Assembly (NCBI GenBank): GCA_002717515.1
Contig: PBEC01000008.1
Coordinates: 117,561-181,560 of the forward strand
Length of the DNA: 64,000 bases
From: Flavobacteriales bacterium
GTDB taxonomy: Bacteria > Bacteroidota > Bacteroidia > Flavobacteriales_C > GCA-002722245
Direction of reading: 5' to 3'
Shown piece by piece: positions 1 to 64,000 of this stretch; the stretch's first letter is position 1; each line of letters starts with the position of its first letter. The notes under the pieces are model-generated. The model was not told the DNA's origin. It saw only the letters and a program-made list of their open reading frames with translations, and searched no databases. A program made the position numbers and the translations under genes.

Positions 1-959
1 TTTTTGTCCAAAAAATCGATTAACGCCCTAAATGACTCCTTATAAGAAATAGGATTTGAGCACTCATAAGGCTCAAGCTTTGAAACAAAACCATTGAAAA
101 CATTATTAAAAGCCTGATTTCCCAGCCAAAAACAACTTTCCAAAGTTCTCATGGAAGTAGTTCCAACAACTGTAACATTCCCCTCAAATTCAAGAAGTTG
201 TTCTAAAACTCTTTTCTTTACAACAAATTGTTCAGCGTGCATATTATGCTTGGTCACATCACCCTCTTCCTTTACCGGCTGAAATGTACCCGCACCAATA
301 TGAAGAGTAACAAATTCTCTTTTTATATTATTTTCATCTAGGGAGTTCAAAACACTATTTGTGAAATGTAATCCTGCAGTTGGTGCGGCTACAGCTCCAT
401 CATTTTTTGCATACACAGTTTGATATGAATCCTTATCTTCATCAGTTGCATCACGATTCATGTATGGTGGTATTGGAATTTTTCCAATTTCATGAATTAC
501 ATCTACAGCCATTTTATCAGCAGGTTGCCAAGTAAGTTCAACATGCCTTAATACTCTATCCCGGAGTTCTGCTCGAATTTCCAGCTCTTCCGTTTTCATG
601 AGCAATACCTGTCCATCTTTCCATCTTTTTAAATTTCCAATCATACATTTCCAGGTGGCTTTTCCCCTGGCCTCCATTGCTTTTACTACTTCAGTGGAAG
701 GAAAAATGGGATCCAAAAGAAAAATTTCTATATGTGCACCTGTGCTTTCTTCAAAAATCAATCGCGCAGGAATAACCTTGGTATTATTAGAAATAAGTAA
801 ACTATCCTTTGAAAGTTCTTCAGATATTTTGTTGAATGTTTTGTGACTAATTTTCCCACTTTTGAATAGCAACAATTTCGATTCATCTCTATTTTTTAGT
901 GGATATTGAGCAATTTTACTCTGAGGTAAATCGTAGCTAAAATCAGAAATTTTTATCAT
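1..959 (-). CDS. queA: S-adenosylmethionine:tRNA ribosyltransferase-isomerase QueA (3' end truncated by window edge)
   Basis: Minus-strand reading from ATG at 957-959 gives MIKISDFSYDLPQSKIAQYPLKNRDESKLLLFKSGKISH..., matching the QueA N-terminus; ORF runs off the window start. Confidence 0.9.
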   Translation of the reverse strand, partial: MIKISDFSYDLPQSKIAQYPLKNRDESKLLLFKSGKISHKTFNKISEELSKDSLLISNNTKVIPARLIFEESTGAHIEIFLLDPIFPSTEVVKAMEARGKATWKCMIGNLKRWKDGQVLLMKTEELEIRAELRDRVLRHVELTWQPADKMAVDVIHEIGKIPIPPYMNRDATDEDKDSYQTVYAKNDGAVAAPTAGLHFTNSVLNSLDENNIKREFVTLHIGAGTFQPVKEEGDVTKHNMHAEQFVVKKRVLEQLLEFEGNVTVVGTTSMRTLESCFWLGNQAFNNVFNGFVSKLEPYECSNPISYKESFRALIDFLDK

Positions 960-1158
960 TGATTTCTTTGAAAACGTAACAATACGTTAAAATAACACCA
1001 TATTTTGAAAAACAAAGCATCTTGATGTCGAATTATCTACTTTATAGATATTTAAATACTGTTTATAGATTTTTTGTCACTTAAAAATAAAATAAATGTA
1101 AACTATTTTAAATACCAGGGTATTACTAAACGAGATTTTAAATGAAACCTATACTATT

Positions 1159-2679
1159 TTGAGTAAATCTATTTTAATAAAAAAAACATTTATTTTATCT
1201 ATACTTCTAGTTTTGTCTCAATTAACATTTGGACAATTCACATATGCCTATGGTTCTTACTCTGGAAGTGGTTCAAATACCTCTTTAACAGGTATTGGTT
1301 TCTCCCCTGATGCAATCATGATTAAATCAGAGGGGGCTTATGAAGCCATATTTTCAACAAGAGATATGCCATCAGGTTATTCCAAACGAATGGCAACTTC
1401 TGCGACGGCACTAGTAACAAGCCAAATTATTTCATTGGATTCAGACGGGTTCACAGTGGGGGATCAAGATGAGACAAATAAAGATGGAGAAACTTATCAT
1501 TGGATGGCTTTTAAAAGTGAAGGAGATATTCATATTGGCACATATACAGGAAACAACCATGGTGGCCAAAATATATCAGCACCGGGCTTTAATCCAGAAA
1601 TGACTTGGATTTGTGGAGACGAAGCTCATATAACTGCAGATATGATCATATGTTTATCCTCAAATGCAGACGATTGTGACTATTTAAACAGTGGAACAAA
1701 GAACACCAACAAAATGCACAGAGACGCTAGTGGATTTGACACAGACGGTGTGTCAAATCAATCGCCCGACAGGGGTTCAACAAACTATTATTACATGTGC
1801 TTTAACAACGGATCATCAAGCAATCTAAAGGCAGGAGGATGGAACAATGGAGGTTCAGTGGATAATAAGCACATTACAGGACCAGGTTTTGAACCTGACT
1901 TTGTATTTGTAACTACATATGTGGACGGAGCTGGAGCCCCAATGTTTAGACCCGCATCATTATCTGGAGACGCATCATTTTCTTTCACCGCTCAAGCGGT
2001 AATGTCCAATGGAATCCAAAGTTTTAGTTCGAGTGGTTTTAAAATTGGAACTAGAAACCGAGTACAAGATCCATGGAATGCTCACGATTATGCCGCTATG
2101 AATGGGGGTTCTAACCCAAACCTTACTCTACCTGTTGAGCTCATAGCTTTTGATGCTGTCGAAGAAAACAAAAAAGTTAGAATTACATGGTCAACAAAAA
2201 GTGAAATTAACAACGAGTATTTTTCCGTTGAACGATCAATAGATGGCGAAATTTTTGAGGTCATTGAAATCATTGAAGGTTCTGGAAACTCTCTTGAAGA
2301 AATCAATTACCTAACTTACGATATGAATCCCCCTAAAGGAATTGTATATTACAGAATCCGACAGACCGATTTTGATGGCAACAATGAATATTTTTCAATT
2401 AAAACTGTTTTTGTTGGTGAAAATGATCCAATAAGTTGGATTAGTATTGATAACAATGGAAAACCCATAATTCAATTGCAAGGAAATTTAGAAACTAAGT
2501 ATACAATAAAATTATACGATATACATGGATCTGTAATATTCAATCATAACTTTGTTATAGCCGATCAAAATGCAAGTCGTATAAATTGTGATTTACCAAA
2601 GAATCTGAACAAAGGAATATATTTGATTGATATTGGAAGTGAAAACTTCAGTAGTTCCGGAAAAATAATCATAAAATAA
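1159..2679 (+). CDS. Secreted T9SS type A sorted protein with three internal repeats
   Basis: Signal peptide-like N-terminus, three GFxPD/E... repeats, C-terminal T9SS-like sorting domain (GIYLIDIGSENFSSSGKIIIK); TTG start. Confidence 0.75.
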   Translation: MSKSILIKKTFILSILLVLSQLTFGQFTYAYGSYSGSGSNTSLTGIGFSPDAIMIKSEGAYEAIFSTRDMPSGYSKRMATSATALVTSQIISLDSDGFTVGDQDETNKDGETYHWMAFKSEGDIHIGTYTGNNHGGQNISAPGFNPEMTWICGDEAHITADMIICLSSNADDCDYLNSGTKNTNKMHRDASGFDTDGVSNQSPDRGSTNYYYMCFNNGSSSNLKAGGWNNGGSVDNKHITGPGFEPDFVFVTTYVDGAGAPMFRPASLSGDASFSFTAQAVMSNGIQSFSSSGFKIGTRNRVQDPWNAHDYAAMNGGSNPNLTLPVELIAFDAVEENKKVRITWSTKSEINNEYFSVERSIDGEIFEVIEIIEGSGNSLEEINYLTYDMNPPKGIVYYRIRQTDFDGNNEYFSIKTVFVGENDPISWISIDNNGKPIIQLQGNLETKYTIKLYDIHGSVIFNHNFVIADQNASRINCDLPKNLNKGIYLIDIGSENFSSSGKIIIK

Positions 2680-2692
2680 TTCTTTATAGATA

Positions 2693-3358
2693 TCAATAAC
2701 GAATCGTCATCAATACACCAAATGAAGATTGAAAAGCATTTGCATCGACATCCCCTCGAAAAAGTCCAATTAAATTTTTAGTAAATAAAGGTTCGACATC
2801 CATTGCTATCTTTTTGTCTAAAAAAGTATATCCAACACCTAAATCTCCTGAGAAATTAAATAAAGTATATTTTGTTGGATCTGATGATTCTGTAGTATAT
2901 GAAATTCCACTATTTGGCTCGGTAAAAACAGTTGTAATGGTATTTCGTAAATTCACAAGAGAAGTAATCCCTGTTCTTAAAAAAAATCTTTTTGAAATTT
3001 TCAACCTCATATACATTGGAATTGTCCCATAATCATGCTGATAAAACAAAGATTTTTCTTCCATCATATTTGTGAAAATTTTTTCCGTTTGTTCACTCAA
3101 TCTACGATAACCAAGACCTGTACCAAAAGCAACAAACCTAAACTTTCTTTCAATAAAAAAATCCCCGTTTATTAAAATAGAATGGGCAAAGCTTTTGAAT
3201 AAATCCTCATTGATTTTAACCGTTAACTCGTCGCCTTTAAAAGAAACAAACGACAAATTAGGAGAAAATCGAACCCCTCCTCCCAACTTACCCCAAGCAA
3301 AAACGTTTGAAGTTGAAAAGCAAAAAACAAGAACAAACAAAAATCGCATAACAAACAC
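2693..3358 (-). CDS. Outer membrane beta-barrel protein (PorT-like family)
   Basis: Signal peptide, alternating beta-strand pattern, C-terminal aromatic (LMTIRY). Confidence 0.65.
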   Translation of the reverse strand: MFVMRFLFVLVFCFSTSNVFAWGKLGGGVRFSPNLSFVSFKGDELTVKINEDLFKSFAHSILINGDFFIERKFRFVAFGTGLGYRRLSEQTEKIFTNMMEEKSLFYQHDYGTIPMYMRLKISKRFFLRTGITSLVNLRNTITTVFTEPNSGISYTTESSDPTKYTLFNFSGDLGVGYTFLDKKIAMDVEPLFTKNLIGLFRGDVDANAFQSSFGVLMTIRY

Positions 3359-3600
3359 CCAATTATATTCCTAAACTGATTTAGCTGATACTTCAAAGGA
3401 AGAACAATGTTGCAATTGATACATAAAAAGTAGAATTAGATTTTTAACAAAGGTTTGTTAAAGGGAGTTTAATTTCTAATTTGTCAGGTTATATTGGACA
3501 ATATTTTATTTATAGTATAAGATACCTTAATTGCAATTATCCTTCTCATAAATTTATTGTTTATCAACTCGGGACGAACCTTTCGAAATTCAAATGCCAC

Positions 3601-3635
3601 AAAAAAAGGTCACAATTTATTGTGACCTTTTTTTT
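3601..3635 (-). terminator. Intrinsic terminator downstream of tRNA-Val
   Basis: Perfect GGTCACAA-TTTA-TTGTGACC hairpin (3608-3627) flanked by A7/T8; potentially bidirectional. Confidence 0.8.
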
Positions 3636-3639
3636 GTGT

Positions 3640-3713
3640 GGGCGATACTGGATTCGAACCAGTGACCCCCTGCTTGTAAGGCAGGTGCTCTGAACCAGCT
3701 GAGCTAATCGCCC
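3640..3713 (-). tRNA. tRNA-Val (anticodon TAC)
   Basis: Minus strand GGGCGATTAGCTCAGCTGGTTCAGAGCACCTGCCTTACAAGCAGGGGGTCACTGGTTCGAATCCAGTATCGCCC folds as a cloverleaf; anticodon loop CTTACAA. Confidence 0.95.
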
Positions 3714-3811
3714 GTATTGTTTAAAGAACATTCCGTTTTGCAACGGGAGGGCAAATATAAGGCTAGATTTTTCTTTTGCAAAGCAATTGCTAAAAAAAAT
3801 AAAGTCTAACC

Positions 3812-4417
3812 TTAATTAAACAACTTATACCGCTTTATTTTATTACCCTTTCTTATTTTCCACGCATGATAACAGGATGGAACATCATGAGTCCATGTAG
3901 GCAAAAACCATGTAATAAGTAATCGATCAATATGACTAATCACACCTAAAAACACTGCGACTTTAAACGTCAAACCACCATAAGCAAAACCCAAAATTCC
4001 AGTAAACGCAGCCAATAGAGATAAGCCCCATGTTTTGGACAATAATGGGTGAAAAGCGGATTCCCTTCCAAATTTTAAAAAACTCATTAAATAACAAAGA
4101 ACTTCCATAGCCAGAACACCTCTTACTAAATTAACGTGTTCATTAATTATTTCAGGATGTATCCAATAGGAATAAAAACCAATTGTCAACCAAAAAAGCA
4201 TATCTACCTGACTATCCAACCTTCGCATAAATGCAGTTTGAACCCCCATATTTCTGGCAATTATCCCATCAAAAATATCAGATAAAAGGCCCAGATACAT
4301 AAGCATTAAAATCAAATATCTGATTGAATCACCATAATAAGATCCCAGAATACCAATAATTGGAATTAATAAAAATCTAAATGCAATAAAATAATATGGT
4401 ATGTGTAATTTTTTCAT
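3812..4417 (-). CDS. CDP-alcohol phosphatidyltransferase family protein
   Basis: DIFDGIIARNMGVQTAFMRRLDSQVD resembles the DxxDGxxAR(x8)G(x3)D(x3)D signature, with M at the second Gly. Confidence 0.75.
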   Translation of the reverse strand: MKKLHIPYYFIAFRFLLIPIIGILGSYYGDSIRYLILMLMYLGLLSDIFDGIIARNMGVQTAFMRRLDSQVDMLFWLTIGFYSYWIHPEIINEHVNLVRGVLAMEVLCYLMSFLKFGRESAFHPLLSKTWGLSLLAAFTGILGFAYGGLTFKVAVFLGVISHIDRLLITWFLPTWTHDVPSCYHAWKIRKGNKIKRYKLFN

Positions 4418-4529
4418 CTCTTTTTTTTTGTAAACTTATGACACAAATTAAAAAGAGCATTTTCAAATTTCACAATACAAATTTTGATTTTTGGATTTTT
4501 CGCAAATTTTGATTTTTAAAGCTTAAATT

Positions 4530-4558
4530 AAAAAACGCCTAATGACTTAGACGTTTTT
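4530..4558 (-). terminator. Putative terminator of clpB
   Basis: aaaaacgcctaatgacttagacgttttt hairpin followed by T-run on minus strand. Confidence 0.5.
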
Positions 4559-4582
4559 ATAAAATCTAAAGTAAATCTTTAC

Positions 4583-7246
4583 CTACTTTTCAGACTGCTC
4601 TTTTGATATTTCATCCAGATTAATGATATCATCAACTTTTACCTTAGAGTCACTAGGTCGGAAAACAAATTTGTCTCCGTCAAAGAAATCCAGAGTAATT
4701 CTGCTTCCTGGTCTAATTTCTTGTTTTAATATAAGCTTAGACAACTCATTCAGAACTTCTTTTTGCATTACTCTTTTAAGTGGACGAGCACCAAACTGAG
4801 GATCATAACCGAGTCTAGCCAATTCTTCGAAAGCGAAATCTGTAGCTTCTAAATAAACGTTCTGATCTGCTAATCTATCTTGTATTTCTTTGAACAATAT
4901 TTTTACAATTTGAGAAATTTCACCCAAACTTAAAGGAGTAAACATTATAGTTTCATCGATTCTATTAAGAAACTCTGGTCTTAATGTTTTTTTAAGTAAA
5001 TCAAAAACTTCAAACTTTGTTTTTTCAGCGATAGCATCTAAATCCTTTCCCTTCACGTTTTCATAATTATCTTGAATAATGTGAGAACCAATATTTGAAG
5101 TCAAAATTAATATCGTATTTTTAAAATTGACTAACCGTCCTTTGTTATCCGTTAACCTACCATCATCTAAAACTTGCAAAAGCGTATTAAACACGTCGGG
5201 ATGTGCCTTTTCAATTTCATCAAATAGAACTACTGAATATGGCTTTCTTCGAACGGCCTCTGTTAGCTGCCCACCTTCCTCATATCCAACGTAACCCGGG
5301 GGCGAACCTACCAACCTGGAAACCGAATGCTTCTCTTGATATTCGCTCATATCAATACGAACCATAGCATTACGATCGTTGAATAAATATTCACTCAATG
5401 CTTTTGCTAATTCCGTTTTTCCAACACCCGTAGTTCCGATAAAAATAAACGAACCAATCGGACGGTTTTCGTCTTGTAATCCCGCCCTACTTCTTCTTAC
5501 AGCATCTGCAACAGCTAATATTGCATCGTCTTGACCTATAACGGATTTGTGAAGCTCTGCTTCCAAACGCAATAATTTCTGAACCTCAGCTTCTACTAAT
5601 TTAGTAACCGGAATACCTGTCCACCTACTAATCACATCAGCAATTTCATCAGAATCAACTTCTTCCTTAACCATCTTCTCATTGCTCTGAATTTGAGCAA
5701 GTTTTTGCTTCAATTCGTCCTGAAGTACTTTGGCTTCTTTAATTTTCCCGTATCGAATTTCAGCGACTTTTCCATAATCACCAGAACGCTCGGCTTGTTC
5801 CGCTTCTAACTTGAAGTTCTCAATACTTTCCTTTGCTTGTTGGATTCCATCAATCACTTCTCTTTCTGCCTCCCACTTTGCTTTCAATTCATTTTTTTGA
5901 TCAATTAGTTCCGCTAATTCTGATTTTATATTCTCCAGTTTAGCACTGGCACCTTCCCTTTTTATTGCCTCTCTTTCGATCTCTAACTGAAGAATTTTTC
6001 GCTCTATTAACTCAAGCTCCTCAGGTTTGGAATTGATTTCCATTCGTAATTTTGAAGCTGCTTCATCTATTAAATCGATAGCCTTATCTGGTAAAAACCG
6101 GTCGCTGATATATCTCTGAGAAAGTTCAACAGCAGCTATAATTGCTTCATCTTTAATTTGAACTTTATGATGCGTTTCATACTTCTCTTTTATTCCTCTC
6201 AATATCGATATAGCATCTTCTGTTTGAGGCTCTTCTACCAATACTTTTTGGAACCTTCTCGCTAACGCTTTATCTTTTTCAAAATATTTTTGGTATTCAT
6301 TTAAAGTTGTCGCTCCAACTGCACGCAATTCACCTCTGGACAATGCAGGCTTTAAAATATTAGCAGCATCCATAGCTCCTTCTCCACTTGAACCAGCACC
6401 AACCAAGGTATGTATTTCATCGATAAATAAAATAATACTGCCGTCGCTATTGGTTACTTCCTTAACTACCGATTTTAATCGCTCTTCAAATTCTCCCTTA
6501 TATTTTGCACCAGCAATTAGAGCACCCATATCCAAAGAATAAAACTTCTTGTCTTTTAAGTTTTCGGGGATATCTCCATTTATGATTCTATGTGCAATAC
6601 CTTCAGCTATTGCTGTTTTTCCAACTCCAGGCTCACCAATTAAAATTGGATTATTCTTTGTTCTTCTGGATAAAATCTGAAGCACTCTTCGGATTTCGTC
6701 GTCTCTTCCTATAACAGGGTCCAACTTACCATCACGAGCAAGTTTATTCAGATTTTTCGCAAATTTATCTAATGAATTGTAAGTATTTTCTTGAGACTGA
6801 GAAGTAACTCTCTCTCCCTTTCTCAACTCCTTGATGGCAGCTTTAATACCATTATCGTTAATCCCACTATCCTTTAAAAGTTGAGAAGCGTTATCAGAGG
6901 TATTCCTTAAACCAAAAAGCATGTGCTCTATAGATACAAATTCATCTTTAGATTGCTCAGCAAAATTAGCAGCCTTATTCATTGCCTCATTTGCAAATCT
7001 TGATAAATTAACAGAACCTCCAGATACTTTTGGATAACCCTCAATGATTCTATCAAGAGCCTTTTGAACAACACTAAAATTAACGCCAAGCTTTTTAAAT
7101 ATAAATGGAATGACATTCTGGTCAACCTCAAAAACACCTTTAAGAATATGACCCAACTCAACAGTTTGAGTTTCATTTCCAACGGCTATTTGCTGAGCTC
7201 TTTGAACAGCCTCTTGAGATTTTATTGTGAAATTATTAAAGTTCAT
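4583..7246 (-). CDS. clpB: ATP-dependent chaperone ClpB
   Basis: Two AAA+ modules ([29 protein letters not shown]), N-domain and coiled-coil M-domain. Confidence 0.97.
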
Positions 7247-7293
7247 ACAACTTGAGTTTGAGAGTTAATACTTTTATTTTTTTAAAATTTACT

Positions 7294-7310
7294 TGTCAAA
7301 TTGCGTTCCA
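7294..7310 (-). promoter_or_regulatory. Sigma-54-like -24/-12 element upstream of clpB
   Basis: Minus strand TGGAACG-CAAT-TTGA has the spacing of the RpoN consensus TGGCACG-N4-TTGC, with mismatches at two positions. Confidence 0.4.
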
Positions 7311-7528
7311 ATCGGAAGAAACATTAAACATCCTGAAATAAAGTCAGAAACATCTGAAAGCCAGCGACTTTTTGACGTTTTAAAAAAAACAACCCCGCTA
7401 TTTTGACAGTATTTTAAACACAATTCCATTCAAAAAAAACTTCGTTTTAAAATCTTAAATAAAACTTGTTAAAAACAATATTAAAAAGATATACTTTCTT
7501 TCTATGCGACAAACTAATTTTGTATTTA

Positions 7529-9133
7529 ATGTTGAATAAAAATCTAAAAATTAGTTTTGCATTTATTATTGCAATAGCTTGCACAAGTTTCATTACAGGA
7601 GGAAACAACTCTGATAAAACATCTTCTGATGTAAAACCTTTAGAAGTAGTTAAAACTTCCTTGAATCCAGAAGAAATTTTTATCAGAAATCATCCAAAAC
7701 GTGAATTAAGATCTGCTTGGATAACAACCTTTACTAATCTTGACTGGCCCAGCTCAAAAGGACTTACCTCGCTTCAACAAAAAAAAGAATTTTCACAAAT
7801 TGTATCCGATTTTAAAAAAAACTCAATAAATGCTGTAATTTGTCAAGTAAGAGCTTCCTCTGATGCATTTTATAAAAGTAAATTATCTCCCTGGAGTGAA
7901 TGGCTTACTGGTCAGCAAGGAGAGGCACCTGATGGTAATTTTGACCCATTAAAATTCATGGTTAAAGAATGTCACAAAAGGAACATGGAGTTTCATGCTT
8001 GGTTTAATCCTTTCAGAGCAGTTTCCCACGTGAAATTTTCTAGTATTGCTGAAGATCATATAACAAAAAAAAAACCGGAATGGTTCTTTAAGTATGGTAA
8101 TACTTTATATTACAATCCAGGAATACCTGAGGTTAGAAAATACATCTGTGATGTAGTGAAAGAAGTTGTTCAAAATTACGATATTGACGGAGTCCATTTT
8201 GACGACTATTTTTACCCCTATACCATCAAAGGAGAAAAAATTCCCGACGAGAATGAATTTAAACTTTATTCAAGAGGTTGCATTGATATTGAAAACTGGC
8301 GACGAGATAACATTAACTTACTCATTCAAGAAGTAGCAAAAATTATAAAAGAAGAAAAGGAACATGTCAAATTTGGTGTAAGCCCTCTTGCAATTTGGAG
8401 AAATCAAAAACAAGATCCAGAGGGAAGTTTTACAAACAGCGGACAATCCAGTTATGATAATTTATATTGTGATACAAAACTTTGGATAGAGGAAAGCTGG
8501 GTAGATTATATGGCACCTCAATTGTACTGGAGCACATCCAACGAATTTGCCAATTACAATCACTTAATCAATTGGTGGACTAAAAACGAATACAATCGTC
8601 ATCTTTATGTCGGGCATGCCATATATAAACTGGATAAAAAAAATCGGCATAGTTTCGGCACAGACGAACTGATAAAGCAGGTAACAATTGGACGTCAGAA
8701 AGGAAAGGTGGATGGAAACATTTATTTCCGAGCAAAGGCATTCATAAATAATCACCAAAACTTTCAGGAGACAATTGGCGAATCTATTTATAAATATCCT
8801 GCTTTGATTCCGGCAATGACTTGGATTGATAGTATTCCTCCCTCGGAACCTACAAAACTCAAAGCTAAAAGAAATGAAAATAAGGTTTTTTTGAAATGGA
8901 AGTCACCAAACTACAAATACAAAAATGATTCTGCGGCTTACTATGTTGTTTATCGTTTTGAAGAAGGAGAGGACATCTCTACTAAATTCTCTAACAAAAT
9001 TTTAAGCATTCAAAAAAACAATGAGTTTATTGACTCTACTGCAATAAAAAACACATACTATCAATACGCTGTCACATCAGTAGACCGCCTTCACAATGAA
9101 AGTAGAGGTTTTGCTTTAACCGAAATTCAATAA
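7529..9133 (+). CDS. Family 10 glycosyl hydrolase-like (YngK/DUF187-type) protein with C-terminal Fn3-like region
   Basis: ELRSAWITTFTNLDWPSSKG...VDGVHFDDYFYPY motifs; signal-like N-terminus starting at ATG 7529 rather than the longer ORF at 7466. Confidence 0.85.
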   Translation: MLNKNLKISFAFIIAIACTSFITGGNNSDKTSSDVKPLEVVKTSLNPEEIFIRNHPKRELRSAWITTFTNLDWPSSKGLTSLQQKKEFSQIVSDFKKNSINAVICQVRASSDAFYKSKLSPWSEWLTGQQGEAPDGNFDPLKFMVKECHKRNMEFHAWFNPFRAVSHVKFSSIAEDHITKKKPEWFFKYGNTLYYNPGIPEVRKYICDVVKEVVQNYDIDGVHFDDYFYPYTIKGEKIPDENEFKLYSRGCIDIENWRRDNINLLIQEVAKIIKEEKEHVKFGVSPLAIWRNQKQDPEGSFTNSGQSSYDNLYCDTKLWIEESWVDYMAPQLYWSTSNEFANYNHLINWWTKNEYNRHLYVGHAIYKLDKKNRHSFGTDELIKQVTIGRQKGKVDGNIYFRAKAFINNHQNFQETIGESIYKYPALIPAMTWIDSIPPSEPTKLKAKRNENKVFLKWKSPNYKYKNDSAAYYVVYRFEEGEDISTKFSNKILSIQKNNEFIDSTAIKNTYYQYAVTSVDRLHNESRGFALTEIQ

Positions 9134-9181
9134 TTCATGAATTGAGTCTGGCGCAATTTTAAATGCTTTAAAAAAAAACAA

Positions 9182-9210
9182 AAAAGCCTTGATTTTTTCA
9201 AGGCTTTCAT
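9182..9210. terminator. Bidirectional terminator between convergent genes
   Basis: AAAAGCCTTGATTTTTTCAAGGCTTT hairpin between stops at 9133(+) and 9233(-). Confidence 0.75.
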
Positions 9211-9232
9211 TTTCTTATAATTCTATTGAATT

Positions 9233-10666
9233 TTATTCTATTGATGTTTGAGAATAAGGATCCATTTGTTCATCGTGCTGAGAAAGGTCTAGTCCAATGT
9301 CTTCTGACGCTTCAGAAACACGAAGAGGAATAATCATATCCGTTAATTTGTAAAGCAACCAAGATCCACCAAAAGTAAAAACCGAAACCAAAACTAATGC
9401 AATCATATGATGACCAAAAATTCCCCAACCTAAATTACCTTCTCCTCCGTGTAATAAACTTGCTCCTTCACCGTGAGCAAAAATTGCAGTTAATATCATA
9501 CCCATAATACCACCTACACCATGACAGGCAAAAACATCCAGAGTATCATCAAGTCGTTGCATTTTATTCCAGTTTACAACTGAATTGGAAACTATTGAAG
9601 TAATAAAACCGAAGAATATGGCTTCAGGTACAGAAACATAACCTGCAGCAGGAGTAATAGCTACTAAACCAACTACAGCACCAATACATGCTCCTAAAGC
9701 AGAAACTTTTCTTCCATTAATTCTATCAAAGAATATCCAGGTTAACATTGCGGTGGCTGAAGAAGAATTGGTAGTGATAAACGCCAATACCGCATCACCA
9801 TTTACACCAAAAGCTGAGCCAGCATTAAACCCAAACCAACCGAACCAAAGCATTCCTGTTCCTAGAATAACAAAAGGGATATTAGTTGGAGTATGCTCCT
9901 TATTCTTTCTTTTACCAAGAATCATTGCCCCCGCTAATGCAGCAAACCCTGCAGACATATGAACAACAGTTCCCCCAGCAAAATCTTTTACTCCAAAATA
10001 AGTATTCAACATACCATCAGGATGCCAAACCCAATGCGCTAAAGGGGTATATAAAAAGACAACAAAGAAACTTATGAAGATCAAATAAGAGATAAAACGT
10101 ACTCTCTCTGCAAAGGAACCAGTTATAATTGCTGGCGTGATGATTGCAAATTTCATTTGAAAGATGGCGAAAAGAACAAACGGAATTGTTGATGCCATTT
10201 GTTTATGAGGAGAACTTCCAAATTCTTCTATAAATTCAAAAAACGAATAGGAAAATGGATTACCCAACAAACTATGGGTTACTATTTCTCCAGAATCCGC
10301 TATTGATTCGAAACTTAAAATAGGATCTCCAAAAGCCAATCCAAAACCTAGCACAACCCAAACAATACTTATGATTCCCATACAAATAAAGGATTGAAGC
10401 ATGGTTGAAATAATATTTTTCTTACCAACCATACCTCCGTAAAAAAAAGACAAACCAGGTGTCATTAGTAAAACTAAACAAGCAGAGGTAAGAACCCAGG
10501 CTGTATCCGCAGGGTTGTATGAATCTTTTGGTAAAAAATTATCGGCTAAACCTGTGGGGGTAGTATTGGAAAAAATCGCACTTGATATATTACTCCAAAA
10601 CAATGCTACTATTGAGACTATCGCTATTAAAGCGAAAGAAACAACCCACCTTCTTTCAATTTTCAT
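9233..10666 (-). CDS. amt: Ammonium transporter
   Basis: DTAWVLTSACLVLLMTPGLSFFYGGMVGKKN..., GGTVVHMSAG, FACHGVGGIMG motifs of Amt family. Confidence 0.95.
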   Translation of the reverse strand: MKIERRWVVSFALIAIVSIVALFWSNISSAIFSNTTPTGLADNFLPKDSYNPADTAWVLTSACLVLLMTPGLSFFYGGMVGKKNIISTMLQSFICMGIISIVWVVLGFGLAFGDPILSFESIADSGEIVTHSLLGNPFSYSFFEFIEEFGSSPHKQMASTIPFVLFAIFQMKFAIITPAIITGSFAERVRFISYLIFISFFVVFLYTPLAHWVWHPDGMLNTYFGVKDFAGGTVVHMSAGFAALAGAMILGKRKNKEHTPTNIPFVILGTGMLWFGWFGFNAGSAFGVNGDAVLAFITTNSSSATAMLTWIFFDRINGRKVSALGACIGAVVGLVAITPAAGYVSVPEAIFFGFITSIVSNSVVNWNKMQRLDDTLDVFACHGVGGIMGMILTAIFAHGEGASLLHGGEGNLGWGIFGHHMIALVLVSVFTFGGSWLLYKLTDMIIPLRVSEASEDIGLDLSQHDEQMDPYSQTSIE

Positions 10667-10690
10667 TTAAATCAGTCTTAAAAAGAGCTG

Positions 10691-10698
10691 CAAAAATA
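10691..10698 (-). promoter_or_regulatory. Bacteroidota -7 element (TATTTTTG) of amt
   Basis: Minus strand TTG-N20-TATTTTTG about 25 bp upstream of the amt start. Confidence 0.5.
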
Positions 10699-10791
10699 AG
10701 CGTATAAATGAAAAAAAACAAGTCGAGCTCGAAAAAGAGCTTTATTAGATCAGCAAAACGATCTTAATTAGAAAGAGTCAAAATAAGTAGT

Positions 10792-11739
10792 TCACCTCCG
10801 TTTACCTCTCAAATAAATCTTTTCTCCTTCCTTTGGGGTGTATCCCTCTGTCCAATTATTTCTTCGGTATAAATGTTTTAATTTAATTCCAAATTGTTGT
10901 GATATTCGATATGGACAATCCCCCGCCTTGGCAAAATATATCTTTTGAGTACCTCTTGAACGCTTAGGCTGTAAATATACAGCACTCCCAATTTGAAGGG
11001 TTGTATCGGAATTACAATCGTTGTACGAAAAAAGTCGAGAAAGAGAAATATTGAATCTTTTAGAAATACTGTAATAAGTATCGCCTTTTTTGACCTCTAT
11101 ATATTTAATCCAATTTGACGAAATTTTAACTTCATAATTAAATTTATTTGTTTGTTTTTTTAATTCTTGATTGGTCTTTTTATGAAAACTTCCTTTTTTC
11201 TTATTCTTTTGTTTAATTTTCAGCTTTTCTTGCGTTACAAATCGATTCAAATCATAACGTTCAATCATATCAATTAGTAAAACAGCATACCGCTTGTTTG
11301 TGGCATAACCCGCATTTTTTAATCCTTTACACCACCCTTTATAGTCGGTCAATTTTAAATTAAAAAGGGAAGCGTATCGTTTACTCCCTTTTAAAAAATC
11401 AGAATGATCTCTATAAGATTGCCAAACCGTTTTGTATTTACGAAAACATTCATTTTTCTTATCATCGTCTAAGCGGTATATGTCGCCTGTCCAGGAAGAA
11501 TGACATTTTATACCAAAGTGATTATTTGCATTTTTAGCCAATTCACTGTTTCCATATCCGCTCTCCAACATACCCTGGGCAAGAGTAATACTTGCTGGAA
11601 CTCCCGATCTATTCATTTCTTTTACTGCATCGGCCTTATACGTTTCAATATACTCACTAGGAGTTATCTTTTTGGCGTAAATAGAATGACAAAAGAAGCT
11701 AACTAACAGGAAAATAAATGGGTTTATTTTCATTCTCAA
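10792..11739 (-). CDS. Glucosaminidase-domain peptidoglycan hydrolase with two LysM motifs
   Basis: ASITLAQGMLESGYGNSELAKNANNHFGIKC; LysM-like YIEVKKGDTYYSISKRFNISLSRLFSYN and IYFAKAGDCPYRISQQFGIKLKHLYRRNN. Confidence 0.9.
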   Translation of the reverse strand: MRMKINPFIFLLVSFFCHSIYAKKITPSEYIETYKADAVKEMNRSGVPASITLAQGMLESGYGNSELAKNANNHFGIKCHSSWTGDIYRLDDDKKNECFRKYKTVWQSYRDHSDFLKGSKRYASLFNLKLTDYKGWCKGLKNAGYATNKRYAVLLIDMIERYDLNRFVTQEKLKIKQKNKKKGSFHKKTNQELKKQTNKFNYEVKISSNWIKYIEVKKGDTYYSISKRFNISLSRLFSYNDCNSDTTLQIGSAVYLQPKRSRGTQKIYFAKAGDCPYRISQQFGIKLKHLYRRNNWTEGYTPKEGEKIYLRGKRR

Positions 11740-13424
11740 AAATTATAATCGATACCTACCAGCATATTAAAACCATAATTAGCATACTGATCCCAACGCT
11801 GGTGCTTGGTATTCAAAATATTATTTGTTTTAATGAAAGCACCTAGTTTTCGAGAGTAATTGTATCGAAAATCGATATTAAAATCAAAAATAGGATTCAG
11901 AGTGATGTTATTTGCAACTCCATTTTCATCAAAGGATTTTATTCCAAGTTGCTCTCCATAGTAGAATAAATCAGTTCCTAACACAAATTTATCCTGAAGT
12001 TTGTATCTCAACCTTGTTTCTCCATAAAGTGCAGGTAAGTGATATGCATCTAAATTGCGAACATCGTACAAATTAAATTCAACCTTGGTCAATACATTTA
12101 ACTTTTTACCTTCATGTAAAAACTCAAGAAATCCTTGTCTATTAACTACTGTATCACTCACAACATTAAACTCCATGAAAGGGTTATCGCTTAAATTATA
12201 ATAAATGGGCATAGACTTAAATCGTCGGTATCGAAAACCGAGGCTAAAACTCGAATTCGTGCTGAATGCACCTTTAATTCCCCCCATAAAATCTAAAGGA
12301 ACATTTACATTAAGGACATCCTGATAATTTGCAACAAAAGGATTTTCATACACATAATCCAAATAAGAAATTCTTTGGTAGTCGTTTTGTAACCTACCAA
12401 AAATATGCAAGACATCTTTCACAAAAGACCAATCTCCTTCCAGATAAGGCATAGCATTCAATTCTTTATTATTACTTTGATAAAATGTTTTTAACCCAAC
12501 TGTAAAATCGATTTCTTGAAATTGCAAATCAAAAGATGGGAATATATTGAAATAAAACGACTCATGATCTTTAAAAGGCCTACCAGAATTCAAATAACTT
12601 GTTCGATAATTTAACTTAAAAACTCCTTTGAACCAATCGTATTTTGACCAGTTTAAATATTTATTAAAATCTGCATCAAAATCAATTTTATGTTCAACAA
12701 CAGCCATATTATCCAGAGAAATTTCATTGTATTTCACTCCAAAATCATAGCCTAATTTTAACGGGTCATTTGATGAGGTTTTAAAACCCGTTTCAACACT
12801 AAATTTACCTACGCCTCGTTTAAAATCATTTTCATTAAATGACAGAAATTGGTCTTTATCAAAGCCATGAAAATTAAACATATTATTTTCATAGTCAGCA
12901 GAACCATAAAACAATTTTCCATTAAAAAACCTTTTCCCATATAAGGCAACCGTAGAATTTCCGTAAAGAGCATCAATCGGTGAACCAACTTGTTGTTTTT
13001 GAGAAAAATGAGTCGCATCAAAACCAAAACTATACTTTCTATTTCTAAGAGTGGAATAGCTCAACTCCGCCATTGGGGAAGTTCTAAAATCATTAACTCC
13101 CATTGCAACATAACGCCTTCTAATTTTTTGCAAAGGTTCCACCATCCTAATTTTTGGTGCCTTTATAGTTTTAATTTTGAAATCAGACGATGTTTTTTTA
13201 TCCAAAAAGAAATATTTAACCTCTGTTTCTATTTTTGATGAATCTTGAAAAAGTGGGTCATCGCCAATTTTTTTACCATAATTAACGGTCACCTTACCTT
13301 CTCCAGGAATATAGATTTTCATTCCGTCAACTACCTTAGTTGTATCGTTTAACTGATTTTGTCCAATTGCACCAAATGATAGAGCAATCAAAAAAGGAAT
13401 AATATTTCGGTACTTTTGTATCAT
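11736..13424 (-). CDS. Outer membrane beta-barrel protein lacking a recognisable TonB plug
   Basis: Signal peptide, amphipathic beta-strand repeats, C-terminal phenylalanine (LVGIDYNF). Confidence 0.7.
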   Translation of the reverse strand: MIQKYRNIIPFLIALSFGAIGQNQLNDTTKVVDGMKIYIPGEGKVTVNYGKKIGDDPLFQDSSKIETEVKYFFLDKKTSSDFKIKTIKAPKIRMVEPLQKIRRRYVAMGVNDFRTSPMAELSYSTLRNRKYSFGFDATHFSQKQQVGSPIDALYGNSTVALYGKRFFNGKLFYGSADYENNMFNFHGFDKDQFLSFNENDFKRGVGKFSVETGFKTSSNDPLKLGYDFGVKYNEISLDNMAVVEHKIDFDADFNKYLNWSKYDWFKGVFKLNYRTSYLNSGRPFKDHESFYFNIFPSFDLQFQEIDFTVGLKTFYQSNNKELNAMPYLEGDWSFVKDVLHIFGRLQNDYQRISYLDYVYENPFVANYQDVLNVNVPLDFMGGIKGAFSTNSSFSLGFRYRRFKSMPIYYNLSDNPFMEFNVVSDTVVNRQGFLEFLHEGKKLNVLTKVEFNLYDVRNLDAYHLPALYGETRLRYKLQDKFVLGTDLFYYGEQLGIKSFDENGVANNITLNPIFDFNIDFRYNYSRKLGAFIKTNNILNTKHQRWDQYANYGFNMLVGIDYNF

Positions 13425-13425
13425 C

Positions 13426-16400
13426 TTATTTTTGATTTAAGGAATCAGTTGGAGTTGTTGATTCAAAATTCAATGTATCTAGTGGTTCATCATCCTCCTC
13501 TTCCTCGATATTGAATAACTCTTCGCTAACATTTTCTTCATCTCCAAGATCAATAAACACTTCTTCTTTTTCTACAACCTTCAAAGCAGCCTCTTCAATG
13601 AATTTAATTTCAGCAAGCCTTTTGTTTACTTCGTCAATAATTTTTTGATCACTTGAATGTTCAAGAACATTTTTTAAAGCATATTTAGCATCCACTAATG
13701 CTTCATTTTTAATTAAAATATCAGCCAAAAGAATGTACCCTTTTGAGTACCAGTACGGATAATTTGAGAACTCCTTCAACAAACGGATAGAGAGCTCCTG
13801 ACTGGTTTTATAATCCTCTTGTAAGTACTTTATATAAGACATTTGATATATTGCCTCCGCAGCCATTACTTTTTGAGTTTCTCCTGCAATTTTTTCATAA
13901 GCAGTATAGGCTTCATTGTATTTATGAGACTGGAAATAAGCATTTCCTAATAATAATCGAGCTTGAAACTTATTATAATTCTCAACTAGCTTATTGCCCT
14001 CAACAAGTAATGCATACTTTACTGTTGATTCAAAATCTTCCAGATTTGAATATGCAATCATTAAACCAACCAAAGCATCCTTCTCATAAACATCATACTC
14101 TGTTTTTTCTACCAAAAGTAAAAACCTTCCAATTGCTTTTTGATACTCGTCATTTCCCATATAAATGGATGAGGACTTGTACAGAGCTTCTTCAGTCCAC
14201 TCTCCATATGGTGCATCAATAACTTTTTCAAAATATGGTAAAGATTGCTCTTCTTTTTTGAGAGCATAATAACTTTCAGCAATCATATAATTTGCATCGT
14301 TGGCAAAAATCCCATTGGGAAAATCTTTTAGATAAGCTTCTAATTTACCCGTTGCTACAGTATATTCACCTTCCTTATAATATCCTTTAGCACTCTCAAA
14401 AACAAGGGTGTCTTTTGCTCCCATTGACTCATCAGGCAACCCTAAATTAGCTCTGAAATTCAGATAACGCTCTACATTTTTCAAATCAAAGGTTGCAACC
14501 TGTCTCAAACCTCTAAGAGCATTAGCTGCATATTCTGTTTTTGGATCTTTTTGTACAGCTGCCTCGAATAATTGGGCCGATTCCTCAAACAACTTCCTGT
14601 CCCGTTTAATATTTGCCATCTTGTTCAAAGATTGCTGAACTAAGGCTGTGTTGTTCTCATGATTGTCAACAATATCTTGAAAATATTTATATGCAATATC
14701 AAATTTTTCGAGTCTTTGATAATAAACATCACCCGCTTTAAATTTTGAATCATCAATATACTTACTGGCAGGGAAATTAAATATTAAATTTTCAAAAGCT
14801 TCAGCTTCCAGCTCGTACTTATTCAAAAGTTTATAAGCCTGACCAAGTTGAAAATAACCATAATCAGTTTCTCTTTCACCAATTTTAATAGCTTCTTTAT
14901 AATAATTAACGGCATGAATTAATTCATTTTGCTTTTCAGAACCAGTCAAACTATTGCTAAGAATTAAATAAGCATCTCCTGTTCTGAGATAAGCATCTTT
15001 AATCTTATCTGTAGGTTTATCGTTTGCATGTTTATTTATATAATTTCTATACGCTTTTATAGCAGGGCCATATTCTCGCAAACGCATATTTGTATATCCC
15101 AATTGATAATCAACTTCTTTATACTCATCTAAAAGTATAGCTCCAGGACAAGACTTAAATACCTCATATTGTGCCAAAGCTGCTTTATATTCGTTTAACT
15201 TGTAAAAAGATTCTGCCTTCCAATAGTTTGCAAGTGCAACAATTTCTCGATCCTCAGGCGTTTTTAGCGATTTATTGAAATAATATATCGCCTTCCTAAA
15301 ATTTTCCAACTCACCCCTATTAACAAACCCTATTTTTTGATTATTAAATTCCTGAACTCCCTTGTAATAGGTTACTTTTTGGTACGCATAATTTAAATCA
15401 GGACCTTTATCTTTTATTTTTTCTAATGCCCTTATTGCTCTGGGATAATCTTTTGTATTCAAGTAAACATTCAATAAAATTTTTCTTGCTCGATCCACAT
15501 TTGAAGAATTTGGATATTTAGCGATGTAATTTTCAAGTGCTATAATACTCTCATGATATGGATCAATATCAAGTTCAAAAGAAAGTTTAGCATAATTGAA
15601 AAGCGCATTTTCAGTGATATCAAAATCATGATGATTTTTATGTGCATTTCTAAAGGCTCTTCTCGCTGCTCTTTTGTTATTCAGATGGATGTAACAATCA
15701 CCGGAATAATACATAGACAACTGCCCCAACTTAGACTCATCATCTGAGGATTTATTAAAATTATTTAAAGCCTTTTTATACTCTGCATTTTTATAATAAG
15801 AATATCCCAACTGGAAATAAGCCATTGTATCCATTTGACTTACTTTCTCCTTGAACTTTTCAAAATAAACAACAGTGCTGTCGTAATTTCCCAGCTTATA
15901 AAAACCCTCTCCAACTAATCGCGCAATTTCAGGAGCTCTTTTAGTATTGGATTTTTTTAAAAATGGAGCTCCATAGGCAACCAACTCTTCATTTTTGTTT
16001 TGCAAGTATAAAATTTGAGTAATGTAATAAGGTACAATTGGAGCAAAAACAGAATCGTTCTCTAAACTTTTAAACTCCTTAAAAGCAATCTCATTATAAT
16101 TAAACTTGTATGATAAATGAGCAAAATAAAACTGAGAAGATTTTTGATAATCACTAACTACAGATTTTGCTTTATGAAACATTTTTTGAGCTTCAGAAAA
16201 CTTCTTTTTACGAAACAATGCATACCCATACTTAAATTGATATTCAGGCACTTCATTTAGTTCCAAATCATTTTCATCAACTTGCTCAAACCATTTTAGA
16301 GCGCTTGACCATCTTTTTTTACGGTAGTTGTATTGTCCCAATTGAAATCTTGCGCGACGTACTTTAGGACTTTGAGGATGATTTTCAATAAATCGAATAA

Positions 16401-16680
16401 ATAAATACTCTGCATCTTGATTAAACAATTCTAATGCGCATAAAGCGACATAGTACTCCGCATTCATTTTAACCTCTGAGTGAGGCTCATCAATTTCATC
16501 GTAAATACGCTTAAATTTTCTTTGAGCTGCCACATATTTCTCAGCAGCAAAAAGCTCCTTTGCCCTCTTAAAATCAGCATTATCGTGAGCATACACTAAG
16601 CTTTGTTGTGCATTAACAATATTTACCGCAAAAAATAGGATAAGAAGCACTGTAGTTTTTATCAATCTCATTCGATACAT
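13426..16680 (-). CDS. Large periplasmic/secreted tetratricopeptide-repeat protein
   Basis: 1084 aa, signal peptide, many TPR motifs, acidic C-terminus. Confidence 0.85.
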   Translation of the reverse strand: MYRMRLIKTTVLLILFFAVNIVNAQQSLVYAHDNADFKRAKELFAAEKYVAAQRKFKRIYDEIDEPHSEVKMNAEYYVALCALELFNQDAEYLFIRFIENHPQSPKVRRARFQLGQYNYRKKRWSSALKWFEQVDENDLELNEVPEYQFKYGYALFRKKKFSEAQKMFHKAKSVVSDYQKSSQFYFAHLSYKFNYNEIAFKEFKSLENDSVFAPIVPYYITQILYLQNKNEELVAYGAPFLKKSNTKRAPEIARLVGEGFYKLGNYDSTVVYFEKFKEKVSQMDTMAYFQLGYSYYKNAEYKKALNNFNKSSDDESKLGQLSMYYSGDCYIHLNNKRAARRAFRNAHKNHHDFDITENALFNYAKLSFELDIDPYHESIIALENYIAKYPNSSNVDRARKILLNVYLNTKDYPRAIRALEKIKDKGPDLNYAYQKVTYYKGVQEFNNQKIGFVNRGELENFRKAIYYFNKSLKTPEDREIVALANYWKAESFYKLNEYKAALAQYEVFKSCPGAILLDEYKEVDYQLGYTNMRLREYGPAIKAYRNYINKHANDKPTDKIKDAYLRTGDAYLILSNSLTGSEKQNELIHAVNYYKEAIKIGERETDYGYFQLGQAYKLLNKYELEAEAFENLIFNFPASKYIDDSKFKAGDVYYQRLEKFDIAYKYFQDIVDNHENNTALVQQSLNKMANIKRDRKLFEESAQLFEAAVQKDPKTEYAANALRGLRQVATFDLKNVERYLNFRANLGLPDESMGAKDTLVFESAKGYYKEGEYTVATGKLEAYLKDFPNGIFANDANYMIAESYYALKKEEQSLPYFEKVIDAPYGEWTEEALYKSSSIYMGNDEYQKAIGRFLLLVEKTEYDVYEKDALVGLMIAYSNLEDFESTVKYALLVEGNKLVENYNKFQARLLLGNAYFQSHKYNEAYTAYEKIAGETQKVMAAEAIYQMSYIKYLQEDYKTSQELSIRLLKEFSNYPYWYSKGYILLADILIKNEALVDAKYALKNVLEHSSDQKIIDEVNKRLAEIKFIEEAALKVVEKEEVFIDLGDEENVSEELFNIEEEEDDEPLDTLNFESTTPTDSLNQK

Positions 16681-16961
16681 TTTATCATTTAAAGCTTGGC
16701 TGAATGAAGAGAAAATTATATTCTTTCCAATTAAATCTGCTCAAAGGCAAACTATACCTAAATTAAAAATACTACTGTCGAAGGTACTCAACGAATAAGC
16801 CAAAGTTTTCTTATCAACGAATTATTGTGAAATAAAGTATTGAGATTGATAGAGTTACTAAGTTAAAACAACGTTAAATATTGCACTTTACAAGAATTAT
16901 TAAACATTTTTCATCTGTTAATCAAATAATTAGATTAACTTGCGGTCATAATTATAATACA

Positions 16962-17153
16962 ATGGCAAAAGGTACAGTAAAATTTTTCAATGATTCCAAA
17001 GGTTTTGGATTTATTGTAGACGAAGAAACAGGGAAAGATATTTTTGTTCACGTTTCTGGATTAGTTGATGAAGTTAAAGAAAATGATGAAGTTACTTTCG
17101 ATGTAGCCGATGGACGAAAAGGTCCAAACGCTGTAGACGTTAGACTAGCATAA
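16962..17153 (+). CDS. CspA-family cold-shock protein
   Basis: MAKGTVKFFNDSKGFGFIVDEETGKDIFVHVSGL, 63 aa; start at internal ATG 16962 of the longer ORF. Confidence 0.95.
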   Translation: MAKGTVKFFNDSKGFGFIVDEETGKDIFVHVSGLVDEVKENDEVTFDVADGRKGPNAVDVRLA

Positions 17154-17175
17154 AATATTTTTTTACTTGATTACT

Positions 17176-17203
17176 AAGGCCATCATCTGATGGCCTTTTT
17201 TTT
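17176..17203 (+). terminator. Terminator of the cold-shock gene
   Basis: AAGGCCATCATCTGATGGCCTT followed by T-run. Confidence 0.8.
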
Positions 17204-17229
17204 GCCCAAAATTAAATTCAGAAAAACAG

Positions 17230-18267
17230 TTAGAGTTTAGGATGGGATACCTTTCCAGAACATGAATCACTGGAAGCTCCTGTGACTGAGCTTAAAATAT
17301 TGATCTTATTTTTAATTCTTAAGTACCCCAATAAACCAAAAATTATAGCCTCCTTAAAATCGATAATATCTGATTCAGGTAATATTTTTTGACACTCTGA
17401 ATATTTATCGATGCAACTCATAAGAAACAAATTTTTGGCTCCACCACCTGTAAACAAAGCTTTTTTTGAAGAACCTTTCAGATACCCCCCTATTATTTGA
17501 CCAATATGTTCGTAATAAGTTCTAAGTTTATCTTCTATTGAAGAATTAAAATCACTTAATATCGGCAGAAAATCTTTCTCTAACTTCTCAAAACCCATAC
17601 TTTTTCCTACATCATAGTAAGACCAGCTGTTTAATTTTTCCAGAAGATCTTTTCGAACTCTTCCTGATTTCCCTAAATCACCATTGCGATCAAATTCATA
17701 CCCCAGTTTATTTGCTAGAATATTTGACACAATATTACAGGGCGAAATGTCTTTAGCAATCCGTTTGCTTTGAAAAGTTGTACTGTAATTCGATATCCCT
17801 CCAAGATTCACACAATAATCGTAATCTGAAAATAAAATATCGTCACCAACTGGAACAAGTGGTGCTCCTTGACCTCCCTTTGAAACATCCAACGACCGAA
17901 AATCGCCAACCGTTTCAATACCCGTTACTGAAGATATATTATCTAAATTTCCAATTTGAAAAGTAATCCCTTTTTCGGGCTCATGATAAACAGTATGTCC
18001 ATGAGAAGATATCAAGTCGGGGCTTTTTTTACCTTTTAAAAACAACACAGATTGTTGCCCTAGAAAATCACCATAATCCTTATGTAATTGAGACAATTGA
18101 CTTTTTGACAAATCTCTGGCCTTCTTAAGAGTAGACACCCATTGATTCGGGTATTTTACAGTTGATGCTGAAATAAGCTCATAGGTTTTTCCATCATTGG
18201 TAAATTCCATGAGAGCCATGTCCAAACCATCCAGGCTTGTTCCTGACATTAAACCTAAAACAATCAT
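17230..18267 (-). CDS. anmK: Anhydro-N-acetylmuramic acid kinase
   Basis: MIVLGLMSGTSLDGLDMALMEF..., SHGHTVYHEP, FTGGGAKNLFL. Confidence 0.93.
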   Translation of the reverse strand: MIVLGLMSGTSLDGLDMALMEFTNDGKTYELISASTVKYPNQWVSTLKKARDLSKSQLSQLHKDYGDFLGQQSVLFLKGKKSPDLISSHGHTVYHEPEKGITFQIGNLDNISSVTGIETVGDFRSLDVSKGGQGAPLVPVGDDILFSDYDYCVNLGGISNYSTTFQSKRIAKDISPCNIVSNILANKLGYEFDRNGDLGKSGRVRKDLLEKLNSWSYYDVGKSMGFEKLEKDFLPILSDFNSSIEDKLRTYYEHIGQIIGGYLKGSSKKALFTGGGAKNLFLMSCIDKYSECQKILPESDIIDFKEAIIFGLLGYLRIKNKINILSSVTGASSDSCSGKVSHPKL

Positions 18268-18309
18268 AAATGAATATATCGAAAGATAGGCTAAGAATGT
18301 TACCTTAAT

Positions 18310-18900
18310 TTAAAAATATTGCATATAGTTCCTGACATCGATGCTCATCATACCAGCTTTTCGGGCAGCTTCCAAACCAGGGTTACCATCTTCAAAAACA
18401 ACACAATCTTTTGGTTTAAGCCCCATTTCAAAAGCGGCTCTTAAAAAAGTTTCTGGATGTGGCTTGTGATTTTCAACATCATCACAAGTAACTACAGTGT
18501 CAAAAAAGTCATTAAAACCTATAGCTTTAAGTGTTAGTTCAACCGATTTTCTTTGTCCTCCACTTCCAATTGCCATAGGAATTTTCCCTTTATACGATAG
18601 AGCTATTTTTGCAACAATTTCGATTGGCTTTACCAATGAGAGAAGCTGAAGGAACTTAGACTCTTTCTCAATACCCAAATCAGTCCCATCCACACCCTTA
18701 ATATTCAATTTAGATATTAAATTTCTAAAAACCTCTAGGGTAGGTTTTCCAGCCTCTTCATAAAAATAACTCTCCGGGAAATCAAACCCTCTTTTATTAC
18801 ATACAAATTGACACGCCATATAATGAATAGGCATGGTATCTGCCAAAGTTCCGTCTAAATCAAAAATGAAACCTTTAAAATCAGAGGGAAGTTTTATCAC
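18310..18900 (-). CDS. HAD-superfamily hydrolase (beta-phosphoglucomutase-like)
   Basis: FDLDGTLADTMPIHY, GSGGQRKSVE, VVFEDGNPGLEAARKAGM. Confidence 0.9.
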   Translation of the reverse strand: MIKLPSDFKGFIFDLDGTLADTMPIHYMACQFVCNKRGFDFPESYFYEEAGKPTLEVFRNLISKLNIKGVDGTDLGIEKESKFLQLLSLVKPIEIVAKIALSYKGKIPMAIGSGGQRKSVELTLKAIGFNDFFDTVVTCDDVENHKPHPETFLRAAFEMGLKPKDCVVFEDGNPGLEAARKAGMMSIDVRNYMQYF

Positions 18901-18902
18901 AA

Positions 18903-20270
18903 TTAAAACGTAAAATATTGATTTATTAATTTAGGAATAATCCTTCTCTTCACATAAGAATCTGCTTTTGAATAGGCATCCAAAGAGGCTTTTAACTTAC
19001 TCAACTGTAACCCTCTGGTTGATTGGATAACCTCTGAAAAAACGATTTCTCCATTACTTTTTTTATTTACATCAATCGTACCCGTCAATTCAACTTGGTG
19101 AGCTCCTCTGGTACTTCCTATAAACTTTGTATCAGAACTTATAAGCATAATTAAATCAGCCTCTGATTTTGAAGAAACGACTTGAAAACCCCTGGAGATT
19201 AAAACTTGTTTTGCAGTAAGAGTTAAAGAAGGTTTTTTTCTTTTTCCAAATTCTTTTTCATTGGACTCTATGAATATTTTAGGTGGAGTTACATTGATTT
19301 TTATTTTACCCGTTTTCATGGGAATATAATTCAGTAATTTTAGTACTATTTTATCTTTTGTCTGATTTTCCGTCAATTCTTCAAAATCCAAATTTGCGAT
19401 AACATACTGTTCCTTTTTACTTTGTTTTATTTTACCCAAAGAAACTCCAGCCCTTCCAAACTCATCAGATTGAATGTTATAATTTTTAAAAAAAACAGCC
19501 TTATACTGACACTTCAAAGGTATTTGGGACAAAAACACTCCATCAGAGTTCTTAACAAGAAAATAAACATCTTCTTCTTTTAAATAATCGCCCAACAAAA
19601 CATCGTACTCAGTTTTTGAAGGAATAATAGTTATTTCACTAACCATTTCTTGAGTATAACTCATTACTTCAGTGGCAAAGCAAACCTCTTTACCATCAAT
19701 AACTGTTTTCAAAGGCTGATCGAGATACTTACTAACACTTTCAAGTGATTTAATACTCAAAATAAATGCATCGTGATAATTATTTTTATCGTGATTTTCC
19801 TTCGACCTTCTAAAAAAATCTTTTCCAAGCGTTAAAGCTTTTTCAATTCGATCTTTTTTTATTTGAGCATATTTTATTTTCGATAAACGATAACAAACCC
19901 AGTATTCATTTTCATCCTCCCATACGCCAACAAGCTCATAACCCTCTATTTCTTCTGAAGACTTTATTCTTATATTTTGTTCATATTCTTGATTAAAATC
20001 TCCTCCGGTTTCTAGTGTTTTTAAAACCGATTCGGCTGAAATATTAACAGAAATTTCACTTGCTAAATTTTCTAACGCTCCTCGTTTGGCTTTCTCTCTG
20101 TAGTCTGAACTCGTTTTCTGAATACTATATACACCAACATAGTAATCGATATTAACGGGAGTTGATTTTACCCAGGATGGAGGATTATTTCTTTTAAGAG
20201 CCCGTTCCTCACTTGATTTACAACCAATGATCAAAAAACATAAAAATATATATGAAAAATATCTGGCCAT
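18903..20270 (-). CDS. LPP20-family lipoprotein
   Basis: Lipobox LIIGCKSS, LPP20-like NPPSWVKSTP...YYVGVYS..A..GALENLASEISVNI. Confidence 0.75.
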   Translation of the reverse strand: MARYFSYIFLCFLIIGCKSSEERALKRNNPPSWVKSTPVNIDYYVGVYSIQKTSSDYREKAKRGALENLASEISVNISAESVLKTLETGGDFNQEYEQNIRIKSSEEIEGYELVGVWEDENEYWVCYRLSKIKYAQIKKDRIEKALTLGKDFFRRSKENHDKNNYHDAFILSIKSLESVSKYLDQPLKTVIDGKEVCFATEVMSYTQEMVSEITIIPSKTEYDVLLGDYLKEEDVYFLVKNSDGVFLSQIPLKCQYKAVFFKNYNIQSDEFGRAGVSLGKIKQSKKEQYVIANLDFEELTENQTKDKIVLKLLNYIPMKTGKIKINVTPPKIFIESNEKEFGKRKKPSLTLTAKQVLISRGFQVVSSKSEADLIMLISSDTKFIGSTRGAHQVELTGTIDVNKKSNGEIVFSEVIQSTRGLQLSKLKASLDAYSKADSYVKRRIIPKLINQYFTF

Positions 20271-21682
20271 TATTTCTCAGGGTTAAAACTATAAATTTTT
20301 GAAGCTACCCGCGAACTTATTATTTTTAAAGCCTCCATTCTTAACTCGGAAGAACCTTTAATATTTTTGTTACTGGTAAAAGCTCTTCTAAAATTATTCA
20401 CTTGTGATCTGTTTGTATATACTCGATCACCTGGTGAATCTTGAAATTTAAGGCTCCAGATTCCTGGATATAGATTTTTATAATTTCCAGAATATGTATT
20501 GTAATTAACTTCACTTCTCATCACTTTCTCTTCTATTCCAGAATCCAACACCTCACCCGTTTCTGTAGACACCAATATGTATTGAAAAGAAACACTCACT
20601 TGGTTGTAACCTTGGTAGTTGTTGTAAAAAATCTTATCGTAAACATACTTAGTTTCAGTTTTTTTTGTTTGAGGATTATAAAACTTTTCAGACCTTCTCT
20701 TATATCCCTTTTTTCTTTTCATCTGAGGAGGATTGTTTTGACTTTTAATGGATAATAATTTACCGCTCAATATTGCCTTAGCACCCAGTAATTGACCAGT
20801 CTTTACAGCACCGTTCCCTTCAATCCAACCATTCATAGACAAATACTGTTCATTCAAAACTTTATCCATATGAGTTCTGTCAAGAACCTTTAAAAAGGGA
20901 CCTTTGTTTGCCAATAAATCGTTGATAATATTTGCTTCAACAATAGCAGCACCACCTTTAAAAAAGGATAAGTTTTTAATCTTTAAAACAGCAACAGGGA
21001 ACTCTGCTAAAAGTAAAGCCTCCTCTAATTTGAATTTTGAGTCTTTATAGCCTGGATTTTTATCAATCACCCTTTTAAATTCATAATATGCAGCTCTATT
21101 TTTACCTAAATCAAGGTATTCTGTCCCTTTTCGATAAGGAGGTTCAAGCTGTGCAATTTCTTTCAAGTTTTTCAAATCTTCCCCTTTATAATTGGGTTCT
21201 ATTTTTTGTATTTCAATAAAAACAGCTTCAGCTTCTTCAAATTGCTCTTCACTCATTAACTTATTGGCCAATTCAAATTCTTCTTCTAAATATTTCTTTT
21301 TGGCAAACTTGTAATCCTCAAAGACATGATTCGGAATATTAACCTCAACATTGTAGTGATCAACTTTGCTTTTAAACTCCTCAATTTCCATATAACTGTA
21401 AACAGCGGATTTATAATTATTCAAGTTAAAATCCCTGAAAAACTTTGTCTGATAAAAAGACACCACCTCCTGACTACTTTTTCTAAGCCCTATTTGTGCA
21501 TCCACATTAGACCTGTCTTTATTTAAAGCCTGTATATAAAAGGAAACAGCATCTTTATGTAAACCTGCTTCTGCAAGTTTACTTGCTTTTTTTGTAATAG
21601 CTTTTGAGCCATTACAAGCTACAATGATAGTTGCAAGAAAAAAGAATAAAAATGGTTTTACTTTTAGAACACTTACCCTCAT
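20270..21682 (-). CDS. CsgG/HfaB-family lipoprotein with TPR-like N-terminal region
   Basis: MRVSVLKVKPFLFFFLATIIVACNGS lipoprotein signal (ORF track start at 21754 is upstream); CsgG-like VLKIKNLSF...LLDRTHMDKVLNEQ...GQLLGAKAILSG. Confidence 0.75.
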   Translation of the reverse strand: MRVSVLKVKPFLFFFLATIIVACNGSKAITKKASKLAEAGLHKDAVSFYIQALNKDRSNVDAQIGLRKSSQEVVSFYQTKFFRDFNLNNYKSAVYSYMEIEEFKSKVDHYNVEVNIPNHVFEDYKFAKKKYLEEEFELANKLMSEEQFEEAEAVFIEIQKIEPNYKGEDLKNLKEIAQLEPPYRKGTEYLDLGKNRAAYYEFKRVIDKNPGYKDSKFKLEEALLLAEFPVAVLKIKNLSFFKGGAAIVEANIINDLLANKGPFLKVLDRTHMDKVLNEQYLSMNGWIEGNGAVKTGQLLGAKAILSGKLLSIKSQNNPPQMKRKKGYKRRSEKFYNPQTKKTETKYVYDKIFYNNYQGYNQVSVSFQYILVSTETGEVLDSGIEEKVMRSEVNYNTYSGNYKNLYPGIWSLKFQDSPGDRVYTNRSQVNNFRRAFTSNKNIKGSSELRMEALKIISSRVASKIYSFNPEK

Positions 21683-21855
21683 AATTATACAATTTACGCT
21701 CTTTATTTTACGCGTGTGCAATTTCTGTTCCAAACTTGTTAAATTGAATAGCACTAACTGTTCAAAGATATAAATCTAAATGAATTCTTAACAAGAAGCA
21801 ATCTATGTTGTTAATCATTGCTATTGATTCTTTCGTTTATCATAAAATAACCTCG

Positions 21856-21863
21856 TATCTTTG
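21856..21863 (+). promoter_or_regulatory. TATCTTTG -7 element; near-leaderless start for downstream ATG 21873
   Basis: Exact TAnnTTTG motif 10 bp before the ATG. Confidence 0.55.
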
Positions 21864-21872
21864 CTTGAACCC

Positions 21873-23072
21873 ATGCGATTTTCATTATTTTTTTTCATTA
21901 TTTTTTTGACATTTTCATGCAATGAGTTTACCAACCAAAACTCGAGTGAAACTTTAAATAAAACAACAGATACTTTAAATTACGATAGTATCATCATACC
22001 CGAAGACGAGATAAAAAGTATAAAGGATTACTTTTCCAACTTTATTAAAAAAAGAAAATTTAACGGTCATATTCTTATTGCTAAAAAAGGAAAAATAATC
22101 TTCGATACGACATCGGGCTATGCTAACATTAAAAAGAAAATTAAACTCGATGAAAACTCAGCAATGCAGGTTGCAAGCATTACCAAACCAATAACTGCAA
22201 CGGTCATTTTACAATTACTGGAAGAAGGTAAACTTTCACTCACCGACACAATCACGAAATATCTTACCAAGCTTCCTGAGAATTATCATAAAATAACGAT
22301 TAAGCAATTACTATCGCATCGATCGGGTTTGTCTCCATATCCCTATTATTGTCATGATAAAATCGAAAATAAAAAAAAATTAATATACAACGACACCGTA
22401 CTATGTATAATTGATTTCCATAACCCAAAACCTTACTATTCTCCCAATCAGAAATACAATTACTGTAATACGAACTACATGCTTTTAGCATCAATTATTG
22501 AGAAAATTGAAAATAAGACCTATGCAGAAGTTATTGATAAAAGAATAATAGAAAAGTGTAATATGAAAAACAGTTTCGTTTTTGACATGACAAAAAAAGA
22601 AACTCCTACAAATTTAGTTCTGGGACACACTAAAGCGAACAAAGTTTTTAATTTGGATTATTTAGACGGTGTAGTTGGCGACAAAGGTTTTTTTTCGAAT
22701 GCAAGAGACTTGCTATTGTTTGACCGTATGCTTTCAAAGGGAGGATTAATAAACGATTCTATTCTGAAACTGGCCTTTACTCCACAAAATAAAATTCAAA
22801 ACAAAAAATCATATGGCTTGGGCTGGAGAATCAAAATGGATAAAAAATTTGGTAAAATCATTTATCATACAGGATGGTGGCATGGAAATAGAAATATTTA
22901 CATAAAAATCCCAAAAACTGAATACACAATTATTCTTTTGAGCAATGCATTACGTGGCTCAAGTTACAATATGAATAATTTACTGAAACAGTTTGTGTTT
23001 TCTGAAAATAAAACAGATACTACTGGAAATAGCGTAAGTTCAATTACCTCGGATTATCGCAAATTAAATTAA
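21873..23072 (+). CDS. Serine hydrolase of beta-lactamase/class C PBP family, lipoprotein
   Basis: Lipobox LTFSCNE; SITK (SxxK), YCN (YxN-like), HTGWW motifs. Confidence 0.88.
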   Translation: MRFSLFFFIIFLTFSCNEFTNQNSSETLNKTTDTLNYDSIIIPEDEIKSIKDYFSNFIKKRKFNGHILIAKKGKIIFDTTSGYANIKKKIKLDENSAMQVASITKPITATVILQLLEEGKLSLTDTITKYLTKLPENYHKITIKQLLSHRSGLSPYPYYCHDKIENKKKLIYNDTVLCIIDFHNPKPYYSPNQKYNYCNTNYMLLASIIEKIENKTYAEVIDKRIIEKCNMKNSFVFDMTKKETPTNLVLGHTKANKVFNLDYLDGVVGDKGFFSNARDLLLFDRMLSKGGLINDSILKLAFTPQNKIQNKKSYGLGWRIKMDKKFGKIIYHTGWWHGNRNIYIKIPKTEYTIILLSNALRGSSYNMNNLLKQFVFSENKTDTTGNSVSSITSDYRKLN

Positions 23073-23078
23073 AAAAAG

Positions 23079-23096
23079 GCCATCTATAAGATGGCC
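23079..23096 (-). terminator. Terminator of STAS-like gene
   Basis: GGCCATCTATAAGATGGCC hairpin, followed by T7 on minus strand. Confidence 0.7.
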
Positions 23097-23144
23097 AAAT
23101 TGTAGTTTTAAATTTTAATCTCAACAGTAGTGTTTGAATTTTAA

Positions 23145-23534
23145 TCAATTCATCCAGGCATTTGCTTCTAAAGCAGATTTAAATACTTTGGTTGGTTGAT
23201 TATGTTTTATTGAATTAACAAAAACTCTACCAATAATATCCGTGTTTTCATTATTCACCAAAACAGCCTTTCGGTTGGAAACCCCATCTAATTTTTGGTT
23301 CAGTAAACACAACCCCTCCAATGTTACACCAGTAACTCCATCTAAATTCAGAAGGACTGATTTTTTTGTTTGTGATTTCTCGAATGATGAAAATTCATCA
23401 CACAATTGATAAACCAGTTCCGCATCGATGATTGTATTTTCTTCAAAAGAAAAACTAATTACACCATCCTCTTCCCATAAAGTTACATCTGAGAAGAATA
23501 ATTCTTGATTGTTTATGTTTTTTGTTGCTTGCAT
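23145..23534 (-). CDS. Small STAS/SpoIIAA-like protein of unknown function
   Basis: 129 aa soluble alpha/beta protein, VLLNLDGVTGVTLEGLCLLNQK resembles STAS-like folds. Confidence 0.5.
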   Translation of the reverse strand: MQATKNINNQELFFSDVTLWEEDGVISFSFEENTIIDAELVYQLCDEFSSFEKSQTKKSVLLNLDGVTGVTLEGLCLLNQKLDGVSNRKAVLVNNENTDIIGRVFVNSIKHNQPTKVFKSALEANAWMN

Positions 23535-23662
23535 AGTTCAAAGATGGGCAACAAAAAGGCAGAATGAAATTGAAAAAAAACGATATAATACTTTAAAAAG
23601 TAAAAAAAAAATACTTTAAAACACTGAAAAACAACACTTTAAATAAAAATAAAATGAAAAAA

Positions 23663-23686
23663 AAAGCCGCTATGTAAAGCGGCTTT
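23663..23686 (-). terminator. Terminator of nqr operon
   Basis: AAAGCCGCTATGTAAAGCGGCTTT hairpin with T-run on minus strand. Confidence 0.85.
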
Positions 23687-23707
23687 AGTTAAAAATTCCG
23701 TTTGATT

Positions 23708-25003
23708 TTAACCTCCAAAGTCGTCAAAAGCCACATTTTCAGGTGGAATACCCCAATCATCGGTCATTTTAATTACCGCTTGATTCATCATAGGAGGACC
23801 ACAGAAATAGAATTCAATATCCTCTGGTGCTTCATGTACTTTTAACTGATGTTCAATAACAGCATTATGAACAAAACCAAGGAATCCGTCACCATCGTCA
23901 TCAATTGTTTTTTTCTCTATCCAATTGTCTGATTCTTCAGGTTCAGATAAAACAATATAAAATTTAAAATTCGGGAACTCACGTTCAATCTGACGGAAAT
24001 CTTCTTCGTAAAACAATTCTTTTCTGGACCTACCACCATACCAATAAGTTACTTTTCTACCCGTTTTTAAAGTATGAAATAAGTGAAACAAATGAGATCG
24101 CATAGGAGCCATACCAGCACCACCACCAATGTATATCATTTCTGAATCAGTTTCTTTTATGAAGAACTCTCCATAAGGACCGGATATTGTAACTACATCA
24201 CCAACCTTTCTTGAGAAAACAAAAGAAGAACAAATACCTGGGTTAACATCCATCCAGTTGTTTTTCTCTCTATCCCATGGAGGAGTAGCAATACGAATAG
24301 TAAGCATAACAATATTTCCCTCAGCTGGGTGATTAGCCATTGAATAAGCTCTAAAACAAGGCTCTGTGTTTACCATTTTAAGACTCCACAATCCAAATCT
24401 ATCCCAATCCGCTTTAAATTTATCAGGACCTAATGGATCGGACGGCTCAGGTTCGATGTTAATATCTTTTGCAAAGTCAACCGTAATTTCAGGAACATCA
24501 ACCTGAATGTAACCTCCAGCTTGAAAATCTAAGTTTTCTCCCTCTGGCAGCTTAACAGTAAACGCCTTGATAAAAGTTGCCACATTATAATTCGATATAA
24601 CTTCACAATCCCACTTTTTAATTCCAAATATTTCGGCTGGAATTTCAACCTCCATATCTTGCTTTACCTTTACCTGACATCCCAATCGGTAATTTTCAGC
24701 AATATGTTTTCTTGAAAAATAAGGTTTTTCAGTTGGTAGAATTTCACCTCCACCAGAATGAACCTGGCATTCGCACATTGCACAAGTTCCACCACCACCA
24801 CAAGCAGAGGGTAAGAAAATTTTGTTATTACCCAAAGTTGAAAGTAATGTACCTCCGGCGTCGGTCTCTATAACACGCTCACCATTAACCGTAATTTTAA
24901 CCTTTCCTGAAGGGGATAGTTTTGCCTTTGCAAATAAAAGCAATGCAACCAGCAATAATACTACCATTAAAAAAACTACTACACTTATAATTATCGTCGC
25001 CAT
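23708..25003 (-). CDS. nqrF: Na+-translocating NADH-quinone reductase subunit F
   Basis: 2Fe-2S motif PSACGGGGTCAMCECQV, FAD/NAD domains (RAYSMANHP, GGGAGMAPMRSH). Confidence 0.97.
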   Translation of the reverse strand: MATIIISVVVFLMVVLLLVALLLFAKAKLSPSGKVKITVNGERVIETDAGGTLLSTLGNNKIFLPSACGGGGTCAMCECQVHSGGGEILPTEKPYFSRKHIAENYRLGCQVKVKQDMEVEIPAEIFGIKKWDCEVISNYNVATFIKAFTVKLPEGENLDFQAGGYIQVDVPEITVDFAKDINIEPEPSDPLGPDKFKADWDRFGLWSLKMVNTEPCFRAYSMANHPAEGNIVMLTIRIATPPWDREKNNWMDVNPGICSSFVFSRKVGDVVTISGPYGEFFIKETDSEMIYIGGGAGMAPMRSHLFHLFHTLKTGRKVTYWYGGRSRKELFYEEDFRQIEREFPNFKFYIVLSEPEESDNWIEKKTIDDDGDGFLGFVHNAVIEHQLKVHEAPEDIEFYFCGPPMMNQAVIKMTDDWGIPPENVAFDDFGG

Positions 25004-25036
25004 ATCTTTTTAATATAAAAATTCTTCTTTTCGTTT

Positions 25037-25669
25037 CTAAAGTTCGATTCCCAAAAACGCCATGAAGGCAATCCCCATCAATCCAGTAATGATAAAAGTG
25101 ATTCCTAAACCTCTTAAAGGAGCAGGAACATTAGAGTAACGAATTTTTTCACGAATAGCAGCCAATGCGACAATTGCTATCCACCAACCAATACCTGAAC
25201 CGAATGCAAAGGCAGTAGCCTCACCTATAGAACTATATTGCCTTTCCTGCATGAATAGTGCACCACCTAAGATTGAACAGTTTACAGCAATTAAGGGCAG
25301 GAAAATTCCCAATGCACCATATAAGGCAGGAGCAAATTTTTCTACAATCATTTCAACCAACTGAACAATAGAAGCAACAACAGCTATGAACATAATAAAA
25401 GAAAGAAAAGATAAATCCATCGTACCACTTCCATTCACACCATAATCTTCGTCAAGCCACCACAAAGCACCTTCGGCCAAAACGTAATTTTCCAACAAAT
25501 AATTCACCGGAACAGTAACACATAATACAAAAATTACGGCAGCACCTAAACCTGAAGCTGTTTTGACCGATTTGGAAACCGCTAAATATGAACACATACC
25601 TAAGAAATAGGCAAAAATCATGTTCTCAACAAAAATACTTTTTATAATAATGTTTATAATGTCTAACAT
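25037..25669 (-). CDS. nqrE: Na+-translocating NADH-quinone reductase subunit E
   Basis: Membrane subunit with NqrE motifs ([19 protein letters not shown]) in operon context. Confidence 0.95.
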
Positions 25670-25687
25670 CTCTCTATATTATTTCAA

Positions 25688-26365
25688 TTAATTTTCTTCA
25701 ATTAGTTTTCTGTTTTTCGCTCTTTGTACCCATATAACTCCAGCAACTAAAAAGAGAGCAATAGGCGATAACAACATCAGTCCATTGTGTTCATAAAACC
25801 CATCAGTACCTCCAGTGAGAGGGTCGAAAGATATTATCCAGGAATCTGGAATAAATTTGAATCCCCAAATTGAACCTGAACCGAAAACTTCTCTTAAAAA
25901 ACCAACAACCAAAAGAATCCAGGTGTACCCAAATGAATTACCAATTGCATCTAAAAATGCAGGACCAGGTTTATTTCCTAAAGCAAAAGCTTCCAATCGA
26001 CCCATAATGATACAGTTCGTAATGATTAAACCAACAAAAACAGACAGCTGCTTGGAAACTTCATAAACATAGGCTTTTAATATCTGGTCGACCGTAATTA
26101 CGAGCGTTGCGACAATAACCAATTGAACAATGATTCTAATTTTATCAGGAATCATATTTCTAATTAAGGAAACAACCACATTGGCCATTATCAAAACAAA
26201 AAGTACCGACATGGACATTACAAAAGCATTTTCAAGCATAATTGTAATTGCCAATGCAGAACAAATCCCTAAAACCTGTATTGAAATTGGATTAGAATCA
26301 TTTAAAGGATCCTTAATCAATTTCATGTTTTTTTTCGAAAACAATGATTCTTTTTTTGTACTCAT
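25688..26365 (-). CDS. nqrD: Na+-translocating NADH-quinone reductase subunit D
   Basis: Membrane subunit, NCIIMGRLEAFALGNKPGPAFLDAIGN. Confidence 0.95.
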   Translation of the reverse strand: MSTKKESLFSKKNMKLIKDPLNDSNPISIQVLGICSALAITIMLENAFVMSMSVLFVLIMANVVVSLIRNMIPDKIRIIVQLVIVATLVITVDQILKAYVYEVSKQLSVFVGLIITNCIIMGRLEAFALGNKPGPAFLDAIGNSFGYTWILLVVGFLREVFGSGSIWGFKFIPDSWIISFDPLTGGTDGFYEHNGLMLLSPIALFLVAGVIWVQRAKNRKLIEEN

Positions 26366-26392
26366 TGCGATGTATTTTATTCTTATTATTAA

Positions 26393-27124
26393 TTATTTAA
26401 TCTTATTCCAAGCTTTCATATAAGGCTTAAACCCAGCTCTCAGCATAGAGGAAACACCATTGGAAGTAATAGTCGCTCCTGCTATGGCATCAACTTCATG
26501 ATTTGGCTCTTTCAAACCACCTTTTACAACCTTTAATCCCATATATTTCTCCCCTTTCATTACCATCTTCGTGGAAGATGTAAACATTTCCATAAAAGAT
26601 TTTTCTGCTATTTTTGCCCCTAAACCTGGCGTTTCTGATTTGTGATCGAAAACAATCCCGGTAATGGTATTCTGATCGGCTCCTAAAGCTGCAAATCCCC
26701 ACACAGGACCCCATAATCCATTTCCAGCCATTGGGATTACATAACTTGTGTCCGATCCATTTATGTAGGTGAAAACTGGATATTTACGTTTCTTTGGTTC
26801 GTTTTTCGTCGATTTATGCTCTTTTACAATGTCAATCGTGAAAGCATTCTCACCTTCAATCGGATTGCCTTCGTAATTGTAAACATTACTTGTTACAGAT
26901 TCCGTAAATATTTTTTCAATATCCGCTTTTTCAAGCTTTTTCAAACTGTCCATCGGTGCAAAACCAGCAGCAGACAAAATGAACTGCCTTTTCTCGTTAG
27001 CAACATTTTTCTGTTGGGGTTCTTTTAACGATGTAGCCAACAATGCTAATAAAGATCCACATATAGCCACAAGGACAACAGAAAATCGAATTGTATAACC
27101 AGTACTATTTTTATTAATCGCCAT
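26393..27124 (-). CDS. nqrC: Na+-translocating NADH-quinone reductase subunit C
   Basis: Flavinylation motif DAIAGATITSNGV. Confidence 0.95.
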   Translation of the reverse strand: MAINKNSTGYTIRFSVVLVAICGSLLALLATSLKEPQQKNVANEKRQFILSAAGFAPMDSLKKLEKADIEKIFTESVTSNVYNYEGNPIEGENAFTIDIVKEHKSTKNEPKKRKYPVFTYINGSDTSYVIPMAGNGLWGPVWGFAALGADQNTITGIVFDHKSETPGLGAKIAEKSFMEMFTSSTKMVMKGEKYMGLKVVKGGLKEPNHEVDAIAGATITSNGVSSMLRAGFKPYMKAWNKIK

Positions 27125-27134
27125 TTTATAAAAT

Positions 27135-28445
27135 TTAATGGTTTGCTGTATTTAATTTTAATCTATTCAAACGTTGCTTTATGTTCCCCTGAATAACATA
27201 ATGATCAATTAAAGGAGCCATAACATTCATGAAAAGAATTGCAAGCATCATACCTTCTGGATAAGCAGGGTTAAACACCCTTATCATGATACAAAACAAC
27301 CCTATAAAAAAGCCATATATGACTTTACCCACCTCTGTTTGAGCAGCAGAAACAGGATCAGTAGCCATAAAAACAAGGCCAAACATAAAACCACCTGCAA
27401 ACAAATGTTCTAAAGGACCTACTGTCATATAAGGATTTACTCCTGCTGTATTAAATATTATGGTCATAAAAACTGCACCAAAAATACCCGACAGCATTAT
27501 TTTGAGGGACCCAACCCCTGTATGAAGTAGTAATCCTGCTCCAATCAATATGGCTATAACTGAAGTCTCACCGATTGATCCAGGAACAATACCTACAAAA
27601 GCTTCCCATAAGTCGAACTTTTCGGACAACTTAACCACTCCAGCTTCAAAAGATTGAGCAGCAGCTCCAACTGCTTCGCCAAGTTCATCCTTTGTATTTT
27701 TCATTACATCTACAGACGCCTTAAACCTTGAAAGCTGAGTTGCACCAGCAATTGCATCTACTTCACCAACTCTTTGACCTATTTCATTTAAGACGTATTT
27801 ACCATTCTCAGCATAAGAGTATCCCTCTGGTAACTCGGTATTTACCCAGGCTTTATCTCCAGATAATTGTTTTGGATAGGCAAAGAATAAAAATGCCCTT
27901 GCAGTTAAAGCGGGATTGAGAATATTCATACCAGTACCTCCAAAAACCTCTTTAACAAATACCACTGAAAATATTGTAGCGACAGCTACCATCCATAATG
28001 GAGTATCAGCCGGAACTATTAAAGGAATCAACATTCCTGAAACTAAAAATCCTTCTTCAATAGGGTGTCCTTTTGCAATACAAAAACCAAACTCTACACC
28101 CAAACCAACTACATAAGAAACTATTACAACAGGAAGAACTTTAAGTGCACCAAAAAAAACCTGGTCTAAAAAACCAAATTCCTCCGTTAAACCAAGTGCA
28201 CTGTAATGCTGGTAGCCCGTATTCCATATTCCAAATAACAAACATGGAATCATTGCTGTTATTACGGTATTCATTGTTCTTTTTAAATCAACAGCATCAC
28301 GAATGTGAACTCCTTTTTTTGTTGTATGTTTTGGTGTAAACAAAAATGTAGCAAATCCATCAAAAAGCGGATACCACTTCTCATACTTCCCTCCTTTTTC
28401 AAAGTTGGGTTCTAATTTGTCTACAATTTTCTCTAAAAACTTCAT
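27135..28445 (-). CDS. nqrB: Na+-translocating NADH-quinone reductase subunit B
   Basis: Multi-TM, flavinylation motif VDAIAGATQLS. Confidence 0.95.
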   Translation of the reverse strand: MKFLEKIVDKLEPNFEKGGKYEKWYPLFDGFATFLFTPKHTTKKGVHIRDAVDLKRTMNTVITAMIPCLLFGIWNTGYQHYSALGLTEEFGFLDQVFFGALKVLPVVIVSYVVGLGVEFGFCIAKGHPIEEGFLVSGMLIPLIVPADTPLWMVAVATIFSVVFVKEVFGGTGMNILNPALTARAFLFFAYPKQLSGDKAWVNTELPEGYSYAENGKYVLNEIGQRVGEVDAIAGATQLSRFKASVDVMKNTKDELGEAVGAAAQSFEAGVVKLSEKFDLWEAFVGIVPGSIGETSVIAILIGAGLLLHTGVGSLKIMLSGIFGAVFMTIIFNTAGVNPYMTVGPLEHLFAGGFMFGLVFMATDPVSAAQTEVGKVIYGFFIGLFCIMIRVFNPAYPEGMMLAILFMNVMAPLIDHYVIQGNIKQRLNRLKLNTANH

Positions 28446-28468
28446 CTTACTACTAATATTGAATTATT

Positions 28469-29977
28469 TTATGCGCATTCTTTCTTTACTAAATCCAAAC
28501 CGTTTTGAAGAATTTCTTGAACGGGCTGTTTGGATGTACATGCAAACTCACACAATGCCAAGTCTTCGGGCACTACTTCATAAATCCCAAGTCCCTCCAT
28601 TGCGTCAATATCTTCAACAAGACAAGACTTTAGGAGCTGCACAGGATAAATGGTCATAGGAAGTACCTTTTCGTATTCACCCGTAACAACAAATGCTCTT
28701 TGTTCACCATTCATATTGGTATTTAAACGATAGGCTTTACTCGGCATCAACCAAGACCAAAGAGTTCTGCTTAATGAAAATTTATTGGGCTGAATCGGAA
28801 CTGCCCAACCAAAGAAATCGTAATTATTACCTTCTGGAAGAACAGTTACTTGAGAGTCATATGTTCCGAGAAATCCATCTTTTTCGACCTTAGTCCCTGT
28901 TAGAGGGTTTCCTGATATAAATCTTGGCGATTCTTCACTTTCTTTTAAGTTTCCTTCCAATATTCCTTCTAAATTCTGACCCAACGTAACGTTATAGTAT
29001 TGAGGATTAGAAACCTCTGAACCTGTTAAAGCGATTACTTTTTTAGCAATGTACCTACCTGTTCTTAAAAACTCACCTATCATAGCGACGTCCTGAGCAT
29101 TCACAGTCCAAACAACTTCGCCTTTATTTACCGGATTTATGTGGTGAATCTGTATACCAACATTACCTGCCGGATGTTTACCAGAAATTTCACCTAAAGA
29201 AACGTTATTTGCTTTCGTGAACAAATCACTGGCTTTACCGTATTTTTCTTTCAAAGATGCCAAGGCTTTGGCTGCACCATGAGAAGCAGAAATATTTGAT
29301 GCGGTTTTATAGTCAATTTCAATATTTTTTCCTGCGTCATCGGTATAACTAAATTTATCTTCAGCGTTGAACCTAAGTTCTTTGTCAACAGAAATATTTA
29401 GGTTGACATAACCGTTTTTCGAAAATTTAGCCAAAGCATCAATACCCAATTGAAAATCTTCTTCTCTTCCTTCCAGTAAAAAATCATAATCCGGTGCCAG
29501 TGGACTAGTGTCAAAGGCTGAAACAAAAACTGCCTTTGGCAAATCATCAGGATTTGCTATGCAGTTAAAAGGACGCTGTTTTATGAAGGGCCATAAACCA
29601 GCCTCAAGAAGCTTAGCTTTCAAATCTTCTACAGAAGTTTCTGCGACATCAGTCGCACCAAAATCCTCAAAAGCTTCTGTTTTATCAACTTTAATTTTTA
29701 TTTCCAAAATAACACGACGTGCTCCACGAACAATTTCAACAATTTCTCCAGAAACTGGCGATGAAAACTTTATCTTATCGTTTTCTTTGTCAAAAAATAT
29801 TGGGGTACCTGCTTTTACTTTGGCACCTTCTCTTAGCATTAACTTTGGAATTACTCCATGAAAATCAGAAGGCTTTAGTGCTATAACATCAGACGCTGGT
29901 GCGTCTACTTTAGTTCGACTTGCGACACCTTGTAATTTGATGTCCGCCCCTTTTCTCAGCTTAATTTGTACTGACAT
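28469..29977 (-). CDS. nqrA: Na+-translocating NADH-quinone reductase subunit A
   Basis: IKLRKGADIKLQGVA..., operon context. Confidence 0.95.
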   Translation of the reverse strand: MSVQIKLRKGADIKLQGVASRTKVDAPASDVIALKPSDFHGVIPKLMLREGAKVKAGTPIFFDKENDKIKFSSPVSGEIVEIVRGARRVILEIKIKVDKTEAFEDFGATDVAETSVEDLKAKLLEAGLWPFIKQRPFNCIANPDDLPKAVFVSAFDTSPLAPDYDFLLEGREEDFQLGIDALAKFSKNGYVNLNISVDKELRFNAEDKFSYTDDAGKNIEIDYKTASNISASHGAAKALASLKEKYGKASDLFTKANNVSLGEISGKHPAGNVGIQIHHINPVNKGEVVWTVNAQDVAMIGEFLRTGRYIAKKVIALTGSEVSNPQYYNVTLGQNLEGILEGNLKESEESPRFISGNPLTGTKVEKDGFLGTYDSQVTVLPEGNNYDFFGWAVPIQPNKFSLSRTLWSWLMPSKAYRLNTNMNGEQRAFVVTGEYEKVLPMTIYPVQLLKSCLVEDIDAMEGLGIYEVVPEDLALCEFACTSKQPVQEILQNGLDLVKKECA

Positions 29978-30007
29978 TCTCTTTAAATTGGGTGATCAAT
30001 TTACCTG

Positions 30008-30015
30008 CAAAAATA
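30008..30015 (-). promoter_or_regulatory. TATTTTTG -7 element of the nqr operon
   Basis: Exact TAnnTTTG motif on minus strand 31 bp upstream of nqrA ATG. Confidence 0.5.
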
Positions 30016-30127
30016 AGCAATCGTCAGATTCAAAACTAAATTTTTGAGTAACATGCTCTTTATTTAAATTGATTCTAAATAAACTTTTATTGACTATTTT
30101 TAGGTACCTGAACGTTACATTAGAAAT

Positions 30128-31381
30128 ATGAAATCATTTTTTACTCTGTCAATATTTGTCTGCTGCTCCTTTAATCTTTCAGCATCATTCAAAAATGAAG
30201 CGTTTACGCCAACAATTAAAAGTGTTAAACTTGAAAGTTCAAACTCAAACTTTGACTTACCTATAATAACTCTGAATTCTGCTGAACAAATCAACTTAAG
30301 TTTTGATTTACTGTCCAATGATGCAAAAGAATTTAGCTATACATTCATGAAATGCGATGCCCTTTGGGAAAAATCAGAAAACATATTTTATCATGATTTT
30401 GCCGAAGGAATGGAAGATCAGTTCATAACTGATTTTGAATTTTCAGAAAATACCACAACAAACTATATTCATTACACTCTAGATTTTCCCTCAGAAGAAT
30501 CAAAATTTCTGATAAGCGGAAATTATGTTTTGATAGTTAAAGACGTGGAATCTTCAAACGTTGTAATGACACAAAAATTTTATGTTGTAGAATCGAAAAC
30601 GAAAATAATACCGGCCCCTAAAATTCCAATAACTTTTGATTTTAAGAACACGCATCACCTCATAAACTTCACAGTAAATCACTCCTTGGTTCCAAGTGAT
30701 AATCCGATGAATGAATTTAGAGCTGTAGTAATACAAAACGGCAGATACGATAACGCTAAATATAATTTAAAACCCTCTTTTGTTAAAAACAACCAATTAC
30801 TCTTTGATGATGAAAAATTTAATATGTTCGAAGCCGGAAACGAATATAGAATTTTGGATTTTCGAGATTTAAAACAAGTTGGGCAGGGAGTTGAAGAGAT
30901 TTTTTACCAAGACTCCATTTACCATGTAATACCCACCATAGATTACAAGCGTGCTTATTCAAAATATAAACAAACCTTTGATAATAACGGGCAGTTTTAT
31001 ATTGAAAAAAAACCTTCTTTCGGAAATCCAAATTTAACATCTGATTATGCTTACGTTCATTTTAGATTTGCGCGAAAAATCCCATTGGATAGTTCTTCAG
31101 TTTTCGTTTTAGGCAATTTGAACGATGGAGAAATAAAGCGAACTTTTAAAATGACTTACAAAGATTCACTAGAACATTACGAGGCTCATATTCTGCTAAA
31201 ACAAGGTGTTTATGACTACGCATACGCATCTAAAAAGATTGGAGACCAATCACTTATTTGGGAAAATACCGATGGAACTCATTATCAGACTAAAAATACA
31301 TACACCATTTTAATTTACTACAAAGGTTTTAACGACGAATCCGAAACGTTAATAGGTGTTAAAAGATTTATTTTTCAGTAG
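30128..31381 (+). CDS. Type IX secretion system plug protein (DUF5103 family)
   Basis: Signal peptide, NLSFDLLSNDAKEFSYTFMKCDALWE...EGMEDQFITDFEFSENTTTNYIHY...LSGNYVLIV typical of DUF5103. Confidence 0.85.
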   Translation: MKSFFTLSIFVCCSFNLSASFKNEAFTPTIKSVKLESSNSNFDLPIITLNSAEQINLSFDLLSNDAKEFSYTFMKCDALWEKSENIFYHDFAEGMEDQFITDFEFSENTTTNYIHYTLDFPSEESKFLISGNYVLIVKDVESSNVVMTQKFYVVESKTKIIPAPKIPITFDFKNTHHLINFTVNHSLVPSDNPMNEFRAVVIQNGRYDNAKYNLKPSFVKNNQLLFDDEKFNMFEAGNEYRILDFRDLKQVGQGVEEIFYQDSIYHVIPTIDYKRAYSKYKQTFDNNGQFYIEKKPSFGNPNLTSDYAYVHFRFARKIPLDSSSVFVLGNLNDGEIKRTFKMTYKDSLEHYEAHILLKQGVYDYAYASKKIGDQSLIWENTDGTHYQTKNTYTILIYYKGFNDESETLIGVKRFIFQ

Positions 31382-31413
31382 CGCACAGCAGTTTCTTTTA
31401 CTATTTTTGTACT

Positions 31414-31800
31414 ATGGAAAGTTTAACTACTGAGGGTGTTGAAGTTACTGTTCGAAGTAATTATGAGGAAGAGTTTTCAAAACCATCCGAAGCGTCTTTT
31501 ATTTTTTCCTACAGTATTTCAATCAAAAACGACAATGATTTCTCTGTAAAGCTCTTATCCAGAAAATGGTTTGTTTTTGATTCTAAAGGAGAACACTACG
31601 AAGTTGAAGGAAACGGCGTCATTGGACAACAACCTTCATTATCTCAAAATGAATCTTATAACTATGATTCAGGTGCCTCACTAACTTCTCCAATTGGTAG
31701 AATGCGGGGTTATTACATAATGGAAAATTTACTCACTCGAGAAAAGTTCAAGGTATACATACCCGAATTTGATTTGATTGCTCCTTTTGTATTGAATTAA
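31414..31800 (+). CDS. apaG: ApaG-family protein
   Basis: VEVTVRSNYEEEFS...FSYSISIKNDNDFSVKLLSRKWFVFDSKGEHYEVEGNGVIGQQPSL. Confidence 0.93.
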   Translation: MESLTTEGVEVTVRSNYEEEFSKPSEASFIFSYSISIKNDNDFSVKLLSRKWFVFDSKGEHYEVEGNGVIGQQPSLSQNESYNYDSGASLTSPIGRMRGYYIMENLLTREKFKVYIPEFDLIAPFVLN

Positions 31801-32222
31801 TCCTTTTTCCTGGGCAATACCGAAACCGTAAGGCGAGCAATACAGGTAAGCCTTTCTTCTTCGTCTGTTATTTTAATTTCCCAAACATGAATCTTACGCC
31901 CAATACTCAAGGGCTTAGCGACACCTTTTACCCAACCCGATTTTACTGACCGAATGTGATTCGCATTCACATCTACTCCAACACTGATTTCGTTACTGGG
32001 GTCAATGATCATTAAAGAGGCTATACTCCCTAATGTTTCCGCCAAAACCACATTAGCACCTCCATGTAAAATCCTCATCGGCTGAACAGTTCTGGAATCA
32101 ACAGGCATCTTACCTACAAGAAAATCATCACCTTTTTCTGTAATTTCTATACCCAGGGCATCAAGTATAGTACTTTTGCTCATGGCGTTTATTTGATCAA
32201 TACTGTAATCGCTTTTCCACAT
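31797..32222 (-). CDS. Hotdog-fold (PaaI-like) thioesterase
   Basis: MRILHGGANVVLAETLGSIASLMI...HIRSVKSGWVKGVAKP. Confidence 0.88.
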   Translation of the reverse strand: MWKSDYSIDQINAMSKSTILDALGIEITEKGDDFLVGKMPVDSRTVQPMRILHGGANVVLAETLGSIASLMIIDPSNEISVGVDVNANHIRSVKSGWVKGVAKPLSIGRKIHVWEIKITDEEERLTCIARLTVSVLPRKKD

Positions 32223-32227
32223 AAATT

Positions 32228-32920
32228 TTAAATATCTCCAGATGCTGGTATATCAATCTGAAACCCGAAAGTTACCTTTGGGAGCTCAACCCCTTGAGTT
32301 AGATTGTTTACAAGCATGCTTATTCTTGTTTTTGAAAAAAAACAAATGTTTTTATATCCTATTCTAAATTCAAAGCCATGCTGATATTTATCAATGAAAT
32401 TGAGTTTTGATATTTTATTTTTGTAGTTCATACCATCAACCATACCTCGCGTTAAATAAATCGACCGAGCAAGAAGGTCACCATATAAATTCGCTTCAAA
32501 AAACATAGCCTTGTTTAAAAATTGATCCCCTTGAAAACGTATACCAAGCATCCCTGACATATTTTGAAATCTCAATTTTCTTTTTTCATGAAAAACAGAA
32601 TCGATGTATAATGTACTGCTATCATTATTAAGTTGATACGCACTCCAGTTGTAACCAAATCCTATATTGAGATAAAGCTTTTTTGTTAGAGTAATGTTGT
32701 ATTGGTAACGAACATCAAAATAATTGGATTGAAACTCTTTAATCAAATCGGATTGGTCGTTGTTCATATTCCAACCCCAGGAATAGATTACTCGATTTTT
32801 TGGACTAACCTCTGTAATTTTAGCAGAAAAATTATCGGGCTCAAAAATTTCATCCACGACATAATCCTGCCCCATCAAAGCAAACGGTAGAAACAATAAT
32901 AAAACAATTTTTTCCTTCAT
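32228..32920 (-). CDS. Hypothetical outer-membrane protein
   Basis: Signal peptide, beta-strand-rich. Confidence 0.45.
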   Translation of the reverse strand: MKEKIVLLLFLPFALMGQDYVVDEIFEPDNFSAKITEVSPKNRVIYSWGWNMNNDQSDLIKEFQSNYFDVRYQYNITLTKKLYLNIGFGYNWSAYQLNNDSSTLYIDSVFHEKRKLRFQNMSGMLGIRFQGDQFLNKAMFFEANLYGDLLARSIYLTRGMVDGMNYKNKISKLNFIDKYQHGFEFRIGYKNICFFSKTRISMLVNNLTQGVELPKVTFGFQIDIPASGDI

Positions 32921-34491
32921 TAGAATTCCTTTTCAATGTAAGTCCCTCTGTGAAACACCCTAATCATTTGACCTTTTGAGTGGTTCTTAAAATAAATTTT
33001 AGGCGATTCACTACTTTTTTCAAAAGTTACTACTTTATATTCTTTTATGTAACCTTCTTGATGAACGATTTGATAAAAAATCTGAGTTCCTGGATGACTT
33101 AAGTACTTAAAATAGTAATACTTGTCTACCAAATAATTTGGACTTTTCAACAAGGCTATCGATGGATTATCTCCTTTAATGGTGTCCTCATTAAAATATA
33201 ATGTAGCACGAGGAACTCCATACCCATGAGAATAATCAAAATAGGGATACAAAGACGAAGATTTTTGAATAGTATCCATTAAATTCATTGGAGTTAATTT
33301 TGGTTGATTTTGAAGAACGCAAGCAGCAAAACCTGTAACCAAAGGAGCTGAAAAAGACGTTCCCTCAAGTTTTCTTAAATCAAAGCCGTCAAACCAAAAA
33401 ACATTACCAATTGCAGTTACATTAGGTTTCAAATTCAAATCTTTTGATGGCCCATATGAAGAGTATCCTGTTCTAACACCCAATTTTCGATCTATCGCAC
33501 CAACGGTTAAAATACTATCGGCATCACTGGGAAATCCAATTCTTTTCCAGGCATGATCACCCTCATTACCTGCAGCATTTACTATAAGCATTCCTTTCCT
33601 TGCAGCTAAATTTCCTGCAATGCTCATTAAACAACTATCTCCAGTAAGCATATCAAGAGAATGATTTCCTTCGATATAGCCCACAGAGCTGTTCACCAGG
33701 CGTGCCCCCTTTCTGTGACTCCATTCAACAGCTTTTAACCAAGATTCCTCAATAGATTTATTAGAACTGAAAAGGGATTTTATCTTTGCAAACAGAATTT
33801 CTGACTCGGGAGCGTGCCCAACTTGAATGGAACCTAATTTCCCAACAACAAATGATGTCACCATAGTTCCATGAGCTGGCCCTTTATTATAATCAAGTGG
33901 TTTATCGATCGAGAAATCCCAAGCATCAATAAGCCTACTATTGGTAAATATATGTTGAAGCTGAATATTTTTGTTCGCTCCTCGAAAACCAACATCAATA
34001 ATGGATATTCGAATATTCTCTCCTGAGAGATTTCGTTTTTTAAAAAAATCACCTCCCATCGTATTAAGCTGCCAGGTAAAAACAGGGAAATTCTTTTTAA
34101 CTTTTTTTTGAATCTCCTTTCCAAGAGGAATAAACTGTGAAGAATCACTCCACTTAATTACCTGTTTAACGAAAGACAATTGCTTAATTTCAGAAATGGA
34201 AGTCTCCGAACAGTAAACACTAACACCGTTAAACCATCTTAAAACGTACCCGAGGGAATCCGATAATAAGGAAACTTTGGAAATGTATTTACTGTTTACC
34301 GGTAAATCGTACCAATCATACATTGGCAAATTCATTAATCTCTTATTTTTTATGGCATTTGAATCAAAATACTCATAAGGATTAAAAAGGTGTTCTGTGT
34401 TTTTATTTTTAAAAATTACAAAATATGAATTACCTTTTCCCAAGAGCGAGAAGAACGTTAAAAGTAATACGTATGTAATTTTTTTTATCAA
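32920..34491 (-). CDS. S8 family serine peptidase (subtilase)
   Basis: Asp region ISIIDVGFRG, His AHGTMVTSFVVG, Ser GTSFSAPLVTGFAA. Confidence 0.92.
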   Translation of the reverse strand: MIKKITYVLLLTFFSLLGKGNSYFVIFKNKNTEHLFNPYEYFDSNAIKNKRLMNLPMYDWYDLPVNSKYISKVSLLSDSLGYVLRWFNGVSVYCSETSISEIKQLSFVKQVIKWSDSSQFIPLGKEIQKKVKKNFPVFTWQLNTMGGDFFKKRNLSGENIRISIIDVGFRGANKNIQLQHIFTNSRLIDAWDFSIDKPLDYNKGPAHGTMVTSFVVGKLGSIQVGHAPESEILFAKIKSLFSSNKSIEESWLKAVEWSHRKGARLVNSSVGYIEGNHSLDMLTGDSCLMSIAGNLAARKGMLIVNAAGNEGDHAWKRIGFPSDADSILTVGAIDRKLGVRTGYSSYGPSKDLNLKPNVTAIGNVFWFDGFDLRKLEGTSFSAPLVTGFAACVLQNQPKLTPMNLMDTIQKSSSLYPYFDYSHGYGVPRATLYFNEDTIKGDNPSIALLKSPNYLVDKYYYFKYLSHPGTQIFYQIVHQEGYIKEYKVVTFEKSSESPKIYFKNHSKGQMIRVFHRGTYIEKEF

Positions 34492-35330
34492 ATCTTAAAC
34501 TTTTCATAAATGGACAAATCATCAGGGACCGCCCCTTTAGTCTGACAAATTAAACCCGCAAATTCACCAGCCCTCTGCATAGCTAAATTTAATGGTAATT
34601 TTTTTATAACACCATACAAAAACATAGACGTAAAGGAATCCCCTGCACCAACAGTATCTTTTATATTTTCAACCTTTTCAACTGGACAAGAAACAATTTT
34701 TCCCTCCCAGTATAAAATTGCACCCTTAGACCCTTCAGTTAATAGAACTTTATTAATCCCATATTCGTTTCTTAACCAGACAATTACATCGTCAACCTTA
34801 AATACTTTTGATAAATAATTTAACTCTTCATCATTTATCTTCAGAACATCGGCTGAACTCAAACATAAATCAATTGTTTGAAAATTGTAAAAAGGTTCTC
34901 GTAAGTTAAGATCACAAACAAACGTGGTCTTTTCAAAATGATTTCTGTAGTTTTTGAATGATTCCTTATTGTTTTTAAAATACAAAGCCAATGAACCAAA
35001 AACAAAATAATCAGGAGCTGTAGTCTTTTTCATTGAAATGTACTCCCAGCCACATCCTTCATGAATAAGATAAGAGGGCTGACCATTTTTTAAGGTAACA
35101 TCTACTCTACCCGTTTGGTAATTTTCATCCACTTGAAGTTGGTCAATTAAATCCTCTTGCTGTAATATTTGTTGAATCTCAGACCCAAGCACATCCTCAC
35201 CAATCTTTGTTATTATCCCTGCGTCTTCTCCAAGCCTTTTCAGGTGTACAGCAACGTTAAATGGTGCTCCTCCAATTACATTTTGGTCAGGAAAACAATC
35301 CATTAATACCTCTCCAAAACTTAAAACCAT
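34488..35330 (-). CDS. PfkB-family carbohydrate kinase (fructokinase-like)
   Basis: IGGAPFNVAVHLKRLG and DTVGAGDSFTSMFLYG. Confidence 0.9.
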   Translation of the reverse strand: MVLSFGEVLMDCFPDQNVIGGAPFNVAVHLKRLGEDAGIITKIGEDVLGSEIQQILQQEDLIDQLQVDENYQTGRVDVTLKNGQPSYLIHEGCGWEYISMKKTTAPDYFVFGSLALYFKNNKESFKNYRNHFEKTTFVCDLNLREPFYNFQTIDLCLSSADVLKINDEELNYLSKVFKVDDVIVWLRNEYGINKVLLTEGSKGAILYWEGKIVSCPVEKVENIKDTVGAGDSFTSMFLYGVIKKLPLNLAMQRAGEFAGLICQTKGAVPDDLSIYEKFKI

Positions 35331-35419
35331 AGTTTTTTATGTTTTTATCGAGACTTCTCGAAGTTTACAAATGTTTACTGATTTATACTCTTAATTTTTT
35401 GCAACAGCTGTTTATTATA

Positions 35420-35749
35420 TTAACTGAATCTAATCAAAAAACGTATGAACAATAAAGTTAAAATCAATCCCGCTCCCATCATTGTCCACAGCGGAGTTTT
35501 TGTTTCCTTTCTCAAAAGCTCTCCCACCATCTTTTGCTGATTGGAAAAATTCTTTTTTAATTTTACTTTTCTACAAGAATAACATTGAGATGCTGTTTTT
35601 CTGGATAAGGGTATTAGAGGTATCCGAGCAATATGATAATAAATTTGAAAAATGCTTACTACGCCTCCTTTTTCACCACAACTCTCACACTCCTCATCCG
35701 GTATCTCTCTGGTTGCTAACAACTTATCCTTCCTTCCAAATAAAATCAC
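35420..35749 (-). CDS. Zinc-ribbon-like single-TM protein
   Basis: CESCGEKG...CYSCRK and C-terminal TM helix. Confidence 0.6.
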   Translation of the reverse strand: MILFGRKDKLLATREIPDEECESCGEKGGVVSIFQIYYHIARIPLIPLSRKTASQCYSCRKVKLKKNFSNQQKMVGELLRKETKTPLWTMMGAGLILTLLFIRFLIRFS

Positions 35750-36150
35750 TCTGACAATCTTTTAATTAAATTTTTCTGAGCTTTTTCCCAAGACTTGAAA
35801 TAACCTGAATCTAAATACATTTCTTTCGCCTCACTATCCGTCATAATTAATTTCACTCCTTTTTTTACTTTATCAATTGTAACCTGCTCTATTTTTATGT
35901 ATTTGGTTTCCATCCAATCTTTGAGTTCTTCTGGGAAATCTTCATCAGGCGAACCAATTAATCCGGCAACAGTTTCCGCAATTGTTAAGAATTTTGAGCA
36001 ATCCATCAAAGAGGTATCTTCAACAGAGAAATCATGTAAAAAAGAATCTATCGAGTCTTTTATGGAGTGAATTTCTTTTTCCTGAACTATTTCATTTACC
36101 CAATCCAATGCTGTATCGTTTTCAAAATTTGATATTCCCCAAGCAGACAT
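35746..36150 (-). CDS. DUF4259-like protein
   Basis: MSAWGISNFENDTALDWVNEI... typical N-terminus. Confidence 0.75.
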   Translation of the reverse strand: MSAWGISNFENDTALDWVNEIVQEKEIHSIKDSIDSFLHDFSVEDTSLMDCSKFLTIAETVAGLIGSPDEDFPEELKDWMETKYIKIEQVTIDKVKKGVKLIMTDSEAKEMYLDSGYFKSWEKAQKNLIKRLSE

Positions 36151-36226
36151 ATTATTTTTTCTTCAAATTTAATATTTTATTCCTTCTAAATCATTTTATT
36201 TAGATATTAGTAAATTGGTTTTTTTA

Positions 36227-37279
36227 ATGAAAAAGGTAGCTGTTGTCATATTAAATTGGAATGGAGTAAAACTTCTGGAAGAGTTTTTACCCAGTGTTTT
36301 ATCATCTTTACCGGAATACGCTGAATTAATTATAGCAGACAATGCTTCAAACGACAATAGTATTGAATTCCTTACTTCCTGCTATCCACAAGTTAAAATC
36401 ATTCAAAATACCAGTAACGGAGGTTTTGCAAAAGGATATAATGAAGCTCTTAAGTCCATTGAAAATGAATATTTAGTATTACTCAATTCGGATGTTGAAA
36501 CGCCAGAAAAATGGATTGAACCAGTAATCAATATAATGGATGAAAATCCAAAAATTGGAGCAGCAATGCCCAAGATTTTACAACAAAAAAGTAAAAACCA
36601 TTTTGAATATGCAGGGGCAGCAGGAGGATTCATAGACAAGTGGGGATTTCCATTTTGTAGAGGGAGAATTTTTGATACTCTGGAAGAGGATTTAGGTCAA
36701 TACAATACCAATGTACCAATTTTTTGGGCAACAGGTGCCTGTATGTTTGTTCGGAATAATCTTTTTAAAAAACTGAAAGGATTCGATGAGTTTTTTTTCG
36801 CCCATATGGAAGAAATCGACTTATGTTGGAGAATACAAAAATCCGGGTACTTAATTTATGCAATTGGAGAATCTCACGTTTATCATTTGGGGGGAGGAAC
36901 TCTCAATAAATTAAGTCCGCAAAAAACATTTTTAAATTTTAGAAACAACTTACTTTTATTGGTTAAAAACCATCCAAAAAAGATGTTTTTGATTAAAATT
37001 ATTCAAAAATTATTGCTCGATGCGATAGCAGGATTTAAGTTCCTGGCTGAAGGAAACATAAAACATTTTTTTGCTGTTTTTAAAGCTCACCTTTCTTTTT
37101 ACAGAAGTTTACCTAAATATTTAAAAATTCGAAAACAAATTAATAAAGACTCTATTAACAGCGAAATTATTGGAATATACAATTCGTCAATAGCAGGAGA
37201 TTATTTTTTGTCCAAGAAGAAAAAATATTCTGATTTATCCAATACATTATTTTCGGAATACATAAATAAAGGAAAATGA
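36227..37279 (+). CDS. Family 2 glycosyltransferase
   Basis: VAVVILNWNGVKLLEEFLPSVL...IIADNASNDNS...LLNSDVETP; ATG 36227 preferred. Confidence 0.92.
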   Translation: MKKVAVVILNWNGVKLLEEFLPSVLSSLPEYAELIIADNASNDNSIEFLTSCYPQVKIIQNTSNGGFAKGYNEALKSIENEYLVLLNSDVETPEKWIEPVINIMDENPKIGAAMPKILQQKSKNHFEYAGAAGGFIDKWGFPFCRGRIFDTLEEDLGQYNTNVPIFWATGACMFVRNNLFKKLKGFDEFFFAHMEEIDLCWRIQKSGYLIYAIGESHVYHLGGGTLNKLSPQKTFLNFRNNLLLLVKNHPKKMFLIKIIQKLLLDAIAGFKFLAEGNIKHFFAVFKAHLSFYRSLPKYLKIRKQINKDSINSEIIGIYNSSIAGDYFLSKKKKYSDLSNTLFSEYINKGK

Positions 37280-37427
37280 ATTTGACTAATCCTTGAACAG
37301 CTTAAACTATTAATTTCGTTAATCACACGATAGTTTTTTGCATCAAAAAATAATTCTACTCCTCTTTAATTTATATTGACTTTACAGTAATTTTCGTTAA
37401 TTTTGCATACCCTAAATTCACCGTAAC

Positions 37428-39377
37428 TTGAAGTTATCCGTTATAATTGTCAACTACAATGTTCAGCATTTTCTTGAACAATGTCTGCAAAGCGTGTTTA
37501 AAGCTTTGCAAAATATTGAATCGGAAGTTTGGGTAGTAGATAATAATTCTGTTGACGGTTCAGTTGCAATGATACAGGAAAAGTTTCCGGATGTTAAACT
37601 GTTTGCCTCCAAAAATAATTTAGGTTTTTCGCGCGGAAACAATCTTGCCATAAAAAAATCATCAGGAGAATACACTCTTCTTCTAAATCCAGATACTCTT
37701 GTTGAAGAAGACACCTTTGAGAAGGTAATAAAATTCATGGATAACACCCCCAAGGCAGGAGGTTTGGGGGTAAAAATGGTAGACGGTAAAGGAAACTTTC
37801 TGCCTGAATCAAAGCGATCACTTCCCACACCCTCTGTAGCATTTTATAAAATATTTGGTCTTTCCAGTCTATTTCCGAAAAGTAAACGATTTGGAAAATA
37901 TCATTGTGGTCACTTAGATAAAAACGAAAATCATGAAATCGAAATTTTATCCGGTGCCTTTATGCTTATGCGAAAATCAGCACTGGATGAAGTGGGAATG
38001 TTGGATGAAGATTTCTTCATGTACGGTGAAGACATCGATTTATCCTATCGATTGTTGAAAGGAGGATATAAAAACTACTATTTCGCAGACACTCGAATCA
38101 TTCATTACAAAGGAGAGAGCACGAAGAAAAGCTCAGTGAATTATGTATTTGTGTTTTACAATGCAATGATCATTTTTGCAAAAAAACATTTCTCTTCAAA
38201 AAACGCATCACTTTTTAGCTTTTTGATAAAAATTGCCATCTATTTCAGAGCCTCAATTGCAATATTAAATCGAATGGTAAAAAAATCAGCTTTACCCATA
38301 CTCGATGCATCACTATTACTAGGTGGCATACTAAGTTTCAAACACTTATGGGAATCAAAAATAAAAGGCTTTTCATACCCAAATGAACTCCAATATTATT
38401 TCATTCCCGGAATATCACTCATAATATTAATGTCTGTTGCCTTTTTTGGTGGCTACAAAAAGAAGTTAAAATTGAGTAAAATCCTGAGAGGTGTTATTTT
38501 TGGAGCTGTTACAATATTTATTGGCTATGGTTTCATAGATGAAAAGTACAGGTTTTCAAGAGCAATTATTGCTTTTAGCGCTGTTTGGTCCTCAATAGCC
38601 CTGATTTCCTCACGAATGTTGCTTCAGTTTTTCAAATATGGAGATTTTGAAATTGACTCTAATTCACGAAAAAACGTAGGAATCATTGGTAATACCAAAG
38701 AAATTGAGCGCGTAAAGGACATACTTCAAAAATCAAACTTTTTATTGCAAAACTTTGTATTCATCGCATCCGATAACTCCTCTGAAAACAAGTCCTTTGT
38801 TGGCAACATAAATCAATTGAATGAAATTATTCAAATTCACAAACTGGATGAAGTAATATTCTGTGCAAAAGATTTATCATCAAATAAAATTATTGAAACA
38901 ATGGAGTCACTCTCCAATCACGATGCAGAGTTTAAAATCGCACCTCCTGAATCTCTCTTTATTTTAGGAAGTTCAAGCATTGACTCACCGGGGGAACTTT
39001 ATCTTATCGACATAAACTCTCTCAATAAGCCTGAAAACATAAGAAATAAAAGAATATTTGATGTGATTTCGAGTATCATTTTACTTTTCACATCACCACT
39101 TTTAGTACTACTTGTCAAAGAACCTTCAAAAATGTTCGGTAACATCATAAATGTTTTTAAAGGTAAATTTACATGGGTAGGATACAGTAAATCATTGAAT
39201 TCGAAAAATGAACTGCCCATTTTAAAATCAAGTATTTTGTCTCCGCTGGACAGATTCGATGAAAAAAATCTTGAAAAAGAAACCATCGAACGTTTAAATA
39301 TGCAATACGTAAAAGACTATCATCCCTTAAATGACTTGGCTATACTGATCAAAGGTCTTAAAAAAATTGACCAGTAG
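37428..39377 (+). CDS. Family 2 glycosyltransferase fused to a polyprenyl glycosylphosphotransferase-like region with degenerate catalytic domain
   Basis: N-terminal GT2 (LSVIIVNYNVQHFLEQCLQSV); C-terminal TM helices, CoA-binding_3-like NVGIIGNTKEIERV, RNKRIFDVISSIILLFTSPLL. Confidence 0.8.
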   Translation: MKLSVIIVNYNVQHFLEQCLQSVFKALQNIESEVWVVDNNSVDGSVAMIQEKFPDVKLFASKNNLGFSRGNNLAIKKSSGEYTLLLNPDTLVEEDTFEKVIKFMDNTPKAGGLGVKMVDGKGNFLPESKRSLPTPSVAFYKIFGLSSLFPKSKRFGKYHCGHLDKNENHEIEILSGAFMLMRKSALDEVGMLDEDFFMYGEDIDLSYRLLKGGYKNYYFADTRIIHYKGESTKKSSVNYVFVFYNAMIIFAKKHFSSKNASLFSFLIKIAIYFRASIAILNRMVKKSALPILDASLLLGGILSFKHLWESKIKGFSYPNELQYYFIPGISLIILMSVAFFGGYKKKLKLSKILRGVIFGAVTIFIGYGFIDEKYRFSRAIIAFSAVWSSIALISSRMLLQFFKYGDFEIDSNSRKNVGIIGNTKEIERVKDILQKSNFLLQNFVFIASDNSSENKSFVGNINQLNEIIQIHKLDEVIFCAKDLSSNKIIETMESLSNHDAEFKIAPPESLFILGSSSIDSPGELYLIDINSLNKPENIRNKRIFDVISSIILLFTSPLLVLLVKEPSKMFGNIINVFKGKFTWVGYSKSLNSKNELPILKSSILSPLDRFDEKNLEKETIERLNMQYVKDYHPLNDLAILIKGLKKIDQ

Positions 39378-39466
39378 AGTTTTAAAGCCTTATTTAATTC
39401 TGTTATGCAGAATTGCTCAACTCCCCTATTTTAGTTAATTTTAACCACCACATTGCATAAGATTTT

Positions 39467-40768
39467 ATGGCTCAAATCGAACTATTATTACCCAAGATGG
39501 GAGAGAGTGTAGCAGAAGCTACTGTAACCTCTTGGTTAAAAGAAGAGGGAGACTTTGTAGAATTAGAGGAAGGGATATTAGAAATCGCGACCGATAAAGT
39601 TGACTCTGAAGTTCCGTCGGATTACGAAGGAACATTGGTGAAAAAATTATTCAAAGAAGGAGAGGTCGTAAAAATTGGGACCCCATTTGCCATCATTGAA
39701 ATACAGGGTGAAATTGAAAAAGAAAACAAAAGCGAATCAACTCCTTCAGCTTATGAGGAACCAGATTCTTTGGAGGAACCTCCAAAATTAACATCTTCAT
39801 TGTCATCAATTGCCGTTGAAAAATCTATACAAAAAGAATCGGGAAAGTTTTACTCACCACTTGTTCGAAGTATTGCAAAAAAAGAATCTATAACCTACGA
39901 GGAACTCGAAAAAATAAGTGGTACAGGGCGCGAGGGCAGAATAACAAAAAATGACATACTAAGCTATGTTGAAAACAAAAATAGTGGAACATCATTCGAT
40001 TTAGGTAAAAAACCATCTGAACAAAACCAATCAAAACCTGCAACCTCTTATTCCGGGGCTTCAGATTTAATTGAAATGGACAGAATGAGAAAGCTCATTT
40101 CTGAGCATATGGTAGAATCGAAAAAAACGGCACCTCACGTTACAAGTGTCATTGAAATTGATGTAACCAACCTGGTAAAATGGAGAAATAAAGTAAAGGA
40201 TGAATTCCAAAAAAAGGAAGGATATAAACTAACCTTTACTCCAATTTTTGTCGAAGCAGTAGCCAAAGCCATAAAAGATTTCCCAATGGTAAATGTTAGT
40301 GTTGAAGGAGATAAAATACGCGTAAAAAAAGATGCAAATATAGGAATGGCTGTCGCCTTACCATCCGGTAATTTAATTGTACCTGTAGTTAAAGGTGCTA
40401 ATCACCTAAATCTAATAGGTACAGCCGAATCTGTGAATAACCTGACACTAAAAGCTCGAAACAACAACCTTTCCCCCGACGATGTTCAGGACGGCACCTT
40501 TACAATAACAAACATTGGTACATTTGGAAATATAATTGGAACACCAATAATAAACCAACCAGAGGTGGCAATTTTGGCCACTGGAGTAATACAAAAAAAA
40601 CCTGCAGTTATAGAAACATCCGAAGGAGATTTTATTGGAATTCGTCATATGATGTTTATGTCAATGAGTTATGATCATCGTGTAGTTGATGGGATGTTGG
40701 GAGGCAGCTTTTTAAGAAAAGTTGGAGATTATCTTGAAAATTTCGACATTAATAGACAAATTTGGTAA
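39467..40768 (+). CDS. 2-oxo acid dehydrogenase E2 component (dihydrolipoamide acyltransferase)
   Basis: Lipoyl domain EIATDKVDSEV, E3-binding region, catalytic SYDHRVVDGMLGG. Confidence 0.93.
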   Translation: MAQIELLLPKMGESVAEATVTSWLKEEGDFVELEEGILEIATDKVDSEVPSDYEGTLVKKLFKEGEVVKIGTPFAIIEIQGEIEKENKSESTPSAYEEPDSLEEPPKLTSSLSSIAVEKSIQKESGKFYSPLVRSIAKKESITYEELEKISGTGREGRITKNDILSYVENKNSGTSFDLGKKPSEQNQSKPATSYSGASDLIEMDRMRKLISEHMVESKKTAPHVTSVIEIDVTNLVKWRNKVKDEFQKKEGYKLTFTPIFVEAVAKAIKDFPMVNVSVEGDKIRVKKDANIGMAVALPSGNLIVPVVKGANHLNLIGTAESVNNLTLKARNNNLSPDDVQDGTFTITNIGTFGNIIGTPIINQPEVAILATGVIQKKPAVIETSEGDFIGIRHMMFMSMSYDHRVVDGMLGGSFLRKVGDYLENFDINRQIW

Positions 40769-40872
40769 TTATAACTTATTTTAGCCATTGAAAATTTACG
40801 TTTAGAACGTTAATTATTTGTTAATAATCGACTTTAGCACAGAGTTTGAAGTACTCTGTAAAACTTAGACAT

Positions 40873-42975
40873 ATGAAACGACTATCATCTCTATCCGCAC
40901 TTGTACTATTTGTTTCTTCAAACTTAGTTGGTCAATACGATGTATTTATCAACAGAAATAATGAAAAGTTCAACGATGAAATTTTACAAAAACCAATAAA
41001 AAAGCAATACAACATTGCAGATGGATATTGGGATGATAAAAATTACGACTTCGCATTAAAAATTTACAAAAACATCCAAAAAGACGTTCCCTCAACAGCG
41101 TTTTTAAACTTCAAAATAGGAGAGTGTTATGCGAAAGGAACTCTACTCAAAAACAATGACTCTGCGCTTCATTATTTGGCCCTGTCTGCCGATAATGTTT
41201 CCTCAGATCTTGAGTTTGACGTGAACGACAATACGCTCCAATCTGCCCCGATATTTGCCTACTGGGAATACGCTACGTTGTTAAGAAAAAATCACAAAAT
41301 AAAAGAAGCAAAGGAAAACTTCAAGTCCTTTGAAGAATCTCTTGGGAAAAACATAGACAGTGAATGGCAAAAGAAACTCGAAAGAGAAAATAAAATTTGT
41401 GAAACTGCAAAATTACTTCTTGAAAATCCAGTCGACATAATTCTGAAAAGCATAGACAATGTGAACTCAGAATACGCTGAATATGCTCCGGTTGTATCTG
41501 CGGATGAACAAACAATGATTTTTACATCCAGAAGAAAAATTAAAGGAGGTAGTGAAAGTCAACCAAAAGATCCAATCGACTTTAAATATTATGAAGACAT
41601 TTACATTTCCAAAAAAGACGCTCAAGGAAATTGGAGTGAGCCTGAGTTAATTTCGGACAAGATTAATACGGAAGGGCATGAAGCTACAATTGGCTTATCA
41701 GTGGACGGACAGCAGCTTTTAATTTACTCAGCTCAGGAAGACCCCCAAGGAGATATATACTACTCCAAATTAAACGGTCAGGATTGGAGTAAACCCATAC
41801 CTTTTGAAGCATTAAATTCAAAAGCATCCGAAACACACGCTTGTTTCTCAGCGGACGGTAAAACGATATTCTTCACATCGAACAGAAAAGGTGGTTATGG
41901 TGGATTTGATATTTACAGAGTAACCATGCTTCCAAATGGAGCATGGAGTAAGCCTTTAAATCTTGGACCTAAAATCAATACTGAATTTGATGACAGAGCT
42001 CCTTTCATTCACCCTGACGGAGTGTCCCTGTTCTTTTCTTCAAACGGACATGAAACAATGGGTGGATTCGATATATTCCAAGCAACCGACCTTGGTGAGG
42101 ATGGATGGAGTACACCTGAAAACATAGGTTACCCAATAAATACAGCCGAAGATGATGTTTTCTACGCAACTTCTGTAGACGGTAAACGATCTTATTACGC
42201 TTCCAAAAAAGAAGGAGGTAAAGGAGAAAATGATTTGTACTTAATCACCATACCAAAACCACCCGTACAACCCATGACAATTATGTCGGGATACTTTACA
42301 ACAGGAGATGAAGAAGGTACGATTCCTGAAGACGCAGAAATCATTGTTAAAGACAATGAAACTGGTGAAATTGTAGGTATATTTAAACCCAATAAAAAAA
42401 CAGGTAAATATTTGTTCATTTTACCTCCTGATAAAAACTACAATGTAACATATAATGCAGACGGATACTTGTTTAAATCTGAAAACTTAATCGTACCAAA
42501 AAACTCTGCATTTCAATCCATTAAAAAGGAAATTAAACTAGCACCAATAAAAGCAAACGAATCAATTGTACTAAACAATGTATTCTTCGAATTCGAGAGC
42601 TATGATTTGACTCGTGATTCACGTACAGAACTTAATAAACTTTTTAATTTGTTATCGAATAACCCTTCAATTAAAGTTGAAATACAAGGACATACCGATT
42701 CAAAAGGTAAAAAATCATTCAACAAAAAGTTATCTCAAAAAAGAGCTGAATCCGTTAAAAACTACTTAGTTAAAAAGGGAATCAATCCAGAAAGAGTGAA
42801 AGCAGTTGGATATGGAGAAGACCAGCCAATTGCCAAAAACACAAATGCAGACGGATCCGACAACGAAGAAGGAAGAGCTTTAAACAGAAGAATTGAACTA
42901 AAAATTCTAAGCAAAGACGGAGAAGAAAAGGCAAATGTGAATAAGATTGTTGTTCCTGATAATCTAAAAAAATAA
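40873..42975 (+). CDS. OmpA-family protein with TPR, WD40/PD40 and CRD domains (PorE-like)
   Basis: Signal peptide at ATG 40873; TPR; PVVSADEQTMIFTSRR propeller blades; CRD; OmpA motif IQGHTDSKGKKSFNKKLSQKRAESVKNYLVKKG. Confidence 0.85.
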   Translation: MKRLSSLSALVLFVSSNLVGQYDVFINRNNEKFNDEILQKPIKKQYNIADGYWDDKNYDFALKIYKNIQKDVPSTAFLNFKIGECYAKGTLLKNNDSALHYLALSADNVSSDLEFDVNDNTLQSAPIFAYWEYATLLRKNHKIKEAKENFKSFEESLGKNIDSEWQKKLERENKICETAKLLLENPVDIILKSIDNVNSEYAEYAPVVSADEQTMIFTSRRKIKGGSESQPKDPIDFKYYEDIYISKKDAQGNWSEPELISDKINTEGHEATIGLSVDGQQLLIYSAQEDPQGDIYYSKLNGQDWSKPIPFEALNSKASETHACFSADGKTIFFTSNRKGGYGGFDIYRVTMLPNGAWSKPLNLGPKINTEFDDRAPFIHPDGVSLFFSSNGHETMGGFDIFQATDLGEDGWSTPENIGYPINTAEDDVFYATSVDGKRSYYASKKEGGKGENDLYLITIPKPPVQPMTIMSGYFTTGDEEGTIPEDAEIIVKDNETGEIVGIFKPNKKTGKYLFILPPDKNYNVTYNADGYLFKSENLIVPKNSAFQSIKKEIKLAPIKANESIVLNNVFFEFESYDLTRDSRTELNKLFNLLSNNPSIKVEIQGHTDSKGKKSFNKKLSQKRAESVKNYLVKKGINPERVKAVGYGEDQPIAKNTNADGSDNEEGRALNRRIELKILSKDGEEKANVNKIVVPDNLKK

Positions 42976-42994
42976 ACAGCCCAGTATTGGTGTT

Positions 42995-43026
42995 AAAAAA
43001 GCGAATCAAATTTGATTCGCTTTTTT
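42995..43026. terminator. Bidirectional terminator between convergent genes
   Basis: AAAAAAGCGAATCAAATTTGATTCGCTTTTTT perfect palindrome; overlaps the stop codon of the minus-strand WYL gene. Confidence 0.88.
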
Positions 43027-44044
43027 AGTATTGCTCAATTGCTTTTGTCAAACGATTGCAAACGATTTCTCTTAATTCTTTTGGTTCAAGAACAACAACA
43101 TCCTCCCCGTAGCTCAAAACTCGTTCGATAAGTTCATAGGTTAAATAAACCTCTAATCCTATAACAAAACCTTTTTCATCTTCTGAAATAAATCTTTGCG
43201 AAGTATGTAGAGGTTGCGTAATCAAATATCCTTTTTGGGCAGAGGAAAACCTTAATATGACCTTAAAAAACTCTTTATCTACCTGAGTGATTCCAAAAGA
43301 GTACTTAAAAAATTCAAGTGGATCAAAACCCGGTTGAACGATGAAATCACTTTCCAATAAATTTAAATCTTTAATTCTATCAAGAGCATAAGTAGCCAAC
43401 CCCCTTTTTTGCTGAACATATCCAATTAAATACCATCTATGCTTATACTCCTTTAGTAAATAGGGATGAACAGTTATTTTTTTTGATTCATTAGAGTCGA
43501 ATCTTTTATATAGGATTTCTGTTTGATGATAGTCTTTAATTGCGGTATACAAATTCTGTAAAAATTCTTTTCCTGGGTAATTTGGGTAAGAGTCGAACTG
43601 AACAATTTTATCTATTCTTTCGTCCTGAACATCAGATGAAATATTCAATCGATCAAATATTTTTTCAATTGCGAATCTGAATTGAGCAAACATGGGGGAC
43701 TCCCTGAAATTCATCAATGTGTTTGAGGCAAACTTTATAGCATCGATATCTTCACTTTTTAAAGGAATGGAATGAATCGTATATTCTTCATCTTTGTAAT
43801 AATAGCCCATGTAAACTCTTGAAAACTTGATTGGAGCGAAAAAACCAAGCTCTTCATCAGTTCGCATCGCTCTAAAATCTTTTTCAATAGTACTAACTGA
43901 AATATGTTCACCCCAATCTGAGCCAAACAAAGAATCTTCGCACTTTGCTCGAATTTCTTCCAAAGTTGGGTAAGGTTTATACTTATTTCTAAGCATCGAA
44001 TCAATTATACGATATCTTATGAGAGCATGTTTATGTAAAGACAT
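43025..44044 (-). CDS. WYL-domain transcriptional regulator
   Basis: N-terminal HTH-like region, WYL-like HRWYLIGYVQQKRGLATYALDRI. Confidence 0.88.
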   Translation of the reverse strand: MSLHKHALIRYRIIDSMLRNKYKPYPTLEEIRAKCEDSLFGSDWGEHISVSTIEKDFRAMRTDEELGFFAPIKFSRVYMGYYYKDEEYTIHSIPLKSEDIDAIKFASNTLMNFRESPMFAQFRFAIEKIFDRLNISSDVQDERIDKIVQFDSYPNYPGKEFLQNLYTAIKDYHQTEILYKRFDSNESKKITVHPYLLKEYKHRWYLIGYVQQKRGLATYALDRIKDLNLLESDFIVQPGFDPLEFFKYSFGITQVDKEFFKVILRFSSAQKGYLITQPLHTSQRFISEDEKGFVIGLEVYLTYELIERVLSYGEDVVVLEPKELREIVCNRLTKAIEQY

Positions 44045-44072
44045 ACATCTAAAATAAAAATATTTTAACTTG

Positions 44073-44099
44073 AAGTCTTGTAAAATAGAGAAAAGACTT
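44073..44099. promoter_or_regulatory. Inverted repeat AAGTCTT-N13-AAGACTT in the WYL/tpx divergent intergenic region
   Basis: Perfect 7-bp arms, 20 bp centre to centre. Confidence 0.45.
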
Positions 44100-44132
44100 T
44101 AATCTTTAGGCAAACAATTAATTTTTAAAAAA

Positions 44133-44633
44133 ATGGCAACAGTAACATTGAAAGGAAATGCGATAAACACCTCGGGAGAACTTCCACAAATAGGAAATAA
44201 AATGCCCGATTTCAACTTAGTAAAAAACGACTTAAGTGTATTATCAAACAATGATTTACAAGGAAAAAAAGTGGTATACAATATTTTCCCAAGTGTAGAT
44301 ACCGGAACATGTGCGGCTTCAACCAGAAGGTTTAATCAGGAAGCCTCTTCCTTAGAAAATACGACGGTAGTATGTGTTTCCAGAGATCTTCCATTTGCAC
44401 AAAAAAGATTTTGTGGTGCAGAAGGTATCAACAACGTAATAATGGCATCGGATTATAAAAATGGAGATTTCGGAAAAGATTTGGGTGTTATTTTCACCGA
44501 CGGACCACTAAGTGCTTTACTATCTAGATCAGTAATAGTAGCTGATGAAGATGGTAAAATCTTATTTACTGAACAAGTTTCTGAAACTGCAGACGAACCA
44601 AACTATGAAGCAGCGTTAGCAGCTTTAAAATAG
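44133..44633 (+). CDS. tpx: Thiol peroxidase
   Basis: FPSVDTGTCAASTRRFNQEA and VSRDLPFAQKRFCGAEG (peroxidatic and resolving Cys). Confidence 0.95.
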   Translation: MATVTLKGNAINTSGELPQIGNKMPDFNLVKNDLSVLSNNDLQGKKVVYNIFPSVDTGTCAASTRRFNQEASSLENTTVVCVSRDLPFAQKRFCGAEGINNVIMASDYKNGDFGKDLGVIFTDGPLSALLSRSVIVADEDGKILFTEQVSETADEPNYEAALAALK

Positions 44634-44647
44634 AACTTCTTGATTTT

Positions 44648-44687
44648 AAACTCAAACATTCTAAAAACCTGGAGTGTTTGAGTTTTT
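44648..44687 (+). terminator. Terminator of tpx
   Basis: AAACTCAAACATTC...GGAGTGTTTGAGTTTTT hairpin. Confidence 0.6.
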
Positions 44688-44718
44688 ACATAGTTCATCT
44701 GTTCTTAATTTTACCAGC

Positions 44719-45204
44719 ATGAATTTAGACGAGCTTAAAAAAAAGGCTGCAACGCAAAAAAAATCCAACAAAAAACTAGTTGCGAAGCTCAAGAAAAAAA
44801 AAGGCGGCCTTGTTGATGATTTATTTATTGAAGCCCATTCAAACGTTTTCAGCTGTACAGATTGCCTAAAATGCGCAAATTGTTGTAAAACTACCGGACC
44901 TCTTTTTACCGATAAAGACATCGACAGAATCGCCAAACATTTAAATATAAAACCTACAAAATTCATCACCGAATATTTACGAATCGATGAAGATGGAGAT
45001 TATGTTTTACAGTCTACGCCTTGTAAATTTCTTAAAAACGACAATTATTGCTCGATTTATGAAGTTAGACCTAAAGCTTGCTCAGAATATCCTCATACCG
45101 ATAGAAAGAAGCAACATCAGATACTAAACTTGAATTTAAAAAACACAGAAATTTGTCCTGGTGTTTTTGAAATTTTCGAAGAAATTAAAAGAAAGGATAT
45201 CTAA
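44719..45204 (+). CDS. YkgJ-family cysteine cluster (Zn/Fe-chelating) protein
   Basis: CTDCLKCANCCKTTGP...CKFLKNDNYCSIYEVRPKACSEYPH; start at internal ATG 44719. Confidence 0.88.
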   Translation: MNLDELKKKAATQKKSNKKLVAKLKKKKGGLVDDLFIEAHSNVFSCTDCLKCANCCKTTGPLFTDKDIDRIAKHLNIKPTKFITEYLRIDEDGDYVLQSTPCKFLKNDNYCSIYEVRPKACSEYPHTDRKKQHQILNLNLKNTEICPGVFEIFEEIKRKDI

Positions 45205-45246
45205 TATTGTGAAATAGAATTCAAGTTTAAATAGTAAACTTAGTGA

Positions 45247-47346
45247 ATGAAACAACTCTTCAATATTTACAAAAAAGATAAAAAGCCGATATACTACATC
45301 ACGATTTTTTTTGTCTTTGTAAATTTATTCTGGTCTTTTTACAGCAACAACACATGGGATGATGACTGTCCTGCTCGATTTCAAAACACATTACATGCAA
45401 TAGAAGATGCTGAACAATTTGTAAGTCTTTGGAACCGACCTTTGTTTGTTTTAATTTTTGTTTTACCCGTACAATTTGGTGCATGGACAATTCCAATAAT
45501 TCAAACCTTTTTTTCAATTATATCAGGGTTAAGTTTGTATCAGGTTGCAAAAAGCCAAAAATTTCGATTTGCTTACCTGGCATTTCCTTTACTGGCATTT
45601 CAACCTTTCGTATTTGGAGTTTCCCGATACGCGATGACTGAACCATTAGCCGTAACATTAATTTGTCTCTCTCTTTTCTTTCAAAACAAAAAAAAATGGA
45701 CTGCTTTTGCAATATGTGGATCCTTACTTCCCCTTGCACGTTTAGAATTGGTTATTTTTCTTCCTCTCTATGCAATCGCTTTAATACAAGCAAAAAAATA
45801 CCTTTCAATACTGATTCTTGGAACACCTACTCTACTCTGGGCAATTGCAGGAGGTATATTAAACCATGATATCTTCTGGATTTTTGAGGAAACAATAGGA
45901 AAAGAAAAAAAAGAAAACAGATACGGTCATCAGGAGTGGCACACTTATTCATCAAGATATGCATACATAATAGGACCTGTTGTATTCCTTTTCTCTCTCT
46001 TAGGTGCGTATAAAATCTGGAAATCAAAATTCCTTCGAATTTATATATTGCTCCCGTTTGTTTTGGGATTCATCGTTTACACACTGTTTTCCTGGAAATT
46101 AAATATGGGAAATGCGGCAGGATTTTTAAGAAACATAATACCCATTTCTCCATTCATAGCGCTTTTTAGTTTAGCAGGTATAAATACCTGGTTTGTGTTT
46201 GCATCCAAGAAAAATAAAAATTTAAGAAACTTTCCAAAACTGAAGAAAAAAGAATCCCTAATATGGACTAAAAAAGTAAAAGACTTCAACTTAAAAGTTC
46301 GAAATAACAAGATTTTATGTGTCGTATCATTTTCACTTTCCGTTTTTCTACTCTATGTCTTTTTTACAAATAAATTGGAAATGCATCATAAAAAACTAGT
46401 AGAAACTTATGATTTCTCCCTTTTTTACACAGCGATATTACTACTTACATCATTAATAATTTTTCTCTTTTTAAAAAGAAAACTTCTAAATTATTTATTT
46501 CCTTCATGTATATTCTTATTCCTGTCAAGTTATACCCTAATTACGGAACATCCTTTAGCCAATTCAAATGAGGAACGTCAATTGATTTCAAAATATGCTG
46601 AACTCTACAACAGCAGCTATTTAAATAATAAAAGTACACATGTAAATCACCCCTGGTTTTTTTGGAGTACTGGAATCAACCGATACGATTCTCAAATAAG
46701 AGCAATGAAAAAGGAAAGTCTTCATGAAGCAAAAGTTGGAGCCATAGCACTTTTTGAAACACGCTACAGCAATCGACTTAACGGCAATGTGAATAAAACT
46801 TATCTTAACGACAGCGAATACTGGGTTGAATTAGCACGTCACAGTACTCCATCGGAAAACTTTTTGATCAGTACATATGAAAAAGTAAATGGATTTGAAA
46901 ACTATGAAAAAAGTCATTTTAAATTCATAGAAGCAACAAATGAATCTGATCCAACGGCTTTTTATTGTTTAGGTAATACCTACCTTACAAAACTTAATAA
47001 TCTTGAAAAAGCTTATAACGCATTTGCCAAGTCAATACATATTGATTCAACCTATTCAGAAGGTTTTCTTGGCTTAGGAAAAACAATGATTCAAACAAAA
47101 AACTTCAAAAATGCAATTGTCTTCATTAACAAAGGTCTTGAAACATCACCTAAAAACTTTAATTTACTTTTACAAAAAGGGATTGCTCAAATTAACCTCC
47201 AACACTTCGACTCAGCCATAAAAACCCTTGAAAAAGCAAATAAAATTAAAAAATCGAACAGTAGTAGTTCTAAAAATAAAGAGCTTGACAAATTCAATGA
47301 AATTTTAAAAAACTATAAGAAATTAAAATCGCGCGAGATAAAGTAA
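45247..47346 (+). CDS. Multi-TM glycosyltransferase-like protein with C-terminal TPR
   Basis: Many TM helices, WDDDCPARF early motif, C-terminal TPR-like AFYCLGNTYLTKLNNLEKAYNAFAKSI. Confidence 0.65.
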   Translation: MKQLFNIYKKDKKPIYYITIFFVFVNLFWSFYSNNTWDDDCPARFQNTLHAIEDAEQFVSLWNRPLFVLIFVLPVQFGAWTIPIIQTFFSIISGLSLYQVAKSQKFRFAYLAFPLLAFQPFVFGVSRYAMTEPLAVTLICLSLFFQNKKKWTAFAICGSLLPLARLELVIFLPLYAIALIQAKKYLSILILGTPTLLWAIAGGILNHDIFWIFEETIGKEKKENRYGHQEWHTYSSRYAYIIGPVVFLFSLLGAYKIWKSKFLRIYILLPFVLGFIVYTLFSWKLNMGNAAGFLRNIIPISPFIALFSLAGINTWFVFASKKNKNLRNFPKLKKKESLIWTKKVKDFNLKVRNNKILCVVSFSLSVFLLYVFFTNKLEMHHKKLVETYDFSLFYTAILLLTSLIIFLFLKRKLLNYLFPSCIFLFLSSYTLITEHPLANSNEERQLISKYAELYNSSYLNNKSTHVNHPWFFWSTGINRYDSQIRAMKKESLHEAKVGAIALFETRYSNRLNGNVNKTYLNDSEYWVELARHSTPSENFLISTYEKVNGFENYEKSHFKFIEATNESDPTAFYCLGNTYLTKLNNLEKAYNAFAKSIHIDSTYSEGFLGLGKTMIQTKNFKNAIVFINKGLETSPKNFNLLLQKGIAQINLQHFDSAIKTLEKANKIKKSNSSSSKNKELDKFNEILKNYKKLKSREIK

Positions 47347-47405
47347 TTTAAATCGAACTCATTAAGCATTTTGAAATCTAATTTCAAATACAGAGAAGCC
47401 TTTAT

Positions 47406-48002
47406 TTATTCCAACATTAGAATAATCAACTGAATTAAACCAATTAAAAAACCTAAAATACCACCCAACAATTCAATAAATTTGAATTCTTTCTTCATAA
47501 TTGAATAAAGTATCTCCTCTAATTTATCGCTGGAAAAATTAACTACCTTATCGTATACTACTGATTTAACATCGATTTCACTCTTAAGTTTATCAGCATA
47601 TGAATCGATAACTCCGGGAATAACATCCGTAATCTCTGTTAACAAGGTAGACTTTATCTTACTTTTCAAATCGTCGTTTAGAAACATTGCAAGCATAGGC
47701 ATACTTGCAACCAGTTTGACATTTATAAAATCGTCAATTTTATTTTCTACGAATGCAATTACCTCCTGATTATCGGATGATTTCATTTTCGAGACAACAT
47801 CATCTATAGAAAAAAGCTCTGATGCCACAATATGACCTAATTTTTCAGCCATAACCTTCTGTCGCTTTGGAAAAACACCTTGAACTTTAAAAAAGAAAAA
47901 GTTTTTGGGTTCTTTTGGATGAAACAGCATTTTTACGGCAATCCAGTTTGTAACCCAACCCGTTATAGCTCCAATAAACGGAAAAATAAAATACCAACTC
48001 AT
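47406..48002 (-). CDS. DUF445-family membrane protein
   Basis: FIGAITGWVTNWIAVKMLFHP...VFPKRQKVMAEKLG. Confidence 0.88.
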   Translation of the reverse strand: MSWYFIFPFIGAITGWVTNWIAVKMLFHPKEPKNFFFFKVQGVFPKRQKVMAEKLGHIVASELFSIDDVVSKMKSSDNQEVIAFVENKIDDFINVKLVASMPMLAMFLNDDLKSKIKSTLLTEITDVIPGVIDSYADKLKSEIDVKSVVYDKVVNFSSDKLEEILYSIMKKEFKFIELLGGILGFLIGLIQLIILMLE

Positions 48003-48023
48003 AATTTATAATTTTTGAAAAAA

Positions 48024-48046
48024 AAAGTCCCGATTACCGGGACTTT
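48024..48046 (-). terminator. Terminator of ferredoxin gene
   Basis: AAAGTCCCGATTACCGGGACTTT with T-run on minus strand. Confidence 0.85.
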
Positions 48047-48066
48047 AAAATTAGAGACAAATCTTT

Positions 48067-48414
48067 TTATAAATGCATAAATTCCTTTTTGGCCATCAAT
48101 TGTTCCTCAGTTTCTTCATTGTCTTCATCATCCACGCAACAATCAACTGGGCATACTGCAGCACATTGAGGTTCATCGTGAAAACCTACACATTCTGTAC
48201 ACTTATCCGTAACAATGTAATATACATCTTCTTCCTTTGGTTCTTGATCATCATCAGCTTCGTAATCATTACCATTTGGTGTGGTTACATTTCCCGTTAG
48301 AGATGTACCATCTGACAACCTCCATTCTACACCACCTTCATAAATAGCATTGTTTGGGCACTCCGGCTCACAAGCTCCGCAATTAATACATTCGTCAGTT
48401 ATTGTAATAGCCAT
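48067..48414 (-). CDS. 4Fe-4S dicluster ferredoxin
   Basis: MAITITDECINCGACEPECPNNAIYEGG and CTECVGFHDEPQCAAVCPVDCCV; start at ATG 48412-48414. Confidence 0.92.
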   Translation of the reverse strand: MAITITDECINCGACEPECPNNAIYEGGVEWRLSDGTSLTGNVTTPNGNDYEADDDQEPKEEDVYYIVTDKCTECVGFHDEPQCAAVCPVDCCVDDEDNEETEEQLMAKKEFMHL

Positions 48415-48647
48415 AATATACTGTTTACAGTAAAAATAATAAGTCATTCGATAAGAAACCAATTCAAGAATAAAATTTTTCAAATATTTGAATAAATAAA
48501 GCCTATTTAGAATCAAAACAGATAAGAAATGGTGATAATCAATCGAAAACAACAAAAAATTAAAAAAAGACACTTAACTTCAAGAAATTGATAACACCTT
48601 TTATTGATGCATGAAGCAATAGCCAAAGAATAGCTTATTTTAGCACC

Positions 48648-49739
48648 ATGAACCTACTTGTAATAAGTAATTATCAAGATTATCACACTACTCGTCCCGA
48701 AGCTGACATTTTTAAAAAAATGTCTAAACTCGGAGTCAATATCACAATAATGACCTACGGTGAAAGTAAACATGCAAAAGAGTTCAAGGATTTAGGAATC
48801 AAGGTAATTGACTTTCATCCCGAAAAAAAGTTTGACAAAAAGGAAATTCTAAAAATCAAAAACACAATTATTGAAGATAAAATCAACATAGTTCATGCCT
48901 TCAGCAGCAAAGGAAGCTATGCAGCAATTAAAGCTGCAAAGGGACTCAATGTAAAACTTATTTTATATCGAGGATTTACTGGAAACCTTGAATGGTGGAA
49001 TCCAAGTTCATACCTTAAACACCTCAACAAAAGAGTTGATGCAATCATGTGTAACTCGAAAGGTGTCAAAGAATACTTCGACAAGCAATTATTTTTCAAA
49101 AAAGATAAAGCCGTAACCATAAATAAAGGTCATGACACTTCTTGGTATGCTGAATATAAGCCAGTTGATATCAAAAAAGAACTGGGCTTATCAAACGATG
49201 CATTTTTATTAATAAATGTGGCCAATAATCGAAAAATGAAGGGGATACCTTATTTAATGAAAAGTGTTGCATTACTCCCAAAAAATAAAAACATTCATTT
49301 GCTTCTGGCGGGAAAAGGAATGAAAACCAGAGAAAATTTAGAGATTCTAAAACAAGCAGATTGCGAAGACAGAGTGCACTTTTTAGGTTTTCGAAAGGAC
49401 GTTCTCAATGTTGTTGCAGCCTGTGATGTTTTCGTACTCTCTTCCTTATTTGGAGAATCAATCACTAAATCTGTAATTGAAGCCATGTCGCTTCAAAAGC
49501 CAGCAATAATAACAGACATACCAGGAAACGTTGAACTTATTGAGGATGGAAAAAGTGGCTTTGTTACGCCAAGTAAAAAACCCAAAGCCATGGCTCAAGC
49601 AATTGTGAACATGTACAACAACCCAGAAAAAACTAAGCAAATGGGTGTGGCTGCAAAATCGAGAATTCAAAATCAATTGAGCTCAAAACAAACGGTAATT
49701 CAACTTAAAGCACTTTATGAAAAAATTCTTGCTGAATGA
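48648..49739 (+). CDS. Family 4 glycosyltransferase
   Basis: GT4 features: LLLAGKGMKTRENLE, VHFLGFRKDVLNVVAACDVFVLSSLFGESITKSVIEAMSLQKPAIITDIPGNVELIEDGKSGF. Confidence 0.92.
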   Translation: MNLLVISNYQDYHTTRPEADIFKKMSKLGVNITIMTYGESKHAKEFKDLGIKVIDFHPEKKFDKKEILKIKNTIIEDKINIVHAFSSKGSYAAIKAAKGLNVKLILYRGFTGNLEWWNPSSYLKHLNKRVDAIMCNSKGVKEYFDKQLFFKKDKAVTINKGHDTSWYAEYKPVDIKKELGLSNDAFLLINVANNRKMKGIPYLMKSVALLPKNKNIHLLLAGKGMKTRENLEILKQADCEDRVHFLGFRKDVLNVVAACDVFVLSSLFGESITKSVIEAMSLQKPAIITDIPGNVELIEDGKSGFVTPSKKPKAMAQAIVNMYNNPEKTKQMGVAAKSRIQNQLSSKQTVIQLKALYEKILAE

Positions 49740-49922
49740 AATAATTAATCCATTTCTGTATTCATTGAAAAATAAACTGTCTTTTTAAAATTGATTCCAA
49801 ACAATTATTTCCATTCCCTTTTAAGAAAAGATTTTTTTAGACAAATTTAAATATGGAATTAAAATTTCTTTAAAGAAAAACGATATACTTGTAACCAACA
49901 AAAGAAAATTAAACCAAAAAAA

Positions 49923-52307
49923 ATGAAAAATCTTTCCTTAACCGCTCTAATTTTCGGACTATTTTTCCTCCCAAAACACATCAGCGCCCAAACTCTTACC
50001 GCCCCTGTTGCAGAGGGTGTCTACGGAGGTCAAATCCTGGATATTGAATCCTGGGAATTTGATACAGACTCTGTTTATGTGCTGATATCAACAGAAAGTC
50101 CAAACTCCATTTTTATAGGTAAAGGTTACAGAAACTCTACAAGAGAAAATTTAAGCTTTTCTGTCTTAGAAAGTGCAGGAAGTGATGATGGATACGGCTC
50201 CAATGTTGAAAACATAGAAGTTCACGAATCCAGTAACACTATTTATTTTCTTGTAAATAGCTCACTTTACAAAACAAGCATTAACTCATCTTCGGCAACT
50301 CTGGTGGATGATTTGGTAAAAACATTCATTATCCAAAGAGATACCATGTGTTTAATTAAAAATAATCTAATTGCAGGAGGAAATGACACTCTGGTATTTG
50401 GACCCATCGATGGATCAGGAAATTTTACTCCGTCAAATGGCTTTAGTCTACTCAAACAATTCACCGATCCTCCACAACTAATTATATCCCCTGTCGACAA
50501 CTCTATGCATCTGTTTGAAAGAGGTTCAAACCCACAAAGACAATATATAATCGATCCCTTCAATGCAATGAGCAATAGTTCTTCAATTGCCTCAGCAGTC
50601 AGTACAGCTCCTATTATTTCGAATGTTGAGTGGAGAACTTTTGGAATAGCAAATGATGGAACAGTTTATGTTGCCGGTCAACCACCTCTTGGTTCACCGA
50701 CAATTAGGGACAGGGCAATTGCCTGGAGTTTTGACAATGGGTTCACATGGAACGATACCCTTATGGATGGACCCGGACCAGAAGGTGGTGTTGTAGGAAA
50801 TAATTTTGTCATTGAGGATATAGGTGGAGAACGACACATCTATTGTGGTAATTTATTCCTGACCGACACATCTATTATGCATACCTGGTATAATCCTGGT
50901 ACAGAACAAATCAATGATTTAAACAGAGCAAACGACGGAAAAACTCTTCAAGACCCCATCGACCAAGACATAAAGTACCATACAACAAACATTGGTTTTG
51001 GATATTCTGTATCTGCAGGAGACAGCATTTTTGGATGGAATGAAGGTATAGATGCTGTTCAAGTAAACGACATCGATATGAGCCCGGATTTTTCAATCGG
51101 TTGGGTAGCTTCAAAATCTGGAATTCGAAAAGTAGAAAACTACAACACACCCAGTGAGTTGTGGCATACGGCTTACTTTCCAAACCTTGATGGATCTCCA
51201 TATCTATCGGTTGCGGTTGATACATTCGATAACAACATTGTTTTTGTAGGGAATCAGCGAGTTTACAAAACAACAAATGGCGGTACGGCCTCAGGATCCA
51301 GCGACGGTTGGAATGAAGTTTTCACTCCAGAAACTGGGACATATGGTTTTAATCGAATCAATACAAAATGTAATGTTATAGCAATTTCAAGACTTGACAA
51401 CAACATTATTCTAGCCGGTTTTTCTCAGGATTACACCAATAAAGGTGGAGCTTTTTACAGCTTAGATGGAGGAAATACATGGGACCAACTCTTACTCAAC
51501 ACCAGCTCTGTTGGAGAAGATTTGGATGTAAACGATATTGAACTGGTTGAAGAAGGTGGAAATGTAGTTGCTTATATTGGAGTTGAGTCGGATGTTATGA
51601 CCTCGGGAGCATATGGAATATACCGAGCAGAATTATCATCAAGTACATGGAGTGTAACACAAGAAAGTGTTTTTGGTGCAACCGACAATATCATTGATCT
51701 TGAAATGAACCCGGCTCGTGATACTCTGATTGTCCTCTACAAAGACCCAGGGTTACTCCCTGTTAATAACGTTATTTTTAAAGATATAACAACGAATACC
51801 TGGAGTTCCAATTACATCGGACCACTCTCAGATAATGGCAACGCAACCGCAATTACTGTTGGGGACGGTTACATATTTATGGCCATAGAAGAAAAAATAT
51901 ATACATGTCCATTCACTTCACCTCTAAGTTGGACTCTAGCTTATTCTTACCCTGTTGGAATTGACATTAATGTTCTTTTTTATGACGAATTGTTGGTAGG
52001 GACATCTACTGGACTTTATGCTCAAGAACTAGACTTAACAAACGTAAGTACAAACCCTAATATTGAAATAAACAAAACAATTGTGCATTACAACACTGCC
52101 TCAGGTAACATCGATGTAATTTCTGATGCTAAAATAAATGAAATAAGCCTTTACGATATTGGAGGGAAACTCATTTTAAACGAATTTCCAAATCAATCTA
52201 AATTCAGTGTAGAAGCCAATTTAACCAATGGAATTTATATTTTAAATTCTCAAAATGAGAATGGAAAAGTTAATTCTCACAAAGTTATTGTTGTAGAGAA
52301 ACGCTAA
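49923..52307 (+). CDS. Secreted beta-propeller-like T9SS type A sorted protein
   Basis: Signal peptide, sialidase/BNR-like YSLDGGNTWDQL repeats, C-terminal sorting domain. Confidence 0.75.
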   Translation: MKNLSLTALIFGLFFLPKHISAQTLTAPVAEGVYGGQILDIESWEFDTDSVYVLISTESPNSIFIGKGYRNSTRENLSFSVLESAGSDDGYGSNVENIEVHESSNTIYFLVNSSLYKTSINSSSATLVDDLVKTFIIQRDTMCLIKNNLIAGGNDTLVFGPIDGSGNFTPSNGFSLLKQFTDPPQLIISPVDNSMHLFERGSNPQRQYIIDPFNAMSNSSSIASAVSTAPIISNVEWRTFGIANDGTVYVAGQPPLGSPTIRDRAIAWSFDNGFTWNDTLMDGPGPEGGVVGNNFVIEDIGGERHIYCGNLFLTDTSIMHTWYNPGTEQINDLNRANDGKTLQDPIDQDIKYHTTNIGFGYSVSAGDSIFGWNEGIDAVQVNDIDMSPDFSIGWVASKSGIRKVENYNTPSELWHTAYFPNLDGSPYLSVAVDTFDNNIVFVGNQRVYKTTNGGTASGSSDGWNEVFTPETGTYGFNRINTKCNVIAISRLDNNIILAGFSQDYTNKGGAFYSLDGGNTWDQLLLNTSSVGEDLDVNDIELVEEGGNVVAYIGVESDVMTSGAYGIYRAELSSSTWSVTQESVFGATDNIIDLEMNPARDTLIVLYKDPGLLPVNNVIFKDITTNTWSSNYIGPLSDNGNATAITVGDGYIFMAIEEKIYTCPFTSPLSWTLAYSYPVGIDINVLFYDELLVGTSTGLYAQELDLTNVSTNPNIEINKTIVHYNTASGNIDVISDAKINEISLYDIGGKLILNEFPNQSKFSVEANLTNGIYILNSQNENGKVNSHKVIVVEKR

Positions 52308-52381
52308 TTAATTTTAATTTAAATGTAAGCAAGACTGGATTTTTTTTTGTTTCTTATAATAAATCACAAACAAAAAAAGCC

Positions 52382-52813
52382 ATGAAAACTGTATTAAAGA
52401 ATGGAATATTTGCATTTATTGGAATTGGAGTATACTTTTTAATAGCAGAACTGCTTGGATTTAGTAAAAGCACACCTTTACGTTTACTTAACTTTTTCAT
52501 TTTGGGATTCTTCGTCAACAAAACGATTGTCCATGTAAAAAAATCCAACAAAACTTTTGTTGTTCAGTTTACCCATTCGCTATTAACTTCAATATTAACG
52601 GTTTTTCTCAGCACCATAGCATTGGCTTTTTACCTCTACTTATGGAAAGGTTCTGACTACATTAACTCGTTATCTCAACCCCTATTGAATATGGGCGCGC
52701 TAAAATTAAGTATGCTTCAATTCAGTTTTGCTATTTTCACTGAAGGAATTGCTTCCGGAATTATTCTAAGTTTCGGGTTAATGCAGTTTTGGAAAAATAG
52801 GAAATTAGAGTAG
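52382..52813 (+). CDS. Four-TM hypothetical protein (DUF4199-like)
   Basis: Hydrophobic helices; topology resembles DUF4199 proteins. Confidence 0.45.
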   Translation: MKTVLKNGIFAFIGIGVYFLIAELLGFSKSTPLRLLNFFILGFFVNKTIVHVKKSNKTFVVQFTHSLLTSILTVFLSTIALAFYLYLWKGSDYINSLSQPLLNMGALKLSMLQFSFAIFTEGIASGIILSFGLMQFWKNRKLE

Positions 52814-52816
52814 TAA

Positions 52817-52848
52817 AAAAGGCAAGTTCCTTTATGAACCTGCCTTTT
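52817..52848. terminator. Bidirectional terminator
   Basis: AAAAGGCAAGTTCCTTTATGAACCTGCCTTTT between convergent genes. Confidence 0.75.
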
Positions 52849-52868
52849 GAGAAGTTATACCGTCAAAT

Positions 52869-53486
52869 CTACTTCACAGTAATTTTCCGAACAGCTTGTT
52901 GATTGCTTGACATAACTGTAACAAAATAAATACCAGGACTTAAAGCACTAATGTCTAATTTCCCTGAAGCTCCTTGAAGGTTTTGATCCAGAACAACACT
53001 TCCAAAAATGTTAACCATTTGAACGCGATCAACAGTATTATCGTTCGAAATCATTAAAACGTCTGTTGCTGGATTCGGGTAAATAGACAATCCCGAAAGA
53101 AGATCGGTTTCAGTCCCTGTTGTTGCACATGCAGCACACTGACCAAAGGTAATATCATTGCTTAAGGGATCCGTAGTCTCCCAAAATCTATTGAAATAAC
53201 CACCTTGATTTTCTATACACGGTTCATTTGTTAAGTCTTCGAAAACTCCATCAGCAACAACCTTGTACTCCATTCTATCCGTTGGCACTGGGTCGAAGGT
53301 AAAGGTCCATGAACCATCACCGTTATCAGCCGCAACAGGTCCTCCATTAGGATCCCATCCCCACCAAGGACCGGTCATCCGGACAGCGGAAGGCGATTCA
53401 TCACAAAAAGAAACAGTGATATTAAGTTGACCAAAGGCAACAGACGAAAAGAGTAAACTACATAAAATAAGCGTAAAATTTTTCAT
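52869..53486 (-). CDS. Small T9SS-sorted protein with carbohydrate-binding-like domain
   Basis: RMTGPWWGWDPNGGPVAADNGDGSWTFTFDPVP domain plus LSIYPNPATDVLMIS...GIYFVTVMSSNQQAVRKITVK sorting domain. Confidence 0.75.
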   Translation of the reverse strand: MKNFTLILCSLLFSSVAFGQLNITVSFCDESPSAVRMTGPWWGWDPNGGPVAADNGDGSWTFTFDPVPTDRMEYKVVADGVFEDLTNEPCIENQGGYFNRFWETTDPLSNDITFGQCAACATTGTETDLLSGLSIYPNPATDVLMISNDNTVDRVQMVNIFGSVVLDQNLQGASGKLDISALSPGIYFVTVMSSNQQAVRKITVK

Positions 53487-53699
53487 GGGAATAAGAGTTT
53501 GGTTTCGCTTTAATATACAATAAGTTCAAATACGATGCACAAAAAATAATCATCAAAAATTTCAATGTAACTTTCAACAAATTTTCACGAATACTAATAG
53601 ATGTAATTTTAGAAACCACTACACAAAATGAAAGAAAACTGATTCAAGTTAAGATTTATTTAATATTTGTAATAGGTATCTAATTATCAATTTAAAATT

Positions 53700-55346
53700 G
53701 TGAACATATCCAATATAGATTTTTCAATTCTAATCATATATGCCGTTACAATTTTGTCAATTGGCTTATATGTTTCAAGAACAAAAAAAGGCAAGGAAAA
53801 AAACTCAAGTGATTATTTCTTAGCCAGTAAATCCCTTCCGTGGTGGGCTATTGGAGCATCCTTAATTGCTGCTAATATTTCAGCTGAGCAATTCATTGGA
53901 ATGTCAGGTTCAGGGTTTGCAATAGGACTAGCTATTGCTTCCTATGAATTTATGGCGGCTTTAACTTTAATTATAGTAGGTAAGTATTTCCTACCTATCT
54001 TCATTAAAAAGGGGATTTACACCATACCAGAATTCTTAGAAAAACGGTACAACTCCAATGTTAAGTCTGTTCTGGCTGTTTTCTGGATATTCCTTTTTGT
54101 CTTTGTGAATTTAACATCTGTTCTTTATCTGGGAGGAACAGCACTTGATACAATTATCGGAAATGGTGATGGCGCACTTGTTTTAAATAGTGTTATTGGG
54201 TTAGGATTATTTGCGGCAGCATATTCTTTGTGGGGTGGTTTATCATCTGTTGCCTGGACAGATGTAATTCAAGTCATTTTATTAGTAATAGGAGGATTAA
54301 TCACTACAATCATAGCCTTAAACCACATTACAGAAGATGGTGGTATTTTAAATGGCCTGGAACATATTTTTGAAAAAGCTCCAGAAAAGTTTAATATGAT
54401 TCTGAACTCAGAAGACGAAGGATACTCTGACTTACCAGGAATAGCCGTGCTTGTAGGAGGTATGTGGATTGCTAACCTTTATTACTGGGGATTTAACCAA
54501 TATATTATTCAAAGGACTTTAGCCGCAAAAAGTATTGCTGAATCTCAAAAAGGAATTGCCTTTGCAGCAATACTAAAGATGATTATTCCAATAATTGTTG
54601 TTCTTCCCGGTATCATTGCTTATGTAATGTACTCGGAAAATCCAGAAACTGCCCAAGCATTTACAGATACTGATGGTTCACTCTTAAACGACAAAGCCTA
54701 TCCCTGGTTAATTTCTAGTTTTATCCCTACAGGATTAAAGGGAATCATTTTGGCTGCTCTTTCTGCAGCAATTGTTTCTTCACTCGCCTCAATGATTAAC
54801 AGTACCTCAACCATATTTACATTGGACATTTATAAACCAATGGTAAACAAAAATGCTTCAGAAAAAAACTTGGTTACCGTAGGACGATTATCTGGACTGG
54901 TCGCTTTAATCACAGCCATAATCATAGCCCCTGTGCTTGGAAACATCGATCAAGCGTTTCAATTTATACAAGAATGGACTGGCGTAGTTAGCCCGGGAAT
55001 ACTAGCCATCTTTATGCTTGGACTTTTTTGGAATAAAACAAGTGCCAGAGCAGCGATTATTGGAGCCTTATGCTCAATACCCATTGCTCTATTTTTCAAA
55101 GTTGGCCCAAAAGGATGGATTGAATCGAATCTTTTCCCCGACCTGCCTTTCATGCACCAAATGGGATTAACCTTCGTAATTACTTCACTAATAATGATTA
55201 TAATATCCTACATAAATAATGGAAAAAATAAAGACATTAAAGGAATTGAGTTGTCCAAAAAACTATTCAAAACATCCTCTGGTTTTAACATTACTTCAAT
55301 CATAATACTATTGGCTTTGATATTTATTTATACAATATTCTGGTAA
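53700..55346 (+). CDS. Sodium:solute symporter (SSS family), GTG start
   Basis: SSS motifs: SSDYFLASKSLPWWAIGASLIAANISAEQFIGMSG; GRLSGLVALITAIIIAP. Confidence 0.92.
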   Translation: MNISNIDFSILIIYAVTILSIGLYVSRTKKGKEKNSSDYFLASKSLPWWAIGASLIAANISAEQFIGMSGSGFAIGLAIASYEFMAALTLIIVGKYFLPIFIKKGIYTIPEFLEKRYNSNVKSVLAVFWIFLFVFVNLTSVLYLGGTALDTIIGNGDGALVLNSVIGLGLFAAAYSLWGGLSSVAWTDVIQVILLVIGGLITTIIALNHITEDGGILNGLEHIFEKAPEKFNMILNSEDEGYSDLPGIAVLVGGMWIANLYYWGFNQYIIQRTLAAKSIAESQKGIAFAAILKMIIPIIVVLPGIIAYVMYSENPETAQAFTDTDGSLLNDKAYPWLISSFIPTGLKGIILAALSAAIVSSLASMINSTSTIFTLDIYKPMVNKNASEKNLVTVGRLSGLVALITAIIIAPVLGNIDQAFQFIQEWTGVVSPGILAIFMLGLFWNKTSARAAIIGALCSIPIALFFKVGPKGWIESNLFPDLPFMHQMGLTFVITSLIMIIISYINNGKNKDIKGIELSKKLFKTSSGFNITSIIILLALIFIYTIFW

Positions 55347-55347
55347 A

Positions 55348-57246
55348 ATGAGATCGATAATTTGCATTCAGATTGTATTACTTTCTTTGGGATCAATAGC
55401 TCAAGAAATTAAGAATGTAAAACCATCACCTCTTCAAAATTTTAACATTAGTGGTAACTACCGATTTTATGCACAACATCGAATATTTACTGAGCCATAT
55501 ATCATCGGATACGAAAATAACGTTCCAACACAACTTGATGGAAGAGCAATATTAATTGGTGATGCGTCTCAACTTCCGGAATTAACATTAAATATCAGTG
55601 GAAGACCAAACTCAAAAACCTCTTTCGGAACCGATTTAATTGTTTGGAATCAAAATTCAGGAGATTTTGACTACTACAGGAGTTTACAATTGGGAATTAA
55701 CCTTTACGGTGATTTTTCAACAAAATACTTCGATGTATCCGTTAAAACCGGTGGTATTTTTTGGCATGAAATTACCCCTTTAACCTTTGGCTCCTTTTTT
55801 GGCTACAACAGATTCAGCGTTTTTGAAAGAAACCCATGGGATCCACAAATGAGAAACGTTGATGATCGCTATAAAAACTATCTAAAGAGTGGTTCAATTA
55901 ATCAAGATACTCGTTGGGCCAACCAGGCAATTCAAGGAATTATTTTAGACGCAAGCTTACCAATGAACATTTCCATCGATTTGATATACGGAAAAGCCCA
56001 AAACATGGGAGCCGTTTTTAATATTCCGGAGAATGACCTCAACAATCAAACTTCAGTAGCGAATATTCGATTCTACGACAATACCATACCAAACATGGTA
56101 TATGGAGGAGCAATTAGAAAAAACTTAAAAAAACACACGATTTCTCTGAACAATTACAGCGAATTATCCTACAGCGATGCTTTAGCTACAAAACGTATAA
56201 ATAACCAAATATCAACCACGGGGCTTAAATTTAATTTTTCAGAAATTGAATTTGACTTGGAAGGTGGGCTGGGAAAGTACAGTGATGAATACAATCAAGA
56301 CAGTCTTGGTTTTGGAGAATTATTATCGTTTAAAATTAATACCAGCAAAAAACTGACTTTCATTCCATTCCAAATCCACGCTTACAGAATTAGCCCTAAT
56401 GTTGTGAACAATAACTCCACCTTTATAAACACGTCAGTGAACCAGGCTCAATCTGCTGCAGCCGGTGAAAATCAACTCATTGGTGCAAATGGAGTATTAC
56501 AACAAACTGGAAGCGGTATAGTTCCAATGGGGCAAATGGCCAACAACAGGCAAGCCGTAAATATTAGTACCGATATTAAACTGATGCCCTTAACACTAAC
56601 CCTTGGAAACAGCATTGCAAAAGAAATCAATAGAATTGGTAATAAAATCAGTTATACCCATTTAAACGGTCTAACCCTATCGCGATTTTGGAGATGGTCA
56701 TTTCCATCAAATGTTGGTCCTTACAACAAAAAGTCCGTTTTGTATCGATCTGTTTTTGAAACGGTAAACATAACCGAAACAGATAACGATGGAAAACTTC
56801 CCTATGACAAGTATTTTAATACCATGGAGGCACAACTCAAATATAAATTTAATCTACTCAAAAAACCTTGGTACGTTTTTTACCTGGGCTCTTATAACTC
56901 CGTTCAAAACAATTTTTCCTTAGTTACAGTATTTAATGAAAAAGCTTTTTTGAGAGTTTATAACCATCAATTTGAAAACTATTACCACATATCTCCAAAA
57001 ATAATTCTGGCGCAATATTTAGGTGTTGAACGAATTGTTGCCAACTACTCTACTCAGGTTAACATTGAAACTCAGAGACCAATTAATCAAGAGGGGATAG
57101 GAATTGGATTAGGAATAGATTATATGATGGCAAAAAACACAGGACTTTACATCAGGCATAGATATTTCACATTTGAAGATAAGAGTTTTCCATTGGATAA
57201 GTTTTCTGGACATGAAACAACACTTGAAATAAAAGTTACATTTTGA
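55348..57246 (+). CDS. Putative outer-membrane beta-barrel protein of unknown family
   Basis: Signal peptide, beta-rich, ends in phenylalanine (ETTLEIKVTF). Confidence 0.6.
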   Translation: MRSIICIQIVLLSLGSIAQEIKNVKPSPLQNFNISGNYRFYAQHRIFTEPYIIGYENNVPTQLDGRAILIGDASQLPELTLNISGRPNSKTSFGTDLIVWNQNSGDFDYYRSLQLGINLYGDFSTKYFDVSVKTGGIFWHEITPLTFGSFFGYNRFSVFERNPWDPQMRNVDDRYKNYLKSGSINQDTRWANQAIQGIILDASLPMNISIDLIYGKAQNMGAVFNIPENDLNNQTSVANIRFYDNTIPNMVYGGAIRKNLKKHTISLNNYSELSYSDALATKRINNQISTTGLKFNFSEIEFDLEGGLGKYSDEYNQDSLGFGELLSFKINTSKKLTFIPFQIHAYRISPNVVNNNSTFINTSVNQAQSAAAGENQLIGANGVLQQTGSGIVPMGQMANNRQAVNISTDIKLMPLTLTLGNSIAKEINRIGNKISYTHLNGLTLSRFWRWSFPSNVGPYNKKSVLYRSVFETVNITETDNDGKLPYDKYFNTMEAQLKYKFNLLKKPWYVFYLGSYNSVQNNFSLVTVFNEKAFLRVYNHQFENYYHISPKIILAQYLGVERIVANYSTQVNIETQRPINQEGIGIGLGIDYMMAKNTGLYIRHRYFTFEDKSFPLDKFSGHETTLEIKVTF

Positions 57247-58961
57247 TGAAAAATAAAATTCTAACCATATTGACCCTCTTTTTCGTTTTTCAACTCAAGT
57301 CGCAAAATGAAAAGTTTCAAATTAACGGTGCAGCTCGTTCCTATTTATTCTCTAATGAACTTGAAATCGACAATTCAATCGACAGCATCACACCTAAAAA
57401 ATCAAATTACGGTCATAATTTGTTGGACTTAGGAATCAGTATTTTTCCAAACAACCAAACTGAAGTTATCGGAATATTTCGAATTCGAAATGAATTGGGA
57501 GGTTTTTGGGGCGGAGGTGTAACCTTCAATGTGCGACAATTAACCTTAAAAGGAGTTGCCAACAACATCGTTCGATATGAAGTTGGTGACATCGATTTAA
57601 AAATGACACCCTACACTCTCTTTAATAATCAAGAAGAAGGCGTCATTAATGAATCCGAGGCATTTAAAGTAAGAAGAGAAATCCTTCACTACGATTTGTT
57701 TTATCAAGAAAATCATTGGAGAATGCAAGGAGCAAAAGTCGATTTCAACGTGCTTACCAATTCAACTTTTAAAAAAATAAACTTCAAAGGATACTTAACC
57801 CGACAAAGAGCTACCGATGGCCTAAGCTTACCCGAAAGACTGTTTGGTGGAGGGAGTATTAATTTCATCAACAGCCCCTCACTGAACTTTCAAATCAATA
57901 GTTCAAACATGTTTGACCTAACAAAAACACTCGGTAACGATAGCACCAGATTTTCAAACTCGGTAATTACTTCTAATTTTCAATGGCAGGGAGCAAACAG
58001 AAAAAAAATCGTTTTTAAATTATACGGTGAAGGAGGTATATCCAATACAAGATATATGAATTATGACGATCAAAATGCTCCTGAACTATTATCCGATTGG
58101 TTTTACGATATTACATCCTCTACCCTTTTCAAAAAGAAAAAAATTCGATTTAAACTTGGAGCAAAAGACGTTGGAAAAGATTTTCGATCTCCTGGAGCTC
58201 AAACCAAAAGAATCGACTATTCAAAATCCCCCGGATTATACCAACAATTCACAAACAACTTTATTGGACGAGAAGTAAGTTTCTCGGACATAATAGATGG
58301 AAATGCAGAAGCTTCATTTAAAATTTCCGAAACCTTAATGGCATACAATGCAGCATACAGTAATACCAACCCATATGGAGCAGCAACGCCCAACAGAAGA
58401 GGGCTATACATAAATTTAGAAAAATTAGATTCAGCGGATGTAAAAAAAGGATATTTTGAATGTTCATTTTTACAAGAATCGGTAGGTTCAGGAACAACAA
58501 AAAGAAAAAGCTTTATTCTAACTCGAATAGGGACGGACATCCTTATAAACAAGCATTTCAATTGGAAAAAAACAACAAAAATAAATTTTGGTTTTCAAAG
58601 TGAATTCACATTCAGGAGAGGTGAAATCTTTGAAAAAATCAATTTACAAAGCAACTTTATCGATTTAGGTTTTAGCTATGAATTCATTCCGAAAATTAGT
58701 TTTCTTTTAGGAACAAAACTATGGATAGCAAAAGGGAATGAAAATTTAATCGTTCGCGATGAATTCAATAATGTAATTGATTTTGAGGCCATTAACATCA
58801 ATTTTAGTGAGAAAGTCATCGCAACAGGATTTAAACTGGATTTCGATGAAAAAAATACGTTAACATTACAATACCAAAGCTTTAACATAAACGATCAGGT
58901 TGAAAACAGAATTGATTACGGAATATCCGAATTCATAATACTTTACAGTTTATTCTTTTAA
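57246..58961 (+). CDS. Second putative outer-membrane beta-barrel protein of unknown family
   Basis: Signal peptide, beta-rich, ends FIILYSLFF; ATG overlaps the upstream TGA (TGATG). Confidence 0.6.
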   Translation: MKNKILTILTLFFVFQLKSQNEKFQINGAARSYLFSNELEIDNSIDSITPKKSNYGHNLLDLGISIFPNNQTEVIGIFRIRNELGGFWGGGVTFNVRQLTLKGVANNIVRYEVGDIDLKMTPYTLFNNQEEGVINESEAFKVRREILHYDLFYQENHWRMQGAKVDFNVLTNSTFKKINFKGYLTRQRATDGLSLPERLFGGGSINFINSPSLNFQINSSNMFDLTKTLGNDSTRFSNSVITSNFQWQGANRKKIVFKLYGEGGISNTRYMNYDDQNAPELLSDWFYDITSSTLFKKKKIRFKLGAKDVGKDFRSPGAQTKRIDYSKSPGLYQQFTNNFIGREVSFSDIIDGNAEASFKISETLMAYNAAYSNTNPYGAATPNRRGLYINLEKLDSADVKKGYFECSFLQESVGSGTTKRKSFILTRIGTDILINKHFNWKKTTKINFGFQSEFTFRRGEIFEKINLQSNFIDLGFSYEFIPKISFLLGTKLWIAKGNENLIVRDEFNNVIDFEAININFSEKVIATGFKLDFDEKNTLTLQYQSFNINDQVENRIDYGISEFIILYSLFF

Positions 58962-58962
58962 C

Positions 58963-59970
58963 ATGAAAAAAATAATATACACAGCGCTACTAATTTTACT
59001 GGCAGTGTCCTGCAGAAAAAATGATGAAAACACCATCGAGGGACCAAGCTTAAATGATTTGTACGGACCTTTTGACATACTTTCCGAATTGGATATTCAA
59101 AACAGCATAAACTTTTCCTCGGGCGAGAACATTTCATTTGATATGGAATTATCAAAAAGAACCAATTGGGAAATTGAAATTACCGGAGGAACCACAGGAG
59201 CAAAAAGGGTAATATCGGGCAGTGACCGAATACTATCATCGGATAATGCATTATGGGAAGGAGGAGCTGACGAATTCCCTTCATTTGGGTTGGAAACAGC
59301 CTACATTACAGTTCGTTTTCCGAACGAAGAAAACTCTCAAGTTATAAGCGACTCTGTTACCATAACCGGATTGAAAAAAGACAAAGGAATTCTAATTACA
59401 AGTTTTGAAAACGGATTTGAAAGTCATTGGGAATTGTTCAACCAAACCACAGTGAGTGGAGAAATAATCTGCTCAGATGATAAGGCCGCAAAGGGAAATT
59501 GTTATTACAAATGGGATGGACTCGTAAGCTGGGACTGGGCCATAGGATATGTAAAATTAAACGCTCCCGATTCGGGGTTTAATTTACCGGCTAATGCAAA
59601 TACCTTATTTTTTAATATGGGAGTAAAAATGATCAGCAACACAGGACCTGCCCCCAATGGAAGTTTTATTCAAATTTTATTTGAAGAAGATGAAAACGGA
59701 GATGGAATATTCAATGAAAACACGGAAGACGGATACATTTATGAATATTGGTATGAAAAAGATGAATGGAGCCTTCTGAGTATAAAATATGGAGACTTAA
59801 AATACGATTCTGAAGGAAATCCTGTACAAGTAAATGGAAATGGTTTACCTGAACCCACCAAACTAATTGGAATGAGAATATTCTTTTTGGCCAACAAAGA
59901 TTCCGGAATACGATCAGAAGCATTTGTTGACCACGTTATTTTTACAGAAAATGAAACTTATAAACCTTGA
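58963..59970 (+). CDS. Lipoprotein with putative galactose-binding-like domain
   Basis: Lipobox LLAVSCRKN; beta-sandwich-like C-terminal half (TSFENGFESHWELFNQT...AFVDHVIF). Confidence 0.6.
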   Translation: MKKIIYTALLILLAVSCRKNDENTIEGPSLNDLYGPFDILSELDIQNSINFSSGENISFDMELSKRTNWEIEITGGTTGAKRVISGSDRILSSDNALWEGGADEFPSFGLETAYITVRFPNEENSQVISDSVTITGLKKDKGILITSFENGFESHWELFNQTTVSGEIICSDDKAAKGNCYYKWDGLVSWDWAIGYVKLNAPDSGFNLPANANTLFFNMGVKMISNTGPAPNGSFIQILFEEDENGDGIFNENTEDGYIYEYWYEKDEWSLLSIKYGDLKYDSEGNPVQVNGNGLPEPTKLIGMRIFFLANKDSGIRSEAFVDHVIFTENETYKP

Positions 59971-61130
59971 ATAGATTAACCTCCATATTACTCTTTGTTT
60001 TTTTGATACAATCCTGTCAAATAGAAATGGGAAAAGTTCAACTGTACGATGAATACGAACAGCCACAACAACAAGAAAAAATTAAATCGGTAGTATATTC
60101 CGATGCAGAGGGAACCATGTGGAATTCATTATTCAATTGTGGTGAATTTGAAATCAGTAAAGAAACCTATTACAAAGGAAAAGCATCGATTAAAATTTCA
60201 TGGGATAAAAATATGGGTTGCGAATGGATTGGTTTTGGTAACAGCTTTAACAACTGGCAGCCTGTAAATATTAAAAAACATGTTGATAATAAAGCACTTA
60301 GCTTTTTTGTAAGAACCCACCATGGAGAAGTCAATTCCATACCAATTGTAGCATCCCTCGAAGATTTTTCAGGAGGAGGAAGCTACCTGTTCATTGATTG
60401 TAAAAAATATCTGAAAGGGATTTCCATAGATACATCCTGGAAACAAGTAATTGTTCCGCTTTGGGATTTCCCCATGGGAAATGAAGTTGAAAACGATGAC
60501 ATTGATGCTTCTTCAGTAAAACAATTAAAATTTCAATTGGAAGGAGCAGGGAAATTTTTCATTGATGAAATTACACTAATAGAATTTTCAAAAAATCAAT
60601 ACAAAAACATGCTCATGGAAGTAGAAAACATGAAACCTAAAGGGGCAAAAAAACAACAAATTTACAAAGAGGGAAACCTAATTAAATCCGCATGGGGAAC
60701 GGGCAAAAAACTCTGTCATTCCCTTGAAGAAACTTCTGACAGTATCGGCGAGACTCATATAAAATGGGAATTTGAAACTAAAAACTGTAATTGGGCACAA
60801 TGGGGAATAAATTGGAACGACTGGTATCAAATAAATTTCAGAGGAATTACAGAATTCAGCACATTAGAATTCAAAATAAAAACAGACTCTACGGCTGAAT
60901 TTTACATTTCAATTGAGGATTTTAAAGGTCACAAATCTTCCAAACTCATTACACAGCAACAAATAAAAAATCACTCCCAATGGACCCTCGTAAAAATCCC
61001 ACTTAAAGATTTTAAATTAAGAGAAAATAATTTTGTTTTAGACCAAATCAAACAAATTACATTTAAAGGCAAAACCTCCGGAAAAGTATTACTGGACGAT
61101 ATCAAAATCAATGAAAATGAAACACATTAA
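59967..61130 (+). CDS. Lipoprotein with two tandem carbohydrate-binding-like (ExoP/CBM11-like beta-sandwich) modules, TTG start
   Basis: Lipobox FLIQSCQ; repeated CEWIGFGNSFNNWQPVNI / CNWAQWGINWNDWYQINF and FFIDEITLIE / VLLDDIKINE. Confidence 0.65.
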   Translation: MNRLTSILLFVFLIQSCQIEMGKVQLYDEYEQPQQQEKIKSVVYSDAEGTMWNSLFNCGEFEISKETYYKGKASIKISWDKNMGCEWIGFGNSFNNWQPVNIKKHVDNKALSFFVRTHHGEVNSIPIVASLEDFSGGGSYLFIDCKKYLKGISIDTSWKQVIVPLWDFPMGNEVENDDIDASSVKQLKFQLEGAGKFFIDEITLIEFSKNQYKNMLMEVENMKPKGAKKQQIYKEGNLIKSAWGTGKKLCHSLEETSDSIGETHIKWEFETKNCNWAQWGINWNDWYQINFRGITEFSTLEFKIKTDSTAEFYISIEDFKGHKSSKLITQQQIKNHSQWTLVKIPLKDFKLRENNFVLDQIKQITFKGKTSGKVLLDDIKINENETH

Positions 61131-63420
61131 ACACTTAATATCCCTCCTATTGATTTTACTTATAGCTGAAGCTTGTAGTGAAAAAACCAACCATCAAAAA
61201 GAAGGAACCGAAAAAATATCAAAAACAGACTCGATTATTGATAGTCTGATTAATTCTATGTCCATCGAACAAAAAATAGGACAAATGACACAAATAAATA
61301 TTGATGTAATTTCCAAAGGAGAAGTCTACAAGTTAAAATCTCCACATGAAATTGACTCATTAAAGTTGGATGTTGCAGTTAATAAATACTATGTAGGTTC
61401 AGTTTTAAATGCAGCAGGCTATCCATTTTCAAGACAACATTGGGAGAAAATCATAACAACCATTCAAAAAAAGGCAACATCTCAAGGAAGTAAAATACCC
61501 ATTATATATGGAATAGATGCTATTCATGGAGCAAACTACACTGTTGGAGCAACCTTATTCCCCCAGCAAATTGCACTCGCCGCAACATGGAATCCCAATG
61601 TCGTCGAAAATGCAGCATCAATAACAGCCTATGACGTTTCGGCATCAGGAATACCCTGGAACTTTTCACCCGTTCTCGATTTGGCTCGTCAACCTTTATG
61701 GGGACGCTTTTACGAAACATTCGGCGAAGATGTCTACCTCGCAAAAACTATGGGAAAAGCCTTTGTAAATGGATATCAAGGAAACGATGCAAAACATCCT
61801 CATAAAGTAGCCGCATGCTTAAAACACTATGTAGGCTACAGTTTTCCTCTCTCTGGAAAGGACCGAACTCCTGCATGGATTCCAAATAGAGTTTTAAAGG
61901 AATATTTTTTACCCACCTTTAAAACCGCAGTTGAAGAAGGAGCCATGAGTATTATGGTAAACTCAGGTGAAGTAAATGGAATTCCTGTTCACGCCAGCCA
62001 CGAATTACTTACAAAAGTTTTAAGAGATGAACTCGGATTTAAAGGAGTTGTTTTAACCGACTGGGAAGACATAATCAAACTTTACAAAGATCATCATATA
62101 GCATCCAACATGAAAGAAGCCGTTCATTTGGCCATAAACGCAGGAATTGACATGAGTATGACACCAAATGATTATTCCTTCAATGATGCACTAATTGAAT
62201 TGGTAAAAGAAGGAAAAATCAAAGAAACAAGATTGGACGAATCCGTAAGAAGAATCTTAATAATGAAACAAAAGCTTGGATTATTTGAAACACCATTTCC
62301 AAACTTTAATGAATATCCAGACTTTGGCTCTGAAAAACACATCAGTCAAAGTTTAAATGCAGCCAAGGAAGCCATAACACTTGTAAAAAATGAAAGTATA
62401 CTTCCATTAAGTATCGAAAAAAAGATTTTGGTAACCGGACCCGGTGCAAATTCATTAAACTATATGAATGGAGGATGGACACACACTTGGCAAGGAGATG
62501 AAACGATATACAACACACCAGGAAAAAATACCATACAAGAATCTTTAAAATTACTTTCGCCTAATGTAACCTACATGGAAGGAAGCAGTTTAGATTCAAA
62601 CATCAATACTGCTGAAACATTAAAAGAAGCTGAAAATCATGATGTAGTAATCATTTGCCTTGCAGAAGACCCTGCAGCAGAAGGCCCTGCAGACATCAAT
62701 TCACTTGATTTTCCAAAAGCGCAACAAAACCTCGTTCGTGAACTGCACAAAGCCGGAAAACCCATCGTTGTAGTAACTACAACAGCACGTCCAAGAATAC
62801 TACGGGAAATAGAACCCTTCATGAATGCAATATTAATTGGATACCTTCCTGGAGATGAAGGAGGAACAGCAATAGCTGAAACAATTTTTGGACTGAACAA
62901 TCCTTCGGGAAAACTTCCTTTTACCTACCCAAAATATCAAGGACTAAATATAACATACGACCATAAGCACACTGAAAAAACAAATCGTTTTTTAGGACAA
63001 ACATCCTCCCTAAGCGACTACGATGCAAAATTCAAAGGAACTGTATATCAATGGAATTTTGGTTACGGCTTGAGCTATTCAAGTTTTGAGTATTCAGAAC
63101 TTAAACTGGATAAAAAGTCGTACGCCAAATCAGATACCATTAAAATAGAAGTTACCCTAACAAATAATTCGGACATAGAGGGAAGTGAAGTCGTTCAAGC
63201 ATTTTGTTCGGACCTTGTTGCAAGTATAACTCCCAGTGTAAAACGACTGAGAAGTTTTAAAAAAATCAAACTTAAACCGAATGAAAATAAACGTGTAAAA
63301 TTAAAAATACCCGTAAAAGAGCTTGCCTTTGTAGGCATAGAAAATAAATGGATTGTGGAGTCGGGAGACTTCACCCTTAGCGTTGGTGATTTAATGACTA
63401 ATTTTTCAGTGAATGAATAA
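61111..63420 (+). CDS. Glycoside hydrolase family 3 (BglX-like), lipoprotein
   Basis: Lipobox IAEACSE; SPVLDLARQPLWGRFYETFGEDVYL, KHYVGYS, nucleophile region VVLTDWEDI. Confidence 0.95.
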   Translation: MKMKHIKHLISLLLILLIAEACSEKTNHQKEGTEKISKTDSIIDSLINSMSIEQKIGQMTQINIDVISKGEVYKLKSPHEIDSLKLDVAVNKYYVGSVLNAAGYPFSRQHWEKIITTIQKKATSQGSKIPIIYGIDAIHGANYTVGATLFPQQIALAATWNPNVVENAASITAYDVSASGIPWNFSPVLDLARQPLWGRFYETFGEDVYLAKTMGKAFVNGYQGNDAKHPHKVAACLKHYVGYSFPLSGKDRTPAWIPNRVLKEYFLPTFKTAVEEGAMSIMVNSGEVNGIPVHASHELLTKVLRDELGFKGVVLTDWEDIIKLYKDHHIASNMKEAVHLAINAGIDMSMTPNDYSFNDALIELVKEGKIKETRLDESVRRILIMKQKLGLFETPFPNFNEYPDFGSEKHISQSLNAAKEAITLVKNESILPLSIEKKILVTGPGANSLNYMNGGWTHTWQGDETIYNTPGKNTIQESLKLLSPNVTYMEGSSLDSNINTAETLKEAENHDVVIICLAEDPAAEGPADINSLDFPKAQQNLVRELHKAGKPIVVVTTTARPRILREIEPFMNAILIGYLPGDEGGTAIAETIFGLNNPSGKLPFTYPKYQGLNITYDHKHTEKTNRFLGQTSSLSDYDAKFKGTVYQWNFGYGLSYSSFEYSELKLDKKSYAKSDTIKIEVTLTNNSDIEGSEVVQAFCSDLVASITPSVKRLRSFKKIKLKPNENKRVKLKIPVKELAFVGIENKWIVESGDFTLSVGDLMTNFSVNE

Positions 63421-63541
63421 ATTTCAATGGATTTAACCTTCTTTGATCCGACGCTTTATATTTTGAATTTAAAGGAATAAATGGTATATTTTATTAGTTC
63501 TCTGATGTTCCATTTCTCCCTTATTTAAACCTACAGTAGCC

Positions 63542-64000
63542 ATGAAACGAAGTAAAATTTCACTGTTAATATCCCTCATTTTATTTTTTACATACACTAA
63601 AGCACAGCAGTTGTATGATGATTTTGAAGGAACTCCAGAAATTACCTATGGTTTCATAAATGGAGTTTTTGAAAACAATACAACAAACACAAATCAGTCA
63701 GGAATAAACAGCTCCGCTACTTGTGCAAAATACACAAGAAACGTAGGTGTTCCCTATGACGTAATTATAATGGACCCCAGCTCCCCCATGAACGACCTGT
63801 CGGATTATGTAAGCGGTTCAAAAAAAATCACCATGATGGTAAAAACCGACGTTTCTGTAACTGTTCAAATCACCCTTGAGAACAGCTTAAGTGCACAACC
63901 CGGTAATTACCCAACAGGACGACACAGCGAATATAAAACCACCACCTCAGGTACAAACGACTGGGAACTCCTAACTTTTAATTTTGACCAGCAACCCGAT
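63542..64000 (+). CDS. Secreted protein, N-terminal part (truncated by window edge); glycan-locus associated
   Basis: ATG 63542, MKRSKISLLISLILFFTYTKAQQLYDDFEGTPEITYGFINGVFENN... open to window end. Confidence 0.65.
   Translation, partial: MKRSKISLLISLILFFTYTKAQQLYDDFEGTPEITYGFINGVFENNTTNTNQSGINSSATCAKYTRNVGVPYDVIIMDPSSPMNDLSDYVSGSKKITMMVKTDVSVTVQITLENSLSAQPGNYPTGRHSEYKTTTSGTNDWELLTFNFDQQPD

Follow-up and report, generated by a model that had tools for sequence, protein, structure and literature searches.

The genes that follow position 53700 of the window, as we call the whole 64,000-nt stretch analysed here (G000:C8:117561-181560, in a genome of 2.64 Mb, 26 contigs and 92% completeness), probably form a SusC/SusD-independent operon for the utilisation of beta-1,3-glucan such as laminarin, in which the outer-membrane barrels BAR1 and BAR2 act as the oligosaccharide conduit. 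We put the probability of this reading at roughly three in four. A SusCD-independent glycan system that has diversified by substrate is represented in the window by its version for beta-1,3-glucan. As far as we could find, this system has so far been reported for cellulose only, in Cytophaga and Sporocytophaga.

The plus-strand run opens with an SSS sodium/sugar symporter with a GTG start (53700..55346; PF00474, 9e-67), followed by BAR1 (55348..57246), BAR2 (57243..58961), the lipoproteins LIP1 (58963..59970) and LIP2 (59967..61130) and a GH3 lipoprotein (61111..63420; N domain 3e-72, C domain 7e-40). The junctions between these six genes are +1, -4, +1, -4 and -20 nt, and the GH3 gene is separated by 121 nt from the gene at 63542. 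Apart from a sub-threshold lipobox LIP1 had no Pfam match, and its profile gave just weak, unconvincing matches to phospholipase C among the PDB sequences; LIP2 contains two CBM30/CBM11-like stretches (CBM30, 1.2e-15). The original prediction had described this run from the reading frames, with junctions of 1 nt or overlapping, a last gap of about 120 nt, two barrels ending in Phe and the SSS, GH3, T9SS and CBM-like families, and all of this is borne out at the coordinates given here. It had further taken the run as seven genes stopping at 64 kb with a truncated secreted protein, which has to be corrected. The last protein (63542..64000 in the window) is complete, with 438 aa ending at window-equivalent 64858 and a T9SS sorting tail (Por_Secre_tail, 1.7e-9). 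The same strand continues outside the window after 10 nt with a GH16 lipoprotein (window-equivalent 64869-65678; Pfam GH16, 1.7e-23) and after a further 16 nt with a GH158-like enzyme (window-equivalent 65695-66963; 329 bits to PDB 9oro), before an unrelated DUF6428 protein.

A small T9SS cargo is encoded divergently on the minus strand (52869..53486; Por_Secre_tail, 1.4e-15). Its position is kept in the same-genus relatives L044, L046 and L047, and it is possibly a glycan-binding surface protein. Directly upstream of the locus, positions 49923-52307 encode a 794-aa probable T9SS cargo whose sorting-tail match lies below the Pfam cut-off. No RNA elements were detected at the gathering threshold in 52300-64000, and promoter and terminator scans gave matches no more frequent than in shuffled sequence. 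At three of the barrel loci described below (L050:5311-8250, L052:12033-14957 and L053:4132-7056), an adjoining gene encodes a protein of about 975 aa that may be a sensor-regulator of the system.

The substrate is read from the enzymes. GH16 and GH158 as endo-glucanases and GH3 as exo-glucosidase together make up, as judged from sequence, a set for beta-1,3-glucan degradation, hence they indicate a beta-1,3-glucan such as laminarin, in line with the beta-glucan suggested originally. The GH3 lipoprotein is probably an exo-beta-glucosidase; its best NCBIfam resemblance, below the cut-off, is to exo-beta-1,3/1,6-glucosidase. The T9SS-secreted protein at 63542 is probably a beta-sandwich glycan-binding protein.

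For the SSS protein the original prediction had proposed oligosaccharide import, and here our result differs. The protein is homologous over nearly its full length to the Vibrio sodium/galactose-glucose cotransporter vSGLT (637 bits to PDB 2xq2; see also 3dh4), and the residues Q, E, N, K and Q, which we take to be the sugar-site residues of vSGLT, are all conserved in the alignment with 2xq2. It should therefore carry a free monosaccharide, glucose or galactose, and not an oligosaccharide, so hydrolysis would have to be finished outside the cytoplasm. Unlike vSGLT the protein is operon-linked to outer-membrane glycan genes, and it is one part and not the whole of the system.

BAR1 and BAR2 had no match in Pfam, NCBIfam or the PDB sequences, profile searches of the PDB were unconvincing, and no Pfam plug or TonB-barrel domain was detected in either of them; no known barrel family could thus be assigned by sequence. 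AlphaFold models were computed from 21 homologues for BAR1 and 20 for BAR2 (pLDDT 73 and 82, pTM 0.76 and 0.80). Each model has 22 strands with a length of 8 residues or more and lacks a plug domain. Foldseek searches of the PDB, which had been proposed as a check on the barrels, returned porins, maltoporin, chitoporin, the alginate exporter AlgE and TonB-receptor barrels for both proteins, and also pilus ushers for BAR2, with low TM-scores of about 0.2-0.45. As the confidence of the models is moderate and the TM-scores are low, the secure assignment of these predicted structures goes as far as outer-membrane barrel and no closer. BAR1 and BAR2 resemble maltoporin, chitoporin and AlgE as plug-less outer-membrane beta-barrels that would handle oligo- or polysaccharide, but differ from them in the 22 predicted strands, in being encoded by two paired genes and in the lack of sequence similarity, apart from the low TM-scores. 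Known porins have 16-18 strands. As the profile of BAR1 matches that of BAR2 (hhalign 98%), the two may be ancient paralogues, with the caveat that all barrels resemble each other somewhat.

The closest described counterpart is the chu_1276-1280 cluster of Cytophaga hutchinsonii, which a 2025 paper presents as an atypical PUL for cellulose without SusD (PMC12016534). In that cluster CHU_1276 is predicted to be a barrel and CHU_1278 a beta-sandwich protein, CHU_1277 is a protein of the outer membrane, CHU_1279 (375 aa) is an SGBP-B-like protein that binds cellulose, and CHU_1280 is an endoglucanase, assigned elsewhere to GH9 (PMC6247017); PMC12016534 also reports the cluster in C. aurantiaca and Sporocytophaga, the two places where it looked. 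We located it among the genomes of the order to which the L114 genome belongs, where BAR1 is present in 26 of 391. In one of these, G642, gene four of the cluster codes for a protein of exactly 375 aa that has W89, F92, F180, Y253, F256 and F343, the six residues given in PMC12016534, and this cluster is therefore that of C. hutchinsonii.

Compared with these proteins, BAR1 of the window is 25.6% identical to the CHU_1276 homologue over 702 columns (184 bits; profile E 6e-162), BAR2 31.8% identical to CHU_1277 (231 bits) and LIP1 22% identical to CHU_1278 (46 bits; profile E 3e-63). LIP2 occupies the same fourth place as CHU_1279, carries a CBM30-like domain and gave no direct match but a weak profile link (hhalign 81%), so by sequence the two are at best remotely related. 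Both loci share the core order BAR1, BAR2, LIP1, a CBM-bearing lipoprotein and then a glycanase, the first three being directly homologous, and both are without SusD. The window has GH3, GH16 and GH158 where C. hutchinsonii has GH9, hence it is a variant and not the cellulose system itself, and its operon adds the vSGLT-like symporter and T9SS proteins. The idea that this was an undescribed system accordingly stands in part: the barrels belong to the families of CHU_1276 and CHU_1277 from a published cellulose cluster, but no report of a beta-1,3-glucan version, nor of chitin or alpha-glucan versions, was found in a literature search that covered few subscription papers.

The original prediction had also held that SusC and SusD are not recognisable here, that the two barrels may take their place, and that a SusCD pair just downstream would speak against this. 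SusD (PF07980) had no match in the whole genome, in which a positive control was found, and SusC (TIGR04056) gave partial matches, all below the cut-off. By that model the twelve TonB-receptor barrels encoded elsewhere in the genome do not count as SusC-type. No SusC/SusD pair was found in the approximately 28 kb beyond 64 kb, and together with the genome-wide results this sets aside a pair hidden downstream of the window. Incomplete assembly is an unlikely reason for the absence of SusD, as none of ten genomes of the window's family contains it, five of them being 99-100% complete; BAR1 is present in all ten. Marine Flavobacteriia have canonical laminarin PULs with SusC/SusD, of which a GH3 and GH16 variant is an example (PMC6794258), and these likewise combine GH16 and GH3 with surface lipoproteins, whereas the window locus has neither SusC nor SusD but two plug-less barrels in their stead. 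Glycanases accompany the conserved barrel pair, and together with the missing SusC and SusD this supports the original view of a glycan locus free of SusC/SusD, with the two barrels in their position.

The absence of SusD was rejected as proof of replacement. Two thirds of the sampled relatives are without it, and there is no association with the barrel pair in either direction: among 149 relatives SusD is present in 7 of the 18 genomes with the pair and in 41 of the 131 without it. Outside the window's family the pair and SusD coexist in 7 of 8 relatives, and in another count in 25 of 50 pair-bearing genomes. Given this frequent coexistence, the missing SusD is on its own no evidence that the barrels have replaced it. 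When 138 stretches around the barrel pair were searched by BLAST with four SusCD pairs, a single SusD-like gene (L095:179-1693) was found but SusC was not, and a TonB receptor lies close to the pair in two loci (L206 and L213).

The conservation of the gene order, which had been named as a further check, was found to be strict. BAR2 follows BAR1 directly in all 97 cases among the first 100 BAR1 genes where the contig continues, and over all stretches in 132 of 132 checkable loci; LIP1 is the third gene in 116 of the 118 loci where it is visible, the totals of 132 and 118 contain some duplicates, as certain loci were retrieved in two ways. An earlier set held 96 distinct pairs after removal of duplicates. 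At L150 a BAR2 without a called BAR1 was seen in a high-GC genome (G310) where the simple ORF caller took wrong frames, and the genome search places BAR1 there. In trees of 73 pairs, 39 of 42 supported BAR1 splits were also present in the BAR2 tree and none was contradicted by a supported split, and the distances of BAR1 and BAR2 were correlated with r 0.87, where 500 permutations gave 0.11 at most.

The pair recurs beside different enzymes. A second copy in the window's own genome (L043:2953-16187; C23:22953-36187) comprises GH18, BAR1, BAR2, two lipoproteins, NagB, a NagB-PIG-L fusion, a T9SS protein and an MFS protein, with an adjoining DUF5009 gene and no SusCD, and is probably a locus for chitin/GlcNAc acquisition. 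This GH18 version was found again in most same-family genomes looked at. A GH9 version is seen in L060, L062, L164 and L165, and a GH97 version with the order BAR1-BAR2-LIP1 in L061 (8706-17050) and L163 (4179-12550), suggesting a SusCD-free version for alpha-glucan. In the BAR1 tree the label of the neighbouring enzyme changes 15 times as compared with 35.6 in shuffles; the labels were taken from neighbouring genes and some loci were left unlabelled. The BAR1 copies group as GH158/GH16, GH18, GH9 and GH97 and not by genome. G008 is represented once in every one of the four groups, and each of its copies has the same version in another genome as its nearest relative. As the beta-1,3-glucan version was used as query, the sample is biased towards it. 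Two further contexts were seen: a long-branch pair that has an MGH1/GH63/trehalase-like enzyme and two genes of the LIP1 type beside it (L217:213-9570), possibly a further substrate class, and a barrel-pair clade of its own in which the enzymes are GH2C-like or GH5-like (L212:9176-16656 and L215:9176-16466).

Plug-less, porin-like folds would suit unspecific porins whose genes merely happen to lie in a laminarin CAZyme cluster of the ordinary kind. The order BAR1-BAR2-LIP1 is, however, unbroken over very divergent sequences, the trees are congruent, and the barrel versions follow the type of enzyme, which makes such a coincidence highly improbable.

One locus (L214:3942-15810) places BAR1-BAR2 among a UDP-glucose dehydrogenase, an epimerase, an acyltransferase and a 1333-aa GT2 and GH26-like protein, and looks like a context of exopolysaccharide synthesis, hence the pair may export glycan there. 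It might then be asked if the pair is in general a conduit for glycan export in exopolysaccharide secretion, the adjoining hydrolases trimming or recycling the product, and AlgE among the Foldseek matches would agree with this. The window operon, on the contrary, has no glycan synthase but contains a vSGLT-like symporter and degradative enzymes, and the genetics of C. hutchinsonii lead to cellulose use. We therefore regard export as a very remote explanation of the pair.

Uptake remains the preferred reading, and it is the C. hutchinsonii genetics together with the enzyme context that make a paired oligosaccharide conduit its best form. Both CHU_1276 and CHU_1277 are reported to be essential if cellulose is to be used (PMC5891637), and PMC5553014 gives CHU_1277 a part in cellooligosaccharide assimilation; a cited title ties an outer-membrane protein, CHU_1276 by the text of PMC12016534, to glucose uptake. 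PMC5553014 also reports that cell-associated beta-glucosidase activity is lost or reduced in CHU_1276 and CHU_1277 mutants, so the proteins may have a part in presenting enzymes. The pair could in that case be a scaffold for assembly or presentation that places lipoproteins and glycosidases at the surface, sugar entering by general porins or other TonB receptors. Such receptors are present elsewhere in the genome, the barrels always have lipoprotein genes beside them, and the presence of CHU_1279 counts more than its binding activity (PMC12016534). A scaffold does not sit well with barrels that are themselves diversified by substrate and have sugar-porin-like folds, nor with the link of CHU_1276 to glucose uptake, and we consider it unlikely, if less so than the two alternatives above.

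In the conduit mechanism that we infer, GH16 and possibly GH158 at the surface would cut the glucan and hold it together with the T9SS-secreted protein, and LIP1 and LIP2 would bind it at the cell surface, LIP1 probably being the surface glycan-binding partner of the barrels. The plug-less BAR1 and BAR2, presumably in a complex and independent of TonB, would jointly form the conduit that lets oligosaccharides inwards through the outer membrane. GH3, and perhaps GH158, would then release glucose, which the vSGLT-like symporter would import with sodium as the driving force.

The Bacteroidota are leading degraders of glycans in the sea, in soil and in the gut, and SusC/SusD is regarded as their defining importer. 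Surveys of PULs go by SusCD loci, and a report on one Crocinitomicaceae isolate describes it as lacking PULs (PMC12313589). If the pair is a parallel importer for several substrates, genomes of such kind may be wrongly scored as non-degraders. The finding would connect the way in which Cytophaga uses cellulose without SusCD, so far unexplained, with soluble laminarin, where transport is directly testable and whose pathway matters for ocean carbon. More broadly, BAR1-BAR2-LIP1 could represent a second general paradigm of outer-membrane glycan translocation in the phylum, a plug-less, TonB-independent pair of 22-strand barrels with its own surface lipoprotein, diversified for beta-1,3-glucan, chitin, cellulose, alpha-glucan and others, perhaps also for export, missed by PUL finders that seek SusCD, and the main glycan gate in SusD-less lineages; on this wider proposal our judgement is evenly balanced. 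With enzymes for chitin, for cellulose and for sugars of the starch type found next to it in other bacteria, the barrel pair may be a second general route for the uptake of complex sugars in the Bacteroidota.
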